A stretch of 64,000 nt of DNA, taken from the NCBI GenBank assembly GCA_028282805.1, contig JANQHD010000023.1, positions 124,001-188,000 of the forward strand. Direction: 5' to 3'. A program made the position numbers and the translations under genes. Shown piece by piece: positions 1-64,000 of this stretch. Below the pieces are notes generated by a model. The model worked only from the letters and a program-made list of their open reading frames with translations. It was not told the origin of the DNA and did not search any database. Each line of letters opens with the position of its first letter. Positions within the stretch are counted from its first letter, which is position 1. This stretch comes from Phycisphaeraceae bacterium. GTDB lineage: Bacteria; Planctomycetota; Phycisphaerae; Phycisphaerales; Zrk34.

Positions 1-1
1 C

Positions 2-2500
<2,499 letters not shown>

Positions 2501-2518
2501 CCCCCTAAGCCCGAAGCA

Positions 2519-2544
2519 GGCGAGCGTCGCTTCAGCGACGCGGG
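2519..2544 (+). repeat. TTCA-loop palindromic element, copy 2
   Basis: Same 18-bp palindromic core as the copy in purL, in the same orientation, lying in the 56-bp gap between purL and the sulfatase gene. It could act as an intercistronic hairpin. Confidence 0.85.
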
Positions 2545-2556
2545 TTTGAAACACCC

Positions 2557-3927
2557 ATGACCCCTCAACCCAGCGTCATCCTCTTCCTCACCGACCAGCA
2601 GCGCTGGGACACCACCGGCCTGCACGGCAACCCGCTCGGCCTCACGCCCAACCTCGACCGCCTCGCCCAGCGCGGCACGCACTTCGCCCACAGCTTCACC
2701 TGCCAACCCGTGTGCGGCCCGGCGCGCTCGTGCCTGCAAACCGGCCAGTACGCCACCACCACCGGCGTGTGGCGCAACGGCCTGCCGCTGCCCACCGATC
2801 GGCCCACGCTCGCCACTTGCTTCAACGACGCCGGCTACCACACCGGCTACATCGGCAAGTGGCACCTGTCGGGCGTCGAACACGCGCCGGGCCACGGCGG
2901 CGCGGTGCCGCGCGACAAGCGCGGCGGGTACACCGACTGGCTCGCGTGCGAAGCGCTCGAGTTTTCGGTCAACGAATACCACACGGTGCTGTACGACGAC
3001 GACAACCGGCCCGTGCGCCTGCCGGGTTACCGCGTCGATGCACTGACCGATGCGGGCATCCGGTTCATCGACCGCCGCAAGGGCGGGCCGTTCTTTTTGA
3101 TGATGTCGTACATCGAGCCGCACCACCAGAACGACGTCGACGATTACCCGCCCCCGGAAAGTTACCGCGAGCGCTACACCGGGCGGTGGACGCCACCCGA
3201 CTTGCAGGCGCTCGGCGGTTCGACTGCTCAACACCTCGGCGGGTACTTCGGCATGGTCAAGCGGCTCGACGAGGCGATCGGCCGGTTGCAAGACGCGCTG
3301 ATCTCGCTCGGCCTCGACCGCGACACGATCGTGCTGTTCACCTCCGACCACGGCTGCCACTTCAAGACGCGCAACGACGAGTACAAGCGTTCGTGCCACG
3401 AGTCGTCGATCCGCGTGCCCACCGCCGCGTGGGGCGGCCCGTTCGACGCCGGCGGCCGCGTTAACGAGCTCGTGTCGCTCGTCGACCTGCCCCCCACGCT
3501 GTTAGCCGCTTGCGGCTTAGCGCCCCCGCAAACCATGCAAGGCCGCTCCGCGCTGCCCCTGCTGCGCGGCGACGCGAGCGATTGGCCCGACGACGTCTTC
3601 GTGCAGGTCAGCGAAGCCGAGACCGGCCGCGCGGTGCGGACGCAGCGTTGGAAGTACGCCGTGACCGTGCCCGGCTCGGGCTGGTCGAACACGACCGCCG
3701 GCAGCGATGAATACACCGAAGCGTTCTTGTACGACCTGAAACACGACCCGCACGAGCTAGAAAACCTGGTGAGTTTTCCGACGCACGCGAAGGTGCGGGC
3801 CGTGATGCGCGAACGTTTGATCCGTCGCATGACCGAAGCCGGCGAACCGACCCCGACCATCCACGAAGCGCCACCAACCAACCACAACTGGCAACGCGAA
3901 ACACCCGACGGGGCCGAAAACGAGTAA
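2557..3927 (+). CDS. Type I sulfatase (arylsulfatase family)
   Basis: A 456-aa member of the alkaline-phosphatase-fold sulfatases, which hydrolyse sulfate esters, typically on algal polysaccharides in planctomycetes. The active-site formylglycine motif C-x-P-x-R is present as CGPAR at residues 53-57, followed by the second sulfatase signature GYIGKWH. The N-terminal LTDQQRWD and the later FTSDHGCH contribute metal and sulfate ligands. No signal peptide is visible: the sulfatase domain begins within 10 residues of the ATG, so the protein is either cytoplasmic or its start is misplaced. The gene sits between purL and purQ, apparently in the same transcription unit, and is bracketed by two copies of a palindromic repeat. 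Its substrate cannot be told from sequence. A formylglycine-generating enzyme is not in this window. Confidence 0.92.
   Translation: MTPQPSVILFLTDQQRWDTTGLHGNPLGLTPNLDRLAQRGTHFAHSFTCQPVCGPARSCLQTGQYATTTGVWRNGLPLPTDRPTLATCFNDAGYHTGYIGKWHLSGVEHAPGHGGAVPRDKRGGYTDWLACEALEFSVNEYHTVLYDDDNRPVRLPGYRVDALTDAGIRFIDRRKGGPFFLMMSYIEPHHQNDVDDYPPPESYRERYTGRWTPPDLQALGGSTAQHLGGYFGMVKRLDEAIGRLQDALISLGLDRDTIVLFTSDHGCHFKTRNDEYKRSCHESSIRVPTAAWGGPFDAGGRVNELVSLVDLPPTLLAACGLAPPQTMQGRSALPLLRGDASDWPDDVFVQVSEAETGRAVRTQRWKYAVTVPGSGWSNTTAGSDEYTEAFLYDLKHDPHELENLVSFPTHAKVRAVMRERLIRRMTEAGEPTPTIHEAPPTNHNWQRETPDGAENE
3502..3522 (+). repeat. TTAGCCGC-type palindrome inside the sulfatase gene
   Basis: The sequence TTAGCCGCTTGCGGCTTAGCG is translated LAACGLA in the sulfatase and uses two rare TTA leucine codons. 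The same palindromic sequence appears as one arm of the 21926-21973 inverted repeat, and a variant follows lexA at 35837. Confidence 0.6.
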
Positions 3928-3929
3928 TC

Positions 3930-3956
3930 GGCGAGCGTCGCTTCAGCGACGCGGGC
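3930..3956 (+). repeat. TTCA-loop palindromic element, copy 3
   Basis: Identical core to the purL copy, same orientation, starting just after the sulfatase stop codon and ahead of purQ. With copy 2 it forms a direct repeat around the sulfatase gene. Confidence 0.85.
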
Positions 3957-3987
3957 AAAAAACTAATTCTGCTACACTGACCCTGAA

Positions 3988-4779
3988 ATGACCATGAACG
4001 CAAAACCGAAAACCCTCATCCTCCGCACCGCGGGCATCAACCGCGAGGGCGACCTGATCCGCGCCTTCGAACTCGCCGGCGCCGAGACGCTGACCGTCCA
4101 CCTGCACGCGCTGATCGACGACCCCTCGCCGCTGGAAACCTGCGACATCCTCGGCCTGCCCGGCGGGTTCAGCTACGGCGACGACATCGCCGCCGGCCGC
4201 ATCCTCGCCAACCGCATCCGGCACCGTTTGTTACCCGCCATCCGTGGGTTCGTCGCCGCGGGCAAGCCGGTCATCGGCATCTGCAACGGATTCCAGGTGC
4301 TGGTCAAAACCGGTCTGCTCCCCGGCTTTGAAGAAGACGCCGACGCTTCGCCGCAGCGTGTGACGCTGACCGACAACGCGCTGCCGCGCTTCGTCAACAA
4401 GTGGGTCGAGCTCGACGTGCAAAGCGAAACGCGCTGCATCTGGACGCGCGGCATCGAGCGCATCGAATGCCCCATCGCCCACGGCGAAGGCCGATTCGTC
4501 GCCCCCCCGCAAGTGCTCGACCGCCTCGAAACCAACGGCCAGGTGGCGCTTCGTTACGCGACCAACCCCAACGGCTCCGACCGCGACATCGCCGGCATCT
4601 GCGACCCGACGGGTTTGGTGTTCGGCCTGATGCCGCACCCCGAAGACAACATCCACCCCACCCACCACACCGCCTGGACCACCGGCCTCGACACCACCGC
4701 CACCAGCGGTTTACGGTTGTTCGAAAACGCCGTCCAATATGCCGCCGAACGTGTGGCGCAGCCGGCGTCGAACGCGTAA
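3988..4779 (+). CDS. purQ: Phosphoribosylformylglycinamidine synthase, glutaminase subunit
   Basis: A class I glutamine amidotransferase of 263 aa that releases ammonia from glutamine and channels it to PurL. The nucleophile elbow GICNGFQVL places the catalytic cysteine at residue 99, and the His-Glu pair lies in MPHPEDN (H217, E219). Length is near the larger PurQ forms (about 230-270 aa). Two start codons, ATG at 3988 and ATG at 3994, are possible; the upstream one is used here. It follows purL on the same strand with the sulfatase gene intervening, so the pur genes are probably still co-transcribed unless the intervening palindromes terminate transcription. Confidence 0.95.
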   Translation: MTMNAKPKTLILRTAGINREGDLIRAFELAGAETLTVHLHALIDDPSPLETCDILGLPGGFSYGDDIAAGRILANRIRHRLLPAIRGFVAAGKPVIGICNGFQVLVKTGLLPGFEEDADASPQRVTLTDNALPRFVNKWVELDVQSETRCIWTRGIERIECPIAHGEGRFVAPPQVLDRLETNGQVALRYATNPNGSDRDIAGICDPTGLVFGLMPHPEDNIHPTHHTAWTTGLDTTATSGLRLFENAVQYAAERVAQPASNA

Positions 4780-4789
4780 CTCCGCGCGC

Positions 4790-4855
4790 CCGTTAGCCCC
4801 CGGTTCCACCGGGGGAAGTTCCGAGAAACCCCCGGGTATAACCCGGGGCTAACGG
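4790..4855 (+). repeat. Dumbbell palindromic element (two hairpins inside an inverted repeat)
   Basis: Outer arms CCGTTAGCCC (4790-4799) and GGGCTAACGG (4846-4855) are perfect inverted repeats. Inside are two hairpins, each with an 8-bp stem and 3-nt loop: 4797-4815 and 4830-4848. It lies directly after purQ and may end that transcript, but it lacks a T-run. Confidence 0.75.
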
Positions 4856-4911
4856 CAACACCCACGACATGTCGTTCAGCCCCGACGGTTACGCCGAGGT
4901 TTTCTATTGAG

Positions 4912-4966
4912 CATAAAGCCGCGGATGGTATCCGCGGCGGCCGCGAACACCGTTCGCGGCTTTATG
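4912..4966 (+). repeat. Dumbbell palindromic element, second type
   Basis: Outer arms CATAAAGCCGCG (4912-4923) and CGCGGCTTTATG (4955-4966) are perfect inverted repeats enclosing two hairpins of 8-bp stem and 3-nt loop at 4919-4937 and 4941-4959. The architecture matches the element at 4790 but the sequence is unrelated, suggesting that the shape is what is conserved. Confidence 0.75.
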
Positions 4967-5015
4967 ATCGACAGTTCGTTCGCTCCCTCCCACGAACCGC
5001 GTTACATTGAACCCC

Positions 5016-5588
5016 ATGTTCAACGACCAAATCCAAAACGTGATTGATCGCGTCGACGCGATACGGCACGAGGTCGACGACGCTTGGCAGATCCCCGCGC
5101 ACCAGGCGCTGGTGCTCGCGCAGGTCGTCCGCATCGGGCGGTTCAAGTCGCTGCTCGAAGTCGGCGTGAGCTACGGGTTTTCCACGCTACACCTCGCCGC
5201 CGCGGCCCGGGAGCACGGCGGGCACGTGCACGCGATCGACATCAGCGAAAAGAAGATCACCGCCGCCACCGGCCACCTGACGCAGGCCGGGCTGCTCGAC
5301 TCGGTCACCCTGCACCTCGGCGACGCCCGCGCGGTGTTGAAGACGCTTCAGCCCGTCGAGCCGATCGACTTCATCTTCAACGACGCCGACAAGGCGCAGG
5401 CGATCGCCTACCTCGAGGCCGCCCAGGCCTTGCTCGCCGACCGTTGCGTGGTGGCGCTGGACAACACCGACGACAACCCCGCCACCCGCCCGTGCGTCGA
5501 GTGGCTGCGCGAGGCCGCCGGCGGGCGCAGCTGCAACGTCTCCGTGGGCAACGGCTTCGAGCTGGCGATCCTCGAACGCCACCCGTAG
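5016..5588 (+). CDS. SAM-dependent O-methyltransferase (class I, CCoAMT/COMT-like)
   Basis: A 190-aa protein of the methyltransferase 3 family that methylates small hydroxylated compounds or proteins with S-adenosylmethionine. The SAM-binding motif I is SLLEVGVSYGFSTLHLA, followed by the acidic AIDIS strand end and a DFIFNDADKA segment containing the family's metal-binding aspartates. ATG at 5016 is chosen over an in-frame TTG at 5007. The gene stands alone after the pur cluster, separated by two dumbbell palindromes, and converges on the HD-GYP gene. The substrate is unknown. Confidence 0.85.
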   Translation: MFNDQIQNVIDRVDAIRHEVDDAWQIPAHQALVLAQVVRIGRFKSLLEVGVSYGFSTLHLAAAAREHGGHVHAIDISEKKITAATGHLTQAGLLDSVTLHLGDARAVLKTLQPVEPIDFIFNDADKAQAIAYLEAAQALLADRCVVALDNTDDNPATRPCVEWLREAAGGRSCNVSVGNGFELAILERHP

Positions 5589-6079
5589 AGCGGAACTGGT
5601 ATTCGCTGCGACGACGAGCAAGGCGGCGGCATGACGTTCTGGTCGTGCCCACCGCGAACGGGCGCGGCCCGACACCGCGGGCGCCGCTGCCCCTAACCAC
5701 GCCTCGGCCCGTAGCCCGCCGCACCGATCCGCGTATGAAAGCACCAGGTGCGACCATCAGTTCAACAAAGCCGCGGTGTTGGCGTGAAGTTATTCTAATG
5801 TTCTTAAGAATATTAGAATAATTAAGACGGCGTGCGAGCCGTATCGCGCGGCGTCTGATGCGATTCATCCAACGCGTAATAGCGGCCTGTTCGTTTTCTG
5901 CGCGCCGCAACGCCGTGCGCACGACGGCGTCGTGGGCGTTTACGATGGCGTGAGCGGGGGTGATTTCGGCGCGGCGCGCGCACGGCGTCACATCGGTGCG
6001 CGGCGGCGTGCGCGCCCGTGAAACGCTTTGCGCACGTGCAGGCCGGGCGGTGCGCGTGAACCGTGTTATCGATCGAAAA
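5589..6079. other. Gene-free stretch between convergent genes
   Basis: No credible coding region is seen here: the open frames have poor codon use and no family resemblance. It holds one striking AT-only palindrome (5790-5821) and GC-rich hairpin-forming sequence around 5990-6050. Confidence 0.6.
5790..5821. repeat. 32-bp AT-rich near-perfect palindrome
   Basis: Sixteen-bp arms meet at 5805/5806 (left arm TTATTCTAATGTTCTT) with a single mismatched pair and no spacer. It is almost pure A/T inside a strongly GC-rich region, so chance origin is unlikely. It could be an operator, a cruciform or a recombination/partition site. It does not match parS or CIRCE. Confidence 0.8.
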
Positions 6080-7339
6080 TCAGCGGGGGGCGTCGGCGGT
6101 TGATGCCGAGGCGTAGCGCTTGTGCGCGGCGCGGGTGATCAGCTCGGTCGGGTCGGGCAGCTCGAACAGGTGCTCGGTGACCGGTTCGTCGTCGACGCGG
6201 GTGATGAACAGCGACTCGTCTTCCGCGTTGAGGTCGAGCACCGCGCCGGCGCCGGCGTCGAGGGTGTGGTCGATCTCGTCGAACAGGTGCACCCTCGGCC
6301 GACACGGTTGCGCCACGTTGTGGCTGACGACGACGCCGGTCCGCCCGTCGGAGAGGGTCACGGCGCAGCCGGGCGGGAAGGGGGGGGTGACCTTGAACAG
6401 CACCTCGAGCACGACCGGGTCGAGCTTGTCGGCGTTTTCGGGTTCGAGCATCGCCCGCAGCGCGGCGACGGGCTGGCGTCGGCCGTCGGGCGAGTCGCAG
6501 AGCATGTCGAACATCTTCGCGGCGGCGACGATGCGGGCGAACACGTGGATCTGCTCACCGATGAGCGCGGCAAGCGTGCCGTCGCGCTTCTGCAAAACAG
6601 GCCAGCCGGTGCCGTCGAAGGCCTGGTGGTGCTGGAAGACCACGGCCCGCACGCTGGGGGCGACGGACTGGCCGACGAGTTTGAGGCCGAGGCGGACGTG
6701 CTCACGCCACATCTCGTGGTCGGGCTCGTCGAGGGTTTGCAACTCGTCGGGCAGTTGGAGCAGGCCGATGTCGTGCATCATGGCGCCGAGGCCGAGGTTC
6801 CGCACGTCGCGGGCGTGGTGGGGGCGGAGGTGGCGGCGTTGGCGGATGAGGTACGAATCGAGCTTCACGCCCATCAGCACGGCGAGGTACGTCACGCGCA
6901 GCGAGTGCTCGAGCACAGGCGAGTCTTGCCCGCCGGGCAGCTCGAAGAACAGGCCTGAGGCGGGGTGGGCGATGAGCAGCTCGACGATGTCGTTGATGGT
7001 GTTGACGTAGTCGTGGTAGTTCAGGTCGGGGTGCGACTCGGTCTGCATCTGGTTGAAGGCCCCGACGAGGTGGCCGGCGAGCGTGGCGCGGTGCTGGATC
7101 ATCTCGGGTCGGATGTACTTGCCGACCTCGTCGAGGGCGGGGCAGCGCACGAACACCTGGTTGATGCGCAGCTCGGTCAGCCGATCGCGGATCTCGGCGT
7201 TCAGCTCGTAGCCGGGCTTGAGCAGCACGTGGTCCGGCTGGCGCGGGTTGAACACGGCCACGGCCAGCTGCATCCCATCGCAGATGTGTTCGGTTGCCAC
7301 TCGTAACATGCGCCTGTCCACCGGTCTCGTTGCGATCAC
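6080..7339 (-). CDS. HD-GYP domain protein (probable c-di-GMP phosphodiesterase)
   Basis: A 419-aa cytoplasmic protein with a ~130-residue N-terminal region, an HD-type phosphohydrolase core and a ~100-residue C-terminal extension. The HD dyad is at 189-190 (MMHDIG), with an earlier conserved histidine at 145 (LEHSLR). The GYP loop reads HHQAFDGTGWP (237-247), i.e. GWP instead of GYP. HD-GYP proteins hydrolyse the signal c-di-GMP, and the ligand residues seem largely kept, so activity is plausible. The C-terminal segment (CAVTLSDGRTGVVVSHN) resembles the beta-stranded tail common in HD-GYP proteins. No receiver or membrane domain is seen. ATG at 7339 is used; a second ATG 30 bp downstream is possible. 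Confidence 0.85.
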   Translation of the reverse strand: MIATRPVDRRMLRVATEHICDGMQLAVAVFNPRQPDHVLLKPGYELNAEIRDRLTELRINQVFVRCPALDEVGKYIRPEMIQHRATLAGHLVGAFNQMQTESHPDLNYHDYVNTINDIVELLIAHPASGLFFELPGGQDSPVLEHSLRVTYLAVLMGVKLDSYLIRQRRHLRPHHARDVRNLGLGAMMHDIGLLQLPDELQTLDEPDHEMWREHVRLGLKLVGQSVAPSVRAVVFQHHQAFDGTGWPVLQKRDGTLAALIGEQIHVFARIVAAAKMFDMLCDSPDGRRQPVAALRAMLEPENADKLDPVVLEVLFKVTPPFPPGCAVTLSDGRTGVVVSHNVAQPCRPRVHLFDEIDHTLDAGAGAVLDLNAEDESLFITRVDDEPVTEHLFELPDPTELITRAAHKRYASASTADAPR

Positions 7340-7562
7340 GCCGGGTGAAATATCGGTCGCACCGCCCGCCCGGGTGACCGGTGCGCGGCCAAAGTTGCGT
7401 AGTTGGTCGGCGTCGGCGCAGCAGATGCGGCGCAGCCGTTACAACCGGACCGGCGAACCGGCGGGCGCGTAATTCGTACGAAAAATGTGTGGCCGAAGCG
7501 TTGGGCGGCCGATAGCAGTTTCTGTCGGTGTAAGACAGCGTTTGGCCAGAGGAGAATGCACC

Positions 7563-7619
7563 ATGTCGTGCACGCGTCTGCCGAGAGAGGACCGGGGCAA
7601 GCCCCCCGTCCGCCGCTGA
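7563..7619 (+). CDS. Possible 18-aa leader peptide upstream of the PDZ protein gene
   Basis: An AGAGGAG ribosome-binding site lies 8 nt before ATG 7563, and the frame encodes MSCTRLPREDRGKPPVRR before TGA. It lies 74 bp ahead of the PDZ protein gene and overlaps a small GGGGC/GCCCC hairpin. The good ribosome-binding site is the only support; it may be fortuitous. Confidence 0.25.
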   Translation: MSCTRLPREDRGKPPVRR

Positions 7620-7693
7620 ATGAGAGAGCCGACTGCGCGTCGGCGACATTCAGGCCACAGCCCCGTCCGCGCTGCGTTCGTTGGCGTACAATC

Positions 7694-8551
7694 ATGAACG
7701 TGCGACACGCAGCGCCCATCCTGATCGCCCTGGCCTCGGCCTGGGCCATCGCCGAGCCCCCACCCCCGCCCCCGGAAGTTTCGGGAGCCAGGGTCGCGGA
7801 GAGCCCGCCGGCCCCGGCCCAAGCGGTCGACCCCACGCCACCCGCCCAGACGAGCGAACCGCCCGCCGCACCGATCGAACCGGTGAAGGTCGACGCCGAG
7901 TTGATCGCCGAGGTCGTGGCGCAGCTGGGCGATGACGACTACGCCACCCGCGAGCAGGCCCAGCGTCGGCTCGAGGCGTTGCCCGCCGAGACGATGGCGT
8001 TCGTGCTACCGCACTATCAACGGGCCGACGACCTGGAGGTGCGGATGCGCCTCGAGCGGTACGCCCGGGGTTATTTTGAACGTTACGTGTTCCCCGAGCA
8101 CGCCGAGCGGCTGGGTTGGCCGACGTTTCTGGGCATCGCGATGACGACGGACAACGACGGCGTCGTCGAGGTGGCGCAGGTGATCGGGGGCACGGCCGCC
8201 GCGGCCGCGGGGCTGAAGGTGGGCGACCGGGTCGTCGGCCTACAGGGCAACCGGCTGCCGGTCGGCGACACGACGCTGTTCATCGGCCGGACGATCCGCG
8301 CCGTGCCCCCCGGCGGGCCGCTGCGTCTGACCGTCGAGCGCGACGGCAAGACCCTGGACGTGATCGCCAGGCTCATGCCCGCCACCGACGACCAGCTGCG
8401 CAACCTCGAGCAGATCGGCGAAACCGAGCGCGACCGCCTGTTCGCCGCCCGCGAGCAACTCAAGCGGCGCTGGTGGGACGAGGCGTTTTTAAAGGGCAAG
8501 GCCGACCTGCCGGCGGAGGGTGAATCGCCAGAAGGTACGCAAGCGCCATAG
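7694..8551 (+). CDS. Secreted PDZ-domain protein
   Basis: A 285-aa protein beginning with a signal peptide (ILIALASAWAIAEP), then a proline-rich linker, a helical segment and one PDZ domain at about residues 145-230 (FLGIAMT through VIGGTAAAAAGLKVGDRVVG). PDZ domains bind C-terminal peptides and usually steer proteases or scaffolds in the envelope. No protease catalytic motif is present, so this is probably a periplasmic adaptor. ATG 7694 is chosen because the upstream frame has no signal or family resemblance. The gene converges on the Fur-family gene. Confidence 0.75.
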   Translation: MNVRHAAPILIALASAWAIAEPPPPPPEVSGARVAESPPAPAQAVDPTPPAQTSEPPAAPIEPVKVDAELIAEVVAQLGDDDYATREQAQRRLEALPAETMAFVLPHYQRADDLEVRMRLERYARGYFERYVFPEHAERLGWPTFLGIAMTTDNDGVVEVAQVIGGTAAAAAGLKVGDRVVGLQGNRLPVGDTTLFIGRTIRAVPPGGPLRLTVERDGKTLDVIARLMPATDDQLRNLEQIGETERDRLFAAREQLKRRWWDEAFLKGKADLPAEGESPEGTQAP

Positions 8552-8623
8552 CCGGCGCCTTACAGGTGCCGGTCGGGGGGCCGGGGGCCGGGGTCGTGGA
8601 CGACCCGGCTCGCTTGGGCCTGA

Positions 8624-8645
8624 CCGGCAGCAGGTATGCTGCCGG
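8624..8645. terminator. Hairpin between convergent genes
   Basis: CCGGCAGCA and TGCTGCCGG form a perfect 9-bp stem with a 4-nt loop between the convergent PDZ and Fur-family genes. There is no strong T-run, so a bidirectional attenuator or terminator role is a guess. Confidence 0.45.
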
Positions 8646-8704
8646 CTATGGCTATGGCGGGGAACTCGTCGGGGGTTAAACGATGCGCTGTGACGCATCT
8701 CGGT

Positions 8705-9100
8705 TTACTGACAATCCGGGCAGGTGCCGAAGAGGGTCAGTTCGTGGGCTTCGACCACAAAGCCGCCGGGCAGCTTCATGTTGGCCGGCAGCTTGACGGG
8801 GCAGCCGTCGAGGTCGAAGACCTTGCCGCAGGCGCGGCAGCGGAAGTGGTGGTGGTGGCCCAATTCGGCGGACTCGTAGCGGTTGACGCCGTCGGGCAGC
8901 ACGACGGTCTGGATCTCGCCGCTCGCCAACAGCAGCTTGACGGTGCGGTAGACCGTGGCGATGCCGAGGTTGGGCAGGTCCGCCTGGGCCTCGGCGAGGA
9001 TCTCTTCCACGGTCAGCGGGCCCGGCGCGCCGGTGATGATGCGTGCGATCGTCTGGCGCTGCGCCGTGCGCCGGGGGGTGGTGTTTGGCGAAGTGCCCAT
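8705..9100 (-). CDS. Fur family metal-responsive transcriptional regulator
   Basis: A 131-aa repressor of the Fur/Zur/PerR family. The N-terminal winged helix includes [10 protein letters not shown] and the recognition segment [12 protein letters not shown]. The dimerisation/metal domain has the HHHHFRC cluster and two CxxC zinc pairs (CRACGK and the terminal CPDC). It represses target genes in response to a metal ion; which metal cannot be settled from sequence. ATG 9100 is chosen because the frame upstream consists of heptamer-like repeats encoding nonsense. The next gene upstream is the HTH regulator on the same strand. Confidence 0.9.
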
Positions 9101-9116
9101 GGTTGCATGATAGCCG

Positions 9117-9197
9117 AATCGGGAATCTCCGATCTGCGATGTCCGATCTGCGATCTGAGATTGAAGATCGCACATTGTCGATCGAAGATTGGAGATC
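9117..9197. repeat. Degenerate GATCTGCGAT-type short repeat block
   Basis: About 80 bp made of diverged short units (CCGATCTGCGATG, GATCTGAGATT, GATCGAAGATT) fills the gap between the Fur-family gene and the upstream HTH gene. It resembles the heptamer blocks at 1389 and 39893. Confidence 0.65.
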
Positions 9198-9696
9198 ACA
9201 CGACCGGCGCGGCCCTGCGGCGTTTGCGCAGGTACTTGTCGAGCATGAGCCGGCTGGTCGTCAGGTAGCGGACCGAGTCGTCGGTCAGCCGGACCAGGCG
9301 GCTGTAGGTGTCTTCCGTGAGCTCCGGCTCGGTGCGGATCGACTCACGCTGGCAGGCGAGCAGCTCCGTGACCGACGCGAGGGCCATGAGGGTCATGTCG
9401 ACCACGTCGTGGCCGTCGCTGGACTGGCGCGACTCGTATTCCTCGCGGAGCTGCTGGTCCTGGTCGACCCAGTGCACGACCAACGGCAGGTCGGCCAGGA
9501 GCATGGAGACGATCAGCCGCTTCGCCCGCGGGTTACGCATGTCGCGGACGAGCTGGCGTAGGTCGCCGGCGTGGGGTTCGCTCTCCCCCCGCATCCAGCG
9601 GTAGATCGTCGAGGTTCCGCGGCCGGTGACCTGCTCGAGCTCTTTGAGCGTCGTCAACTTCTCGTCGAGCAGCCGGCGGATGATCTGTCCGTACAT
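9196..9696 (-). CDS. Helix-turn-helix (XRE/Cro-like) regulator
   Basis: A 166-aa protein with an N-terminal helix-turn-helix ([20 protein letters not shown], residues about 17-36) and a helical C-terminal half of unknown fold ending in basic residues [13 protein letters not shown] 9696 is supported by GGAGGT 7 nt upstream. A 6-bp dyad about 75-90 bp upstream (CTACCA/TGGTAG) could be its own operator. The target genes are not known. Confidence 0.7.
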
Positions 9697-9770
9697 GGCT
9701 GCACCTCCCGCGACGGTCGGCGGGCGAAGCAACCGCTGTGGCACCCCGGGCTGCCTCGCCCTTGGGTCGT

Positions 9771-9786
9771 CTACCAAACATGGTAG
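9771..9786. promoter_or_regulatory. Possible operator dyad upstream of the HTH regulator
   Basis: CTACCA-AACA-TGGTAG, a 6-bp inverted repeat 75-90 bp before the regulator's ATG. Autoregulation is an inference from position only. Confidence 0.35.
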
Positions 9787-9970
9787 AACTTCATTCCCCC
9801 ATTGCCGCCATCGGTTGACAATTTATTTGTATAAACCGGAGTCAAAATGACCCAACCCCCCTGCAGGGCCTATTTTTGCAGTTTGCGACCCCCCGACGCA
9901 CGGTCCTGCGGCACAACGGCCCACCTCGGACTCTCTCTCCCCCGCCGAAGTGGGCCCTTTTTCTCCCCGA

Positions 9971-10024
9971 TGAGACCGGCCGGATTCACACCGGACCCCG
10001 ACCCCCCGGTATTGGCCGGTCTCA
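9971..10024. repeat. 11-bp inverted repeat with 32-nt loop
   Basis: Perfect arms TGAGACCGGCC / GGCCGGTCTCA, with a weaker CCGG/CCGG pairing inside. It lies past the 3' end of the PNPOx-fold gene and may protect or end its transcript. Confidence 0.5.
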
Positions 10025-10053
10025 CCTTTTCATTCCATCGCTATTTGCGCAAC

Positions 10054-10428
10054 TTATGTTAGCTTTTCCGCGCCGCGATACACCTCGTCGATGCTCAGCG
10101 TCACGCCCGCGTGCAACGCGTAGTCCGGGTTGAGCCATTGCTTGATCGCGTCGACCACCGGCCCGCCCGAGTGCGACTCGAGCCGACCCTTGATCTGAAA
10201 GGCATTGTTCTCGCCGTCGATGTACAGCAAGGCGCCCGGCGAACCGGCGGCGATGTTGGCGCGGGTCTTATGGAAGTGCACGTCGGCGACAACAAAACGC
10301 TCGGCGTCCAAACGGATCGACATCACGTACACGGTGTTCGGCACGCCCTGCGGCGAAACCGTCGTCAACACCGCCGGGCCGACGCGCGCTTCCCACGCGT
10401 CGAGCGCGGCTGAGGGTAACTGTGGCAT
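10054..10428 (-). CDS. Pyridoxamine 5'-phosphate oxidase-fold flavoprotein
   Basis: A 124-aa split-barrel FMN-binding protein. The pattern VLTTVSPQGVPNTVYV near the N-terminus, followed by ADVHFHKTRANIAA and ALLYIDGENNAFQIKG, is typical of small PNPOx-like proteins that bind flavin or a related cofactor. It is too short for a full PdxH, so it is not the vitamin B6 oxidase itself. ATG 10428 has GGAGCAG upstream. The substrate is unknown. Confidence 0.75.
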   Translation of the reverse strand: MPQLPSAALDAWEARVGPAVLTTVSPQGVPNTVYVMSIRLDAERFVVADVHFHKTRANIAAGSPGALLYIDGENNAFQIKGRLESHSGGPVVDAIKQWLNPDYALHAGVTLSIDEVYRGAEKLT

Positions 10429-10484
10429 GGCAACTGCTCCTGCGGGCGGGGGCCGGTCAGTGTACCCCACACCCGCCAGCCTTG

Positions 10485-11423
10485 TTACCGCACGCGCACC
10501 GTGACGCCGGCGTTGGAGGTGTGCAACTTCGATCGGCCCTCGCCGTCGCCGAACGCCACGTTAAACCTGTTTTTCTCGTGGTTTTTCACGGTCGCCCGGC
10601 CTTTGTGGTCCTCGAAGGTGATCCATCCGTTGCTCGTGGTGATGTCGAGTTCGCCGGTGAACGCCTCGCGGATCGTTGCGGTGATCGAGCCGTTGGAGCT
10701 TTCGACCACGATCGGCCCGGGGTTGGTCGCGGGCAGGTCGACGGTCACCCCGCCGTTGGACGTGTGGAACGTGACGGGCCCGGTGATGCCCGACAGGGTG
10801 CCCTTGCCGTTGGACGATTTGCCCTTAAACGCGCCGGCGACCGCATCGGCGGTGACCGAACCGTTAGAAGTGTGCACGTCAACGGCGCCGGCATGGTCGG
10901 TGACCTTAATCGATCCGTTAGAGGTCACGAGTTTCGCCTCACCCGTGTGCGATTCGATCCTGATCTTGCCGTTGGAGGTCTGCACGTCGGCCCGACCGGC
11001 CAGCTCCACCAGCGTGACCGAACCGTTGGAGGTCTGCACGTCGACGCCGTCGAGGTTCGGCACGCGCACGGTCACGGAGATGCCGTCGCCGCCGCGCGGG
11101 GCGCCGTCGAACTCGCCGCTGATGCGCAACGCCTGCTCGGCGTCGCGCTCGACGACCACCCGGCTGTTCGCCAGCCGTTGCTCGGCCTGCTCCTGCGTGT
11201 CGCCCACGCACGTCAGCTTGGCGATGACCTCGACCTGCCCCAGCGACACGTCCGTCACCACGTCCACCGACCCGTTGCGGGTGTTGACCACGACGGGCTG
11301 GTCGGCCACGTGCGGCGCGGTCAGCTCGTCGGTCCGGCTGGCCCGGTGCTGGTTGTTCGAAAAGCCACAGGCGCTGACGCACAACATCAACGCGACGATC
11401 GTGGTGAGCTTGAGTGTTCGCAT
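10485..11423 (-). CDS. DUF4097-family lipoprotein with TSNG beta-helix repeats
   Basis: A 312-aa lipoprotein. The N-terminus is a signal peptide ending in the lipobox VSAC with Cys19 as the lipidated residue. From about residue 130 on, a repeat of 17-20 residues centred on TSNG (VQTSNGSVTL, VQTSNGKIRI, VHTSNGSVTA, FHTSNGGVTV, VESSNGSITA and others) occurs roughly nine times, plus an earlier NTRNGSVDV. This is the hallmark of DUF4097 right-handed beta-strand repeat proteins, thought to sit on the cell envelope; their function is not established. It is flanked by the PNPOx-fold gene and trpS, both on the same strand. Confidence 0.85.
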   Translation of the reverse strand: MRTLKLTTIVALMLCVSACGFSNNQHRASRTDELTAPHVADQPVVVNTRNGSVDVVTDVSLGQVEVIAKLTCVGDTQEQAEQRLANSRVVVERDAEQALRISGEFDGAPRGGDGISVTVRVPNLDGVDVQTSNGSVTLVELAGRADVQTSNGKIRIESHTGEAKLVTSNGSIKVTDHAGAVDVHTSNGSVTADAVAGAFKGKSSNGKGTLSGITGPVTFHTSNGGVTVDLPATNPGPIVVESSNGSITATIREAFTGELDITTSNGWITFEDHKGRATVKNHEKNRFNVAFGDGEGRSKLHTSNAGVTVRVR

Positions 11424-11499
11424 GACAGACCTTCCCCTATGAGGTGCGACCCAGGGTTCGTTTATCCGGTAGACGTCGCAAATCCCCCCGCGTTTCGGG

Positions 11500-12564
11500 T
11501 CATTTCAAGTTGAATTCTCGCTCGAAGAACCCGTAGTTCGCCGCCTTCTTGGCTTCCCACAACGTCTGCTCGGCCACCTCGTTGGCCCGGGCGGTGCCTT
11601 CCTTGATCACGTCCAGCGCATCGGCGTCGGTAATCGCCGCCCGCCGCTCGCGGACCGGGTCGAGCAAGCGGTTGATCGCCTCGCCCACTTCTTTTTTGAG
11701 GTGGCCGTCGAACAGCTCGCTCGCGGCGTACTGCCCTTTGAGCTCCGCGACGCGGTCCGGGTCCTCGTGGAAGATCTCCAGGTACTCCAAAACCGTGTTG
11801 CCCTCGAGCACCGGCGGGTCGTCGGTCGAACCGCGGCCGGTGAAGATCTTGTTGCACTTCTTCTGGACCGCCTTGGGCGTGTCGGACAGGAGGATCGCGT
11901 TGCCCAGCGATTTGCTCATCTTGTTCTGCCCGTCGGTGCCGGCCAGCCGACCGACGCGCCCGACCTTCGCCTCGGGCACGGGGAACACGCCCCCGGCCTT
12001 CACGTGGTCGGCATCGTCAACGGTGCCCTTCACGCCGCAGTAGGTCTGGTTGAACCGCCGGGCGATCTCACGCGTCATCTCGATGTGCGGCACCTGGTCC
12101 ACGCCCACCGGCACACACGCCGGCTTGAACGCCAGGATGTCCGCGATCTGCCCCACGGCGTACATCAAAAACCCGAAGCTGTACTGGTCGGTCAAACCCT
12201 TGACGCGGATCTCGTCCTTGATCGTCGGGTTCTTCATCAAACGCCCGTACCCCAACAGCATCGCGAAGTACCACGTCAGCTCCGCGATCGCCGGCACCTC
12301 CGACTGGAGGAAGAACGTCGACTTGCGGGGGTCGAGCCCGATGCTGATCCAGTCCTTGACGATCTCGATCGTGTCGGCGTGGATTTCGTCGGTCCGGTCC
12401 GCCCGCGTGGTCAGCGCATGGACGTTGGCGATGATGAAGTAGCAGTCGTACTCGTCCTGCATCTTCACGCGGTTTTCCAGCGACCCGACGTAATGGCCCA
12501 GGTGCAGGGCGCCGGTCGGCGTGTCGCCGGTGAGGATGCGGGGTTTGTCGGTCGTTTGGCTCAT
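11500..12564 (-). CDS. trpS: Tryptophan--tRNA ligase
   Basis: A class Ic aminoacyl-tRNA synthetase of 354 aa that charges tRNA-Trp with tryptophan. The HIGH-type motif is HLGH at 21-24 within PTGALHLGHYVGS and the KMSKS motif is exact at 215-219. Conserved GVDQVPHIEMTREIARRFN lies between them. Length fits bacterial TrpS (about 330-360 aa). It is divergent from the beta-helix gene with a 100-bp gap holding both promoters. Confidence 0.97.
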   Translation of the reverse strand: MSQTTDKPRILTGDTPTGALHLGHYVGSLENRVKMQDEYDCYFIIANVHALTTRADRTDEIHADTIEIVKDWISIGLDPRKSTFFLQSEVPAIAELTWYFAMLLGYGRLMKNPTIKDEIRVKGLTDQYSFGFLMYAVGQIADILAFKPACVPVGVDQVPHIEMTREIARRFNQTYCGVKGTVDDADHVKAGGVFPVPEAKVGRVGRLAGTDGQNKMSKSLGNAILLSDTPKAVQKKCNKIFTGRGSTDDPPVLEGNTVLEYLEIFHEDPDRVAELKGQYAASELFDGHLKKEVGEAINRLLDPVRERRAAITDADALDVIKEGTARANEVAEQTLWEAKKAANYGFFEREFNLK

Positions 12565-12664
12565 GGTGAGGGATGTTTTAGCCGCTCACCGCCCGGGCGT
12601 CGAGCGCATGCGGAGGCGGGGATCGTCCTGTTGGAGAAACACAGCGTGCGGAGGTGCACGGGCC

Positions 12665-14170
12665 ATGATGAGTGTTTGGCGAGCGATCTTGTGTGTGTCG
12701 ATGTGTCTGTCCGCGGCCGAGCACTCCGCGCTGTGGGATGGGCACGGCTCACATCTGAAACCCGGCGGGCGGCTGCCGGACTTCTCGTTCGCGGGCTATC
12801 GGCGCGGTGAAGCGGCGATCCCTAAACCGACCGTGGTGGCCGACGTGACCGACTTCGGCGCAAAGGCCGACGACGAGATCGACGACACCGCCGCGTTTCA
12901 AAAGGCGCTCGCCGAAGCGCCCCGCGGCGCGATCCGCATCCCGTCGGGCCGGTTCATCATCTCCGATTTTCTCACCATCAACCGGCCGGGCGTCGTGCTC
13001 CGTGGCGCCGGTTCCCAAAAAACCACGCTCTACTGCCCCAAGCCCCTGCACGAGATCAAGCCCGACATGGGCGCGACGACGACCGGTCGGCCGACCAGCA
13101 ACTACTCGTGGTCCGGCGGGATCGTGCGCTTCGTCGGGAGCTACCGCCTCAAGCAAATCGCCGCGGTCACCCAACACGCCAAGCGCGGCGACACGCGCAT
13201 CACCGTCAACAACGCCGCGCCGTTCAAGGTCGGCCAGGACGTGATGATCCGCCTGCTCGGCGACGGCACGCACGCGGTGGTCAAGCACCTGTACGCCGGC
13301 GACCCCGGCGATATCGCGAAGCTCAGCAAGCGCACCGGCGCTTCGATCGTGTGCAAGGTCGTTGCGATCGAGGGCGACGTGTTGCACGTCGACCGCCGGT
13401 TGCGCTTTGACTGTCGGCCAGTGTGGAAAGCGGTGGTGCACCGCTTCGAACCCACGGTGACCGACAGCGGCATCGAGGGCGTGGCGTTCGAGTACCCGCT
13501 GACGCCTTACGAGGGGCACTTCACCGAAAAAGGCTTCAACGCGATCGCGTTCGGGCGTGTGGCGCACTGCTGGGCGCGCGACCTGCGCATCGTCCACCCC
13601 GATTCGGGCCTCTTCGTCGGCGGCGTGTTCTGCACGATCGACGGCGTGGTGTTCGAATCGAAGCGCCAACCCACCCGCGACGCGGTGGGGCACCACGGCG
13701 TCTACTTCTACGGCGACGATAACCTCTACCGGGGCTTCGACTACCGCTGTAAGTTCATCCACGACATCTCCCTCGCGCACTGCGCGGGCAACGTGATCAC
13801 CAAGGGGCGGGGCGTGGACCTCTGCCTCGACCACCACAAGAAGGCGCCGCACGCGAACCTGTTTACCGACATCGACCTCGGCGTCGGTTCCCGGCCGTGG
13901 AAATCGGGCGGCGGCCGGCAGCTCGGCAAGCACGCCGGCGCGTGGAACACCTACTGGAACCTGCGTTCGCAGCGGCCGATCAGCTACCCGCCGCAGCGGT
14001 TCGCGTGCCGGATGATCAACGTCGTCGGCGTGCACACGGAACAGCCGAGCGTCACTGAGCCGGACGGCAAGTGGTTCGAGGCGATCCCGCCGCAGCGGCT
14101 GCGCCCGGCCAACCTGTACGAGGCGCAGCTCAACCGGCGGCTACAATTATTGAAGCAACTCAATCGTTGA
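12665..14170 (+). CDS. Secreted right-handed beta-helix protein (pectate-lyase-3-like)
   Basis: A 501-aa protein starting with a signal peptide (SVWRAILCVSMCLSAAEHSA). The body opens with DVTDFGAKADDEIDDTAAFQ, the classic entry strand of pectate-lyase-superfamily/GH28-type parallel beta-helix enzymes, followed by IRIPSGRFIISDFLTI and GVVLRGAG. Such proteins act on polysaccharides outside the cell. The catalytic residues cannot be assigned, so lyase, hydrolase and epimerase activities are all open. Start is the first of two adjacent ATGs, with GGAGGTG about 10 nt upstream. It is the gene immediately before the retron region, but a functional link is not expected from its family. Confidence 0.75.
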   Translation: MMSVWRAILCVSMCLSAAEHSALWDGHGSHLKPGGRLPDFSFAGYRRGEAAIPKPTVVADVTDFGAKADDEIDDTAAFQKALAEAPRGAIRIPSGRFIISDFLTINRPGVVLRGAGSQKTTLYCPKPLHEIKPDMGATTTGRPTSNYSWSGGIVRFVGSYRLKQIAAVTQHAKRGDTRITVNNAAPFKVGQDVMIRLLGDGTHAVVKHLYAGDPGDIAKLSKRTGASIVCKVVAIEGDVLHVDRRLRFDCRPVWKAVVHRFEPTVTDSGIEGVAFEYPLTPYEGHFTEKGFNAIAFGRVAHCWARDLRIVHPDSGLFVGGVFCTIDGVVFESKRQPTRDAVGHHGVYFYGDDNLYRGFDYRCKFIHDISLAHCAGNVITKGRGVDLCLDHHKKAPHANLFTDIDLGVGSRPWKSGGGRQLGKHAGAWNTYWNLRSQRPISYPPQRFACRMINVVGVHTEQPSVTEPDGKWFEAIPPQRLRPANLYEAQLNRRLQLLKQLNR

Positions 14171-14197
14171 ACGCATCACACGGCATCGCGTTTTGTG

Positions 14198-14227
14198 TTG
14201 ACGCGGCGCACCGCTTGGGCCGACAAT
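14198..14227 (+). promoter_or_regulatory. Candidate sigma-70 promoter for the retron RNA
   Basis: TTGACG (14198-14203), an 18-nt spacer and GACAAT (14222-14227). Transcription would begin near 14234, almost exactly at the first base of the closing stem of RNA unit 1. The corresponding place before unit 2 has no such promoter. Confidence 0.5.
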
Positions 14228-14235
14228 GTACGCAC

Positions 14236-14347
14236 GCACCTTGGGGACGCTCCCTATGCCGAGCGTCGGGTTGGCGTTTCGCCGACCGGGTCCGAATGGG
14301 CCGGCTTGTCAGTCAGCGGTATCCACCCCGCGTGGTTAGCAAGGTGC
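14236..14347 (+). ncRNA. Candidate retron msr-msd RNA, unit 1
   Basis: A 112-nt segment closed by the inverted repeat GCACCTTG (14236-14243) and CAAGGTGC (14340-14347), matching the a1/a2 stems of retron RNAs. Inside are, in order: a hairpin GACGCTC/GAGCGTC (14246-14267); an 8-bp hairpin with a TTT loop, GGTTGGCG-TTT-CGCCGACC (14269-14287); a hairpin GGTCC-GAAT-GGGCC (14289-14302); a conserved CTTGTCA; and a hairpin CCAC/GTGG (14323-14335). The TTT-loop hairpin resembles the msr hairpin of retron Ec86. A second copy follows at 14402 with the same fold but changed stems. Confidence 0.7.
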
Positions 14348-14401
14348 CGGGCGTCGGTCGCGACATCGCGCGTCGCCCGTTGGCTTCGACAACACACGAT
14401 C

Positions 14402-14510
14402 GCACCTTGGGGCGCTCAAACGCAGAGCGCAGGCTGGCGTTTCGCCATCCGGGTCCGAAAGGGCTTGTCACACACCCAGCGGCCACGGGTCGCACCCGTG
14501 AGCAAGGTGC
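14402..14510 (+). ncRNA. Candidate retron msr-msd RNA, unit 2
   Basis: A 109-nt copy of unit 1 closed by the same stem, GCACCTTG (14402-14409) with CAAGGTGC (14503-14510). Its hairpins are GCGCTC/GAGCGC (14412-14430), the TTT-loop hairpin (14432-14450, core TGGCG/CGCCA), GTCC-GAAA-GGGC (14453-14464) and a perfect 7-bp CACGGGT/ACCCGTG hairpin (14484-14500). Several stems differ in sequence from unit 1 but still pair, which supports selection on structure. It ends 64 bp before the RT start. Confidence 0.7.
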
Positions 14511-14574
14511 CGGGCGTCGGGCGTGAGAGCGCGCGCCGCCCATTTGGGTTCGAACACTTTCAACGGGGCAAGCG

Positions 14575-15480
14575 GTGGGTTTCTTCGATTGGATTTTCGG
14601 CGACGAGCAAACGCGGCTCGAGAAACGGGAGCAGGCGTACCGGCGGCTGGCCGACTGGCTCGACGTGCCGGTCGATGAGCTGCTCGACACGCCGCGCGAA
14701 TACACAGCGTTCACCATCCCCAAGCGGCGCGGCGGCGTGCGGCGGATCGATGCGCCGAACCCCGAGCTCAAAGCCCTGCAGCGCCGCATCCTGCGCCGCG
14801 TGCTCGCGAAGCTGAAGGCGCACCCCGCGGCCCACGGGTTCGAGAAGGGCCGATCGATCGTGACTAACGCCCTGCCGCACGCGAGCAAGCCGGTCGTGGT
14901 CCGCATGGACGTGCGCAACTTTTTCGCCAGCACGACCCGCAAGCGTGTGTTGAAATACTTCCGGGCGATCGGGTGGAGCAAGAAGGAAGCGGTCTTGCTG
15001 GCCGACCTTTGCACGCACAACGGGTCGTTGCCGCAGGGCGCGCCGACGAGCCCGCGGCTGTCGAACCTGGTGAACTACCTGCTCGACGCGCGCCTCGCGG
15101 GATTGATCGATGAGATGGGCGGCGAATACACGCGGTACGCCGACGACGTGACGGTGTCGTTCATCGACGACGGACCGGGCATCACGCCGCGCACGATCTA
15201 TGTGGTCGGCGCGGTCTTCTACCGGTTCGGGTACGCCGTGCACGGCAAGCGGAAGCGGAGCGTGCGCCGGGCGCACCAGCGGCAGCAGGTGACGGGGCTG
15301 GTGGTCAACGAGCTGCCGGGCCTGCCGCGCGAGGTGCGGCGGACGCTGCGGGCCGTGGAACACCGCCTACGCACGGGGCGCGAAGCGACGATGACGCGGG
15401 CCCAACTCGACGGGTGGCGGAGCTTGCAGTGGATGATCGTCAATCAGGTGAAAGAGGGGTTGGATCGCTCGGGGGTTTGA
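14575..15480 (+). CDS. Retron reverse transcriptase
   Basis: A 301-aa RNA-directed DNA polymerase that would copy part of the adjacent RNA into msDNA from a 2'-OH primer. Retron-specific marks are both present: the NAxxH motif (NALPH, 98-102) and the VTG motif (239-241). RT motifs are FTIPKRRGGVRRIDAP (46-61), the motif A aspartate in RMDVRNFF (D112), QGAPTSPRLSN (154-164) and the catalytic YADD (188-191). No extra catalytic domain is fused. The GTG at 14575 is followed by MGFFDWIFGDEQ; the ribosome-binding site is weak. The preceding 340 bp carry two tandem msr-msd-like RNAs. No effector gene (nuclease, ATPase, membrane toxin) lies beside it: upstream is a beta-helix enzyme and downstream a convergent nitroreductase. 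Known retrons are anti-phage systems. Confidence 0.92.
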   Translation: MGFFDWIFGDEQTRLEKREQAYRRLADWLDVPVDELLDTPREYTAFTIPKRRGGVRRIDAPNPELKALQRRILRRVLAKLKAHPAAHGFEKGRSIVTNALPHASKPVVVRMDVRNFFASTTRKRVLKYFRAIGWSKKEAVLLADLCTHNGSLPQGAPTSPRLSNLVNYLLDARLAGLIDEMGGEYTRYADDVTVSFIDDGPGITPRTIYVVGAVFYRFGYAVHGKRKRSVRRAHQRQQVTGLVVNELPGLPREVRRTLRAVEHRLRTGREATMTRAQLDGWRSLQWMIVNQVKEGLDRSGV

Positions 15481-15510
15481 CGCGCCGTGCCCGCGTCGCG
15501 CTTGCGTCGT

Positions 15511-15537
15511 GCCCGCGTCGCTGAAGCGACGCTCGCC
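15511..15537 (-). repeat. TTCA-loop palindromic element, copy 4 (inverted)
   Basis: Same 18-bp core as in purL, on the opposite strand, in the short gap between the retron RT and the nitroreductase gene, where two transcripts converge. A partial duplicate of its GTGCCCGCGTCGC edge precedes it at about 15487. Confidence 0.8.
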
Positions 15538-15541
15538 GGGT

Positions 15542-16126
15542 TTACACCAAGGGGTGGGTTTGGCCGAACGTGCCGCCGAACACCCATTCGCTGAGCGGCT
15601 TGCGGGTGCGGGGTTTGTCATCGGGTTCGGCGTCGGCGGCGTAGCCGATCGCGATCGCGGTGACGGGCTCGAACCCTTCGGGCACATCGTAAGTCGAACG
15701 CACGGCGTCGCCATCGATGCCCGCCATCTGGTGGACGTGCAGGCCGAGCGCGGTGGCCTGTGCGCTGAGGTTGCCGGCCGCGAGGCCGACGTCGTGGATG
15801 GCGACGCGGTTGGGCGCGTCGTTATAGGTGAAATTGGTTTTGGCGAGGGTGAGGATCAGCGCGCCGGCGTGTTGCGCCCATTGTTGGTTGGCCTCAACGA
15901 GGCAGCCGAGCGCGGCTTGCCAGGCGGTTTCATCGTCGCGGGTGGCGAGGACGAAGCGCCAGGGCTGTTCGTTGAAGCTCGAGGCCGACCACCGTGCCGC
16001 TTCGAGCAGGGCCCGCAGCTTGTCGGGCTCGATCGGCTTCGGCTCGTAGGCGTAGGGGCTATAGCGTTGCGATAAACAGTCGAGGATCGGGTGGTCGGGG
16101 ACGGTAAGTTTGTTGGGATCGGGCAT
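15542..16126 (-). CDS. Nitroreductase family FMN flavoprotein
   Basis: A 194-aa NAD(P)H-dependent, FMN-binding reductase. The N-terminal RYSPYAYEPKPIEPDKLRALLEAARWSASSFNEQPWRF pattern (arginine and SSFN/NEQPW as FMN ligands) and the later HDVGLAAGNLSAQATALGL are diagnostic. It may reduce nitroaromatics, quinones or enals. Length is normal for the family. It converges on the retron RT and is divergent from the glycosyltransferase operon. Confidence 0.9.
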   Translation of the reverse strand: MPDPNKLTVPDHPILDCLSQRYSPYAYEPKPIEPDKLRALLEAARWSASSFNEQPWRFVLATRDDETAWQAALGCLVEANQQWAQHAGALILTLAKTNFTYNDAPNRVAIHDVGLAAGNLSAQATALGLHVHQMAGIDGDAVRSTYDVPEGFEPVTAIAIGYAADAEPDDKPRTRKPLSEWVFGGTFGQTHPLV

Positions 16127-16183
16127 AACTTTGTTTTAGGGGCGTCTTGGGGGTAAAACAAGCAAAATAAAGTGTCGGAATGC

Positions 16184-16224
16184 CCCCGGGTTTCGGCCGC
16201 GTGTGGCGCGGCCTCAACCCGGGG
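16184..16224. repeat. CCCGGGTT palindromic element
   Basis: Outer arms CCCCGGGTT and AACCCGGGG enclose an inner hairpin GGCCGCG-TGTGG-CGCGGCC (16195-16213). It resembles in part the element at 4790 and lies between the divergent nitroreductase and glycosyltransferase genes, within the likely promoter region. Confidence 0.6.
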
Positions 16225-16241
16225 CTTGGAAACACTCGCTC

Positions 16242-17216
16242 ATGACGGAGATCACGCTGGATTTGACGGTGGCGGCGCCTTGCTACAACGAGGCGGAGTC
16301 GCTGCGCGAGCTGCACCGGCGGGTGCGTGAGGCGTGCGAGTCGATGGGCTTGCGGTGGGAGTTGGTGCTGGTCAACGACGGGTCGACCGACGAGACGTGG
16401 CAGACGATGCTGGCGCTGGCGGCCGAAGATGCGCACGTGGTGGCGGTGGACCTGTCGCGGAACCACGGCCAGCAGCTGGCGATGACGGCGGCGTTGAGCC
16501 TGTCGCGGGGCGAGCGGCTGCTGATGATCGACGCGGACTTGCAGGACCCGCCGGAGCTGCTGCCGAAGATGTGGGCGCGGATGGACGACGGGGTCGACGT
16601 GGTGTACGGCCAGCGCATCGAGCGCAAGGGCGAGAGCGGTTTCAAGCTCGGCACGGCGGCGGCGTTTTACTGGTTGATCGGCAAGCTCGCCGACACGCAC
16701 ATCCCGCGCAACACGGGCGACTTCCGCCTGATCAGCCGGCGGGTGGTCGAGGCGCTTCTGGCGATGCCCGAGCGGCACCGGTTCATGCGCGGCATGGTCA
16801 GCTGGGTCGGCTACCGGCAGGAGGCGATGCAGTTCGAGCGCGACGCGCGCTACGCGGGCAAGACCGCGTACTCGTTCAAGCACATGTGGCGGCTGGCGGT
16901 CGACGCGGTGACGGGTTTTTCGATCCGGCCGTTGCAGATGGCGTCGCTGCTCGGGTTCGTGTGCGCGGCGGGGTCGGCGTTCGTGTTGTTGTACGCGCTG
17001 AGCAGCTGGCTGTTTTTCGATACCGAGCGCGGCTGGACGTCGCTGATCGCGGTGGTTGCGTTCTTCGGCGGCGTGCAGCTGATGGTGCTCGGCGTGATGG
17101 GCGAGTACCTGGGGCGGATGTTCGAACAGGTGCGCGGCCGGCCGCTGTTCATGATCGACAAGGTCGTGCGCGGCGGCGGTCAACCCGGCGAAACCGAAAC
17201 GGACCGAACGGCGTGA
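16242..17216 (+). CDS. Glycosyltransferase family 2, GtrB/DPM1-like membrane protein
   Basis: A 324-aa enzyme that transfers a sugar from a nucleotide donor to a polyprenyl phosphate at the inner membrane. The GT-A catalytic domain opens with VAAPCYNEAESLRELHRR and contains VNDGSTDET and the metal-binding DADLQDPPEL. Two transmembrane helices follow near the C-terminus (LLGFVCAAGSAFVLLYALSS and SLIAVVAFFGGVQLMVLGVM). ATG 16242 is used. The stop overlaps the start of the next gene by 4 bp (GTGA), indicating translational coupling. Confidence 0.92.
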   Translation: MTEITLDLTVAAPCYNEAESLRELHRRVREACESMGLRWELVLVNDGSTDETWQTMLALAAEDAHVVAVDLSRNHGQQLAMTAALSLSRGERLLMIDADLQDPPELLPKMWARMDDGVDVVYGQRIERKGESGFKLGTAAAFYWLIGKLADTHIPRNTGDFRLISRRVVEALLAMPERHRFMRGMVSWVGYRQEAMQFERDARYAGKTAYSFKHMWRLAVDAVTGFSIRPLQMASLLGFVCAAGSAFVLLYALSSWLFFDTERGWTSLIAVVAFFGGVQLMVLGVMGEYLGRMFEQVRGRPLFMIDKVVRGGGQPGETETDRTA

Positions 17217-18979
17217 ACGACGTGGCGATAAGCCGATACCTGCTGGCGTTGGGGGTGCTGGTCGTGCTGTTGATCGGCCTGCGTGCCGCTGCGCCCAACG
17301 ACCTGTACGACAACGATCAGACCGAGCAGGTCGAGTTCATCAACGACGCGGCGATCAACGGCAACTGGCTGGTGCAGTACTCGGTCAGCTCGGGCGACAA
17401 GGAAGAGCGCCGCGTTACGCCCAAGCCGCCGATGTACACCTGGCTGGGCGCGGTGGCGGTGAAGGCGACCGGCGCGCACGCGACGTGGGTGTACATGGCG
17501 CCGGCGATCGGCGCGGCGCTGGTGATCGCGCTGCTGGTGTACCACTTCGTCGCGCCGCTGGCGGGGCGCGAGGCGGGGGTGGTGGGCGTGGCGGTGTGGC
17601 TGAGCAGCTACCACGTGTACAAGCTGGTTTACACCGCGCGGACGGATATGCTGCTGGCGATGTGGATCGGGTTGGCGCTGGCGGTGCTGCTGCGCATGCG
17701 CACCGACTGGCTGGGCGGCCGCAAGCCGAGACTGGGGTGGGTGTTTTTGTTCTGGGCGATGATCGGCTGCGGGTACCTGACGAAGGGCCCGATCGCGGCG
17801 TTGCCGGCGGTGTTTGCGCTGGCGCTGGTGGCGATCGACGGCGCGTGGCTGCGGGCGCGGCTGGGGTGGCAGCTGGTGGGCCTGGCGGTGCCGTTTGTGA
17901 TGTATGCGCTGTGGTTTTACCCGGCGTGGAAGAGCGCGGAGGACCCGGGGCGGTTTTACTGGTACCACATCACCAAGGAACACGTGGAGCGGGTGTTCGG
18001 CGGCGAGACGAGCCGCGACCGCCACACGTCGACGTTCGCGCCGGTCGCGTACTTTTTCGGACGGTGGCTGCCGTGGTCGGTGCTGTTCGGCGCGGCGGTG
18101 GTGTGCCGGGCGTGGCTGGCGTACCGGTACGGGCAGGCGGCCACCGAGCGGCAGCGCCACCCGTCGGGCTACGGCGTGGCGTGGGCGGTGATGTGGGTGG
18201 CGCTGGTGGTGGGTTTGTTCATGGCGCCCAAGGGCAAGCGGGCGGACTACATCGTGCCGGCGTACCTCGGGGCGTCGGTGGCGTGCGCGTGCTTCGTGGC
18301 GTGGGTCACGCCGAAGCGCCGGTACCGCTTCGACGACGCGGGGTGGGTGGTGCACTGGCTGCTGCTGGGTTTGGGCGGGGCGCTGATCGCGGGCGGGGCA
18401 CTGTTCTGCGTGCCGTTGGAGACGCTGGCCGAGTGGCTGGCGGAGCGCAAGATCGGCCTGGTGAACCCCGCTGACGCGCCACGATACGTGATCATGGCGC
18501 TGGCGGGTGCGACGGCGGTGAGCGGTTTGGTCACGCTGGCGTTCACGCAAAAGCGCAAATACTGCGCGGCGGTGATGCCGGGCGCGATCGGCGTGGTGCT
18601 GCTGCTGGGCATTTACAGCCAAACGCTCAGCCGGGCGGCGGTGTCGCAAGACGGGGCGCAGATTTTGCGCCTAGTCAACGCCGTCAAGCAACAACGCACG
18701 GGCGAGGGCCGGATGCCGTTTGTGCTGTACGACACGGGTTACACGCCGGTCGGGGCGTTGCTGGGCGTGCATCGGCCGGTGGGTGACGCGGCATGGGCAT
18801 GGCAGCCGGCGCGTGGGCCTTACGTACTGGTCACGCGCAAGGCGGTGTTGGCCGAACCGGCGGTGGCGCAGCGCGTGGCGGGGTTGGAACCGATCGCCGA
18901 GACGCACTGGATGAGCGAACCGAAGCTGGCGTTGGTGGCGTTTGTCGTGCCGGGTTCGGGGGGGCCGGATCGGCCTTAA
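17213..18979 (+). CDS. Polyprenyl-phosphate-dependent glycosyltransferase (ArnT/PMT-like)
   Basis: A 588-aa multispanning membrane protein of the GT-C fold. The first periplasmic loop carries the catalytic-type acidic motif (NDLYDNDQTEQVEF), followed by PKPPMYTW, as in ArnT and related transferases that move a lipid-linked sugar onto lipid A, proteins or glycans on the outer side of the membrane. About ten hydrophobic helices follow, then a soluble C-terminal domain. The start is GTG 17213, overlapping the stop of the upstream GT2 gene. The pair is a typical module: GtrB-like donor synthesis followed by GT-C transfer. Confidence 0.88.
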   Translation: MNDVAISRYLLALGVLVVLLIGLRAAAPNDLYDNDQTEQVEFINDAAINGNWLVQYSVSSGDKEERRVTPKPPMYTWLGAVAVKATGAHATWVYMAPAIGAALVIALLVYHFVAPLAGREAGVVGVAVWLSSYHVYKLVYTARTDMLLAMWIGLALAVLLRMRTDWLGGRKPRLGWVFLFWAMIGCGYLTKGPIAALPAVFALALVAIDGAWLRARLGWQLVGLAVPFVMYALWFYPAWKSAEDPGRFYWYHITKEHVERVFGGETSRDRHTSTFAPVAYFFGRWLPWSVLFGAAVVCRAWLAYRYGQAATERQRHPSGYGVAWAVMWVALVVGLFMAPKGKRADYIVPAYLGASVACACFVAWVTPKRRYRFDDAGWVVHWLLLGLGGALIAGGALFCVPLETLAEWLAERKIGLVNPADAPRYVIMALAGATAVSGLVTLAFTQKRKYCAAVMPGAIGVVLLLGIYSQTLSRAAVSQDGAQILRLVNAVKQQRTGEGRMPFVLYDTGYTPVGALLGVHRPVGDAAWAWQPARGPYVLVTRKAVLAEPAVAQRVAGLEPIAETHWMSEPKLALVAFVVPGSGGPDRP

Positions 18980-19110
18980 CGGGGTTTAATTTCAAGCGTT
19001 TATCGGCCGGTGCCCGATATCTGTGGAGGGAATACCAGGCCCGGTCGTGAACGGGCGTGGTACAGTAGGGTCGGGGACCGGGTCGACGGATCGGCCCGCG
19101 GCTTTCACGG

Positions 19111-20484
19111 ATGAAAGGCCCGATCGTGCGGACCATCGCGGTCATCAATCAGAAGGGCGGCTGCGGCAAGACCACGACCGCCATCAACCTCGCCGCCGCA
19201 CTGGCGGAGCTCGACCAGCGCACGCTGTTGGTCGACGTCGACCCGCAGGGCCACTGCGCCCTGGGCTTGGCCGTGCCCGAAAGCCAGATCGAATCGACCA
19301 TCGGCGAAGCGATGACCGCCACCGCGCCCGGCACGATCGACCCGGCGCAGCTGCTGTGGCAGGTGTCGCGCCGGTTGGACCTGATCCCTTCGACGGTCTC
19401 GCTGGCGCGCGTCGAGCGCCAGCTTTCCGACAAGCCCGACCGCGATGTGCGGCTGGCGAGCGTGCTGCGCCTGTACGAAGGCAAGTATGACTTTTGTTTG
19501 ATCGACTGCCCGCCGAACATCGGGCTGCTGACGTTCAACGCGCTGCGTGCGGCGGGCGAGGTGATCATCCCCGTCGAGGCCGGTTACTTCGCGCTGAAGG
19601 GGGCGCGCAAGCAGGCGGAACTGGTGCGCGTGCTGACCGAGCGCTGCAACCAGACGGTGGCGGTGCACGTGCTGCCGACGCTGTACGACGAGTCGGTGCC
19701 GCTCAGCCGCGACATCGCGCGCGACCTGAAACGCCACTTCGGCGACCGGGTGACGCCCGCGCCGATCCGCTACGACGTCAAGCTCAAAGAGGCGGCCAGC
19801 TACGGCCAGCCCATCAGCGAATACGACCCGAAGTCCACGGGCTACCGGGATTACGAAGCCCTTGCCAGGCACCTGAAAGCCAAGGTGCCCGCCGCCGCGG
19901 TCGGCCCGCTCGCCGGGGCTGAAGCGCCCGCGGCGCCCGGCGGCGGCAACGGCTCGACAACCACCGCCAAGCCCGACGGCAACGGCCGCGCACCCACCGA
20001 CGAACCGCCGCAGACCGACCGCGCCGCCGAACTGGTGCAGCGTGCCAAAGCGCTGGCGCAACGCACGCAGCGCATGGCCGACCGCCTCGCCACCGACCCC
20101 GAAGTCCAACGCGTCGAACGCCAGCAGGTGCTCGACCAGCGCCCCGCCGCCACCGCCGGCCAGCAGGAAGAGCTCGACCAAAAACTGGCGCGGTTCTACG
20201 GCGTGCAGGTCACCGGGCAGGGCACGCTATTCGTCCAACCCCAACGCAAGGCGCGGCGCGTTTCGATCGCCGGCGACTTCAACGGCTGGTCGCCCGTCGC
20301 CACCCCCATGCAACTCAACCCCAAGCTCGGCGTGTGGGAGGCGTGCGTCACCCTGCCGCCCGGCCGGTACCAGTACCGCATCGTCGTCGACGACGAATGG
20401 ATCACCGACCCGCACAACACGATCACCGAGACCAACCCGTTCGGCCAGATGAACAACATCGTCGAAGTCACCACGCACCGCTAA
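19111..20484 (+). CDS. ParA/MinD-type ATPase fused to a C-terminal AMPK/CBM48-like domain
   Basis: A 457-aa protein with three parts. Residues 1-250 are a ParA-family ATPase with the deviant Walker A KGGCGKTT (15-22), a DVDPQGH switch and LIDCPPNIGLLT. Residues about 255-370 are a low-complexity linker and a charged helical stretch. Residues about 370-455 form an E-set domain like the glycogen-binding module of AMPK beta subunits, with RRVSIAGDFNGWSP (382-395) and PPGRYQYRIVVDDEW. ParA proteins position DNA or complexes on the nucleoid or membrane; a carbohydrate-binding tail is unusual. The next gene starts 7 bp later, so they form an operon. It could instead be a positioning factor for an envelope or storage structure. 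Confidence 0.85.
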   Translation: MKGPIVRTIAVINQKGGCGKTTTAINLAAALAELDQRTLLVDVDPQGHCALGLAVPESQIESTIGEAMTATAPGTIDPAQLLWQVSRRLDLIPSTVSLARVERQLSDKPDRDVRLASVLRLYEGKYDFCLIDCPPNIGLLTFNALRAAGEVIIPVEAGYFALKGARKQAELVRVLTERCNQTVAVHVLPTLYDESVPLSRDIARDLKRHFGDRVTPAPIRYDVKLKEAASYGQPISEYDPKSTGYRDYEALARHLKAKVPAAAVGPLAGAEAPAAPGGGNGSTTTAKPDGNGRAPTDEPPQTDRAAELVQRAKALAQRTQRMADRLATDPEVQRVERQQVLDQRPAATAGQQEELDQKLARFYGVQVTGQGTLFVQPQRKARRVSIAGDFNGWSPVATPMQLNPKLGVWEACVTLPPGRYQYRIVVDDEWITDPHNTITETNPFGQMNNIVEVTTHR

Positions 20485-20491
20485 GCATACG

Positions 20492-21883
20492 ATGGACGAC
20501 CCACGCACCACCGAAGTCTTCGAGCAGCTGGCCGCGCTGTACCTGACCGGCACCGAAGACGCCGGCCCGCCCGCCGCGGGCGCGCCCCCGCTGCGCCTGG
20601 CCGGCGACGCCGCCGAGGTCAACGCCGAGGCGGTCGAAGCCTTCGACCCGATCGACGCGCCGCCCACCGCCGCGGAGGTCGGCTCGGTCGAGGGCGTGCT
20701 CATCGGCCACCTGCCCGGCTTCGCCAACCTGTGGCTCGGCCAGTACGCCCACCGACTGGCGCGGGCGCGCGGCCCGGTCGCGGTGGCCAACATCCACGAA
20801 CATGCCATCGAACTCGAGCTGTACACCCAGCCGGCCGACGACGCGCTGCTGCGCGACATGGTCGACGCACCGCACTGGCCGATCGAGCGCATCATGGCGA
20901 TGCTCGCCCAACGCGCCGGCGCGCTGCTGGTGCGGCTGCCCGCCGCGCCCTGCCCGACCAGCAAGGCCCTGGCCCACCGCCTCGACGCGTGGACGCTGTT
21001 GTCCGGCAGTGACGAGGCCGCGGTGATCGGCGGCTACCGCCTGCTCAAGGGCTTGATCGAGGGCCGACCCACCGGCACGGTGTTGCCGCGCGTGCGGTTG
21101 GTGGTGTGCGGCTGCGACCGCCTCGCCGCCGAGCACGCCGCCGAACGCCTGCACCGCACCGCCGCCGAGTTCCTGCGCATCACCCCCACCCTCGCCGGCA
21201 CCCAGCAGAAGATGGAGCCCGTGCGCAAGAAACGCCTCGGCAACTTCAACGTGCCCAACCCGTGGGCCTTCCTCAGCGAGATGGTGCACGACGTGACAAA
21301 CGAAGAATCCGGAGTCACGGAACAGCCGGCGCTCGAACTGGACGAGGGCGACCTGCTCGTCGACGAAGAGCTCGCCGCGCTCGACGCGTATGAAGACGTC
21401 GAGCCGTTGGAACCCGGGATCACTTCTGAACAAACGGATGCGGAACCCGAACGCGAATCTGAGATTCCGCATTCCGCATTCCGCATTCCGGATTCATTGG
21501 CATCGCTGGTGGAATACGTAGAGGGATTGGCCGCGCTGGCAGCGCGTTGTCCGTCGCACGAGTCGGTCGAGTTGGCGATCGACCCGTCCGGCGGGCTGCA
21601 CCTGTTGGCGCGGACCGAAGACGACCCGCGGGCCACGCTGGCCGCGGCTTTCGATACCCGCTCGTGGGCGATCGAGCACGCCAAGCTGCTCGCCCTGACC
21701 GTGAGCGACCGCGCCCTCGACGTGGCGCGCGAGCCGGTGGTGCACCTGTTCACCGACCAGCCGAAATTGTTCGGCGACCTCGCCCACCGCGGCACGCCCG
21801 ACACCCGCCCGATCAAGCTGCACGCTCTGCTGCCGGTCACCGTGGGCGATCAAACGACCTGGTCGCACGCCGAGTTGAACTGA
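20492..21883 (+). CDS. Conserved hypothetical partner of the ParA-CBM protein
   Basis: A 463-aa soluble protein with no recognised domain. The first 270 residues look folded (GVLIGHLPGFANLWLGQYA through VRLVVCGCDRL), with hydrophobic strands reminiscent of a P-loop-type or Rossmann-like fold but no Walker motif. The middle is acidic. Residues near 325-335 read EIPHSAFRIP and derive from an in-frame heptamer repeat. The C-terminal 120 residues (SLASLVEYVEGLAALAARCP to the end) form a second likely domain. Only 7 bp separate it from the ParA fusion gene, so the two very likely work together. The function is unknown. Confidence 0.65.
   Translation: MDDPRTTEVFEQLAALYLTGTEDAGPPAAGAPPLRLAGDAAEVNAEAVEAFDPIDAPPTAAEVGSVEGVLIGHLPGFANLWLGQYAHRLARARGPVAVANIHEHAIELELYTQPADDALLRDMVDAPHWPIERIMAMLAQRAGALLVRLPAAPCPTSKALAHRLDAWTLLSGSDEAAVIGGYRLLKGLIEGRPTGTVLPRVRLVVCGCDRLAAEHAAERLHRTAAEFLRITPTLAGTQQKMEPVRKKRLGNFNVPNPWAFLSEMVHDVTNEESGVTEQPALELDEGDLLVDEELAALDAYEDVEPLEPGITSEQTDAEPERESEIPHSAFRIPDSLASLVEYVEGLAALAARCPSHESVELAIDPSGGLHLLARTEDDPRATLAAAFDTRSWAIEHAKLLALTVSDRALDVAREPVVHLFTDQPKLFGDLAHRGTPDTRPIKLHALLPVTVGDQTTWSHAELN
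21464..21491 (+). repeat. ATTCCGC heptamer repeat inside the ParA partner gene
   Basis: Four tandem copies of ATTCCGC (the last ends ATTCCGG) lie in frame and encode IPHSAFRIP. They interrupt what otherwise looks like a linker between two domains. Confidence 0.8.
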
Positions 21884-21897
21884 ATCATCGCCATATC

Positions 21898-21921
21898 GCC
21901 CCCGGCACGCCGGGGGCAAAA
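21898..21921 (+). terminator. Possible terminator after the ParA operon
   Basis: GCCCCCGGCACGCCGGGGGC forms an 8-bp stem with a 4-nt loop 15 bp after the stop codon. The following bases are AAAA rather than T, so termination is uncertain. Confidence 0.4.
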
Positions 21922-21925
21922 CCAT

Positions 21926-21973
21926 GCGCTAAGCCGCGAGCGGCGGTGCGCCGAGCCGCTTGCGGCTTAGCGC
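21926..21973. repeat. TTAGCCGC-type inverted repeat
   Basis: Nineteen-bp arms (GCGCTAAGCCGCGAGCGGC and GCCGCTTGCGGCTTAGCGC) with a single mismatch and a 10-nt loop. The right arm matches the palindrome in the sulfatase gene at 3502 and the one after lexA at 35837. Confidence 0.75.
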
Positions 21974-22116
21974 GCGGGTTATCGCCCCTTGCTGCGTCAT
22001 AGTCCCCACACGAGTTCATCGAACCGCGGTTAACCGCCGTTCGGATTGTGTCGATGCTGCTGTGTGCGACCCCTGGTTCGGGTGGTCCGGCTGTTTCAAG
22101 TAAGCCGATCGCAACA

Positions 22117-22124
22117 CCCGATAA
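22117..22124 (+). promoter_or_regulatory. Possible flagellar sigma-28 -10 element
   Basis: CCCGATAA matches the sigma-28 -10 consensus GCCGATAA at 7 of 8 bases. A weak -35-like TCAAG lies 16 nt upstream. It sits 83 bp before the small gene that precedes fliD. Confidence 0.3.
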
Positions 22125-22207
22125 ATAAAGGTGCAGGTCACCGCGTTTGGGGTCGGCCGCGACGGCTTGAAAGTCGCGGCGTGGCCCGAACAAGCGAGGT
22201 GACTGCG

Positions 22208-22420
22208 ATGCGCAAGAACGGCGCGTTTGCCGGCGAGACCGTTGACCCGCTGTGGACCCGGGCCATGTACGAACGCTACCTCACCCATTGGGCCTGCGAC
22301 TACCTGGTCTGGCGGAAACTGAGCGGCTACGCCCTGGGCCCTTGCCCGGGCGTGATCGACGACGACCCGGCGGACGAGGCGGCGGCGGACGCCTTCGCCA
22401 TGGCCGCCGAGCAGTGTTGA
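22208..22420 (+). CDS. Small hypothetical protein upstream of fliD
   Basis: A 70-aa acidic protein (MRKNGAFAGETVDPLWTRAM at the start, acidic tail DDDPADEAAADAFAMAAEQC). GAGGTG sits 7 nt before the ATG, a good ribosome-binding site, and only 12 bp separate its stop from fliD, so it is probably co-translated with the flagellar genes. No family is recognised. It contains WTRAMYERYLTHWACDYLVW, a tryptophan- and tyrosine-rich segment that may be a binding helix. Confidence 0.6.
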   Translation: MRKNGAFAGETVDPLWTRAMYERYLTHWACDYLVWRKLSGYALGPCPGVIDDDPADEAAADAFAMAAEQC

Positions 22421-22432
22421 CGGAGTGACCCG

Positions 22433-25180
22433 ATGAGTGGCATCTCGACCGGCACCGGCCTGATCAGCGGTATCGATACCGCGACGCTCATCGACCAGCT
22501 GATGGCGATCGAGGGCCGCCCGCGCGACATCATCCAAAGCCGCGTGGAGGTGCTCGAGGCGCAGAAGGCCGCGTTCCTCGACGTCAACTCACGCCTGTTC
22601 AACCTGGACCTGTCGGCCACGACGTTCGTCGACCCCAAGAGCTTCGGCAAGAAGCTGGCGACCTCGTCGAACACCGCCGTGCTCAACGCCTCGGCGGCCA
22701 GCGATGCGCCGATCGGCACGTACCAGTTCACCGTCGACCGGCTGGTGTCGAGCCAGCAGTTCATCAGCCGGGGCTTCGCCGACAGCGACACCACCGAGTT
22801 CGGGTTGGCCACGACGCTGAGCTTCGACCGCATCGACGCCCGCCTCGACCGCGACACCGAGCTGAGCGACCTCAACGGCGGCGCGGGCCTGGAGCGGGGC
22901 AAGGTGCTCATCACCGACCGCGACGGCAACTCCGCCGAGGTCGACCTGTCGCGCGCCGTGACGGTCAACGACGTGCTGACCGAGATCAACAACGCCGCCG
23001 GCATCCAAATCACCGCGTCGGTTTCGGGCGATAGCTTCGTGCTCACCGACAGCTCCGGCGGCACGGGCAACCTCTCCGTGGCCAACGTCGGCGGCAAGCA
23101 GACCGCCACGAGCCTCGGCCTCGAGGGCTCGGTCGCGGCGAGCACCGTCACCGGCACGTCGGTCAACTACCTGTCGGGCGCCACGGCGCTGAGCCTGCTC
23201 AACGACGGGCTGGGCGTGCGTACGGTAACGGCCAACGACTTCAACATCACCGACGGCACGAGCACGTTCGACGTGGACCTCGACAACGTGACCGACCTGC
23301 AAGACGTGATCGACGCGATCAACAACGCCACCGGCAACACCACTGTCACCGCGTCGGTCAGCGGCACGTCGCTCGTGCTCGACTCGACCGCCGGGGCGAT
23401 GACCGTCACGGCGCTCAACAGCTCGCAGGCCGCGGCGGACCTGGGCATCGCGGGCACCAGCGCCGGCACGACGCTGACCGGCGGCCGGCTGCTGTCGGCG
23501 CTGAACTCGAAGCTGCTGCGCAACCTGACCACGGCCAACCCGCTGACCGCCGGCACGATCGACATCGGCGGCACCGCGATCGACCTGTCGGCCGCCGAGT
23601 CGATCAGCCAGGTGATCGAGCTGATCAACGCGCAGTCGGGCACGACGAACGTGACGGCGGCGTTGAACGGTTCGGGCAACGGGCTGAAGCTCACGCACGC
23701 GTCGGGCGCGCAGTTCGTCGTGGCCGACACCACCGGCAACCTGGCGACCGAGCTGAAGCTGGCCGGCACGCACGCGGCGGGCGCGGTCGACTCCGGCGAC
23801 CTGGACCTGCAATACATCAACGGCAACACCCGGCTCGACAGCCTCAACGGCGGCAGGGGCGTCGCCGAGGGGCAGTTCACGATCACCGACTCGACCGGCG
23901 CGGTCAACACCGTCGACCTGTCCGGCGACGAGACGACCTTGCAGGAGGTGATCGACGAGATCAACTCGCGGCCGGACATCAGCGTGACGGCGCGCATCAA
24001 CGACACCGGCGACGGGCTGCTGCTGGAAGACACCGGCGGCGGGGCGTTGAAGCTGAAGGTCACCGACAACGGCTCGACCGCCGCCGCGGACCTGGGCATC
24101 AAGGGCGAAGACGAGGACGGCGACGGGCTGCTCGACGGCACGATCGAGCGCACCATCGACATCGCGACGACCGACACGCTGCAGGACATCGTGGACAAGA
24201 TCAACGCGGCGGACGTGGACGTGTCGGCGGCGATCATCAACGACGGGTCGAACAGCACGCCGTTCCGTGTGAGCCTCGCGTCGACCAACACGGGGCGCAG
24301 CGGCAGCCTGGTGTTCGACGACGGCGGGCTGGACCTGGGCCTCAGCGAGCTGGTCGAGGGGCGCGACGCGGTCGTGTTTTTCGGCGCCAACGACCCGGCC
24401 GACGCGCTGCTGCTGACCAGCTCGACCAACGCGCTGGTCGACACCGTGCCGGGCGTGAGCATCGACCTGCTGGGCGTGAGCGACGACCCGGTGAGCCTGT
24501 CGATCAAGCGCAACACCGACGGCATCGTCGAGTCCGTCACGAAGTTCATCGACGACTTCAACGACACCATGGACCGTATCGGCGAGTACGACAGCTACAA
24601 CTCCGAGACCGAGGAGCAGGGCCTGCTGCTGGGCGACCCGACGCTCTCGTCGATCAAGCGGCAGCTGTTCAGCGTCGTCACCCGCAACTACACCGACGTG
24701 AGCGGGTCGTACACCCGGCTCAGCCAGGTCGGCATCACCGTGGGGGCGGGGGCGAACCTCGACTTCGACGAAGACAAGTTCCGCGAGGCGCTGGCGCTGG
24801 ACATCGAGGGCGTCACCGAGCTGTTCAGCCTGAAGAAGGAAGAAACCGCCGAGGACGAAGAGGTTGGCACCGGCGTGTTTGTGACCTCCGACGAGATCGA
24901 GCTGACCGAGGCCGGCTTCGGCGCCAAGCTCGAGGAGCTGCTTGAGAAGCTGACCGACTCGATCGACGGCACCCTCACCACCACGACCAACACCCTCGAC
25001 GCACAGATCAAGCTGGCCAACGACCGCATCGAGTCGCTCAACGAGCTGCTCGGGGTCAAGCGGTTCCAGCTCGAGACGCAGTTCGCGGCGATGGAGTCGG
25101 CGCTGGCGCAGCTGCAGGCACAGCAGAGCTCGCTGACCAGCCTGGCCTCGGCCGCGGCGTTCGCGACCACGCCGCGCTGA
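22433..25180 (+). CDS. fliD: Flagellar filament capping protein (hook-associated protein 2)
   Basis: A 915-aa protein that caps the growing flagellar filament outside the cell. The N-terminal FliD domain (GISTGTGLISGIDTATLIDQ) and the C-terminal FliD domain (FIDDFNDTMDRIGEYDSYNS to AQLQAQQSSLTSLASAAAFA) are clear. Between them lie at least five flagellin-IN-like units, each with a helix such as TLQDIVDKIN, TLQEVIDEIN, DLQDVIDAIN, SISQVIELIN or TVNDVLTEIN followed by a strand pair. Most FliD proteins are 450-700 aa, so the extra units expand the surface domain. It is followed by fliS. The flagellin gene itself is not in the window. Confidence 0.93.
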   Translation: MSGISTGTGLISGIDTATLIDQLMAIEGRPRDIIQSRVEVLEAQKAAFLDVNSRLFNLDLSATTFVDPKSFGKKLATSSNTAVLNASAASDAPIGTYQFTVDRLVSSQQFISRGFADSDTTEFGLATTLSFDRIDARLDRDTELSDLNGGAGLERGKVLITDRDGNSAEVDLSRAVTVNDVLTEINNAAGIQITASVSGDSFVLTDSSGGTGNLSVANVGGKQTATSLGLEGSVAASTVTGTSVNYLSGATALSLLNDGLGVRTVTANDFNITDGTSTFDVDLDNVTDLQDVIDAINNATGNTTVTASVSGTSLVLDSTAGAMTVTALNSSQAAADLGIAGTSAGTTLTGGRLLSALNSKLLRNLTTANPLTAGTIDIGGTAIDLSAAESISQVIELINAQSGTTNVTAALNGSGNGLKLTHASGAQFVVADTTGNLATELKLAGTHAAGAVDSGDLDLQYINGNTRLDSLNGGRGVAEGQFTITDSTGAVNTVDLSGDETTLQEVIDEINSRPDISVTARINDTGDGLLLEDTGGGALKLKVTDNGSTAAADLGIKGEDEDGDGLLDGTIERTIDIATTDTLQDIVDKINAADVDVSAAIINDGSNSTPFRVSLASTNTGRSGSLVFDDGGLDLGLSELVEGRDAVVFFGANDPADALLLTSSTNALVDTVPGVSIDLLGVSDDPVSLSIKRNTDGIVESVTKFIDDFNDTMDRIGEYDSYNSETEEQGLLLGDPTLSSIKRQLFSVVTRNYTDVSGSYTRLSQVGITVGAGANLDFDEDKFREALALDIEGVTELFSLKKEETAEDEEVGTGVFVTSDEIELTEAGFGAKLEELLEKLTDSIDGTLTTTTNTLDAQIKLANDRIESLNELLGVKRFQLETQFAAMESALAQLQAQQSSLTSLASAAAFATTPR

Positions 25181-25243
25181 CCGGCGGGCCCGATAAGTGC
25201 GGCGCGTGGAGCGATCGGACCGATCAGCCGATAAAGCCTAAGC

Positions 25244-25741
25244 ATGAGCGACGCAAGCCCCAACCCCGCCAACCCGTACCTCCGCTCGAAGGTGTTGACC
25301 GCCAGCCCCGAGGAGCTGCGGCTGATGCTGTACGACGGGGCGATCAAGTTCTGCCGGCAGGCCGTCGACGCGATCGGCAAGGGCGACTGGGAATCGATGC
25401 ACAACGCGTTGATCCGCGCCCAGAAGATCGTGCTCGAGTTCAACACCTCGCTCGACCACGAGCAGGCCCCCGAGCTGTGCGACAAGATGGCGGCCCTGTA
25501 CAACTACATCTACCGCCGGTTGGTCGACGCCAACCTCGAACGCGACGCGGCCGCGGCCAACGAATCGATCGGCCTGCTCGAGTACGAGCGCGAGAGCTGG
25601 TTGATGCTCATCAAGAAGCTCAAGGGCGAGCACGCCGACGGCGAACCGGCCCCCGCCGAAGCGCCCAACCCCGTCGGCCGCATCGGCTACGACGAACAGC
25701 CCCCCGACGCGGCGCCGCGCGGCCTGTCCGTGCAGGGGTGA
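25244..25741 (+). CDS. fliS: Flagellar export chaperone
   Basis: A 165-aa helical chaperone that binds the disordered C-terminus of flagellin before export. The family pattern NPYLRSKVLTASPEELRLML and YDGAIKFCRQAVDAI is near the N-terminus, then LEFNTSLD and LYNYIYRRLVDANLERD. A 35-residue proline-rich tail extends beyond the usual ~130 aa. It lies 63 bp after fliD on the same strand. Confidence 0.93.
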   Translation: MSDASPNPANPYLRSKVLTASPEELRLMLYDGAIKFCRQAVDAIGKGDWESMHNALIRAQKIVLEFNTSLDHEQAPELCDKMAALYNYIYRRLVDANLERDAAAANESIGLLEYERESWLMLIKKLKGEHADGEPAPAEAPNPVGRIGYDEQPPDAAPRGLSVQG

Positions 25742-25781
25742 GGCGAGTTCGGGGTCCGGGGTCACACTCAAAGTTGAACGT

Positions 25782-28514
25782 TTAGCCGCGACCCGCAGGG
25801 GAGCGCTTCCGCTTTGCGACCATCAGTGCGCCGAGCGCGAGCAACGGCAGCGCGCCCGGCTCGGGCACGCTCGCGGGGGTGGCGGCGATTGATTGGCCGA
25901 AGCGCAAACCGACCGCGTCGAGGTCGGCCAACGTCACTTGACCGTCGTAGTTGAAGTCGCCCTGCTGCCACGTCGCGCCGAGCGTGCCGAAGTGCGTGCC
26001 CACCGCGTCGAGGTCGGCCAGCGTGACCGCGCCGTCGGCGTTGGCGTCGCCCTTGAGCGTGGCGAACAGCCGTACGCGGTCGGGCAGCGTGTCGGCGTCG
26101 GCGCCGTCCTCGTACAGCACGGCCAGCGCGTGGTCGGCGTCGATCTCGGCGCCGGTGACGGCCGCGTGGTCGAACGTGCCGACGATCGTCGCAGATTCGA
26201 GCACGACGAAGCCGTCGCCGGGCAGCACGGCAAGCTCCTGATCGATCTCGAGCCCCCCGCCAAGCGACGCGGTATTAGTCACCAATAACCGATCGTGTGA
26301 CTCGGTGGTGGCGAGGTCGATCCGAAGCACGGAACCGAGCTGCAGCGTGAGGTTGGTTACGTTTAACGTGTCTGCGCGGTAGGTCATCTCGCCGCCGGTC
26401 AGGGCCACGCCCGGGTTAGCGAAGAGCTGCCCGACCTCTGTCGCCGTGAGTGCGGTGTCGTAAATCTGCGCGTCGTCGATGTACCCTACGAAGTTTCGGC
26501 CGCTGTAGCCGAGGAGGCTGTTGCCAAAAGTCATTTCCCGACCGACGGGCGTGTTGGGCAAGCCGCCGGGCAGGCTGCTGTCGGGGTCCATGACCTGCAA
26601 GACGCCGTCGAGATAGAGATCAATATCGCGGGTCGTGTCGCCATCATCCATCACGAGCGCGACGTGGTGCCATAGCCCGTCTAACGTGGTGCCGGTTTCC
26701 CACCGCGCAAAACTGCCCCCGATTTCCAGGCGCAGCTTGTGCCCGATGGTCTTGTCGAACCGCAGGTCGAACCGCTCGCTGTTATCGTTTTCACCGAAGC
26801 TGAACAGCGTGGGGGCGCCGTCGGTGTTGGCCGCCAGGTATCCTTTGAACCACAGGCTGATGGTTCGCGCATCGTCGCCACCGGGCCCGCCATAGTTGTG
26901 GCTCGAGACCTCGCCTTGATCGTTGGCTTGTGCGTCGGCGAAGTGCAGCGAGCCCGCGCCGGCGACTTTGTGGACCACGTCCATGGTCGCCGCGTTGCGT
27001 CTACGGAGGCTGAGCTGATTGTTCGCCAGGTCATTGGTGGAGTAATCAAACGGGAAGTGGTTGACCAGTTGCGGGCCGGCGCCCCAGATGTCCGCGTCAC
27101 CGACCTGAACCACCGCACCGGCTTGAGCCACCAGGCTGCCCGTCACGCGTTCGACGCCCACAAAAGTTACGCCGTCGGGAACCGTCAAGCCGTCCAATAC
27201 CTCGACCGCGCGCAGCACGCCCCCCATCAAGTTGATGGCTCCGTCTTCGTGATCGAGCCGGTCGATCAACATCGTCCCCCCGGGCATCAAGTCCACCACC
27301 CCACCGGGATGCAGCGTGAGTCGGCCCTCCAGCGTGTTGTAAGTGCTTCCGGCGCCGACAACCAAGCGGTCGTGAATGTTCAGGCCGCCGACGAGCTGCG
27401 AACCCTGTCCCGCGACCGTCGCCGTCGCCTGGTACGTGTGGCCGGTGCTGTGTCCGACGGAGCCGCCGACCGTCGCGAGCTTACCGCCGTCGAGCACCCG
27501 GATTTCCGACACGCCCATGAAAGCGGTCCCCAACCCCTCCTCGCTTAGCAGCATTGAACCCGCGCCTGTGATGATCAGCTCGGAGCGACCCGTGGTTGTC
27601 TGCGGGGTATCCATCTCGACGCCGCTGCTGGGCGCAAAGACGGGTACTTCATAACCGCTGACGTCGACACTTTCGCAAAACACCTGGCCGCCGTTCTCGA
27701 CCGTCGCCGTCGCCACGCCCTCAAGCCCCAGCTCCAGCCGCCTTGTCCGCACGATCGTACCCGTGTCCATGACGTTCAACGCCGCGGTGCTGCCGGCGCT
27801 TTGTGCCAGTTTAAGATCAAACAGCTTGGTGGTCCCGCCCTGCTGGGCATTGATGACGACGTCATTCAACTCGATGGGGTGATAACGACCTTGCAGGTGG
27901 CCGCCGTTGAGCTCGATCGTGTGATTCGCAGACGCAAAGGGGCCGGCGTTGTCCACGTCGAGCGTGCCTCCCGCGGGCAAGATAACCCGGTCGAATCCGC
28001 TCAGCTGTGACCCCGAGTAAAGTTGAAGCTTGCCTTGTAAGACGCTCAGGTCACCGGTGGCCTGCACCGCCCCACGCATCGTCACGGTGCCCTCACCAGA
28101 CTTGACCAAACCATCGCTGCTCAGAACATCAACCCAAATTGTGTGTGTCGTTTCATGTGCAAACAGTTCGGCCGAGGAGACGAGGGTAAGGCTCGAGTCC
28201 ATGCCGGTCGGTAACAAGTCAACCGTTCGGTCGCTTTCGAATCGAACCTGCTGCACGACGACCGCGGCATCAACGTCGACCCGCACCGGCACGATCAGGT
28301 TGTAAGGAAAGGTCGCCGTCGCTAATGGGCCGTTCGGCACGTCCGGATTCGTATCCCAGTTCACCGAGGTCGTCCAATCACCGTCGCCTTGCGTTTCCCA
28401 CCTGGCCGAGACATCCGCGGCCCAGGCGGTTGGGTTCGAACTCCACATCACCAATGTCGCTGCACACAACGCAGCGATACCTCGCAAAGTCGCCTCTCGC
28501 GAATGATCCGTCAC
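25782..28514 (-). CDS. Secreted PEP-CTERM protein with LamG-like and dockerin-like domains
   Basis: A 910-aa extracellular protein. A signal peptide (GIAALCAATLVMWSSNPTAWA) is followed by a long beta-rich region with autotransporter-like strand repeats (GKLQLYSGSQL, GGTLDVDNAG). A LamG/concanavalin-like domain spans about residues 490-690 (ISLWFKGYLA, WHHVALVMDD, DLYLDGVLQ). Two calcium-binding dockerin-type repeats follow (GDANADGAVTLADLDAVGTH and GDFNYDGQVTLADLDAVGLR), then the sorting signal VPEPGALPLLALGALMV and a basic tail KRKR. PEP-CTERM proteins are processed by an exosortase, not seen here. Start is GTG 28514 with GGAGG 9-10 nt upstream. The ligand is unknown. Confidence 0.85.
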   Translation of the reverse strand: MTDHSREATLRGIAALCAATLVMWSSNPTAWAADVSARWETQGDGDWTTSVNWDTNPDVPNGPLATATFPYNLIVPVRVDVDAAVVVQQVRFESDRTVDLLPTGMDSSLTLVSSAELFAHETTHTIWVDVLSSDGLVKSGEGTVTMRGAVQATGDLSVLQGKLQLYSGSQLSGFDRVILPAGGTLDVDNAGPFASANHTIELNGGHLQGRYHPIELNDVVINAQQGGTTKLFDLKLAQSAGSTAALNVMDTGTIVRTRRLELGLEGVATATVENGGQVFCESVDVSGYEVPVFAPSSGVEMDTPQTTTGRSELIITGAGSMLLSEEGLGTAFMGVSEIRVLDGGKLATVGGSVGHSTGHTYQATATVAGQGSQLVGGLNIHDRLVVGAGSTYNTLEGRLTLHPGGVVDLMPGGTMLIDRLDHEDGAINLMGGVLRAVEVLDGLTVPDGVTFVGVERVTGSLVAQAGAVVQVGDADIWGAGPQLVNHFPFDYSTNDLANNQLSLRRRNAATMDVVHKVAGAGSLHFADAQANDQGEVSSHNYGGPGGDDARTISLWFKGYLAANTDGAPTLFSFGENDNSERFDLRFDKTIGHKLRLEIGGSFARWETGTTLDGLWHHVALVMDDGDTTRDIDLYLDGVLQVMDPDSSLPGGLPNTPVGREMTFGNSLLGYSGRNFVGYIDDAQIYDTALTATEVGQLFANPGVALTGGEMTYRADTLNVTNLTLQLGSVLRIDLATTESHDRLLVTNTASLGGGLEIDQELAVLPGDGFVVLESATIVGTFDHAAVTGAEIDADHALAVLYEDGADADTLPDRVRLFATLKGDANADGAVTLADLDAVGTHFGTLGATWQQGDFNYDGQVTLADLDAVGLRFGQSIAATPASVPEPGALPLLALGALMVAKRKRSPAGRG

Positions 28515-28628
28515 AGCACGATCCCTCCGGTTCGATCAGGGTGGGGCCCCAGTCTCGTTAGTATAAACCATGACCGCTACCGGGACCATAGATAAATCCG
28601 GAGTCAACTTGAAATCTGGAACTTGGAA

Positions 28629-29855
28629 CTAACTACTCCGCCGCACGATTGTCATTGCGCCGAGGGCCAACAAACTCAGCGCGCCCGGCTCGGGCACGTT
28701 CGACGGAGTGGCGTTGGACTGGCCGAAGTTGGCGCCGATGAAGTCGAGGTCGACCAGGCCGATCAGGCCGTCGCCGGAAAAGTCGCCGTGGGCCCAGCCG
28801 CCCGACAGGCCGAAGTGCGTGCCCAGCGCGTCGAGGTCGGCCAGCGAGACCGTTTTGTCGAGGTTGGCGTCGCCGAAGAACGTGTGCGCGATCGACGCGT
28901 CGGTGACCCAGAATGCCGCGTCGTCGTCGTTGACCAGGCCGTCGAAGGTCTGCTCGTAATACGGGTCGTGCGTGCCGGCGTTGCGTTCGGCGAACAGGGC
29001 GTCGATGTCGTCGGCGTCGGGTGCGCCATCGTTGTCGTAGTCGCCCGGCGGGCCGTAGTTGAATACCGCGCCCGCGATGTCGTCGGCGTGCAGCTGCCGG
29101 TTGAGGCTCTCGCAACAGAACGGCGCGCCGGGTGTGACGAAGTCGCCGACGTACATCACGCGCTGGTCGGGGTCTTCGCCGTCCCAGTCCGGGTGGCCGA
29201 GGCCGATCGCGGCGTGGCCGAGCTCGTGAAGGAACAAACCTTCCATGTCGTTGCCGAGCACGAAGTTCACGGGCGTGACGTCTTCGGTGCCCGGCGCGAT
29301 CTGCAGGGCCTTGTCGATGTTGAAGATGATGTCGCCCTCGAGCGTGCCGCCGTTGGGCGGGGGGATGAAGCCCACGGCGAACCCGTCGTTGAACGAGTGC
29401 GCCGGGTCGGCCGTGAACGCCCCGATGCGGATCATCGGTTCGTTCGCGCCGGGGTCGTTGATCGGCAGACCGGTGTCCGGCAGCGGGCCGACGAAAGAGA
29501 TGTTCGCCACCTTGGACCAGGTATCGAACGCGTTTTGGATCGCCTGGTCGAACGCGCCGGCGCCGTACGTGCCGTCGACGGTGGCGCGCAGCGCGGGGAT
29601 GTCGCTCGTGCCGAGGATGCCCGAACCCTCTTCGGCCAGGTTGATCTTGAAATCTGCGCCGGCCACCGTGTCGTTGGTCATGAAGCCCCACGTGATCACC
29701 GCGCCCGTGCCGCGCAGCGGGTCGCCCCACTTCCAGCCCTCCATGTTCGGCCCGGCCCACAACTCGTTGTAACTGAGAAACCCCGAGGCGTTCGACGTGA
29801 CCAACGCCACGCACACCACCCCCACCACGCAAGCCGTGCGGCTCAAGCCAAGCAT
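28629..29855 (-). CDS. Secreted metzincin-type metalloprotease with dockerin repeats and PEP-CTERM signal
   Basis: A 408-aa secreted protein. A signal peptide (VVGVVCVALVTSNASG) precedes a matrixin-like domain with the zinc-binding signature HELGHAAIGLGH at residues 210-221 (HExxHxxGxxH) and a plausible Met-turn (RVMYVGD). The C-terminal part carries two dockerin-like calcium loops (GDANLDKTVSLADLDALGTH and GDFSGDGLIGLVDLDFIGAN) and the PEP-CTERM signal VPEPGALSLLALGAMTIV with a short basic end. It probably cleaves proteins at the cell surface or in the extracellular matrix. It is upstream of the 910-aa PEP-CTERM gene on the same strand but separated by 114 bp. Confidence 0.85.
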   Translation of the reverse strand: MLGLSRTACVVGVVCVALVTSNASGFLSYNELWAGPNMEGWKWGDPLRGTGAVITWGFMTNDTVAGADFKINLAEEGSGILGTSDIPALRATVDGTYGAGAFDQAIQNAFDTWSKVANISFVGPLPDTGLPINDPGANEPMIRIGAFTADPAHSFNDGFAVGFIPPPNGGTLEGDIIFNIDKALQIAPGTEDVTPVNFVLGNDMEGLFLHELGHAAIGLGHPDWDGEDPDQRVMYVGDFVTPGAPFCCESLNRQLHADDIAGAVFNYGPPGDYDNDGAPDADDIDALFAERNAGTHDPYYEQTFDGLVNDDDAAFWVTDASIAHTFFGDANLDKTVSLADLDALGTHFGLSGGWAHGDFSGDGLIGLVDLDFIGANFGQSNATPSNVPEPGALSLLALGAMTIVRRSS

Positions 29856-29995
29856 CTTCTTTTACTCCCGTCGCGATCGCGACACCCGATACAAAAACAA
29901 TACACCCCCGGAGGCGCCAAGCCAATGTTTTCTTGCGAAACACGCCGTAAGAAAACCCGGCCCTGCGGGCCTGCGCTAAACGGGATGGGTTTGGT

Positions 29996-30835
29996 TCATT
30001 CCGACACGACCTCGGTCGCGGCTGAACCTTCCGCCGGTTCACCCACGGGGGCCGGGGGTGGGGGCGTGGGCGCGGGGCGGTCGGGGCTGACCTTGGCGAT
30101 CTGCACGCTGGCGATGTCGCGGACGTCGGTGACGGGCACCTTGACCTCGAAGGTGTGCAGTTCGCCGGGGCCGAGCAGCGGGGTCTGGTAGCGCCACTGG
30201 CCGACGTGCAGCACCTTGCGGGTGAGCGGGTCGGCGGGACCGCCGATGTTGATCTCGAAGGTGTAGCGCCACGACGCGAGCGACTGGTTGAGCAGCGTGC
30301 CGCGCACCATGACGTTGCGTCGGTCGACGTTGCCGACGCGCTCGGCGGCGACGAGCACGTCGCGCCCGGCACGCACGTAGACGGTCGGCTCGACGGAGGC
30401 CTTGTCGATCAGGCCGATCATGTACTGCGCCGACCACTTGGGTTTCAGCGCGTCGGTTTTTTCCTTGGCGGCCTTGCCCTGCTCGTCGGCGTCGTGCTGG
30501 GCGTTGCGGACGGTCTGCTGGTGCAGGGCGCGGCGGGCCTTTTCGAGGCGCTGGCGCTCGACGCGCAGCAGGCGGCGTTCCTCGGCGAGCTTGGCGCGCT
30601 CGGCGCGCCACTCGGCCAATTGCTTGTCGATGTTGCCGTCGCGGTGCTGTTTGAGGAACTCGATCAGCTCCTCGCGCTCGGCCTTCATCTCCATGACCGC
30701 GAGCTTGAGCTGCGCCAGCTCGGCGCGCACCTCGGTCAGGGCGTCGGCCTGGCTGACGGGCGGGTCGGGCGCGGCGTGGGCGTGCGCGGCGTGGGCGAGG
30801 CCGAGTGCGAACAGGACGGCGAGGGTGCGTGCCAT
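29996..30835 (-). CDS. Secreted coiled-coil protein of unknown function
   Basis: A 279-aa protein with a signal peptide (LAVLFALGLAHAAHAHA), a long charged coiled coil from about residue 30 to 130 (repeating Glu, Lys and Leu: LAEERRLLRVERQRLEKARR), and a beta-rich C-terminal domain (VNVDRRNVMVRGT and similar; WRYTFEINIGG). A proline-rich tail ends the protein. No enzyme motif is visible. It lies next to another secreted coiled-coil protein on the same strand, with a 46-bp gap, suggesting a shared transcript and related job in the envelope. Confidence 0.6.
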   Translation of the reverse strand: MARTLAVLFALGLAHAAHAHAAPDPPVSQADALTEVRAELAQLKLAVMEMKAEREELIEFLKQHRDGNIDKQLAEWRAERAKLAEERRLLRVERQRLEKARRALHQQTVRNAQHDADEQGKAAKEKTDALKPKWSAQYMIGLIDKASVEPTVYVRAGRDVLVAAERVGNVDRRNVMVRGTLLNQSLASWRYTFEINIGGPADPLTRKVLHVGQWRYQTPLLGPGELHTFEVKVPVTDVRDIASVQIAKVSPDRPAPTPPPPAPVGEPAEGSAATEVVSE

Positions 30836-30881
30836 GGTTTGTTCCCTGTGGGTGTATCGCGCGGCGCAGCGGCGCCGGCGA

Positions 30882-31682
30882 TCAGTGGTGCCGCTTGTGA
30901 CCGCCGAGGTGGATGGCGAAGTTGCCGGTGCGGTAGTGCAGTTTCAGGCCGCTGGAGTAGTGGCCGTGGTGGCGTTTGTGGTAGTAATACTTGGACGGGT
31001 AGTAGCCCTTGTAGTAGATCGTGCGGGGGTAGTAGCGATAGTAGGGGTAGCCGTAAGAGCCGCAACCGCTGTAGCCTCGGTAGTAGCTGTAGCCGTAGTA
31101 CGGCCGGGTGTAGCTGACGGTGGAATACACCACGGGCCCGGTCGTGTACGTGCCGGTGTTGTAGCGCACGTAGTGCCCGCCGGTGTCTTTGTGTTGCACG
31201 GTGGTGTACGTCGAGTAACCGCCGGCGGGGGCGTTGCTGGTGATGATGCGCGTGTTGCTCGGCGGGGCGTCGGCGGTGTGGCGGTAGTCGAACGGCGACG
31301 CGCTGTTGACGGTCGTGGCGGTGGCGTACGCGTTTGTCGTGTCGCGGCGGCTGCGGTCGAGCAACACGTCGAGCTGGTGTTCGATGCGGTCCTGTTGCAC
31401 GCGCAGGCGTTCGAGTTGCGCATCGGTTTGCTCGTCGACCGCGACGGTGTGTTCCGTGTCGGCGGGGGCGACGGGTTCGGCTGGTTTGACGGGCTCGACC
31501 GCTTGTTGCGCCTTGATTTGCTCGACCTGCGCCAGCGCTTGGTTCAGCTCGGCCTTGAGCTTGGCGAGCTCGGCGCGCATCTCGGCGAGTTCTTGTTGGG
31601 TGTCGGTTTGCTGCGCGGGCGCCGCGGCGGCGGCGAGCGCGATCACCACGAAGTGGGCGAGCATGATTCGGAGCGTCGTCAT
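30882..31682 (-). CDS. Secreted protein with short coiled coil and Tyr/His-rich tail
   Basis: A 266-aa protein. The signal peptide (LAHFVVIALAAAAAPAQ) is followed by a coiled coil (ELAEMRAELAKLKAELNQAL) and, after a linker, an unusual region of about 80 residues rich in tyrosine, glycine and histidine (YYGYSYYRGYSGCGSYGYPY, then YYHKRHHGHYSS). Such compositions occur in surface, adhesive or metal-binding proteins. ATG 31682 is used. It is transcribed just before the other secreted coiled-coil gene. The function is unknown. Confidence 0.55.
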   Translation of the reverse strand: MTTLRIMLAHFVVIALAAAAAPAQQTDTQQELAEMRAELAKLKAELNQALAQVEQIKAQQAVEPVKPAEPVAPADTEHTVAVDEQTDAQLERLRVQQDRIEHQLDVLLDRSRRDTTNAYATATTVNSASPFDYRHTADAPPSNTRIITSNAPAGGYSTYTTVQHKDTGGHYVRYNTGTYTTGPVVYSTVSYTRPYYGYSYYRGYSGCGSYGYPYYRYYPRTIYYKGYYPSKYYYHKRHHGHYSSGLKLHYRTGNFAIHLGGHKRHH

Positions 31683-31819
31683 GGCGCGTCTCCTGCGAGC
31701 TTGAACGGTACGCATAAGTATAGACGCACGTTGTGGCGTTGATCTTTGAAACGCAAAAACGCTGCAAAATCAGCGTCAGGCGGCGGAACGCGCGTGTTTG
31801 AATCGCGGTTGCCGTCGCG

Positions 31820-34360
31820 TCAACGACGATCGGGCCAATGGCGGTGTGAGCGGATCGTGCCATCGTCAGCGACGTGCACGCTGACCATGCCGTGCCAGGT
31901 GGTCACGTGGCGTTCGATGCCTTCGAGGTGCGCCGCCCATTTGTCGTGCCGCAGGCGTTGCGGGCCCGACGACTGCAACACCACCGTGGGCCCGACGCGC
32001 CGAAGCCACGCGACGGCGCCCGGTGGGAACGAGCCGTGGTGCGGCAGGTCGGTGACGTCGGCGTCGAGCGGCACGCCAGTCTCGATCATCTGCGCCATGG
32101 CGATCTGTTGCACGTCGCCGCACATGAGCAGCCGACGGCCGGCGACCTCGAAGGCGAGCACGATCGAGCCGTCGTTGTTGTGCTTGAACGCGGCGTCGCG
32201 CGGCGGCCAGATCGCCTCGACCCGCACGCCGCCGAGCGCGTCGCGCCAACCCGCGGCCGCCGTTTCGATCGGCACGCCCAACTCGCCTAGCCCCGACACC
32301 AGGTGCCCGGTCGCGGCGCGCGGTTTGAGCTGCGCCTCGGCGATCAGGTCGCCGTTGGTGACCACGCGGCCGACGGGTATGTGTTCCGCTAAGTCGAGCG
32401 AGCCGCTGTAATGGTCGAAGTCGGGGTGCGAGATGACGAGCGTGTCGATGCGCGTCACGCCCAGCGAGCGCAGCGCCGGCACGATGGTGTACCGGCCGAT
32501 CTGCCCGTAGCTGCTCGAGCCGCAGTCGAACAGCCAGGTTTCGCCCTCGCTTTGCAGCACGAAACACGACCCGTTGCCCACCGCCAGCATGTGCACCGAC
32601 AACGCGGGCGGCTGGTGCCAGGGCATGACCACCACTAAGCGCGGCCAATACAACCAGCCGACACACAACACCACGCACAACACCAACGACAGCTTGCGCT
32701 TCGCAAACCAACCGCCCAGCGCTGCGCACACCACCGCCAACACGCCGCACGCCCACCACTGCGACACGCGCGGCACCTCGAACGCCACCCCCGGCAGGTG
32801 GCCCGCCGTTTCAACCAAACCGATGCACCAGCGCGACAGCGCCAGCAACGGCCCGCCCAGCGCCTCGCCCACCGGCGGCGCGAGCATCGTCAACACCACC
32901 TTCGCGAAACCCAACCACAGCACCACCGCCGCCAGCGGGAACACCGCCACCGTCAGCAGCACCGCCAGCGGGCTGACCAGGCCGAAGTGGTACGCCACGA
33001 TCGGCATCGCCGTCAGCCACGCCACGAAGCTCACCGCAAAGTAGTCGGCGATAAAGTGCCGCACCGACATGCCCCACGTGTGATGATCGCGAAACGCGTC
33101 GCGCGGGCAGAGCAGCCGGCTGATGCGACCCGAGTACAACAACAACGCCGCGACGATGCCGAAGCTCAGCTGAAAACCCGCCTCGAACAGCGAGCCGGGC
33201 GAGGCAACCAACAATATCAAACCAATCAACGCCAGCAGCGACCGCGCGCTGATCCGCCGGCTGCCCGCCAACCCCGCGCAGAACACCAACGCCATGAACC
33301 CCGCACGCACGATCGGCACACGCCACGGCACCACCGCCAAGTATGCCGCCACCGCCAACGCCGCGGCGAGCACCGCCCAACGCGGCCGACCGCTCACGCC
33401 CTGCACCAACAGCCACACGCCCCCCGCCAACAACCCCACGTGCAACCCGCTGATCGCCAACAAGTGCGCCAAGCCCGTGCGGCGAAACGCCTCGTACGCA
33501 TCGTTCAACTCGTCGCTGCGCCGGCCCAGCACCATCGCTTCCAGCAACGCCACCGCCTCGGCGTCGCGCACCGTTCGTCGCTCGGCTTCCGCGGCAGCGG
33601 TGCCATCGGTTTCAACGCCACCATCGGCCACGGCGCCCGCGCGCAGCGCAGCGACGGCGCGGTCCGACCACATGCTTTTTGTTTCGTGCCACGACGCCCA
33701 ACGCCCCGCGCCCGCTTCGATCAACCGCCAGTGGTTGCGGTGTTTCATCTGCACCCGGCCGTGCACACCCAACCGTTGCATCGCCCCTTTGAAGTCACGC
33801 TCGCCCGGGTTCGACGGCGGGTTGATCCGGCCTAGCCACCCCTGTAATCGCACGCGGTCGCCGCGCGTCGGCCGCGTATCGACCAGCGGCAGCGTCACCA
33901 AAACCGCGCCGCCCGTCGGCACGTCACCCGCCTCGGTGTGCAGCGTGTCCACGGCGACGATGAACGTCGTGGTCGGCCGATCGAACGCGTGCCGCGCCAA
34001 CCCCTCCGGCTCGTCGGCGCGGATGCGCGGCGTGTTGGCGATCGTGCCCGTCAAGTCGACCAACCGGCGCTCATCGGTCAAGTAATGCGCCACGTCGTCC
34101 GACCGCAAGTCGTGCCGCAAACCCCACCAACCCGCCCCAGCCAACGCGATGGCGATCAGCATCACCGGCCCCGTCACCACCAACGGCCGACGCGCCACGT
34201 GCAACCCAACCGCGGCCAGCGTGCACACCAACGCCCCGGTGACATACACCGCCACCGAACCACCCGCCGAGCCGACGACCAAGCCCACCGCCCACGCCAC
34301 CGCTGCCCACACCATGGGCTCCGGGCGTCTGGTTGGTACCGGCATCGGCTGTTCGATCAT
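31820..34360 (-). CDS. comEC: DNA internalisation competence protein ComEC/Rec2
   Basis: An 846-aa polytopic membrane protein forming the channel that takes up single-stranded DNA in natural transformation. Order of parts: hydrophobic N-terminus, soluble OB-like DUF4131 region (LTGTIANTPRIRADEPEGLA, RVRLQGWLGRINPPSNPGE), the Competence domain with the typical GLAHLLAISGLHVGLLAGG segment, then a metallo-beta-lactamase domain (AVGNGSCFVLQ, ISHPDFDHYSG, DLPHHGS). ATG 34360 with GGGG upstream is preferred over an earlier TTG. Other uptake genes are not in the window. Confidence 0.93.
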   Translation of the reverse strand: MIEQPMPVPTRRPEPMVWAAVAWAVGLVVGSAGGSVAVYVTGALVCTLAAVGLHVARRPLVVTGPVMLIAIALAGAGWWGLRHDLRSDDVAHYLTDERRLVDLTGTIANTPRIRADEPEGLARHAFDRPTTTFIVAVDTLHTEAGDVPTGGAVLVTLPLVDTRPTRGDRVRLQGWLGRINPPSNPGERDFKGAMQRLGVHGRVQMKHRNHWRLIEAGAGRWASWHETKSMWSDRAVAALRAGAVADGGVETDGTAAAEAERRTVRDAEAVALLEAMVLGRRSDELNDAYEAFRRTGLAHLLAISGLHVGLLAGGVWLLVQGVSGRPRWAVLAAALAVAAYLAVVPWRVPIVRAGFMALVFCAGLAGSRRISARSLLALIGLILLVASPGSLFEAGFQLSFGIVAALLLYSGRISRLLCPRDAFRDHHTWGMSVRHFIADYFAVSFVAWLTAMPIVAYHFGLVSPLAVLLTVAVFPLAAVVLWLGFAKVVLTMLAPPVGEALGGPLLALSRWCIGLVETAGHLPGVAFEVPRVSQWWACGVLAVVCAALGGWFAKRKLSLVLCVVLCVGWLYWPRLVVVMPWHQPPALSVHMLAVGNGSCFVLQSEGETWLFDCGSSSYGQIGRYTIVPALRSLGVTRIDTLVISHPDFDHYSGSLDLAEHIPVGRVVTNGDLIAEAQLKPRAATGHLVSGLGELGVPIETAAAGWRDALGGVRVEAIWPPRDAAFKHNNDGSIVLAFEVAGRRLLMCGDVQQIAMAQMIETGVPLDADVTDLPHHGSFPPGAVAWLRRVGPTVVLQSSGPQRLRHDKWAAHLEGIERHVTTWHGMVSVHVADDGTIRSHRHWPDRR

Positions 34361-34719
34361 GCGCAACCCCGAATCGAGTTGCCGGCATCATAAACCCTAA
34401 CCGCCAACCCGTGCGCCACCGACTAGCGCGCAACCAACTCAACCGGTATTCGTCCAATAACGCCACCCCCTTCTCACGCCCGCTCGGGCCTAACAAAAGG
34501 TGCCTAAACAGGTTGTTAATACGTAACTGCCTTGTGGAAAAGGTGTTGAATATTTCCTTGACGGTTGGACTTTGATAGGTTAACATCAACCGAACATTTA
34601 TAGGAGAAAAGTTTCATGCCCGCCTGAGCGGTTGGTCGAAGTCATAGATCGACGAGACGATCGGGCCCACAATATGTGGTGGGCCTCGCGAGATTCACCA
34701 CAGTAGAGAGACACGACCA
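34361..34719. other. Intergenic region upstream of the lexA transcription unit
   Basis: No gene longer than three codons is credible. It contains a promoter-like sequence at 34558-34586, an AGGAG site followed by the minimal frame ATG CCC GCC TGA at 34617-34628, and a GGCCCAC/GTGGGCC hairpin near 34667-34688. Confidence 0.5.
34558..34586 (+). promoter_or_regulatory. Candidate sigma-70 promoter for the lexA unit
   Basis: TTGACG (34558-34563), a 17-nt spacer and TAACAT (34581-34586). It would start transcription about 125 bp before the gene preceding lexA. No clear LexA box of the CGAAC-N4-GTTCG or CTGT-N8-ACAG type was found. Confidence 0.5.
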
Positions 34720-35439
34720 ATGGCATTCCCACTCGTCATGACCGGCCCCGGCGGCAACTACACCACGCGTTATGAAGCCATGGGCAACAAAATGCTGCGG
34801 CGTTCGGGTGCAACCGGCGGCCCCACCGCCACGCCCGAACAGGCCGACAACCCCGACACCGACTCGGGCTACGGCAACGCCGCCGGTTACACGCGACTGC
34901 GCAAGCAGCGCCGCGAGCAGGCCGAGCAACGCGAAAAACAACGGCAGGCCGCGACCCGCCGCGCCCGACAAATGGTCGACCGCCTCGAGCGCGACGACGA
35001 AACCCGCGCCGCTTATCAACCCCAGGCCGCGCTGCAACAGCGCCTCGCCCGCAGCGGCCTGCTCGCCGCCGCCTCGTCGGCGATCGAAGCCTGGCTCGTC
35101 CAGCAGGCCGCGGCCTTGCAATCCGCCCGAACCAACCTGCACGAACTGGCCCGCGTCACGCAACAGCCCGCCGCCGCCCACACGCTGCGCCTCGCCGGCC
35201 ACACGGAGCTGAACGATGAATCTCACACCCAAGCAACAAAAGATCCTCACCCTCATCCGCGACTCGCGGTTGACGCGCGGCTATTCCCCGACGATGCAGG
35301 AATTGGCCGACGAGCTGTCCGTCAGCAAGGTCACGGTCTTCGAGCACGTCGAAGCCCTCATCAAAAAGGGCGCCCTGCAGCGCGACGCGAACAAGGCTCG
35401 CTCTTTGGAGCTGACGGAACACTGTCTGCTACCGGATGA
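34720..35439 (+). CDS. Hypothetical coiled-coil protein overlapping lexA
   Basis: A 239-aa frame beginning MAFPLVMTGPGGNYTTRYEA. Codon third positions are strongly GC up to about 35215, and the part from residue 55 to 110 is a charged helical stretch (RLRKQRREQAEQREKQRQAA), so the first ~165 residues look genuinely coding. The frame then runs 224 bp into lexA in another frame without a stop; this tail is low-complexity and probably not selected as protein. Either the overlap is real and couples the genes, or a frameshift has removed the original stop near 35212. No family is recognised. Confidence 0.55.
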   Translation: MAFPLVMTGPGGNYTTRYEAMGNKMLRRSGATGGPTATPEQADNPDTDSGYGNAAGYTRLRKQRREQAEQREKQRQAATRRARQMVDRLERDDETRAAYQPQAALQQRLARSGLLAAASSAIEAWLVQQAAALQSARTNLHELARVTQQPAAAHTLRLAGHTELNDESHTQATKDPHPHPRLAVDARLFPDDAGIGRRAVRQQGHGLRARRSPHQKGRPAARREQGSLFGADGTLSATG

Positions 35440-35836
35440 GCAACGACCCACCCGCCTGCCGCTCGTCGGCTCCATCGCCGCCGGCTCGCCCATCGACGCC
35501 GTCGAAGACCGCCAGTTCCTCGACCTCGAAGAGGTCTTCGCCCAGCCCGCCAGCTCCGGCGACGTCTTCGTCCTCAAGGTGCGCGGCGACTCGATGATCG
35601 ACGACCAGATCGCCGACGGCGACTTCGTCGTCTGCAGAAAAACCAACCAGGCCCGCAACGGCCAGACCGTCGTCGCCCTCGTCGACACCGGCGAGGCCAC
35701 CCTCAAAAAGTTCTACAAGGAACGCAACGGCCGCATCCGCCTCCAGCCCGCCAACGAGGCCTACGAACCCATCTGGGTCGAGCCCGAACAGCTCCAGGTC
35801 CAGGGCATCGCCATCGGCGTCATCCGCGCCTTCTAA
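35216..35836 (+). CDS. lexA: LexA repressor
   Basis: A 206-aa SOS-response repressor with autoprotease activity. The N-terminal winged helix carries RGYSPTMQELADELSVSKVT. The cleavage site is Ala89-Gly90 (IAAGSP), the catalytic serine is Ser126 (VRGDSM) and the catalytic lysine is Lys164 (EATLKK). DNA damage activates RecA, which stimulates self-cleavage and frees target genes. Length is standard. It shares a transcription unit with the overlapping upstream frame, and may autoregulate that promoter. Confidence 0.96.
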   Translation: MNLTPKQQKILTLIRDSRLTRGYSPTMQELADELSVSKVTVFEHVEALIKKGALQRDANKARSLELTEHCLLPDEQRPTRLPLVGSIAAGSPIDAVEDRQFLDLEEVFAQPASSGDVFVLKVRGDSMIDDQIADGDFVVCRKTNQARNGQTVVALVDTGEATLKKFYKERNGRIRLQPANEAYEPIWVEPEQLQVQGIAIGVIRAF

Positions 35837-35857
35837 AGCCGCTCACGGCTTAGCGCT
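35837..35857. repeat. TTAGCCGC-type palindrome after lexA
   Basis: AGCCGCTCACGGCTTAGCGCT directly follows the lexA stop codon. It is a variant of the palindromes at 3502 and 21955 and can fold as AGCCG/CGGCT, giving a small stem that may end the transcript. Confidence 0.55.
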
Positions 35858-35924
35858 GTGAAACAGTTTCGCTAGTGCGCGACCGGCAACTACAAACGAC
35901 AAACCTCACGCCCCATGCCCTATC

Positions 35925-36494
35925 ATGGTGCGCATGAACGACGCAGCGCGCAGCAAAGCGTATCAGCGGCGGGTGTGGCGGTTGGCGTTCCTGCTCACCG
36001 GAGACACCGGCTCGGCCGAGTCGCTGTTCACGCAGATCATGCGCAACCACAAGCGCATCGAATCGGTCGAACCCGAACGGCTCGACCGCATGATCATCAT
36101 GTACGCCCGCGAACACCCGCAACACACCGAACGCCGGCTGCGCCCCGACCCGCACCTCAACACGCTGTACGAACTGCTGCCGCAGCCGCTCGAGGCCTGG
36201 CTGCTCGTGCACGTCGAACAACTCGAGCAGCGCAGTGCCGCCAAGGCGATGGATTGCTCGATCACCGCCCTGCGCCTGCACCGCGACGCGGCGGAAGAAT
36301 ACCTCACCGAACAGCTCGGCGACGGGTGGCGCGCGCTGGCCGATCGGTTGCGCCAAGCCGCCGACGAACTCGACGCGATCCCCGCGATCGAAAGGTGGCA
36401 AGCCCAGCGCGGCCGCGGGTGCCTATTCAAAACGCTACTGCTGCTCGCCGGCCTCGCCGCGGGCGGCGCGGCGGGGTGGTTCGTGTTCAAATAA
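35925..36494 (+). CDS. Sigma-factor-like protein with a C-terminal membrane anchor
   Basis: A 189-aa protein. The N-terminal half resembles ECF sigma region 2 (RRVWRLAFLLTGDTGSAESL) and residues about 85-125 resemble region 4 with a helix-turn-helix (PQPLEAWLLVHVEQLEQRSA, then AMDCSITALRLHRDAAEEYL). The DNA-melting residues seem degenerate and region 2 is short. The C-terminus has one transmembrane helix (LFKTLLLLAGLAAGGAAGWF). It may be a membrane-tethered regulator or a former sigma factor. ATG 35925 is used; ATG 35934 is possible. Confidence 0.5.
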   Translation: MVRMNDAARSKAYQRRVWRLAFLLTGDTGSAESLFTQIMRNHKRIESVEPERLDRMIIMYAREHPQHTERRLRPDPHLNTLYELLPQPLEAWLLVHVEQLEQRSAAKAMDCSITALRLHRDAAEEYLTEQLGDGWRALADRLRQAADELDAIPAIERWQAQRGRGCLFKTLLLLAGLAAGGAAGWFVFK

Positions 36495-36708
36495 ACACCT
36501 CAACACACGGGGGCCGCGATGACCTTCATCAAATCGTTGTCGCGCGACTTGTGCCCATTTGGTTGATCGCCGGGGTGAGGCTCAACCCGAAAATGGTTGC
36601 AAGCCGATCATAAGCCGCAAATGAAACAGCCGCCTGGGCAGGGCGGCAGATGGGCGTGAAAGAGATGCAGAGTTCGCCGAGAAAGGGCCGATATCGACAG
36701 AGGCGCTC

Positions 36709-38103
36709 ATGAAGCACACGACGCGACTGGCACTGATGCTGATGCTGACGGCGGCGGCGCACGCCCGCGCCGGCCAGCCGGTGCGTGTGCGCGAGGCGCC
36801 GGCGACCGACCGCGCGGCCGAGCACCTGGTGATCACCAGCCCGTACGTGCGGGTCGAATTGCGGCCCCACGAGCAGACGCTCACGCTCCGCCGGATCGCG
36901 TCGTCGCTGGCCCGCCCACAGCACATGGGGCAGGTCGATTTTCGCAACCCGACCGAGCGGTTAAAAACGTCGGGCTACCTGGTGCACCGGCACAGCGACG
37001 GCAGCGTGACGGTGGCGATCGCGCTGCGCGGCGGGGCCGTGCGAGAAACGAAGTACCTGCACGTGCCGGCCGACCTGGCGGTGATCACGCTGCGCACGGT
37101 CAGCGACAACCACGGCGCGAAGCCGGCCGCGGTCGCCACCACGATCGACTTGGGGCCCGGCGCCGCACAGACGGAATGGTTGGCGGGCGTGACAGCGCAA
37201 AACGAACCGCCGCATGCAGGTGATTTCGCCGGATGGTACGACGCGGGGCGTTCGCTGAACCTGGTGGTCACGGCGAAAGGCGGCGACGTGTGGTCGGCGG
37301 CGAGGCGCGAGACGGACGACCCGGCGGTGTTGCGCGTGGGCCCGGCGGATTGGACGCAACCGCCGACGCTGGGCGTGTTGGAAAAACGCGTTGACGATTT
37401 GTACCTGACGCCGGTGCGGGGCGTGGGCCGGGTGACGCAGGCGACGCCGCACGTGGCGCTGGCCGCGGAACGATCGCCCGGCGGGTGGCGGTTCGGCGTG
37501 CACCCGACACGCACGCTGAGTGACGGGAAGCTGACGGCCAAGCTCGGCCAGCGCCGCTACGAACAAACGATCAACGCCGAGCCGAACCACCCGGCGTTTG
37601 TGGACGTGCCGCTCGATACCGAAGCGTTCGACCTGCGCATTGTTGACGCGCACGGCCGGTCGTGGCTGAGCACCGACCTGCGTGCCGCGCCACCGGCGGC
37701 GGCGAAGGGCGTGGGGCAAGCGGTCGGCGACATGCGCGAGCCGGGGCGTGACGGCGACAGCGACGCGAGCCGATCGTTTGCCGCGGCGCTGTCGGCGATC
37801 AAGGCTCGCGATGCGGCGCGGGCGTTGGAATTGCTCAAGGCTGTCGATAGGGGCGAAGGGCGGGCGCCGAGTTCGCTGGTGGTGCTGCTGCGCGCGATCG
37901 CGTTGATCGAAACGGGCGAGCGCGACGAAGCAACGCGCACGCTGCGGAACCACGTCGAGCAGGAGCCGGGGCTAGTCGAGGCGTGGCTGCTGATCGGCGA
38001 CACGTCGCGCGTGCGCAAGCTGACCCGCTACGACAAGCAAGCCTGGTCGGACGCCCAGGCGACGCTGATGGCGTTGCAGGCGGGGCGGTGGCCGACCAAG
38101 TGA
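36709..38103 (+). CDS. Secreted hypothetical protein with TPR-like C-terminus
   Basis: A 464-aa protein with a signal peptide (TTRLALMLMLTAAAHARAG). The central 270 residues are beta-rich (ITSPYVRVELRPHEQTLTLR, LVVTAKGGDVWSAARR), and the C-terminal ~110 residues show TPR-like helical pairs (SAIKARDAARALELLKAVDR, IALIETGERDEATRTLRNHV). No enzyme motif is seen. It stands between the sigma-like gene and the SDR gene on the same strand. Confidence 0.55.
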   Translation: MKHTTRLALMLMLTAAAHARAGQPVRVREAPATDRAAEHLVITSPYVRVELRPHEQTLTLRRIASSLARPQHMGQVDFRNPTERLKTSGYLVHRHSDGSVTVAIALRGGAVRETKYLHVPADLAVITLRTVSDNHGAKPAAVATTIDLGPGAAQTEWLAGVTAQNEPPHAGDFAGWYDAGRSLNLVVTAKGGDVWSAARRETDDPAVLRVGPADWTQPPTLGVLEKRVDDLYLTPVRGVGRVTQATPHVALAAERSPGGWRFGVHPTRTLSDGKLTAKLGQRRYEQTINAEPNHPAFVDVPLDTEAFDLRIVDAHGRSWLSTDLRAAPPAAAKGVGQAVGDMREPGRDGDSDASRSFAAALSAIKARDAARALELLKAVDRGEGRAPSSLVVLLRAIALIETGERDEATRTLRNHVEQEPGLVEAWLLIGDTSRVRKLTRYDKQAWSDAQATLMALQAGRWPTK

Positions 38104-38167
38104 CGGGGTGGCCGGTCGCTGTTTGAACCATTTGCAAATCAACGCCCGATGCACGACAGTGCCGCCC

Positions 38168-38998
38168 ATGGCACGCGAACTCAAGGGCAAGGTCATCGCG
38201 ATCACGGGCGCATCGGCGGGCATCGGCGCGGCGACCGCCGTGGCGTGCGGCGCGGCGGGCATGAAGGTCGTGCTGTCGGCGCGGCGCGTCGAGCAGCTCG
38301 AGGCCACGGCCCAGCGCGTGCGCGACGCCGGCGGCGAGGCGCTGGTCGTGCCCTGTGACGTGGCCAGCGATGCGCAGGTGCAACAGCTCGTCGACCGCAC
38401 CGTCGAAGCGTTCGGTTCGCTCGACGTGATGTTCGCCAACGCGGGCTACGGGTTTTTGATGCCGGTCGAGCGCCTCGATGCCGGTGCGCACGAAAAGATA
38501 TTCGACGTCAATTACTTCGGCACGGTGCGCTGCGTCAACGCGGCGTTGCCCCTGATGAAAAAGCAACAGGCCGGCCACATCGTGATCACGTCGAGCATCG
38601 TGGGGCGGGTGGGCCTGCCGTTTTACGCGCACTACAGCGCCACGAAAGCGGCGCAGGACGCGCTGGGCACGGCGCTGCGGCTCGAGGTCGAGCCGTACGG
38701 CGTCGACGTGTCGGTGCTGTACCCCATCGGCACGAAGACCGAGTTCTTCGAGGTCAGCGCGAAGCTCGGCGGGCGCGACACGATTATGGAAAACACGCCC
38801 GAGGTGTTCATGCAGTCGGCCGACCACGTGGCGCGGCGGGTGGTCAAGTGCCTGCGCCGGCCCTGCCCCGAAATATGGCCCGCCCGCTGGGCGCACTTCG
38901 GTTCGTCGATGGCGACGCTGTTCCCACGCCTGACGCGCTGGGGTTTGCGCAAGCACGCGAACAAGGACCGCAAGGTGCTGCGCGAGATGGGGATGTGA
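38168..38998 (+). CDS. Short-chain dehydrogenase/reductase
   Basis: A 276-aa NAD(P)-dependent oxidoreductase of the classical SDR family. The cofactor motif TGASAGIG starts near residue 13, the NAG motif is FANAGYG, and the catalytic tetrad includes the serine in ITSSIVGR and YSATK. About 40 residues beyond the usual core are basic and aromatic (RPCPEIWPARWAHFGSSMAT). ATG 38168 is chosen. The substrate is unknown. Confidence 0.92.
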   Translation: MARELKGKVIAITGASAGIGAATAVACGAAGMKVVLSARRVEQLEATAQRVRDAGGEALVVPCDVASDAQVQQLVDRTVEAFGSLDVMFANAGYGFLMPVERLDAGAHEKIFDVNYFGTVRCVNAALPLMKKQQAGHIVITSSIVGRVGLPFYAHYSATKAAQDALGTALRLEVEPYGVDVSVLYPIGTKTEFFEVSAKLGGRDTIMENTPEVFMQSADHVARRVVKCLRRPCPEIWPARWAHFGSSMATLFPRLTRWGLRKHANKDRKVLREMGM

Positions 38999-39003
38999 TA
39001 GAA

Positions 39004-39038
39004 AGTCTTGAGTCTTGAGTCTTGAGTCTTGAGTCTTG
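39004..39038. repeat. Five perfect tandem AGTCTTG heptamers
   Basis: Five perfect copies of AGTCTTG, then a degenerate GGGTGAGGCTTGAGG tail, fill the 58-bp gap between the convergent SDR and lpxA genes. Confidence 0.9.
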
Positions 39039-39056
39039 AGGGGTGAGGCTTGAGGT

Positions 39057-39887
39057 TTATCGGGGGCGGTTGCGGCGTTTGTTGTCGTGGCGTTTGGCTT
39101 CGTAGTAACGGCCGTTGATGCCCTCGGCAGCGCGTTTGGCGAAGTCGACGACCTCGCGGATGAGCGGGTCGCCGTTGAACTGGGTTTCAACCTGCGCAAT
39201 GCCCTCGGCCTGGTTGCATATCTCGTGGCGATAGAGCAATCGGTAGACGGCCTTGAGCCGATCGATCACGTCGTCGTCGAAGTTGTGCCGGTGCAGGCCG
39301 ATGAGGTTGACGCCGCGCACGCGTGCGGGGTGGCCGTCGGAGACCATGTAGGGCGGGCAGTCGTGCACGACGCCGGAGTTGCCGCCGACAAACGCGTAGC
39401 GCCCGATGGCGACGAAGTGGTGGATCGCCGCGCCGCCGCTGACCACAGCGCAGTCGTCGATGGTCACGTGCCCGGCGAGCAGCGCGTTGTTGGCGAGGAT
39501 CGTGCGGTTGGCGATGTGCGAGTCGTGGGCGACGTGGGCGCCGACCATGAACAGGTTGCCGTTGCCGACGGTGGTGGAACCGCCGCCGTTCTCCGTGCCG
39601 CGGTGCATGGTGACGAACTCGCGGATGTCGTTATCGTTGCCGATGACCAGCTCGGTCGGCCCGCCGCGGTACTTCAGGTCCTGCGGCTCGGCGCCGAGCG
39701 TGGCGTGGTGAAACACGCGGTTGTTCTCACCGAGCGTGGTACGGCCCTCGACGACCACGTGCGAATCCAACCTTGTGCCGGCGCCGATGCGGACGTGCGG
39801 GCCGACCACGGCGTACGGGCCGACGACCACACCCTCGGCCAGCTCGGCCTCGGCGTCGACGATCGCGGTGGGGTGGATCTGCGGCAT
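39057..39887 (-). CDS. lpxA: UDP-N-acetylglucosamine acyltransferase
   Basis: A 276-aa left-handed beta-helix enzyme that adds a hydroxyacyl chain to UDP-GlcNAc, the first step of lipid A synthesis. Hexapeptide repeats are visible from IHPTAIVDAEAELAEGVVVG onward. The catalytic histidine is in MVGAHVAHDSHIANR and the later IHHFVAIGRYAFVGG is conserved. The C-terminal helical domain follows, with a basic end. It is the last gene of the lipid A/outer-membrane cluster and is transcribed after lpxC-fabZ. Confidence 0.95.
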   Translation of the reverse strand: MPQIHPTAIVDAEAELAEGVVVGPYAVVGPHVRIGAGTRLDSHVVVEGRTTLGENNRVFHHATLGAEPQDLKYRGGPTELVIGNDNDIREFVTMHRGTENGGGSTTVGNGNLFMVGAHVAHDSHIANRTILANNALLAGHVTIDDCAVVSGGAAIHHFVAIGRYAFVGGNSGVVHDCPPYMVSDGHPARVRGVNLIGLHRHNFDDDVIDRLKAVYRLLYRHEICNQAEGIAQVETQFNGDPLIREVVDFAKRAAEGINGRYYEAKRHDNKRRNRPR

Positions 39888-39892
39888 GTACG

Positions 39893-39975
39893 ATTTCCGA
39901 TTGTCGATTTTCGATTTGATGTGATGTCACGCGGGCGAGCCAATCGGCAATCGCCAATCGAAAACCGGAAATCCT
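39893..39975. repeat. Degenerate GATTTTCGATT / AATCGGAAATC heptamer block
   Basis: The gap between lpxA and lpxC-fabZ is made of diverged 7-bp units in two orientations (CGATTTCCGATTGTCGATT, then CCAATCGGCAATCGCCAATC and AAACCGGAAATCC). It matches the family seen in purL at 1389. Confidence 0.7.
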
Positions 39976-39977
39976 CC

Positions 39978-41315
39978 TTACTCTTGGTCCGCGTCGACGA
40001 GCATGAACTTGATCTCGGCTTCGGCGGCGAGGTCCTGGCCGACGAACGCCTGGCAGCGGGTGTGGCCGGTCCGGCTGCGCACGCGCACGGCCACGGCCTC
40101 GATCACGAGCTGGTCGCCCGGCGTGACGGGCTTGCGGAGCTTGACCTTGTCCATCGACAACAGCACGGCGAGCTTGCCGGTGTGTTCGAGCTTGCGGCTG
40201 AGCAGCACGCCCGACAGCTGCGCCATTGCCTCGACGATGAGCACGCCGGGCATGATGGGCGTGCCGGGGTAGTGGCCGCCGAAGAACGGCTCGTTGATGG
40301 TCACGTTCTTCACGCCCACGCAACGCTGGTCGCCGTCCATCTCCAGCACGCGGTCGACCAGCAGCATCGGGTAACGGTGCGGCAGGGTGCGCTGGATGCG
40401 GCGGATGTCGATCGTGCCGTCGGCGGTCAGCAACGAGTTGCGGCGCTGGGCGCGGTACTTGCTGTAGAGCCGGCGGGCGAGGCGGTGGTTGAGCGTGTGG
40501 CCCGAGCGGTAGGCGACGATGCGCCCTTGGATCGGCGCGCCGACCAGCGCCAGGTCGCCGATGAGGTCGAGCACCTTGTGGCGGACGAGCTCGTCGTCGA
40601 AGCGCAGCGCGTTTTCACCGATGGGCTTGCCGCCCTCGCCGATGACGAGGATGTCCTTCGGCGACAGGTGCTTGCCGAGCCCGCTGTCCTGCAGGGCCTT
40701 GGCTTCCTGTTCGAGCACGAAGGTGCGCGCCGGGGCGATCTGGTCGATGTAATTGCCGTTCTGAAGGTGCAAGGCGAAGACCTGCGGGGGGATCGGGCCC
40801 TTACCGCCGTAGTCCAGGTCGTAGATCACCTGCATGCCCGGCTTGTCGGAGGGCAACGCGGCGATCATCGCGTCGCCCTCGTCGACGGTGATCGGCTCGG
40901 TGACCTCGAGGATGCGCCGCGGCTGGTCCTGCGTTTCGAGACCGGCCTCGAGCAGCGCCTCGACGAACGGCCGCGCCGACCCGTCGCACGCCGGCACCTC
41001 CGGCCCGGCGATCTCGACGACGACGTTGTCGATGCCCAGGCCCGCCAGCGCGCTCATGCAGTGTTCGCAGGTCTCGATCGCGACCTCGCCGTTGCGCAGC
41101 GCGGTGCGGCGGGCGCGCTTGCCGACGTTCTGGATCAGCGCCGGGATCCGCACCGGCTGGCCGCCGTCGGCCACGTCCGTGCGGTAGTAGACCACGCCGT
41201 GGTTGATGGGGGCGGGTTTGAAACAGACCTTCGCCTCCTGCCCGAGGAACAGCCCACGGCCTTCCACGGTCGCTTCGCGGGCGAGGGTCTGCTGAGCGAG
41301 ATGGGTGTCCGACAT
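39978..41315 (-). CDS. lpxC/fabZ: Bifunctional LpxC deacetylase - FabZ dehydratase
   Basis: A 445-aa fusion. Residues 1 to about 295 are UDP-3-O-acyl-GlcNAc deacetylase, with zinc histidines in ETCEHCMSAL (H85) and DELVRHKVLDLIGDLAL. Residues about 300-445 are a hotdog-fold 3-hydroxyacyl-ACP dehydratase with the catalytic histidine in FFGGHYPGTPIMPGVLIVEA and the entry motif LPHRYPMLLVDRV. LpxC commits UDP-GlcNAc to lipid A; FabZ works on fatty acid intermediates from the same hydroxyacyl-ACP pool. The fusion is known in Bacteroidetes and some related phyla. It lies upstream of lpxA. Confidence 0.95.
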   Translation of the reverse strand: MSDTHLAQQTLAREATVEGRGLFLGQEAKVCFKPAPINHGVVYYRTDVADGGQPVRIPALIQNVGKRARRTALRNGEVAIETCEHCMSALAGLGIDNVVVEIAGPEVPACDGSARPFVEALLEAGLETQDQPRRILEVTEPITVDEGDAMIAALPSDKPGMQVIYDLDYGGKGPIPPQVFALHLQNGNYIDQIAPARTFVLEQEAKALQDSGLGKHLSPKDILVIGEGGKPIGENALRFDDELVRHKVLDLIGDLALVGAPIQGRIVAYRSGHTLNHRLARRLYSKYRAQRRNSLLTADGTIDIRRIQRTLPHRYPMLLVDRVLEMDGDQRCVGVKNVTINEPFFGGHYPGTPIMPGVLIVEAMAQLSGVLLSRKLEHTGKLAVLLSMDKVKLRKPVTPGDQLVIEAVAVRVRSRTGHTRCQAFVGQDLAAEAEIKFMLVDADQE

Positions 41316-41380
41316 GCGTTATTCCGCGGCCAAGGAACGAAAGACCAGTTTACGACGGGGCCCAAGGGGCGGCAATCGGC

Positions 41381-41782
41381 TTATTCAACCACGTCCCGCA
41401 TATGAGCGCGAAAGACTTCAGCGATTTCGGGCTTTTCCGCTTGGCCTTGAGCGACTTTCAGTGTCAGCGCTTCCAAGTCATCGTCCGATGCGGTGAGTTG
41501 TCGGCCGTTCAAGAGCAGGAAGATTTCCGCCGCCGCGATGGCGACGCGCTTGTTTCCATCAAGAAACGGGTGGTTTCGGCACACATGAAACAGGTAAGCC
41601 GCGGCCATTTCCGCCAGGTCCACGTGCAAATAACTGCCCCCGAACTGGGCTTGGGGCATCGCGATCGCGGACTGCAGCAACCCCAAATCACGGACACCGT
41701 CCTGGCCCCCATGAGCCTCCAGGCATCGGCGGTGAAGTCGCAGAATCTGGTCCACACTCAAAAAACGGACGGGGTCGGTCAT
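41381..41782 (-). CDS. Doc/Fic-type toxin of a toxin-antitoxin pair
   Basis: A 133-aa death-on-curing family protein. The Fic-like motif HPFLDGNKR is intact at residues 71-79, with the catalytic histidine 71. Doc proteins phosphorylate elongation factor Tu and stop translation. It overlaps the antitoxin stop by 4 bp (ATGA), the normal order for such pairs. It lies between lpxD and lpxC-fabZ, unrelated to either, and points the same way. Confidence 0.92.
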   Translation of the reverse strand: MTDPVRFLSVDQILRLHRRCLEAHGGQDGVRDLGLLQSAIAMPQAQFGGSYLHVDLAEMAAAYLFHVCRNHPFLDGNKRVAIAAAEIFLLLNGRQLTASDDDLEALTLKVAQGQAEKPEIAEVFRAHMRDVVE

Positions 41783-42003
41783 GCCAGCCGTTTCAGCAGG
41801 TCGCTGCGTTTGGACAAGACCTCATCGGCGGCGCGGTCGAACGCCTCATCCGAAGCGGTCGCGCCGACGCGGGTGAGGATAATGCTGTCGCCATCGATGC
41901 GCAGATCAACCTTGTCGTTCTCATTGAGGCCGACCAGTTGCAGGGTGGCCTTGTCCAGAAGGATCGCGTGGCTGTTGCCGACCTTGGTCAGGGTTTTGAT
42001 CAT
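41779..42003 (-). CDS. AbrB/MazE-type antitoxin
   Basis: A 74-aa protein with an N-terminal SpoVT-AbrB DNA-binding fold (TLTKVGNSHAILLDKATLQL) and a C-terminal helical part (DEAFDRAADEVLSKRSDLLK) that probably masks the Doc toxin. GAGGTG lies upstream of the ATG, and a perfect palindrome overlaps its promoter. It should repress the pair. Confidence 0.9.
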   Translation of the reverse strand: MIKTLTKVGNSHAILLDKATLQLVGLNENDKVDLRIDGDSIILTRVGATASDEAFDRAADEVLSKRSDLLKRLA

Positions 42004-42021
42004 GCTGCACCTCGCAAGACA

Positions 42022-42038
42022 TTATAACATTGTTATAA
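42022..42038. promoter_or_regulatory. Operator palindrome of the toxin-antitoxin pair
   Basis: TTATAAC-ATT-GTTATAA, perfect 7-bp arms about 20 bp before the antitoxin ATG. It is AT-rich in a GC-rich region, and TATAAC/TATAAT-like boxes within it could be the promoter's -10 element. Confidence 0.75.
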
Positions 42039-42072
42039 CGTCGGGTCGAGGCGAAACCGGCTTGAATGGCAA

Positions 42073-43095
42073 TTATCCCATATCCCGCAATTGCTTACGG
42101 ACCTTCTTCATCACGTCCGGTAACTGGCGCACGGCGACGTATTCCCGACGGGCCTTGGTGAACTCCTGGGCGGGCGAGCCGGCCCAGGTCTGGCCGGCGG
42201 GGATGTCGTTCATCACCTGCGAGCCGCCCGCGAGTTTCACGCCGGGGCCGATGTCCAGGTGGTCGCGGATGTCGCAGCCGCCGCCGATCATCGCCCCGTC
42301 GCCGATGGTCGTGGAGCCGGCGATGCCCGTCTTGCCCGCGATCAGCACGCACCGGCCGATGCGGACGTTGTGGGCGATGACCACCAGGTTGTCGATCTTG
42401 CTGCCGTCACCGACTGTGGTGGAGCTGAACTTGCCGCGGTCGATCGTGGTGTTGGCGCCGACCTCGACGCCCCGGCCGAGCACGACGTTGCCGACGTGCG
42501 GGATCTTCACGATGCCTTGGCCATCGGGCGACGGGCGGTAACCGAACCCGTCGGTGCCGACCACCACGCCCGAGTGCAGGATGCCCCCGTCGCCAACCTC
42601 GCAGCGTTCGCGGACCACCACGTTCGGCCACAGCACGCAGCCGGCCCCGATCACGCAGCCGTCGTAGAGCGTGACGCGCGGGTGCAGTTGCGTGTCGTCG
42701 CCGATGGTGACGTTCGGACCAACCACGCAGCCCGGGCCGATCGCCACGCCCGCGCCGAGCTTGGCCGAGGGATCGACGCTCGCCGTGGGATCGACGCCCA
42801 CGGACACCCGCGGGTCGGGCGCCGTGACGTGGTCCAGCAACGCCGCCATCGCCAGGTCCACATCGTCGACGCGGATCAGCGGCCGGCCGTCGGCTTCCAC
42901 TTCGAGCCCACGGTTGATCAGCGATGCGCCGGCCTCGCAATGCGGCCAACGCCTGGCGTGGGGCACGTCGCCGATGAACGTCAGCTGGCTGGCGTCGGCC
43001 AGGGCGAGCTCTTCGAGGCCGGTGATCGTCACGGCCCCGTCGCCGACCAGTTCGCCGCCGACCAGTTCCGCGATCTGTTGGCAGGTCATCTCCAT
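42073..43095 (-). CDS. lpxD: UDP-3-O-acylglucosamine N-acyltransferase
   Basis: A 340-aa left-handed beta-helix enzyme adding the second acyl chain in lipid A synthesis. The N-terminal lipid-binding-like domain begins [14 protein letters not shown]; hexapeptide repeats run from [20 protein letters not shown]; the catalytic histidine lies in [17 protein letters not shown] 43095 is chosen since upstream frame sequence is a shadow of ompH. It follows ompH, from which it is separated by a terminator-like hairpin. Confidence 0.95.
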
Positions 43096-43128
43096 GGCGA
43101 TAAAGGTTACGCCAAAGCGGGCGCATTG

Positions 43129-43152
43129 AAAAACCCCGCCGATCCGACGGGG
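43129..43152 (-). terminator. Intrinsic terminator after ompH
   Basis: Read on the minus strand, CCCCGTCGGATCGGCGGGG forms an 8-bp stem with a 3-nt loop followed by five T. It separates ompH from lpxD, so the lower lipid A genes may need a second promoter or read-through. Confidence 0.85.
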
Positions 43153-43181
43153 TTGGGGTTCCGGTGATGCGACAGTCGGGC

Positions 43182-43802
43182 TCAGCCGTTGCCCGCGGCG
43201 GGGTTGTTCTTGTAGTCGTTGTTGAGCTTCTGCTTGACCCGCTCGGTGATGTTGAGGTCGGCGTTCGAGTACAGGTTCTTGCGCTGGTCGATGGTGAAGG
43301 CGATCTGCTGCTGGTTGAGGCCGCGGAGCGAGGGGGTGCGGTCCTTGGCGAGCACCAGGTCGTAGCCCTCGGCCTGGGCGACAGACTCGATGCCCGTGAG
43401 GATCTTGCGGTAAAGTGCCTCGAGCTTCAAAGCCTTTTGGCGCTCGATCTGGCTCTCGCGGAACTTCATCTCGATCTGCAGCGCAAGCGCCATGCGCTCC
43501 CACTTCTCGACCGTCTCGTTGTAGCCGGGGCTGTTGCGGTCCAGCAGTTCCAGGTCGTTCTGGATCATCTTGATTTCGTTGGCCTTGTCCTGCTGCCACT
43601 TCTTGGTCTCGTCGATCATGCGCACGATCTCGGCCTGGATCGCGTCGCGCTCGGCCAGCGCGTCGAACACGTCGGTGATCGACACCACGGCGATCGACGT
43701 ACCGCCGCCGCCGGCGGTCTGCGCGTTGAGGTTGACCATGCTCATGAAACCGACCACGATCGCGGCGGTGGTCAGGGCGGTGAGGGATTGACGGAGGGTC
43801 AT
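43182..43802 (-). CDS. OmpH/Skp family periplasmic chaperone
   Basis: A 206-aa protein with a signal peptide ([22 protein letters not shown]) and a long helical body of the Skp type ([40 protein letters not shown]). It begins its mature part with [13 protein letters not shown], as usual for the family, and ends with Asn-rich residues. Skp proteins hold unfolded outer-membrane proteins for delivery to BamA, whose gene lies directly upstream. Confidence 0.9.
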
Positions 43803-43890
43803 CGGTGGGCTCCTTGGTTTTTCCTGTCACTCAGGCGTAAAGGTTCATACGTCGCCGCCGCCGCGGGGTTCGCCCCGGGCCGGCCGGCTG

Positions 43891-46299
43891 TTAAAACGGC
43901 AGGGCGAGCGAGAAGCTGAACACGCGCTCCTCGTCGCCGGGTTCTTTGATCAACGGCACCGCGAAGTCGAAGGCGAACGGGGCCTGGCCGAGGAACGGCA
44001 CGTTCAAGCGGATGCCCGCGCCCACCGCCACGCGGTACTGGTCGAAGGCGAAGTCGTCCTGCACCGTGCCGCTGTCCACGAACAGCACGCCGCGCAGCAC
44101 CTCCTGCCAGATCGGGAAGTTGTACTCCGTGCCCAGCAGGAACACGAAGTCGCCACCGACCGGGTCGTCGCCCACGACGTCGTCGGCCGTGCCGAACGTC
44201 AGGTCCGGGCCCGAGGTCAAGCCGCGCGGCCCCACGCCGCGGAACTCGAACCCGCGGAAGCTGCGGTGGCCGCCGGCGTAAAACCGCTCGAACAGCGGCG
44301 ACTCGCCGTCCGGGAAGATGTAGCCGATCTCCGACTTGATGCTCAACACGGTCTTGCGCTCGAAGAAGTCCTCGTCGACCGTGAAAAACGCCTGGAACTC
44401 GGCGGTGGCCTTGGAGAAGTCGTAATCGCCGCCGAGCGCGCCGGCCTGTTCGAAGCCCGCCACCACGCGCGTACCGCGCGTGGGGAAGATGCGGTTGTCG
44501 ACCGTGCTGCGCGAAACCGTCAACGCCAGCGCGGCGATGTCCGAATCGTCACCGACGTTGAACACGTCGATCGGCGCGTCGGCGTCGATGCTGGAGATGT
44601 CGATCGCCTCGTACCGGCCGCGCACCGAGGCGGACCACACGTCGCCGAACCGTTTGCCGAACGTGACGAACGCGCCCACCCGGCCCTCGTCGTAGTCCTC
44701 ACGCTCGCGGTCGAAGCTCCGCCCACGCAGCGACAGGAAGTAGTCGCTGTCGAACAGGCGCGGCTCGGACCACGACACCGAGTACGTGCTCACCTCGTCG
44801 CCGGGCGCCAGGCTGATGCTGAACGTCTGACCGGCGCCGCGGAACGCGTTGCCGCTGAGGAACTCGCTCAGCGACTCGGGCGTGTCGGTGATGTCGAAGT
44901 TGCGCTGCTGGTAGTCGAGCGCGCCGACCACGCCGGCGTCCGACCCGATCGAGGCGCCGATGCTGACCGAGCCGGTCCGGCCTTCTCGCACTTCCAAAAG
45001 CGCATCGCGGGTCTCGTCTTCCGGGTCGCCCTGGATGGTGATCTTCGCTTCCTGGAACAGCCGGCTGCGCTGCACCTGCTGCACGGAGCGGTCGAGGCCG
45101 GCCACGTCGTAGTAGCGCCCGGGCTCGACGCCGCGCAAAGCCCGCCGCACCACGCGGTCCTGTGTGCGGGGGTTGCCGGAGATGACCACGTCACCCACGC
45201 GGTACCGCTTGCCTTCGATGATGGTCACGATCACGTCGACCTTGGCGGTCTCGCCGTGCAGCACGCGGTCGATCCGCACGTCGGTCAGCCCCTTCTTGAC
45301 GTTCTCGCCGCTGCGGTCGTCCGGCAGGTAGCCGAGCTTGCCGTAGAGGTTGAGCAGGGCGCGCCGGCTCTTGAGCAGCTTCACGCGCGAATAGACCGCG
45401 CCGTCCTGCAGCGGGATCGCCTCGCGGAGCTGGCCCTCGGAGAACACGCCGTGGCCCTTGACCTGGAAGGTCATGGCGCCGACGGTGTACTGCGAGCCCT
45501 CGTTGATGCGGAACTCGACGCGGGCGCTCTTGCTGTCTTCGGTGAGGCGGATCTCGCGGCCGACGCGCACGTCGAGGTAGCCGCGCTCGAGGTAAAACTC
45601 GCGCAGCTTGGCCACGTCCAGCACCAGCTGCTCTTCGGAGATCGCGCCCTTCTCGAGGATGAGGACGGCTTTCTTCGTGCCGATCTGGCTCGACAGCTGC
45701 TTGTCGGTGAACACCGCGTTGCCCACGAACGCGACCTCGCGGACCTTGATCTGCGGCCCCTCGCGCACGCGGAAGCTCAGCGTGTCGTTCTCTTCGAGCG
45801 CCTTGTCGTCGACGCTCACGCTCACGCGGAAGTAGCCGGCGTCTTTGTAAGCCTTCTCGATCTGCGTGATGCCGCGCTTGATCAGGAAGTCGTCGCGCGT
45901 CTCGCCGGCGCGCAGCAGCACCAGGCCGAGCAGCTCCTGGTCGTTCTTGACCTTGTTGCCCACGACCTGCACGTCGGCCAGCAGCGGGCTCTCGGTCACG
46001 ACGTAGGTGACGACCAGCGCACCGTCTTCGCGTTGCTTGACGGCGACGCGCACGCTGGAGAAGCGCCCCAGGCGGGTGATGTTCTGGATGTCTTCATCGA
46101 CGGCTTGGGCGGTGTAGGCGTCGCCGGCCTTGAGGTGCACCTGGTTGAGCACGAGCTGCGGGTCGACCTGCTTGACGCCGGACACCCGCACCTCGGCGAC
46201 AGGCCGACCTTCCAGGTCCAACCCCTGCGCCCACGCGGTCGCCGCACAGGCCAACACGCCCAGCAGCCAAGCCGCCCCCAATCGTTGTACTTTAAGCAA
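43891..46299 (-). CDS. bamA: Outer membrane protein assembly factor BamA
   Basis: An 802-aa Omp85 protein that inserts beta-barrels in the outer membrane. A signal peptide (AAWLLGVLACAATAWAQG) precedes five POTRA-like units (for example VAEVRVSGVKQVDPQLVLNQ, LADVQVVGNKVKND, VREVAFVGNAVFTDKQL), then a 16-strand barrel. The conserved GHRSFRGF motif is near residue 690 and the last residue is phenylalanine, as required for recognition. There is no ATG near the start: TTG 46299 with AGGAG 8 nt upstream is the best choice. It heads the cluster bamA-ompH-lpxD-[TA]-lpxC/fabZ-lpxA. Confidence 0.95.
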   Translation of the reverse strand: MLKVQRLGAAWLLGVLACAATAWAQGLDLEGRPVAEVRVSGVKQVDPQLVLNQVHLKAGDAYTAQAVDEDIQNITRLGRFSSVRVAVKQREDGALVVTYVVTESPLLADVQVVGNKVKNDQELLGLVLLRAGETRDDFLIKRGITQIEKAYKDAGYFRVSVSVDDKALEENDTLSFRVREGPQIKVREVAFVGNAVFTDKQLSSQIGTKKAVLILEKGAISEEQLVLDVAKLREFYLERGYLDVRVGREIRLTEDSKSARVEFRINEGSQYTVGAMTFQVKGHGVFSEGQLREAIPLQDGAVYSRVKLLKSRRALLNLYGKLGYLPDDRSGENVKKGLTDVRIDRVLHGETAKVDVIVTIIEGKRYRVGDVVISGNPRTQDRVVRRALRGVEPGRYYDVAGLDRSVQQVQRSRLFQEAKITIQGDPEDETRDALLEVREGRTGSVSIGASIGSDAGVVGALDYQQRNFDITDTPESLSEFLSGNAFRGAGQTFSISLAPGDEVSTYSVSWSEPRLFDSDYFLSLRGRSFDREREDYDEGRVGAFVTFGKRFGDVWSASVRGRYEAIDISSIDADAPIDVFNVGDDSDIAALALTVSRSTVDNRIFPTRGTRVVAGFEQAGALGGDYDFSKATAEFQAFFTVDEDFFERKTVLSIKSEIGYIFPDGESPLFERFYAGGHRSFRGFEFRGVGPRGLTSGPDLTFGTADDVVGDDPVGGDFVFLLGTEYNFPIWQEVLRGVLFVDSGTVQDDFAFDQYRVAVGAGIRLNVPFLGQAPFAFDFAVPLIKEPGDEERVFSFSLALPF

Positions 46300-46563
46300 A
46301 ACCGCGCTCCTGGCAGTCGCTGATCCTCGGTCCTTCGGGCCACGCCCCCGCAGCCGGTTGTCGGCCGACGACGGGGGTTTGGGTCAGTGTAATCAGGGCC
46401 TAATCGATCAACAAGACGCGCACGGCGTTCGGGCTTCGGCAGCAAATTGCGAAGATTGTGCCGGTTAGTGGGCCTGGGTCTCAGATTCTGGCCGCCCGAT
46501 CGTCGTTCTCGCTGGCATCCGGGCGGGTTGAATCCGATTCTTGCCATCCCCACACCTTTTGCC

Positions 46564-47049
46564 ATGGAGCTGCACCCACTGCAGAAGTTTCACATGTCGG
46601 ATCACCGGATCGGGATGTTATTGGTCCATCGGGGGGCGATGAGCGTCGCTCAGGTCAACCAGGTCCTCAACCACCAACAGCAGGTCGACCAGCCGTTCGG
46701 CAAGCTCGCCCGCGACATGTTCGGCATCGACGAACGCGACATCGCCAGCGCCTGGGCCGAGCAGGTCGGTTACATCTGCCAGCACGTCGACCTCGCCTGC
46801 GAGCCCAACGACCCGGGCTTGCTGGACCTGGTCACCGCGGCCGACGCGTGGTCCGCCCACGTGCTGCCGCTGCGCTACGAGAAGCACCTGTTGGTTGCCG
46901 CGACCACCGTGACCGACCTGCCCAACGCGCTGCGCAAGCTGCTGCCCCACCTCGATCACGACCCCCGCTTCGTGATCGCCGAACGCCGCCAGCTCGAACG
47001 CTACATCATCGAACGCTACGGCATCGTCTCCGTCGAACGCGCCGGCTGA
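46564..47049 (+). CDS. Stand-alone MshEN (GspE N-terminal) domain protein, probable c-di-GMP binder
   Basis: A 161-aa protein consisting almost entirely of the N-terminal domain of type II/IV secretion ATPases. The nucleotide-binding pattern is well kept: RIGMLLVHRGAMSVAQVNQV then Q-rich spacing and PFGKLARDMFGIDERDIASA (R and G at the start, L, Q and P-x-G in the expected places). No ATPase domain follows. Such MshEN domains bind c-di-GMP in other bacteria; a HD-GYP protein in the window may degrade the same signal. ATG 46564 is used; ATG 46594 is possible. Confidence 0.75.
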   Translation: MELHPLQKFHMSDHRIGMLLVHRGAMSVAQVNQVLNHQQQVDQPFGKLARDMFGIDERDIASAWAEQVGYICQHVDLACEPNDPGLLDLVTAADAWSAHVLPLRYEKHLLVAATTVTDLPNALRKLLPHLDHDPRFVIAERRQLERYIIERYGIVSVERAG

Positions 47050-47082
47050 GCAAGCCGGACCGAAGCGCAGCGCAGGCCCGGG

Positions 47083-48156
47083 TCACACGAGCTTCAGGTC
47101 TTCGTAAACCCCGGCGTTGACCGCGCGGTTGCGCGCCCGGTGCGCCGCGGGGCCCGGCTGGCCGTTGCACGCCCACGCCACCACCAGGCCGTGCGCCGGG
47201 TCGGCGAACGCGTTGGAGCACTGGTTGCCGCCATGACCGAACGCCCGGCCTGACGCGTGCGGGCCGAAGTCGTACTCGTACTCCGGCTGGTACCTGACGG
47301 ATTGCACCATGAAGCCCAAAGCCCAATCGACCGTGGCGTTGAAGGACGCATCGGCCATGCCGACCCGCCGGGCCTCGGTGAACATCGCCACCGTATCGGG
47401 CGCGAGCGCATCGCGCCCGCCGTCGAGCAACGCCTCGTAAAACAGGCCCAGCTGGTTCACCGGGCCGCGGAAGTTGCTCGCCGGGTGCAGGCCCGCGACG
47501 TGGTCGGGCCGGCTGAGCGTGCGCTCGTGCGTGTCACGAGTCGTGTCTTCCACGATCGACAGCTGCTCGCCGAGCATCTCTTGTTCGCTGTGCGGGATGC
47601 CGAGCCAGCAGTCGGCCATACCCAACGGTTCGAACACCTCTTCGGCGACGAACTGGTCGATCGGTCGGCCGTCCACCCGCCGCACCAGCTCCGCGAGCAG
47701 GTACCAACCGGTGTACGGGTGGTAGCCCGCGCGCTCGCCCGGCGTCCAGTTCTTCTCGAGCGGCATCTGGCAGATGCGCCCGATCGCCTCGCGGTAGCCG
47801 ACGTGGTCGATGCCGATGATGTGCCGGAACCCGCCGGTGTGCGTGAGCACGTGCTCGACGGTGACCGCGTGCTTGCCGTTTTCTTCGAACTCCTGCACGT
47901 ACTCGGCGACGGGTGCGCCGAGGGCGACGTCGCCGCGCTCGACGAGCCGGGCGATCGCGATGGCGACGATCGGCTTGCCCGCCGACAGCCAGAGCATCAC
48001 GCTGTGCCGGGTCATCGCCGCGCCCGGGCGCGACTCGCCGAAGGCCTCGTCGGCCACGACCCGCCCGCCGAGCGACACGTACAGCTGCGCCCCGCGGTGC
48101 TCGCCCTCATCGACGCCGCGCTGAAGCACTCGGGTTGTCCGGGCAAGTTCCGCCAT
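47083..48156 (-). CDS. Class C beta-lactamase-fold serine hydrolase
   Basis: A 357-aa cytoplasmic-looking hydrolase of the beta-lactamase/EstB/PBP4* family. The nucleophile motif SxxK reads SAGK in LWLSAGKPI, the tyrosine motif is YHPYTGWYLL, and the third motif is GHGGNQ. Without a signal peptide it is more likely an esterase or peptidase than an antibiotic-inactivating enzyme. Upstream is MshEN on the opposite strand (convergent). Confidence 0.88.
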   Translation of the reverse strand: MAELARTTRVLQRGVDEGEHRGAQLYVSLGGRVVADEAFGESRPGAAMTRHSVMLWLSAGKPIVAIAIARLVERGDVALGAPVAEYVQEFEENGKHAVTVEHVLTHTGGFRHIIGIDHVGYREAIGRICQMPLEKNWTPGERAGYHPYTGWYLLAELVRRVDGRPIDQFVAEEVFEPLGMADCWLGIPHSEQEMLGEQLSIVEDTTRDTHERTLSRPDHVAGLHPASNFRGPVNQLGLFYEALLDGGRDALAPDTVAMFTEARRVGMADASFNATVDWALGFMVQSVRYQPEYEYDFGPHASGRAFGHGGNQCSNAFADPAHGLVVAWACNGQPGPAAHRARNRAVNAGVYEDLKLV

Positions 48157-48203
48157 GGTTCGCGGCGAGAGTGTAACAGCTGCGGGTTCCGGTGATCGCC
48201 GCT

Positions 48204-49436
48204 TCAGGGGGCGGTGAACCGCTTGATCTGCGCCACGACCTTCTCGGGGTCGCTGTTACCGGTGTGGACCACGCCAACGACGGTCTCGTCGCCGTCGAGC
48301 AGCAGCAGCGTGGGCAGGTGCTCGATCTCGTACTTCCGCGAAAGATCACGGTTCTGGTCCGCCAGCTCGTCGGGCAGCTGCGTCTTGCGCGGGAAATCGA
48401 CCCGCACGAGCACCAGGTGGTCGCGGGCGTAGCCCTTGAAAGCCTCGGCTTGGAACACGTCCTTGTCGAGCTGGATGCAGGCGCCGGACCAGTCGCTGCC
48501 GGTGAACGCGAGCAGCATGGGCTTGTCGGTCGACTGGGCGATGGCCTTGGCGCGGTTGTAGTCGGTCAGCCAGTTGCCGAGGTACTTGGGCGTGGGCAGC
48601 TTGTCCTCGGTGGTCTTGATGAGGCGCTGCGGGTCCGCGAGTGTCTTGGCCCGCAGCAGCACCTTCGGCTTGTCGCCCGTGGGGTCGATCACCCACTGGT
48701 CGAAACGACCGAGCGGCGCGTTGATGGTCTTGGCGAAATCCTTGAGCGCGGCCAACTCGTCGTCGGGCGCGGCGCCCTCGCCGGAGCGCACGACGTGCAC
48801 CAGCACCAGGCGCTCGTTGGCGAACTTCGCGAACTCGGGTTGTTCGAGCATGGCCTTGATCTTTTTGGCCGAGCGTTCGGTGACCTGGTGTTCGGTGATG
48901 ACCATCAGGCCGCGGCTTTCCTCTTTTGCCTGGGCCAGGGCCTTGGTGAAGCTCGGCGCGAACCTGGCGGGCTTGGGCATGGCCTGGTCGAGCACAAACT
49001 GCGCATGGTCGATCCATTCGCTGGCGTCGGCCTTGCGGTAACCGCTGCGCCCGAGCACCTCGCCCTTGGCGTTGAGGAACAACACCGTCGGGTAGCCTTT
49101 GATCTTGTACCTCTCGGCCAGCTGGGCGTTCTGGTTCTTCAGCCACTTCGCCTGGCCCTTGTGCTTGGGGAAGTCGACCGTGAGCAGGATCACGTTCTCC
49201 CTGGCCCACGCGGCGAACTCGGGGTCGGTGAACACCTCGTCGTGCAGGGCCTTGCACCACTGGCACCAGTCGCTGCCGGTGAAGTCGGCGAGTATGGGCT
49301 TGCCGGTTTTCTGCGAGAGCTTGACGGCGGCCTGGTAGTTGGTCAGCCACTGGGCGCCGGCGGCGTGGGCCGTCGAGGCGCAGGCGAACAGCGCCACCGC
49401 GAGGGCGACGCCGGGTGTCGTGCGTGAGGTGTGCAT
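48204..49436 (-). CDS. Secreted protein with two thioredoxin domains, second one degenerate
   Basis: A 410-aa periplasmic protein. The signal peptide (ALAVALFACASTAHA) is followed by a thioredoxin domain with an intact CxxC (DWCQWCKAL), a middle helical domain, and a second thioredoxin domain where the motif reads SDWSGACIQ, so the first cysteine is replaced by serine. The N-terminal domain probably catalyses disulfide exchange; the second may bind. A paralogue with two intact sites lies immediately upstream. ATG 49436 is preferred to a GTG three codons earlier. Confidence 0.85.
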   Translation of the reverse strand: MHTSRTTPGVALAVALFACASTAHAAGAQWLTNYQAAVKLSQKTGKPILADFTGSDWCQWCKALHDEVFTDPEFAAWARENVILLTVDFPKHKGQAKWLKNQNAQLAERYKIKGYPTVLFLNAKGEVLGRSGYRKADASEWIDHAQFVLDQAMPKPARFAPSFTKALAQAKEESRGLMVITEHQVTERSAKKIKAMLEQPEFAKFANERLVLVHVVRSGEGAAPDDELAALKDFAKTINAPLGRFDQWVIDPTGDKPKVLLRAKTLADPQRLIKTTEDKLPTPKYLGNWLTDYNRAKAIAQSTDKPMLLAFTGSDWSGACIQLDKDVFQAEAFKGYARDHLVLVRVDFPRKTQLPDELADQNRDLSRKYEIEHLPTLLLLDGDETVVGVVHTGNSDPEKVVAQIKRFTAP

Positions 49437-49548
49437 GGTGTCCACCGGTTCCTGGTTTCGGCTCGCGTTAAATTATAGCCGGGCGGCGGCGGCCATCGAC
49501 CACCGCCGCCCGTTTTGATCTGGGGCGGACGCGTTGTATGCGCTGGGG

Positions 49549-50790
49549 TTATTGCGCGATGATCGACTTCGTCTTCTCGATGAACGGCTCGGGCCCGCCG
49601 CGCATGTAGCCGAGCTTGCCGATCTGCTTGTCGTCGCTATTGAGCACGATGAGGGTCGGGAACCCGCGGACGCCGAACCGCTGCATCAGCGCCCGGTTCC
49701 GCTTGACCTCGTCGGCCGGCAGCTTCTTCTTGCGGGGGAAGTCGAGCTTGACGAGCACGAGGTTCTCGTCGGCGAATTGCTTGAACTGCTCGGTCTCGAA
49801 TACCTCCTTGTCGAGCTTGATGCACCAGCCGCACCAGTCGCTGCCGGTGAAGTCGAGCAGCATCGGCTTGCCGGTCTTGGCGGAGATGGCCTTGGCCTGC
49901 TCGAAGTCGGTCAGCCAGCCGCCCTCGTACTTGGGCACGGGCAGCTTGCCTTTGGTCTTGGCGATGACGCTCTTGGGCGCGAGCACGACCGACGACTTGA
50001 CCAGCAGCTCGGGCTGGTCGCCGGTCGGGTCGACCACCCACATGTCGACCTTGCCGGGCACCAGCTCCAACTGCTTGGCCAACGCGTCCAGCGCCTCGAG
50101 CTGCGCCTCGTCGGCGGCGTTGCCTTCCTTGTCGGCCCGCGGCAGGTACACCAGCGCCAGCCGGCCGTTGGCTAGTTCGATGAAGTCGGGGTTTTCGCTG
50201 AGGGCTTTGAGCTTGCGGGCGGTGGCGTCGGTGGCCTTGGGCTCGGTGACGACGACCAAGCCGCGCGTCTCGGCCTTGGCCTTGGCGATCGCGTCGGTCA
50301 GGTTGGCCTCGAACTCGACGGGCTTGGGCACGGCTTCGTCGATCATCTGCTGCGCGTGCTCGATCCACGCCTCGGCGCCGCCCCGGCGGTAGCCGGTCTT
50401 GCCGAGCACCTCGCCCTTGCCGTTGAGCAGCAGGATCGTCGGGTAACCGCGGATGCCGTATTTCTTGGCCAGGCCCGCGTTCTGCTGCTTGAGCCACTGC
50501 GGCTGCTTCTTGCGGTTGGGGTAGTCCAGCTCGAGCAGGATCACGTTCTCCTTCGCCCACGCGCCGAACTCGGGCTTGGAGAAGACCTCATCGTTGAGCT
50601 TGATGCACCAGCCGCACCAGTCGCTGCCGGTGAAGTCGGCGAGGATCGGCTTGCCGGTCTCCTGCGACAGCTTCAGCGCGTCCTTGTAGTTAGTCATCCA
50701 CTCGTCGCCACCGGCCCGGGCTTGCGTGGCGCACGCCAGCAGCACGGCCGCCAGGCCGATCACGGTCGTGGTTCGTGTGAGGTGTGTCAT
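49549..50790 (-). CDS. Secreted protein with two intact thioredoxin domains
   Basis: A 413-aa paralogue of the downstream gene. After a signal peptide (VIGLAAVLLACATQARA) come two thioredoxin domains, both with DWCGWCIKL (CxxC intact), separated by a middle domain (residues about 150-290). It is likely a periplasmic disulfide reductase or isomerase. ATG 50790 is chosen as AAGG lies 9 nt before it, while for ATG 50799 it touches the codon. The two genes are a tandem duplication and probably one operon. Confidence 0.88.
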   Translation of the reverse strand: MTHLTRTTTVIGLAAVLLACATQARAGGDEWMTNYKDALKLSQETGKPILADFTGSDWCGWCIKLNDEVFSKPEFGAWAKENVILLELDYPNRKKQPQWLKQQNAGLAKKYGIRGYPTILLLNGKGEVLGKTGYRRGGAEAWIEHAQQMIDEAVPKPVEFEANLTDAIAKAKAETRGLVVVTEPKATDATARKLKALSENPDFIELANGRLALVYLPRADKEGNAADEAQLEALDALAKQLELVPGKVDMWVVDPTGDQPELLVKSSVVLAPKSVIAKTKGKLPVPKYEGGWLTDFEQAKAISAKTGKPMLLDFTGSDWCGWCIKLDKEVFETEQFKQFADENLVLVKLDFPRKKKLPADEVKRNRALMQRFGVRGFPTLIVLNSDDKQIGKLGYMRGGPEPFIEKTKSIIAQ

Positions 50791-50917
50791 CTCGATCATC
50801 CTTGTGTGTGGAGGGAAAGGCACATTGTAGGTCACGGGTACAAGACGCCCAAACGCCCGCCGTTTTTGCATGTTTTATCCGTCGCAGCCGATCCCGGGGG
50901 TGATTATCATCTGGGGC

Positions 50918-51964
50918 ATGTCGCACGCACCGACCACCGTACCGGGCCACCAGTTCGCCTCGGACAACACCGCGGGCGTCTGCCCCGAGGCGTGGGCGGC
51001 CCTGGAGCAGGCCAACGCCGGCTACGCGCCGGGCTACGGCGAAGACGCCTGGACCGCGCGGGCCGCGGACCTGATCCGCGAGCTGTTCGAGACCGACTGC
51101 GAGGTGTTTTTCACCTTCAACGGCACCGCCGCCAACTCGCTGGCGCTGTCGTGCTTGTGCCAGTCGTACCACAGCGTGATCTGCTCGGCGGTGGCGCACG
51201 TGGAGACCGACGAGTGCGGCGGGCCCGAGTTTTTCTCCAACGGCATCAAGCTGCTCTGCGCCGAACACGAGCAAGGGCGCATGCAACCGAACCAGATCAC
51301 GCGCCTCGTCGAGCAGCGCAGCGACATCCACTACCCCAAGCCGCGCGTCGTGTCGCTGACGCAGCCGACCGAGCTGGGCACCGCCTACGGCCTCGAACAG
51401 CTCGGCGTGCTGTGCGACACCGCCAAGTCGCACGGGCTCAGCGTGCACGTGGACGGCGCGCGCTTCGCCAACGCGGTCGCGGCGCTGGGCGCAGCGCCGG
51501 CCGAGGCCACCTGGCGGCGGGGCGTGGACGTGCTGTGCCTCGGGTCGACCAAGCTCGGCGCACCGGTCGGCGACGCGGTGGTGTTCTTCGACCGCGACCT
51601 GGCCCGCGAGTTCGACTACCGCTGCAAGCAGTCGGGCCAGCTGGCGTCGAAGATGCGCTACCTGGCGGCGCCGTGGGTGGGCATCTTCGAAGACGGCGCA
51701 TGGTTGAAACACGCCACGCACGCCAACGCTTGCGCCAAACGCCTCGCCGAGGGCATGAAAGCCTGCGGGCTGACGTTGAAGCTGCCCGTCGAGGTCAACG
51801 GCGTGTTCGTGGACATGCCCGACGAACTGGCCGCGGCGTTGCGGGCGCGCGGCTGGCACTTCTACGGCTTCATCGGCGGGGCGCAGCGCTTCATGTGTTC
51901 GTGGGCCACGACCGATGACGAGATCGATGCGCTGCTCGCCGACGTGCGAACCGCGGGGTGTTGA
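50918..51964 (+). CDS. Low-specificity threonine aldolase / beta-eliminating lyase
   Basis: A 348-aa PLP enzyme of fold type I. The start HQFASDNTAGVCPEAW, the AYGLEQLGVLCDTA and HVDGARFANAVAALG segments, and the PLP lysine in GSTKLGAPVGD are typical of threonine aldolases, which split threonine to glycine and acetaldehyde. Related tyrosine phenol-lyase-type or arylalanine activities are possible. ATG 50918 is used. It is divergent from the thioredoxin pair. Confidence 0.9.
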   Translation: MSHAPTTVPGHQFASDNTAGVCPEAWAALEQANAGYAPGYGEDAWTARAADLIRELFETDCEVFFTFNGTAANSLALSCLCQSYHSVICSAVAHVETDECGGPEFFSNGIKLLCAEHEQGRMQPNQITRLVEQRSDIHYPKPRVVSLTQPTELGTAYGLEQLGVLCDTAKSHGLSVHVDGARFANAVAALGAAPAEATWRRGVDVLCLGSTKLGAPVGDAVVFFDRDLAREFDYRCKQSGQLASKMRYLAAPWVGIFEDGAWLKHATHANACAKRLAEGMKACGLTLKLPVEVNGVFVDMPDELAAALRARGWHFYGFIGGAQRFMCSWATTDDEIDALLADVRTAGC

Positions 51965-51973
51965 GGCCGTGGC

Positions 51974-53497
51974 TTAATTGTCCGGTTCGAGCGCATCCAT
52001 GGGCCGGCCGGCCAGCCAGGTCAGGGCGCGGGCGAGGAAGGTGTGGTCGAGGCGTTTGGACTCCCAGCCGGGCGACTCGCCGATGATCGGCGTGGCCGCG
52101 GCCAGCGCGCGCCCCTTGCCGACCCGGCCCACCCACATCGCCGGCCAACGCTTGACCAGGTGGACGTCGGACGGCTGGGTGTTGCAGTCGGCGCGGTTGG
52201 GCGACAACGGCTCGACGCGCTCGATCAGGACCGTGGCCGACTCGACGGGCGTCTGGCACTGGAGGCAGGCGTTGGCGGTGATCGTCGAGCCGGGCGACCA
52301 GCGCGTGTGGGTGAAGATCGGGTGCCGACGCAGCACGCGGTAGCTCCTCGGCTGGCCGCACCCGAAGGGGATGCAGTACTGCTTGGCGTTCGCCTGACAC
52401 ATCGACAAAGCCTGGATGCGCGGGTCGCGGTTGCCGGGGTATTTCGAGGCCACCCAGGCGTGCTTGAGCACGCCCACCCCGCCGCGCACCGCGCTGAGGA
52501 TCGCGTCGAGCACCGGGTCGGGGATCGACCGGCTGATGCCCAGCACGATCACATCGAGCGTGCTCAAGCCCTCCGCGTCGTCGGCGCTGATCACGCCCGA
52601 GTTCAACTCGAACTCCCGGATGGCGAACTCCGTCGACGCCGTGTCGCCGTAGCCCGGTTCGACGATCGCGACAAACTCGAAACGCCTGCCCGGCCGGCTG
52701 TAGAGCGGGTCCATCTGCCACTCGATGATCAACCCCTGGTGGTGCTGGTCGAGGTAGGTCACCGAGCTCGCGCTGATGTACACACCGACACGGATGGGGC
52801 GCGCCAACGGATCGTCGGGCCAACCGCTCGCTTCCCGGTCGGCCTGATCGACCAACTGAGCCCATGAGTGCGCCACGCGCAACGGGTCGCCGTTCGACCC
52901 CGAACAACCGGCCGGCTGGTGGGCCCCGAGCACGCTCTCCAACCCCGCTTCGTCGAGGTCCTCAAAGCCCATCCGGCGGTACTGCTCGGTCAGTTCGTCC
53001 ACCGCCTTGCCGACACGCCGGCTCATCGTCGGCAGCGAAACCTTGCTGTCCGCCGCCAGGACGCGCAGCGGCTGACACTTCAGGAAACGGGCCATCACCA
53101 ACTCACGCAGCTCCGGGTCCAACCCCGCCAGCGCGTCGGCCAAGCGCAGACGCGCCGCCTCCCAGGTCAGCGTGCCCTCGGTGGGAAGCGTCGCGTGTTC
53201 CGCGGCCCCTTGGGCCAGGTTCTGCCGACGCCGACGACGGCGCAAGACATCGATGCACGTCCGCCGGGCCGTGGCGCTGATCCACGCGATCGGGTTGCCC
53301 CGGATCTGGTCGGCCTTGTGATAAAGCTTGAGGAAGGTCTCCTGCACCGCGTCCTCGGCGTCGTTGACATCGTGGAAATACCCCCGGCAGATCGAGCGAA
53401 CAAGCGGCCGCAGCCACTCGACCAACCGCTCGTAGCTGCGCGGGTCTCGATCGGCCGCAAACCGCCTGACCAACTCGATGACCACTTCGTCCAGCAT
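51974..53497 (-). CDS. ECF sigma factor fused to a ThuA/GATase1-like domain
   Basis: A 507-aa protein. Residues 1 to about 90 are sigma region 2 (HDVNDAEDAVQETFLKLYHK) and residues about 115-175 region 4 (ALAGLDPELRELVMARFLKC, then PTMSRRVGKAVDELTEQYRR). After a linker, residues about 235-505 form a Rossmann-like domain (RPIRVGVYISASSVTYLDQH; LSTLDVIVLGISRSIPDPVL; GKGRALAAATPIIGES; ending LARALTWLAGRP) resembling ThuA or class I glutamine amidotransferase-like proteins. The domain has no evident nucleophile, suggesting ligand binding. It may be a one-component sigma factor regulated by a small molecule. ATG 53497 is used. Confidence 0.75.
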   Translation of the reverse strand: MLDEVVIELVRRFAADRDPRSYERLVEWLRPLVRSICRGYFHDVNDAEDAVQETFLKLYHKADQIRGNPIAWISATARRTCIDVLRRRRRRQNLAQGAAEHATLPTEGTLTWEAARLRLADALAGLDPELRELVMARFLKCQPLRVLAADSKVSLPTMSRRVGKAVDELTEQYRRMGFEDLDEAGLESVLGAHQPAGCSGSNGDPLRVAHSWAQLVDQADREASGWPDDPLARPIRVGVYISASSVTYLDQHHQGLIIEWQMDPLYSRPGRRFEFVAIVEPGYGDTASTEFAIREFELNSGVISADDAEGLSTLDVIVLGISRSIPDPVLDAILSAVRGGVGVLKHAWVASKYPGNRDPRIQALSMCQANAKQYCIPFGCGQPRSYRVLRRHPIFTHTRWSPGSTITANACLQCQTPVESATVLIERVEPLSPNRADCNTQPSDVHLVKRWPAMWVGRVGKGRALAAATPIIGESPGWESKRLDHTFLARALTWLAGRPMDALEPDN

Positions 53498-53609
53498 GGG
53501 GCCCGCTCCACCACGAATATACCACGCGCCTACGGTACAGACGGCCGCCGATCCGGCTTTTTCACCGTGACCGGGCGGGAGAGGTGGAACCATCGGTTAT
53601 GATCCGGCC

Positions 53610-54362
53610 ATGGTTTTCGGGTACTTCAAACGCCGGCGACGCCAGAAGCTGCTGCTCCAACGCGTGCCGCGGGACTGGGACGACTGGCTGCGCGCCGACC
53701 TTCCGATCTTCGGCTGCCTCACGACCACCGAGCAATCGGGCCTGATCGACATCGCGCGCGTGCTGCTGGCGGAGAAGGAGTGGGTCGGCGTCGGCGGCTT
53801 CGAGCTGACCGAGCGCAAGAAGCTGTGCATCGCGGCCCAGGCGGCGCTGCTGCTGCTGCACATCAAACACGACTACTACCGCTTCGTGAAGGTCGTGCGC
53901 GTGACCCCGTCCACCTACGAGATCCAACAGCGCGGCGCGGTGGTCGACCAGGTCGCCGTGCTCGGCCACACGTCGCGTGAGGGGTACGTGACGGTGTCGT
54001 GGGACGCGGTCAAGGGCGGCGCGCGGAACCCCAACGACGGCCACAACGTGGTGTTCCACGAGTTCTCGCACCAGTTGGACTTTCTCGACGAGTACGCCGA
54101 CGGCACGCCGCCGCTGAGCGACCGCAAGGAGTTCAAACAGTGGGTCGAGGTGATGACCGAGCACTACGAGCAGCTCGTGGGCCGGGTGAAAGACGGCAAA
54201 CCCTCGGTGCTGCGCGCCTACGGCGCGCAAGACCCCTGCGAGTTCTTCGCGGTGGCGACCGAATCGTTCTTCGAGAAACCGCGCACGCTCAAGCGCACGC
54301 TGCCCGACCTGTACGACGCGCTGCGCAGTTACTACAACCAAGACCCCGCGGCCTGGCGCTGA
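53610..54362 (+). CDS. mtfA: MtfA-type zinc peptidase (M90 family)
   Basis: A 250-aa cytoplasmic aminopeptidase-like protein. The HExxH motif is HEFSH at 150-154, and a downstream glutamate lies in EFFAVATESFFE. In E. coli, MtfA binds and inactivates the glucose regulator Mlc. The N-terminal basic stretch (KRRRRQKLLLQ) is typical of M90 proteins. Mlc is not seen here, so the regulatory partner is unclear. It is divergent from the ECF sigma fusion. Confidence 0.88.
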   Translation: MVFGYFKRRRRQKLLLQRVPRDWDDWLRADLPIFGCLTTTEQSGLIDIARVLLAEKEWVGVGGFELTERKKLCIAAQAALLLLHIKHDYYRFVKVVRVTPSTYEIQQRGAVVDQVAVLGHTSREGYVTVSWDAVKGGARNPNDGHNVVFHEFSHQLDFLDEYADGTPPLSDRKEFKQWVEVMTEHYEQLVGRVKDGKPSVLRAYGAQDPCEFFAVATESFFEKPRTLKRTLPDLYDALRSYYNQDPAAWR

Positions 54363-54366
54363 AGTT

Positions 54367-56205
54367 TTACAGCTCGACGGTCACGGTCTTTTCGCCGGGC
54401 TTCTTGGTTGGTTGCAGGCCTTCGAGAGCGGTGACTTCGTCGCCGTCGATGAAGTTGACGGTGTACTTGCCGCGCATGAAGACCTTGAGGTTGAGCGTGT
54501 CGCCCTTGGCGCGGACGGTGTAGACGACCTGGCCGGTCGCTTCGCGGACGACCTGCACGATGGGGTTCGGCTTGTTGACTTTGATCGTGGGCAGGTAGCC
54601 GTGCGGCTTGCGGCCGTAGTTGTCGAACTGGTTGACGGTGATGGGCCAACCGGGGAACTGCTGGGCGTCGGGCTTGGCCACGTCGACGAAGCGCGGCCAG
54701 CACTCCATCGTGATCGCGCGCGTGGTCTTGTTGAACCGCACCAGCCCGTAACCGGCGGCGCGATAGTTGCCCTCGGCGGGGTTGGCGTAGGCGTGCATGG
54801 TCACCTTGTTCTTAAACCCGTCGTAGTACCGGCCGGTGTGCTGCAGCGGGCTGGCCGGGTCGTGGTTGAGCGGGTCTTCCTCGGGCATCCACCACCGCCC
54901 GTAGTAGTTCCAGATCGACGGCACGCAGAAGGACACGATCGCGTCTTCCCAGTCGTTGACGCCGTGGTGGATCACGGTCGCCAGGTGCTGGTCGCCGGCG
55001 AGGTGGAAGCCGAAGCACTTGCGCAGCGCCTTGACCGCGCGGGCGCGGCCGGACTGCGGCCAACCGTTGGAGTCCATGTCGGCGTGCAGCCGGCCGTTGA
55101 GCTTGCCGTGCAGGTGGGCGCCGCCGCAGAAGATGGTCTGCGAGAGCGCGGCCTTCATGGTCACGCCGTCCCAATCCCGGCCCCACGCGTCGAGGAACTT
55201 GAGCTGACGGTCGCCGAGCAGCTTCGCCTCGGGCACGTCGACGGACGCCGGGTCGTAGTCGGGGTTGCGGATGTGGTCGGGTCGCGGTCCCTGCTGAGGC
55301 ACGAGGCCCATCGGCCCGGTCTTGAACTTGCGGTCTTCGATGATGGCGAAGTCGATGCCGCCGATGTTCAGCGACGTGTAGTACACGCCGATGCCCTGGG
55401 CGATGGGCGTCGGGTCGTACGGGTCGGGCAGGTGCCAGGTCTGCGAGCGCTCGACTTCCTTGACGTAATCGGCGGGCATGACGTAGCCGCCGTCGGTTGC
55501 GCCCCAGCCGGTGGACTTCTTGCCGCCCTCGCCCCAGAGGTTGCCCTGGCCGACGTCGTGGTCGTCGGGGATGGTGACCGTCGGGCGGTTGCGCGTCAGC
55601 TCGCCGAACTGTCGGCCGAACAGGATCCACGCCTTGTAGTGGCTCTTGTGGTCGTAGCTCTGGTCGCCGGAGAAGAACAGCAGGTCGGGGTCCTGCGCCT
55701 TGACGTTGGCGATGATGTCGGGCTTGAGGCTGCGATCGCCGTTGGAGTTGCCGGTGAAGCCGACGACAACGATCTCGTTCTTGTCGACCGGGTCCTTGCG
55801 GACGAGGCCGCCGTAGGTTGCGCCGCCGGCGTGGCGGACGCGGTACTTTTGGTCGCGCGTCGTGTCCCAGTTATTCACGCGGAAGTGGGCCGTCCAGCCG
55901 CGCTCGACGATCTCGGTGGTGGCGACCTTCTGCCACTTGCCGTCGCGTTGCACCTCGAGCCAGGCTTCGCGCGGCTCGCCTTCCTGCAGGGGGTAGAACG
56001 TGGCCGTCATCTTCAGCGTGTCGTTGGCCGTGGTGTACACGGCGAAGCAGATCACCTGGTCGCGCGCGACCTGCGGGATGACCAGCTTCGTGCGCAAAGG
56101 TTTGTACGGTTCGTCGAAGCCCCACCGCGCCGGCCCGGCCAAGGCGTTGAAGCAGAACGAACCAACAAGAAGCAATCCGATGACCGCGAGCGTGTGAGTT
56201 TTCAT
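54367..56205 (-). CDS. PhoD-like alkaline phosphatase / phosphodiesterase
   Basis: A 612-aa secreted metallophosphoesterase. A signal peptide (LAVIGLLLVGSFCFNALAG) precedes an N-terminal beta domain and the catalytic domain (VVGFTGNSNGDRSL; LLFFSGDQSYDH; VTIPDDHDVGQGNLWGEG; FHLAGDQHLATV), the metal-binding D, DQ, DDHD and GDQH pattern of PhoD-type enzymes that use calcium and iron. It may release phosphate from esters or phospholipids. ATG 56205 has AGGAAAGG upstream. A terminator-like hairpin lies just beyond, belonging to the next gene. Confidence 0.85.
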   Translation of the reverse strand: MKTHTLAVIGLLLVGSFCFNALAGPARWGFDEPYKPLRTKLVIPQVARDQVICFAVYTTANDTLKMTATFYPLQEGEPREAWLEVQRDGKWQKVATTEIVERGWTAHFRVNNWDTTRDQKYRVRHAGGATYGGLVRKDPVDKNEIVVVGFTGNSNGDRSLKPDIIANVKAQDPDLLFFSGDQSYDHKSHYKAWILFGRQFGELTRNRPTVTIPDDHDVGQGNLWGEGGKKSTGWGATDGGYVMPADYVKEVERSQTWHLPDPYDPTPIAQGIGVYYTSLNIGGIDFAIIEDRKFKTGPMGLVPQQGPRPDHIRNPDYDPASVDVPEAKLLGDRQLKFLDAWGRDWDGVTMKAALSQTIFCGGAHLHGKLNGRLHADMDSNGWPQSGRARAVKALRKCFGFHLAGDQHLATVIHHGVNDWEDAIVSFCVPSIWNYYGRWWMPEEDPLNHDPASPLQHTGRYYDGFKNKVTMHAYANPAEGNYRAAGYGLVRFNKTTRAITMECWPRFVDVAKPDAQQFPGWPITVNQFDNYGRKPHGYLPTIKVNKPNPIVQVVREATGQVVYTVRAKGDTLNLKVFMRGKYTVNFIDGDEVTALEGLQPTKKPGEKTVTVEL

Positions 56206-56267
56206 GGGGCCGCCTTTCCTGTTGATGGCAAGGAAAGGACGATCATACCCCCGCAAGCCGTTCACAC

Positions 56268-56304
56268 AAAAAATCGGCCGCGGACCCTCGCCGAGCCCGC
56301 GGCC
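56268..56304 (-). terminator. Intrinsic terminator after the HAF-repeat operon
   Basis: Minus-strand GGCCGCGG and CCGCGGCC form an 8-bp stem with a 13-nt loop followed, after GA, by six T. It lies 28 bp past the end of the first HAF-repeat gene. Confidence 0.85.
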
Positions 56305-56331
56305 TGAACACCTTGCTCCAACCCGAAGCGC

Positions 56332-57876
56332 CTATCGCCGCCGGATCAGCGCCAGCGCGCCGCAGGCGAGCAACGCCAACGACGCCGGCTCGGGCACCAG
56401 CTCGGTCAGCGTGATGTTGTCGAGCAACACCTGCGAACCGGTCGGCCCGTCGAGGCTGAACGTGAGCGGCACGTCGTTCAAACCGAGCAGCTCGGGCTGG
56501 TCGACGATGAGCGAGTAGGGGGTGTACTGGTCAAACACCCAGTCGGGCGCGTCCAACGACGCGACCTCAACGCCGTCGACGCTGACCGTCAGCGTGCCGG
56601 TGACGGTGAGGAAGCGGTAGTCGAAACCGATCGCGAACGCGCCGGCGGGGGTGTCGACGGTCTGGTCGACGAGGATCGGCGAGCCGGTGACCAGCGACAT
56701 GACGTAATTCGTCGCGTCGTTGGGGTCGGCGATCACGCTGGCGCTGCCGGCGCCGGTCGGCGTCCACCCCGCCAGGTCGCCGGGCGCGGCGAACGTGCTG
56801 GCGCCGGCGGGGATGGTGTTGGTGGTGTTCAACGGCACGGGCACCGCGAGGTAAGCGCGGTTCTGACCGAAGGCGTTGGTGCCGACGCCGACGATCTGCC
56901 AGCGCTCGTTGATGTCGTTGGCGTTGTACAACGTCCAACCGGTCGAGTCGGGCGTGAGCAAGGTGCTCAGCTGCACCATCGGCTCGCTGGGCCCGAAGCC
57001 GACCGCGGCCCGCCCGAGCTTGACGCCGCAGATCACGTCGCTGTTGTTGATCGCCGCCGCCGAGGTGTTCGACGACCCGACGGGGATCATGCCGGTCGCG
57101 CTCGACCAGTAGAAGGCCATGTTGTTGCTGGCGCCGACCACGTGGGTCAGGTCGTTGATGCCCCACGCCTCGCTGGCCCCGCCGAGCGTGCCGAGGTTCT
57201 GCATGGGTTGGCCGTCCTGCCAGAGGAACGCGCGGCTCACCCCGCCGTCCGTGCCCGACACGCCGACGACCTGCTGGTGCTTGTTCACGTCGTTGGCCAC
57301 GGAGCTGACGAACTCGGTGGTGGTCGCGAGCGTGCCGAGGTTGTGCTTGATGGTGCCGTTCTTGTTCCACATCGTCGCGCGGTTCTGGTTGGGCCCGCCG
57401 GTGACGGACGTGGCGCTGAAACCGACGCCGACCCAATCCAGCTCGTCGGAGAGGCTGCGGACCTGGCCCTCGGCGCCTCCGGGCAGCATGTGCGCGGGCA
57501 CGAGCAAGCCGTCGTCCCACAGCGCCGGCCGGTTGTAGCTGGCGGTGCGCGGGCGGTAGTAGCCGCCGACGTCGCCGGTGTCGTTGATGTCCCAGGCCAG
57601 CGCGGTGTCGTCCTTGTGCGTGCCGGAATCGGGCAGCAGTTCGATCAGCCCGCCGTTGAAGATCGCCGCGTGCGTGAAGCTGGAGGCGAAGGGGCTTTCC
57701 CGCGTCCGCACCATGCCCGCCGCGAGCCCGCGGTTGTTCATACCGCGCACGTCGACGCCGCTTATGTCGGCGATCGTGCCGAGGTCGATGATGCGGTACT
57801 GCACCAGTTCCGCCGACGCCGTACCCGCCCCGCACAAACACACGAGCAGGGCCGCGAGTTTTGTTTTCCAAGGCAT
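56332..57876 (-). CDS. HAF-repeat PEP-CTERM protein A
   Basis: A 514-aa extracellular protein with a signal peptide (LAALLVCLCGAGTASA). The central region contains HAF-type repeats (LGTIADISGVDVRGMNNRG; LGTLATTTEFVSSVANDVN; LGTLGGASEAWGINDLTHVV), suggesting a beta-propeller-like surface domain. A carbohydrate-binding-like beta domain follows (VIADPNDATNYVMSLVTGSP) and then the PEP-CTERM signal VPEPASLALLACGALALIRR. ATG 57876 has GGAGAGA upstream. A paralogue lies 29 bp upstream. Confidence 0.8.
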   Translation of the reverse strand: MPWKTKLAALLVCLCGAGTASAELVQYRIIDLGTIADISGVDVRGMNNRGLAAGMVRTRESPFASSFTHAAIFNGGLIELLPDSGTHKDDTALAWDINDTGDVGGYYRPRTASYNRPALWDDGLLVPAHMLPGGAEGQVRSLSDELDWVGVGFSATSVTGGPNQNRATMWNKNGTIKHNLGTLATTTEFVSSVANDVNKHQQVVGVSGTDGGVSRAFLWQDGQPMQNLGTLGGASEAWGINDLTHVVGASNNMAFYWSSATGMIPVGSSNTSAAAINNSDVICGVKLGRAAVGFGPSEPMVQLSTLLTPDSTGWTLYNANDINERWQIVGVGTNAFGQNRAYLAVPVPLNTTNTIPAGASTFAAPGDLAGWTPTGAGSASVIADPNDATNYVMSLVTGSPILVDQTVDTPAGAFAIGFDYRFLTVTGTLTVSVDGVEVASLDAPDWVFDQYTPYSLIVDQPELLGLNDVPLTFSLDGPTGSQVLLDNITLTELVPEPASLALLACGALALIRRR

Positions 57877-57905
57877 GTTCTCTCTCCAACTAAAGCGCGT
57901 GCGGG

Positions 57906-59555
57906 TCACGCGCGTAGTGATCGTCTGCGTGAGTTAACCAAAAACGCACCCAGCCCCAGCAGCGCCAGCGACGCCGGCTCGGGCACCAGCACCAGCGACC
58001 GCAACTCGATGTTGTCGACCAGCACCTGCGAGCCGGTCACGCCGTCGAAAGCGAACGCCAGCTCCACGCCCGACAGGCCCAGCAGCAGCGGGTCTTCGAT
58101 CACGACACCACCGTTGAGCCAGCCGGCCTGCAACGGGTCGGGCGCGTCGAGCGTGTCGACAACCACCCCGTCGATCAACACGTCGAGCGTGCCCGTGGCG
58201 CTGGCGAACAGGTAATCGAACTGCACCATGAACGGCCCGGCCGGCGTGTCGACCGCCTGGCTGACGATGATCGGCGAACCGGTGATCATCGACAGCACGT
58301 GGTTCGCCGGGTCGGTCGGGTCGGCCACAACGCTCGCCGAACCCGGCCCGGTGGCGGTCCAACCCGCCGGCAGCGCGCCGGGCGCGCCGAACGTGCCCTG
58401 TGAGACGAAGTTCTGCACCCCGGCCACGGGCGCGGCGTAGCCGACGAAACGGTTGCCCGACGCGTCGCGGCCGTTACACGCGATCTGCATCCGGTCGTTG
58501 ATGGCGAACAGGTTCACGTCCCACCCCGCAAACGCGTCGGTCAGCAGGTCGTCGAAGTTGTAAGTCTGGCCCACCCCGAAGCTGACCATGTACCCGGTGT
58601 CGTAGCTGAGGTTGCCGATCTGGCCGATGACCACGCCGTTGTTGCTCACGTCGGTGGCGCGGCACTCGCTGTAACCGGGCGGCGGGGCGATCTCGTACAT
58701 GCCCGTCGACGCCGACCACGCCCACGCGCGATCGTCGGCGTTGGACGGCCGGTCCAGGTCGTCGAGCCAGCCGACCACCAGCCCCCCGTCGTTGACCGCC
58801 TCGGCGTAACCGCTGGAAGCGTCGTGCGCGCCCGGCAGCAGGTTCAGGTCCATCATCGCGCCCCCGGCCGGCTTGTAGAACGGGTGGGTGTTCAGCCCCG
58901 ACGTGCCGGTGGAGGTCAGCGCCGAGTGCGACCAGCCGACGATGTCGCCGTGCTTGTTGATGTCCTTCGCGCCGGATGAGGCGAACGCGTCGTTGTCGGC
59001 CAGCGTGCCCAGGTCGCTCACGCTCCACGTCGTCGCGCCGATCTGCGTCCACAGCGTGGCGTGGTACACGTCGTTGGCCGTGGTCGTCTCGCCGACGATG
59101 TCCGCGCTCGAATGGTTGCGCACCGCGTAGGGTATGCCCCAGCCGTCGCTGCCCGCGATGGGCGTCAGGTCCAGCGAGTTCGTGTTCACGTACACCACCG
59201 GCACCACGCGGTCGGTGCCGAAGATGTTCCTCGTGCGTGTGCCGGCCAGCACGTCGTCGTCGTTGATCGCGTACGCGCTGGTCGCCTTCTGCTGCAGCGG
59301 CGTCATGTCCGTCGCGTGCGTGTGCTGGAACCACGTCGCGTGGTTGGTGTTCGCCACGCCCGACTCGAAAATCCTCGAGTACCCCGCCAGGTTCCGACGG
59401 TTGTTGATGTCGAGCGGCAAGGCGATATTGTTCTTCGTGTTCGGGTGCAACGGGTACGTGACGACGTGGTACTGGTACGGCGCGGCCAACGACGAACCCG
59501 CAAACAGCGCAATACACAACAACGCCCAAAGACCCCGGCTGATACGGATAGACAT
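57906..59555 (-). CDS. HAF-repeat PEP-CTERM protein B
   Basis: A 549-aa paralogue of the adjacent protein, with signal peptide (GLWALLCIALFAGSSLAAP), HAF-like repeats (LPLDINNRRNLAGYSRIFES; LGTLADNDAFASSGAKDINK; HDASSGYAEAVNDGGLVVGW), a C-terminal beta domain (VVADPTDPANHVLSMITGSP) strikingly like that of protein A, and the PEP-CTERM signal VPEPASLALLGLGAFLVNSR. It is transcribed first, with 29 bp between the genes, so the two form an operon. The function is unknown; surface attachment is a guess. Confidence 0.8.
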   Translation of the reverse strand: MSIRISRGLWALLCIALFAGSSLAAPYQYHVVTYPLHPNTKNNIALPLDINNRRNLAGYSRIFESGVANTNHATWFQHTHATDMTPLQQKATSAYAINDDDVLAGTRTRNIFGTDRVVPVVYVNTNSLDLTPIAGSDGWGIPYAVRNHSSADIVGETTTANDVYHATLWTQIGATTWSVSDLGTLADNDAFASSGAKDINKHGDIVGWSHSALTSTGTSGLNTHPFYKPAGGAMMDLNLLPGAHDASSGYAEAVNDGGLVVGWLDDLDRPSNADDRAWAWSASTGMYEIAPPPGYSECRATDVSNNGVVIGQIGNLSYDTGYMVSFGVGQTYNFDDLLTDAFAGWDVNLFAINDRMQIACNGRDASGNRFVGYAAPVAGVQNFVSQGTFGAPGALPAGWTATGPGSASVVADPTDPANHVLSMITGSPIIVSQAVDTPAGPFMVQFDYLFASATGTLDVLIDGVVVDTLDAPDPLQAGWLNGGVVIEDPLLLGLSGVELAFAFDGVTGSQVLVDNIELRSLVLVPEPASLALLGLGAFLVNSRRRSLRA

Positions 59556-59657
59556 GGCCCCCTCGCTCTCTTCCTCAATCTACGCGGCCACAAAAGTGTT
59601 ACTGATATTGTGACATACAAAACCAAGTTGTCTAAATAAATTTGCTCAAACCCAAAA

Positions 59658-59693
59658 GAAAACCGCGCGCCCGGGGCTGGGCACGCGGTTTTC
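59658..59693 (-). terminator. Intrinsic terminator after ilvC
   Basis: GAAAACCGCG (59658-59667) and CGCGGTTTTC (59684-59693) form a perfect 10-bp stem. On the minus strand it is followed by TTTT, 21 bp beyond the ilvC stop. Confidence 0.85.
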
Positions 59694-59714
59694 GGGGTTT
59701 GTTGTGTCGCTAAT

Positions 59715-60722
59715 TCAGTCGACTTCGACCGGGTCGAGCCAGGGCATCATCGCACGCAGCTCCTTGCCGATCGTTTCGACGCCGTGCTCGGCGTTGAGCT
59801 GGCGCTGATCACGGAACCACTTGAAGTCGTTGTCGTAGTCTTCACGGAAGGTCTTGGCGAACTCGCCGTTCTGGATGCGGTCGAGCGCTTCTTTCATGCG
59901 GGCCTTGACCGAATCATCGATGAGCTTCGGCCCGGTGTAGTAGTCGCCGAACTCCGCGGTGTTGGAGATCGAGTAGCGCATGTACTTCAGCCCGCCGCGC
60001 ACGATCAGGTCGACGATGAGCTTGACCTCGTGGCAGGTCTCGAAGTACGCCAGCTCCGGCGGGTAGCCGGCGTCGACGAGGGTATCGAAGCCGCCCTTGA
60101 TCAGCTCGCACAGGCCGCCGCACAGCACCACCTGCTCACCAAACAAGTCGGTCTCGCACTCGTCCTTGAACGAGGTCTGCAAGGTGCCGCCCTTGCCGCC
60201 GCCGATGGCGATGGCGTAGGCCAGCGCGATGTCGCGGGCGTTGCCGGTCGCGTCCTGGTGGATGGCCATCAGGCACGGCACGCCGCCGCCCTTCTCGTAC
60301 TCCGAGCGCACCGTGTGGCCGGGGCCCTTGGGCGCGACCATGACCACGTTGATGTTGTCCGGCGGGGTGATGGTCTTGAAGTGGATGTTGAAGCCGTGGG
60401 TGAAGATCAGCGTCTTGCCCTCGGCGAGGTTCGCCTCGATCGCCTCGGCGTACACGGTCGGCTGCAGCTCGTCGGGCAGGGTGACGACGATCACGTCGGC
60501 CGCCTTGACCGCCTCGGCCGCGGTCGTGGGGGTAAAGCCGTGCTCCTGGGCCAGCGTGTAGTTCGCCGTGCCCTCGCGCTCCGCGGTGATGACGTTCACG
60601 CCCGAGTCGCGCAGGTTCTGGGCGTGGGCGTGGCCCTGGCTGCCGTAGCCGAGCACGGCCACGGTCTTGCCGGCGAGCGGCTCCAGCGAGCCGTCCTTGT
60701 CGTACAAACTTTCGATAGCCAT
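59715..60722 (-). CDS. ilvC: Ketol-acid reductoisomerase
   Basis: A 335-aa class I enzyme converting acetolactate or acetohydroxybutyrate to dihydroxy acids in branched-chain amino acid synthesis, using NAD(P)H and magnesium. The nucleotide motif VLGYGSQGHAHAQNLRDSG and the conserved KGPGHTVRSEYEKGGGVPCL and DLFGEQVVLCGG segments are clear. ATG 60722 has AGGAGG 7 nt upstream. No ilvB/ilvN genes are in the window. Confidence 0.96.
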   Translation of the reverse strand: MAIESLYDKDGSLEPLAGKTVAVLGYGSQGHAHAQNLRDSGVNVITAEREGTANYTLAQEHGFTPTTAAEAVKAADVIVVTLPDELQPTVYAEAIEANLAEGKTLIFTHGFNIHFKTITPPDNINVVMVAPKGPGHTVRSEYEKGGGVPCLMAIHQDATGNARDIALAYAIAIGGGKGGTLQTSFKDECETDLFGEQVVLCGGLCELIKGGFDTLVDAGYPPELAYFETCHEVKLIVDLIVRGGLKYMRYSISNTAEFGDYYTGPKLIDDSVKARMKEALDRIQNGEFAKTFREDYDNDFKWFRDQRQLNAEHGVETIGKELRAMMPWLDPVEVD

Positions 60723-60825
60723 GTGGGGCCTCCTGTACCTGTTTTCTAGGGTGAATCGGGCAAGGTAGCGGGGCGTGGGTAGGCGGTCAACCGCGTCGCC
60801 GGCAGCCCGGCGTCGGCCGCTTGTC

Positions 60826-60849
60826 GAGCCCCGCTTCAGCGGGGCGGGC
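60826..60849. repeat. TTCA-loop palindromic element, covariant copy
   Basis: GAGCCCCGCTTCAGCGGGGCGGGC has the same length, loop and flanks as the element in purL, but the stem reads CCCCGC/GCGGGG instead of GCGTCGC/GCGACGC. The changes on both arms are compensatory. The TGA stop codon of the DUF2339 gene falls in its loop (minus strand). Confidence 0.75.
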
Positions 60850-63800
60850 CCGCCTCGTGCTCCTCGGGGATCACGACTTCCTCGCGCGGACGCCGGAACA
60901 CGAACCGTTGATACAAAAACGCCAATACCAGCAGCGACACACCCAGCCCGAAGAACGATGCGACGCGGTAAAGGTCTTCCAGGTGCGCCGTGTCGCTGAC
61001 AAACACCTTGACCACCGACACCGCCATCACCACCAGCGACGCCCACCGCAGCACGGCGCTCCGGCTGACAATGCCCGCGACCAGCAACACCGTGCCCAGC
61101 GCAACCCACACCGCCGAGTAGGTGTACCACTCGGTGTCGATCGTTTCGTGGCTGTCGAGCAGCGCCCCCCAATACCACTGCCGCACCTCGAGCGTGACGA
61201 AGCCGAACAGCATCACCAGCGCCGCGACAGAAAACACGTGCATCAGCCGGCGGTCGAACGACCGGTTCAGCCCGCCGATCAGCGCCGCCAGCAGCGCCGG
61301 CAGGCCGTACAGGTAGATCAGCCAGTTGAAGATGCGCTCTTTGCCCACCGCGAACGGTTCGCGCACCGGGTTGACGAGGTACCCCAACGTCACGGCCCCG
61401 ACGCACAGGGCGATCATCGCCAGCCCCACGCCGCACTCGTGCAACCGCAGCGCCGGCATGAATCGGCCGACCGCCATCACGCCCAGCGCGATCAGCAGCG
61501 CCGCGTTGACGTACGTGCCGGCCTCGATCAGGGTCAGGTCGGCTTCGTGCATCGATGGGCCGTGGAAGCCGTGACGGATCTGCAGCACGACCATCGCCAG
61601 CAGCATCAAAGCCGACGCACCGCCCGCGGCGACCGCGAACGGCCGCACACCCCGCCGGTGCGCCAGCCACGCCAACACGCCCGCGATCACCGCCGGCAGG
61701 CCGTAGGCGTAACCGATCCAATTGACCACGAGGCGCTCGCCGACGTCCAGCCTGTTCAGCAGCGGGTTGGCGCCAGCCCCGGGCATGACGACGAACACCG
61801 TCGCGGCCGCGCCCGTGATGACCACCGCGCCGATGATCAAGGCCGGGCGTTTGACCCAGCGGGCCACGACCAACAGAGCGCACGCCAGCGACAACCACGC
61901 GATCACGTAAGTGCTCGATTCGCGAAGCGGACACCGATTCACATCAACACTCAGCGTGATTTGTTCGAGTCCGTGAGCGGCCGGCAGCGCCAGCAGGCTG
62001 TAGCCGTGCCGCACCTCCAGGCCGACCAACACGAACGTCAACGCCAACGCCGCCCCCTCGATGAGTTGCACGATCGGTCCGTCCGTATCCCATTTCAGGT
62101 ACACCCACGCCGCGACCACCAGCGCCAAGACCGCGCTGCCGTACACCCAGGTCAGCCAGTTCGCCCCCATGGTCAAACCGATCGGTGTGTCCAACAGGTG
62201 CGGGTTGCAACACAAGCGAACGATCACACCCACGACCAGCGCCGCCGCCAGCTTGCGCAACACGCCGATGCGCAGCCACACGCCGATCAACGCCAGCGCC
62301 GGCACCTCCAGCGCCCACGCCACGCTCAGGTGCGTCTCGTCGAACGCGATGGGCATCGCGATCGACACCAGCGCCGTCGCGCCCGTCGCGAAAGCCGCCA
62401 ACGCCAGATCGCCCTGCGCCATCTTGGCGCGCCGCCGGTAGATCGGCACGGCCAGCGCGACCAGCGCCGCCGCGGCGACCAGCGCCACCGCCCACCAGCG
62501 CACCCAACTCGGCAGGGCGTCGCTTGCCCCGGCCCAAGCGACCACGTAGAAAACCACCGCCGCGCTCGCGGCCAATACCGCCCAGCGTGCCGGCCGCACC
62601 GCGCGCCACATCGCCGCGTAACCGCCCAGCAGGTACACGCCCCCCAGCGCCGCCGTGGTCCAACAGAACGCCTGCACCTCACCCGTTCTCAAATCGAACC
62701 ACCACACCACGAGCATGGCCACGGTCTCCGCGGCGCACAGCCAGGCCAAGCCCTCGAACCGACTGCGCAATCGGCCGAGCACGATGCACGCACCGCCGAT
62801 CAAACCCAGGTACGCCCACTCGAGCGCCGAGAAATCGCTCGCGCCGACCAGCGCCGCCAGCAGCACCGCGGCCATGACCAAACCCAACCAGATCAGTTTC
62901 GAGCCGATGCGCGCGGCCAGGCTTTCGCCCTCGTCCAACGGCTTGTTCGACCACACCACCGACGCCGCCGACGCCAACAGGAACAAACCGATCCACGCGC
63001 CCTGCTCAGCGCTGTAATCGAAGCGCAACATCCACGCCCCGGCCCACGCCATCGCGGCCACCATGGTCAACACCGTCAACCACCACCACCCGCGCCGGCG
63101 CGTCACCACGATCAACCCGAGCTGCAGCACGAACAGGTACGGGAACGTGACCTCGGCCTGCGGCTCGCCGACCGCCACGATCGCCGGCGTGGCAAACCCA
63201 CCGACCAGCCCGAGTATGGCCACCAGCTGACCGTGCCGCAGCGACAGGCCCACGGCGAGCGCGGCGACCAGCCCGAGCACGCCGAAGCCCTGCAACGGCG
63301 TGAGCAAGCCGTACATCTCCGTCGCGGCGAACGTGGTGATAAACAGCACGGCGATCGCCGCCGCCGCCAGCGCCGCGGCAATCCGTTCGGCCTTGCGGTA
63401 CAACCACAAGCCCGCCGCGAGCATAATCACGCCGAACCCGTAACCCAGCCACACGCGCCGGACCTCGGTCAGCCAGTTGTTGTCGATCGAGTACTTGAAC
63501 AGGTACGCCCCGGCCAGCGCCAGCGCGATCGCGCCGATCCAAATGGGCAGCAGCGTGCCGATCCGCTCTTCCCACCCCCTACGCGGCTTGACCCGGCGCG
63601 CGGGCGGCGCCGATGCGCTCGGGGCCGGTTGAACGTGCAGCGTCCGCGGTGTCGGTGAAGCCGGCGCCTTCGCTTCGGCCACGCCCGGTTCCACGCGCGG
63701 CGGCGCCACGGGCCGAGCGGCGGGCTCGGCCGACGGCGGTGGTGGCGGCGTGCGGATCGCGTCGGCCAGACGCCGGGCCCGCGCCGCTTCGTCCGCCGAC

Positions 63801-63958
63801 GCTTGCCCCTTGTGAGTCAGCGCACGCAACTGGTCGCGCAGCAAACGCACGTCGCGCTCCTGCCGCTGCGCCTTGCCGTACGCCACGATCGCCAGGATCA
63901 CCGCCCCCAAACCCAACAGCAGCGCGAGAAACCCGATCGCGGTTGCGAACTCAGCCAT
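60836..63958 (-). CDS. DUF2339 polytopic membrane protein
   Basis: A 1040-aa integral membrane protein. After an N-terminal helix (ATAIGFLALLLGLGAVILAI) and a charged, then proline- and alanine-rich linker, about 26-28 transmembrane helices fill the rest. The motif RIGTLLPIWIGAIALALAGAYLF (in part) is the DUF2339 signature, and repeated GYLVNPVRE, ANPLLNRLDVGE and ISVDVNRCPLRE-like loops recur. The function is unknown; members are suspected transporters or glycan polymerases. ATG 63958 is used. The stop codon lies in a repeat element. Confidence 0.85.
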   Translation of the reverse strand: MAEFATAIGFLALLLGLGAVILAIVAYGKAQRQERDVRLLRDQLRALTHKGQASADEAARARRLADAIRTPPPPPSAEPAARPVAPPRVEPGVAEAKAPASPTPRTLHVQPAPSASAPPARRVKPRRGWEERIGTLLPIWIGAIALALAGAYLFKYSIDNNWLTEVRRVWLGYGFGVIMLAAGLWLYRKAERIAAALAAAAIAVLFITTFAATEMYGLLTPLQGFGVLGLVAALAVGLSLRHGQLVAILGLVGGFATPAIVAVGEPQAEVTFPYLFVLQLGLIVVTRRRGWWWLTVLTMVAAMAWAGAWMLRFDYSAEQGAWIGLFLLASAASVVWSNKPLDEGESLAARIGSKLIWLGLVMAAVLLAALVGASDFSALEWAYLGLIGGACIVLGRLRSRFEGLAWLCAAETVAMLVVWWFDLRTGEVQAFCWTTAALGGVYLLGGYAAMWRAVRPARWAVLAASAAVVFYVVAWAGASDALPSWVRWWAVALVAAAALVALAVPIYRRRAKMAQGDLALAAFATGATALVSIAMPIAFDETHLSVAWALEVPALALIGVWLRIGVLRKLAAALVVGVIVRLCCNPHLLDTPIGLTMGANWLTWVYGSAVLALVVAAWVYLKWDTDGPIVQLIEGAALALTFVLVGLEVRHGYSLLALPAAHGLEQITLSVDVNRCPLRESSTYVIAWLSLACALLVVARWVKRPALIIGAVVITGAAATVFVVMPGAGANPLLNRLDVGERLVVNWIGYAYGLPAVIAGVLAWLAHRRGVRPFAVAAGGASALMLLAMVVLQIRHGFHGPSMHEADLTLIEAGTYVNAALLIALGVMAVGRFMPALRLHECGVGLAMIALCVGAVTLGYLVNPVREPFAVGKERIFNWLIYLYGLPALLAALIGGLNRSFDRRLMHVFSVAALVMLFGFVTLEVRQWYWGALLDSHETIDTEWYTYSAVWVALGTVLLVAGIVSRSAVLRWASLVVMAVSVVKVFVSDTAHLEDLYRVASFFGLGVSLLVLAFLYQRFVFRRPREEVVIPEEHEAGPPR

Positions 63959-64000
63959 GGCCCTAATTCCCCACGTGTGCCCCCTATAGCGTAACACGAA

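What the first reader, a model, noticed from the sequence alone, without database searches (positions are those of the whole stretch)
14205..14536. Compensatory changes between the two RNA units
Hairpin 1 is GACGCTC/GAGCGTC in unit 1 and GCGCTC/GAGCGC in unit 2; hairpin 3 has loop GAAT against GAAA; hairpin 4 is CCAC/GTGG against CACGGGT/ACCCGTG. Different sequences still pair, while the closing stem, the TTT-loop hairpin and CTTGTCA are kept. This is direct internal evidence that structure, not protein, is selected in this region.
Basis: seen in the sequence. Interest (0 to 1): 0.65.

Follow-up and report, generated by a model that had tools for sequence, protein, structure and literature searches.

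The report
Retron with two tandem RNA templates
Just before a bacterial retron reverse transcriptase gene lie two diverged back-to-back copies of its structured RNA template, so a single enzyme may make two different small DNAs where nearly all relatives carry only one template.

Summary
The finding is real and can be identified. The region holds two tandem copies, about 165 bp apart, of a retron msr-msd RNA. They lie directly upstream of a retron reverse transcriptase (14575-15480, NAxxH and VTG motifs, 35% identical to the E. coli Ec86 enzyme). I found the same RNA upstream of about 60 related Planctomycetota RT genes. Across 25 copies, 19 of 24 pairs show double compensatory changes and 95% of cells are paired, so selection acts on RNA structure, not protein. 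It holds one clean compensatory pair (hairpin 1), one broken pair (hairpin 2), one-sided G-C/G-U changes, and a hairpin 4 that is not the same stem in the two units. What is unusual is the duplication. Of 65 genomes with this RNA, only two carry two copies: this one, and G506, where each unit has its own promoter-like sequence and the msd templates are unrelated. No effector gene is conserved beside the RT. Duplicated msr/msd without a nearby RT is on record (Retron-Nex1), so I file this as a new variant of a known kind. That both RNAs become msDNA is inferred, not shown.

The parts
14198..14227 (+). Sigma-70-type promoter-like site of unit 1 (TTGACG, 18 nt, GACAAT); the predicted start falls at a1
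   Evidence: 1 found, 0.1 expected. TTGAC(A/G)-16/18-tANNNT sites recur 13-17 nt before the a1 anchor in most relatives.
14236..14243 (+). Unit 1 a1 (GCACCTTG), pairs with a2 14340-14347
   Evidence: this helix covaries across relatives.
14246..14267 (+). Unit 1 msr hairpin 1 (GACGCTC/GAGCGTC)
14269..14287 (+). Unit 1 msr hairpin 2 with the GTTTCG tip
   Evidence: the same hairpin type lies inside the Ec86 ncRNA.
14289..14302 (+). Unit 1 hairpin 3 (GGTCC-GAAT-GGGCC)
14305..14339 (+). Unit 1 msd (template) region; weak hairpin 14323-14335 or alternative 14316-14331; lacks the GTCGCAC loop
   Evidence: limits of the template are inferred.
14340..14347 (+). Unit 1 a2 (CAAGGTGC)
14349..14378 (+). 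Unit 1 GC-rich hairpin 5 after a2 (position of terminator-like hairpins in relatives; no T run here)
14388..14393 (+). GACAAC, the counterpart of the unit 1 -10 box, without a -35 box (unit 2)
   Evidence: best promoter score 6 of 12.
14402..14409 (+). Unit 2 a1 (GCACCTTG), pairs with 14503-14510
14412..14430 (+). Unit 2 msr hairpin 1
14432..14450 (+). Unit 2 msr hairpin 2 with the GTTTCG tip (one C.U mismatch)
14451..14466 (+). Unit 2 hairpin 3 (GGGTCC-GAAA-GGGCTT)
14464..14502 (+). Unit 2 msd region with hairpin 14484-14500 (CACGGGT-CGC-ACCCGTG) and the GTCGCAC loop shared with many relatives
   Evidence: TCGCA loop in 20 of 40 units.
14503..14510 (+). Unit 2 a2 (CAAGGTGC)
14512..14541 (+). 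Unit 2 GC-rich hairpin 5
14233..14349 (+). Match of covariance model R1 to unit 1 (75.2 bits; unit 1 helped build the model)
14399..14512 (+). Match of covariance model R1 to unit 2 (84.5 bits; unit 2 helped build the model)
14575..15480 (+). Retron reverse transcriptase, 301 aa, GTG start; NALPH (NAxxH), YADD, VTG

Best explanation
This is a compact, effector-less retron of Planctomycetota whose msr-msd RNA gene has been tandemly duplicated. Shown: two copies of the same RNA family, each with an a1/a2 closing stem, msr hairpins (one with the GTTTCG tip), a short msd segment and a GC-rich hairpin, directly before a retron RT; and selection on the structure across the family. Inferred: the RT recognises both RNAs through the shared closing stem and GTTTCG hairpin, primes on the G just after a1, and copies each msd into msDNA, giving two different small DNAs from one enzyme. 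Unit 1 has the promoter. Unit 2 probably depends on read-through. The cellular role is most likely phage defence, as for retrons in general, with an effector that is unlinked or not recognised.
For: RT: PADLOC RT_XIII 5e-78; PDB Ec86 RT 1e-37; 35% identity to the Ec86 RT; NAxxH and VTG, named as retron RT marks in PMC6868368. RNA: found upstream of RT genes 48-58% identical to this one and of more distant members; covariation 0.541 against 0.236, 0 of 500 shuffles; model R1 finds both units and nothing else in the genome at E <= 1. The GTTTCG hairpin of R1 aligns to the hairpin inside the Ec86 ncRNA. The promoter is placed so that transcription starts at a1. The duplication is seen independently in G506 with two promoter-like sites.
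Against: The conserved AGC around the priming G is TTGG(C/T/G) here. The msd stems (7 and 4 bp) are shorter than the 10-50 bp usual in retrons. Unit 1's msd is weakly folded and lacks the common loop, so unit 1 could be decaying. Unit 2 has no recognisable -35 box and one mismatch in hairpin 2. No effector gene is conserved in the neighbourhood. No expression data exist.
Confidence: 0.88

Rival explanations
1. Only one of the two units is functional and the other is a decaying duplicate. Unit 2 (canonical msd, next to the RT) would be the live one if read-through supplies it; unit 1 if the promoter decides.
For: Unit 1 lost the GTCGCAC loop and has a 4 bp msd stem with a competing fold. Unit 2 has no -35 box and a broken pair in hairpin 2. 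Of 65 genomes with this RNA, 63 do with one copy.
Against: Unit 1 kept all 39 counted stem pairs, with two double changes relative to the family consensus. The closing stem is identical in both. Stem pairs survive better than random substitution would leave them (P about 0.011).
Confidence: 0.4
2. The two units make two different msDNAs that serve as two separate sensors or decoys for one RT.
For: In G506 the two units share 85% of the msr but 47% of the msd, which is background (45% between loci), and each has its own promoter-like site; one unit has a terminator-like hairpin with a T run and the other a GC-rich hairpin. In the window the msr is 74-77% and the msd 55-58% identical.
Against: The msd is the fastest-changing part between all loci, so divergence alone does not prove separate roles. 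Only two cases are known. No effector or phenotype is known.
Confidence: 0.25
3. The region is protein coding (open frames 14071-14526 and 14195-14815) and the hairpins are a by-product of high G+C.
For: Open frames of 151 and 206 aa exist.
Against: The units are spaced 166 and 163 bp, not a multiple of three. No such frame is conserved in relatives: the only ORF clusters around the RNA are the RT and its antisense frames. Pair covariation is far above shuffled and slid controls.
Confidence: 0.01
4. The repeat is a riboswitch, leader or other regulatory RNA unrelated to a retron.
For: Two structured repeats upstream of a gene; no Rfam family matches.
Against: It tracks retron RT genes across the phylum, has retron anatomy, and carries the GTTTCG hairpin found in the Ec86 ncRNA.
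Confidence: 0.03

Closest known systems
Retron-Eco1 (Ec86) of E. coli, NCBIfam retron St85 RT family
   Same: RT 35% identical; ncRNA directly upstream of the RT; a1/a2 closing stem; msr hairpin with the same GTTTCG tip.
   Different: Ec86 has one ncRNA and an effector gene beside it. Here there are two ncRNAs and no effector; the msd is much shorter; the RT scores below the NCBIfam St85 cut-off (205.7 against 235).
PADLOC retron RT_XIII / RT_other / RT_outgroup models
   Same: Best RT model matches (5e-78, 9e-73, 3e-70).
   Different: The match to the 469-position XIII profile is split in two stretches; none of the four neighbouring genes tested matches any PADLOC model.
Retron-Nex1 (Ne160) of Nannocystis exedens
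   Different: Nex1 has no RT within a kilobase. Here two copies lie head to tail directly before the RT, with the msd more diverged than the msr.
Tandem msr-msd of genome G506 (L045/L145), found here
   Same: Two units of the same RNA family upstream of an RT of the same clade.
   Different: Each G506 unit has its own promoter-like site; the msd segments are 46 and 72 nt and unrelated.

Membership tests
Retron | RT with retron-specific NAxxH and VTG motifs | tested here: met
   N98-A-L-P-H102 and V239-T-G in the alignment; motif definitions in PMC6868368.
Retron | RNA next to the RT with inverted-repeat ends a1/a2 | tested here: met
   GCACCTTG/CAAGGTGC in both units; the helix covaries in relatives.
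Retron | msr with 1-3 stable hairpins, stems of 7-10 bp, loops of 3-10 nt | tested here: met
   Hairpins 1 and 2 in both units, plus a weaker hairpin 3.
Retron | Priming G within a conserved AGC after a1 | tested here: inconclusive
   A G follows a1 in every copy, but the context is TTGG(C/T/G), not AGC.
Retron | msd folding into one long hairpin (about 10-50 bp stem) | tested here: not met
   7 bp in unit 2, 4 bp in unit 1. Long stems do occur in relatives of the same family, such as L008 and L005.
Retron | Production of branched msDNA | not testable with these tools
   Needs ssDNA gels or sequencing.
Tripartite defence retron | Effector gene beside the RT or fused to it | tested here: not met
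   28 loci compared; only the RT is conserved. Four window neighbours have no PADLOC match.
NCBIfam retron St85 RT (NF038233) | Score above the curated cut-off | tested here: not met
   205.7 bits against 235.
PADLOC retron type XIII | RT_XIII as best RT model | tested here: met
   5.3e-78, but RT_other is close at 8.8e-73 and the match is in two stretches.
PADLOC retron type XIII | Type-specific partner genes | tested here: inconclusive
   Four nearest genes scanned, no match; the partner list could not be read from the defining paper.
Rfam family | Match to any of 4227 models | tested here: not met
   No match at gathering score or at E <= 1.

The most novel reading that the evidence does not exclude
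A dual-template retron: one reverse transcriptase makes two msDNAs of different sequence from tandem msr-msd genes, so that one defence complex carries two different sensors. The arrangement arose at least twice in this clade (window and G506).
Probability: 0.25. Interest if true: 0.68.

Novelty: new variant of a known kind. Interest (0 to 1): 0.5.

Why it matters
Retrons are usually taken as one RT with one RNA. Two natural cases in which the RT-recognised part is kept while the template part diverges would allow a direct test of whether the msd sequence sets what is sensed, and give natural two-output msDNA designs. The RNA family itself, with its covariance model, seems to lack an Rfam entry and would let compact, effector-less retrons be found across Planctomycetota.

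Tried and rejected
Rfam at gathering score and at E <= 1: nothing. Protein-coding reading: rejected. Search for a conserved partner gene in 28 loci with roughly 4-6 kb flanks: only the RT and its antisense frames are conserved; the other clusters are synteny between close genomes. Intrinsic terminators in the window itself: none found, although hairpin 5 sits where relatives have a hairpin with a T run. Orphan RNA copies elsewhere in the genome: none. My first a1/a2 search gave wrong partners for several long-msd loci, visible as spans of 170-270 nt; those were left out of the covariation set. Literature: the defining classification paper of retron types is not held; nothing found on tandem msr-msd next to an RT. 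No structure prediction was run, because the RT identity was already clear.

Full report
What was checked. The strings in the finding are all present. The region consists of two head-to-tail units, a1 to a1 166 bp apart and tail to tail 163 bp apart, and it is followed at 14575 by an open frame of 301 aa.

What the downstream gene is. The 301 aa protein is a retron reverse transcriptase. It matches PADLOC retron RT models (RT_XIII 5e-78), Pfam RVT_1, the solved Ec86 retron RT (phmmer 1e-37) and NCBIfam retron_St85_RT below its cut-off (205.7 of 235 bits). It carries NALPH (the retron NAxxH), YADD and VTG. The review PMC6868368 names NAxxH and VTG as retron-specific. It is 35% identical to the RT beside the Ec86 ncRNA of E. 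coli strain C. The genome holds one such RT.

What the two units are. RT relatives (58% identity and lower) carry the same RNA anatomy upstream of the RT: a closing stem ending in YYTTG / CAARR, a hairpin 1, a hairpin GGNYGATGTTTCGTCRNCC, a GGGTC hairpin, a variable msd hairpin, RGCAAG, and a GC-rich hairpin that in several relatives has a T run. This is retron msr-msd anatomy. A covariance model (R1) built from 25 units finds the RNA at E < 0.001 in most of the 67 sources searched; the 25 seed sequences match by construction, the rest are independent. In the window's own genome it finds only the two units. The hairpin-2 part of R1 aligns to 2043-2060 of L157, inside the Ec86 ncRNA; the score is low (11 bits, E 0.086) but it falls on the right hairpin.

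Is structure selected? On 25 sequences and 24 pairs, 95.1% of cells form a standard pair against 79.8% in shuffles; 19 pairs show a change on both sides; the covariation score is 0.541 against 0.236 +/- 0.014; 0 of 500 shuffles reach it; sliding the partners by 1-3 columns drops it to 0.15 or less. All four counted helices have 93-99% of cells paired. A caution is that the structure came from RNAalifold on the same alignment, which favours it on cells paired; the size of the gap makes this immaterial.

What the two units say by themselves. Of 39 hand-aligned pairs outside the msd, unit 1 forms 39 and unit 2 forms 37. Eight stem substitutions separate them: one double change (hairpin 1, A-U / G-C), three one-sided changes that stay paired, and two positions unpaired in unit 2. 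Random placement of eight substitutions on unit 1 would keep 33.4 pairs on average, P(37 or more) about 0.011. Against the family majority, unit 1 is the derived copy with two double changes (hairpin 1 G-C to A-U; hairpin 2 C-G to U-A), while unit 2 keeps the common state apart from one broken pair. Unit 2's msr is closest to that of a genome in the same family (78%, L003) and unit 1's is closest to unit 2 (74%); the tails of the two units are 81% identical against 66-67% with L003. This fits a lineage-specific duplication followed by faster change in unit 1, but with about 110 nt it is not a firm tree.

What differs between the units. Identity is 77% over a1 to hairpin 3, 55% over the msd and 83% over a2 plus hairpin 5. 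Unit 2 has the GTCGCAC msd tip seen in half of the family (TCGCA in 20 of 40 units); unit 1 does not. Unit 1 has a promoter-like site TTGACG-18-GACAAT, placed as in most relatives so that transcription would begin at a1. Unit 2 keeps only the -10 counterpart GACAAC. Short similar words (TTGG..CGACAAT, TTGGCTTCGACAAC, TTTGGGTTCGAACAC) lie before, between and after the units, as expected from a tandem duplication through short repeats; this last point is inference.

How common the duplication is. Searches with R1 over 301 genomes of the order, 397 of the class and 392 of the phylum (overlapping draws) gave matches in 22, 30 and 26 genomes, 65 distinct in all. Only two have two copies: the window's genome and G506. 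Searches over 40 genomes use stricter filters that lose weak matches, so this is a lower bound. In G506 the two units are 218 bp apart upstream of the RT; each has its own TTGACG promoter-like site; they share 85% of the msr and only 47% of the msd, against a between-locus mean of 45%. G506 is in another family, so the two duplications are likely independent.

Mechanism. The RT should bind both RNAs, since the closing stem and the GTTTCG hairpin are shared; prime on the G after a1; and copy each msd. Shown: anatomy, conservation, adjacency. Inferred: binding, priming, two products. Phage defence is inferred from the retron family alone. No effector is conserved beside the RT in 28 loci, so the effector is unlinked, absent or part of the RT's own N-terminus; 18 of 52 listed RT rows (one row per RNA unit) have a predicted hydrophobic N-terminal segment, though not this one.

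Comparison with the known. Retrons are known, and duplicated msr/msd repeats are on record for Retron-Nex1 without an RT within a kilobase (PMC6868368). I found no report of tandem msr-msd units directly before their RT, in a library that lacks most subscription papers and the classification paper. I therefore call it a new variant of a known kind.

Noticed in passing
L145 (G506:C212:13339-13652, minus strand): A second, apparently independent tandem pair of msr-msd units upstream of a retron RT, each with its own promoter-like site; one has a terminator-like hairpin with a T run, the other a GC-rich hairpin; the msd segments are unrelated (46 and 72 nt).
   Followed up: partly
L030 2439-2552 (G394:C288:3037-3150, plus; RT 2099-2902, minus): The same RNA family (88.5 bits) in divergent orientation to its RT, with a TTGACG box before it: the RNA would be transcribed away from the RT gene.
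   Followed up: partly
L004, L006, L009, L010, L019, L023, L045, L051 and others (N-terminus of the RT): 18 of 52 listed RT rows (one row per RNA unit) have a predicted N-terminal hydrophobic segment, probably membrane-spanning; many others, with the window's, begin MG(L/F)(F/G) and a short amphipathic stretch. Start codons were guessed.
   Followed up: partly
window 11500-12564 and 12521-14170: A class I tRNA synthetase (W/Y type) gene lies upstream here and in the same-family genome G001 (L138). In the window a 549 aa frame with a pectate-lyase-like segment stands between it and the retron.
   Followed up: partly
L005, L008, L002 (relatives): Msd length varies from about 30 to about 100 nt within one RT clade, with very long perfect hairpins in some members and very short ones here.
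   Followed up: no
L012 and L013: Two loci filed as Deltaproteobacteria and candidate division WS1 carry the same RT and RNA family, hinting at transfer or mis-binned contigs.
   Followed up: no

Follow-up and report, generated by a model that had tools for sequence, protein, structure and literature searches.

A ParA-type ATPase fused to an AMPK-type carbohydrate-binding module in Phycisphaerae, often followed by a degenerate FlhG-like gene

The window, a 64,000-nt stretch of DNA, comes from a Phycisphaeraceae genome that is 99.8% complete (G000). It contains a gene that joins a ParA-type ATPase to an AMPK-type carbohydrate-binding module (CBM), and a second ATPase-like gene that begins 8 bases past the stop codon of the first. 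The features of this locus are the following:

19111-20484, + strand: ParA and AMPK1_CBM fusion open reading frame (ORF), ATG to stop, 457 aa
19126..19884, + strand: ParA/Soj-type ATPase domain, aa 6-258 (Pfam, PDB, VIA-align)
19885..20199, + strand: linker of variable length, aa 259-363, including a helix predicted at aa 303-328 (RAAEL...)
20200..20481, + strand: AMPK1_CBM/CBM48 E-set domain, aa 364-457 (PF16561, 2.2e-15; AMPK beta 2f15, 5.3e-9)
20492-21883, + strand: degenerate FlhG/FleN-like ATPase without Walker A (profile, Foldseek)

Elsewhere in the window, a stand-alone reverse transcriptase of 301 aa is encoded at 14575-15480 (+ strand; RT_XIII is the top PADLOC model at 5e-78, ahead of further retron-type RT models). 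A large surface-type protein lies at 25782-28514 (- strand), and its C-terminal end resembles, by eye, a PEP-CTERM signal.

The initial annotation had described a ParA ATPase (KGGCGKTT) joined through a linker to an AMPK/CBM48-like tail, and this architecture was borne out at every level of analysis: ORF, Pfam, PDB and AlphaFold2. Scanning Pfam with hmmscan placed AAA_31 at aa 7-183 (6.4e-46) and AMPK1_CBM at aa 379-455 (2.2e-15, 57.0 bits against a cut-off of 26.8), with CBM_48 also matching the tail (2.5e-9). Among solved structures, the ATPase domain matched ParA (8ray, 5.9e-50) and TtSoj (1wcv, 1.6e-38), and the best phmmer matches of aa 355-457 were AMPK beta-2 (2f15, 5.3e-9) and beta-1 (1z0n, 6.8e-9). 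The AlphaFold2 model has a mean pLDDT of 86. Its ParA part lies mostly above 88 from aa 21 onward (76-78 for aa 1-20), the CBM is modelled at 94 or higher over aa 361-450, and aa 273-302 of the linker fall below 50. Soj chains aligned with the model at Z 34-37 in VIA-align; the 50 rows listed were all ParA folds and included no CBM, so this comparison barely tests the tail. The ORF, the Pfam and PDB matches and the AlphaFold2 model therefore indicate that the fusion is neither a chance match nor a frame artefact, and we regard it as confirmed.

The fusion is not limited to one assembly, a concern raised by the initial annotation. Among the best 80 of 547 relatives from a tblastn-confirmed scan of genome contigs, 79 carry both parts in one ORF, the remaining one (L062) being severed at a contig end. 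These 80 are overwhelmingly from Phycisphaerae/Planctomycetota, and one, on a contig labelled as a ‘Limnohabitans’ MAG (L085), has probably been mis-binned. A survey of 148 genomes of the window’s class (completeness at least 90%) recovered the fusion in 93, a tail-less orthologue in 6 and neither in 49. Beyond the class, G058 alone among 272 genomes carried it (phylum sample of 294, weak matches checked in part). We then placed 124 ParA domains on a maximum-likelihood tree: the 93 class fusions, the G058 fusion, the 6 tail-less orthologues and 24 canonical ParAs. One branch (support 100/99) splits the canonical ParAs from all fusions and tail-less orthologues, and the latter fall at three places within the fusion side. 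From this topology, the joining of ParA and CBM is a single event, followed by three losses of the tail, within this sampling.

The ATPase half retains the motifs of its family. The deviant Walker A (KGGCGKTT, aa 15-22) is present in 50/50 proteins of fusion alignment A1, all of which also match AMPK1_CBM at E<=1e-3. Across 92 distinct fusion proteins, the Walker A, A' and B residues are intact throughout and K15, G16, G17, G19, K20, T21, T22, D42, D44 and D132 are invariant; the signature lysine, Walker A' and Walker B place the family in the Soj branch of ParA/MinD (A/D) ATPases. The linker varies from 17 to 178 aa in the same 92 proteins. Position 226 is K or R in all of them and lies next to the C-terminal arginine position of Soj, presumably the residue that Soj uses for DNA. 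C-terminal basic residues of the domain are mostly kept across relatives; the window copy has Ser and Pro where most relatives have R195 and K197, making nucleoid binding by this copy less sure. The fusion ATPase may form ATP-dependent dimers and bind the nucleoid.

The tail shows a largely preserved sugar pocket. W393, R423, W430, F444 and N448 align with W100, K126, W133, L146 and N150 of rat AMPK beta-1; of these AMPK residues, the tryptophans, the lysine and the asparagine touch cyclodextrin or are required for glycogen binding. Among the 92 distinct proteins, W393 is kept in 91, R or K at 423 in 89, W430 in 83, G445 in 88 and N448 in 79, and position 444, equivalent to L146 of AMPK, is aromatic in 76 (F in 53, Y in 23). 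The two tryptophans and the basic residue, which rank among the best-kept tail positions, occur together in 83 proteins, and in 79 together with the asparagine. The initial annotation had made its reading depend on aromatic sugar-binding residues in the tail, and W393 and W430 supply them in most members. Position 446, equivalent to AMPK T148, is Glu or Asp in 72/92. In rat AMPK beta-1, W100, K126, W133, L146 and T148 are described as touching the sugar, their mutants binding less glycogen (PMC2642990). According to a second source, W100G and K126Q abolish glycogen binding, W133L weakens it and T148D inhibits it (PMC6274970). Read against these mutants, the residue counts therefore describe a pocket that is mostly, not wholly, AMPK-like. 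Binding of alpha-glucan by the tail is plausible; the acidic residue at the T148 position resembles T148D and is an unfavourable sign.

No Pfam or NCBIfam family names the downstream partner (20492-21883), which the initial annotation did not mention. The profile of its family (A2) matched FlhG (4rz2, 4e-10) and FleN (5j1j, 6e-8) in the PDB, and its model matched FlhG in Foldseek (4rz2, 3.1e-6). An additional alpha/beta domain follows at its C-terminus (aa 339-461), and we consider the protein FlhG-like rather than FlhG because Walker A occurs in 0/44 family members. Close to the N-terminus, 36/44 partners share a short motif resembling LADLF, versus 3/50 fusions. The partner adjoins 46/93 fusions and 5/6 tail-less orthologues, which shows that the tail is unnecessary for its persistence. 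It was present at 49/81 loci read gene by gene; some of the other 32 end at a contig edge, and no conserved neighbour takes its place at these 32. We infer that the partner and the fusion protein may be in contact. In G058, a 328-aa gene after the fusion (locus L105) appears FlhG-like by eye; we do not claim it as such because searches gave no Pfam match at E<=0.1, no relevant PDB match at E<=1 and no partner-profile match at E<=1e-2.

An FlhG-like neighbour raises the possibility of flagellar or polar placement, in which ParA and the pseudo-FlhG would help to fix the number or site of flagella, with the CBM feeding glucan (energy) status into that decision in the manner of animal AMPK. Indeed, FlhA is found in 84/93 fusion genomes compared with 27/49 genomes without any orthologue (Fisher 3.2e-6). 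Within-family permutation on an earlier set gave p 0.0006, with families f96 and f98 alone carrying the signal. Flagellar genes also occur after the fusion, both in the window (FliD and FliS) and at L083:3967-11927 (+ strand), where the fusion precedes genes for a TPR protein, FlgN, a sensor kinase, an NtrC-type regulator, FlgB, FlgC and FliF (Pfam identified FlgN and FlgC, and phmmer FlgB and FliF). However, flagellar structural genes adjoin the fusion at only 2/81 loci, and we dropped a flagellar role inferred from gene neighbourhood for this reason. Moreover, 9/93 fusion genomes lack FlhA, families f101, f106 and f109 are flagellated without the fusion, and G000 has a separate FlhG-like gene of its own adjoining FlhA. 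We therefore rate flagellar placement as somewhat unlikely.

The distribution of glucan enzymes bears on the tail. Fusion presence was unassociated with these enzymes when fusion genomes were compared with genomes having neither fusion nor orthologue: any glucan synthase occurs in 41/93 versus 27/49, GT3 synthase in 35/93 versus 25/49, branching enzyme in 39/93 versus 27/49 and phosphorylase in 68/93 versus 40/49. Synthase, branching enzyme and phosphorylase are all missing in 7/93 fusion genomes. A glycogen role argued from gene co-occurrence was accordingly dropped, and no glycogen genes were recognised beside the fusion among neighbours that were mostly similarity-clustered and in few cases Pfam-scanned. 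In contrast, the state of the pocket follows the enzymes: a synthase or phosphorylase is encoded in 79/88 genomes with both tryptophans versus 2/11 in which a tryptophan or the tail is lost (Fisher 1.3e-6, over 93 fusions and 6 tail-less orthologues; a post hoc test on few independent events). Within-family permutations, the sole phylogeny correction of our genome counts, gave p 0.0056 on an earlier set of 94; the earlier counts had 88 genomes as fusions and 11 as ‘partial or tail-less’, five of the latter (G392, G313, G308, G302 and G294) in fact bearing the CBM. The correlation stems mainly from two clades (f4 and f2). On the tree, degraded tails form few clades, of which f4 and the pair G417 and G419 are consistent with glucan enzymes having been lost. 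The exceptions are G209 and G095, which run counter to the trend and also lack a partner match.

G000 itself carries an alpha-glucan phosphorylase (TIGR02094, 888 bits) and a eukaryote-type GT3 glycogen synthase (G000:C2:63469-65322; L250:3560-5425, - strand). Across the 148 class genomes, bacterial GlgA is nearly absent (3) and GlgE rare (6), and eukaryote-type GT3 is common (61); GT3 synthases are already described for the PVC group (PMC11046441). A second CBM48-bearing frame, of 193 aa, lies on contig C20 of G000 (L005:1396-1974, - strand), ~13 kb from the alpha-glucan phosphorylase gene.

The proposal of the initial annotation that the ATPase is tied to alpha-glucan was thus upheld in part: the stacking tryptophans, basic residue and asparagine are mostly kept and pocket decay accompanies missing synthase or phosphorylase, but the T148 position is mostly acidic and fusion presence does not track glycogen enzymes. 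These last two observations are those favouring a CBM that serves as a protein-protein adaptor, AMPK-like in fold and binding no sugar, that docks, for example, a protein cargo or partner. Such an adaptor appears improbable given the conservation of both tryptophans and the basic residue, the decay of the pocket mostly where glucan enzymes are absent, and the retention of the partner by tail-less orthologues. A supernumerary partition ParA of chromosome or plasmid type, with the tail as a passenger, is suggested by Soj being the nearest solved relatives but is very improbable: those class genomes for which the tree includes a second copy (e.g., G000, G185, G261, G142 and G406) have a separate canonical ParA in the distinct clade, no Pfam ParB was found among the minority of neighbours scanned, and the tail has been maintained since its single origin.

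We favour, with a probability of about 0.38, a nucleoid-type positioning ATPase that holds or senses alpha-1,4-glucan through its AMPK-type CBM and acts with a pseudo-FlhG partner. ATP-bound dimers of the fusion would settle on the nucleoid, as in Soj, and the flexible linker would allow the CBM to hold or sense alpha-1,4-glucan, either glycogen-like particles or glucan-carrying enzymes. The glucan store could thereby be spread or anchored within the cell, and the pseudo-FlhG, lacking the usual ATP-binding motif, would act as its partner, in regulation or docking, in roughly half of the genomes. Positioning by the fusion ATPase is itself presumptive. A bacterial alpha-glucan partition system, in which the ParA would bind glycogen particles through the module and space or segregate them over the nucleoid with the pseudo-FlhG as co-factor, we find doubtful. 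The ATPase half tracks motility and the pseudo-FlhG, and tail integrity tracks glucan enzymes, every such correlation (FlhA, glucan enzymes) resting on few independent events. A positioning ATPase that holds or senses glucan accommodates both trends, with glucan as cargo or signal.

ParA/MinD ATPases position chromosomes, carboxysomes, chemotaxis arrays and flagella, usually via an adaptor protein. AMPK is an animal energy sensor that senses glycogen through its CBM. Here, the ATPase itself seems to supply the adaptor, in the form of a carbohydrate module that has been retained class-wide since one origin; this hints at an undescribed link between sugar polymers and cell organisation. It would represent bacterial use of the module by which AMPK senses glycogen, and would offer a direct way to learn whether glycogen stores are positioned or counted by bacteria, or signalled to motility. 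No paper on a ParA-AMPK1_CBM fusion was found among the matches listed in searches of titles and abstract openings of the open-licence literature. A study of ParA/MinD cargos in one bacterium returned no carbohydrate, glycogen or planctomycetes in a term search of its main text (PMC10241942).

Compared with known systems, the fusion shares the ATPase fold and motifs of Soj/ParA (TtSoj 1wcv, HpSoj 6iub; 35-39% identity over ~250 aa when aligned by structure) but differs in its C-terminal AMPK-type CBM, its pseudo-FlhG neighbour and H48 after DPQ, invariant in 92/92, and its ATPases form a clade apart from canonical ParA. The partner resembles FlhG/FleN in profile and fold but lacks Walker A (44/44) and has the extra C-terminal domain. 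The tail shares with the AMPK beta CBM (PF16561) the fold family, motif order and the W100, K/R126, W133 and N150 positions, yet it is attached to ParA rather than to a kinase complex and is mostly Glu or Asp at the T148 position. The general plan of one ParA/MinD ATPase per cargo, exemplified by McdA/McdB carboxysome positioning (PMC10241942), is the likeness to such cargo systems. Unlike in those systems, no ParB- or McdB-like partner was recognised among the neighbours scanned; the fusion's neighbour is a dead ATPase, and the fusion ATPase itself bears the carbohydrate-type module.
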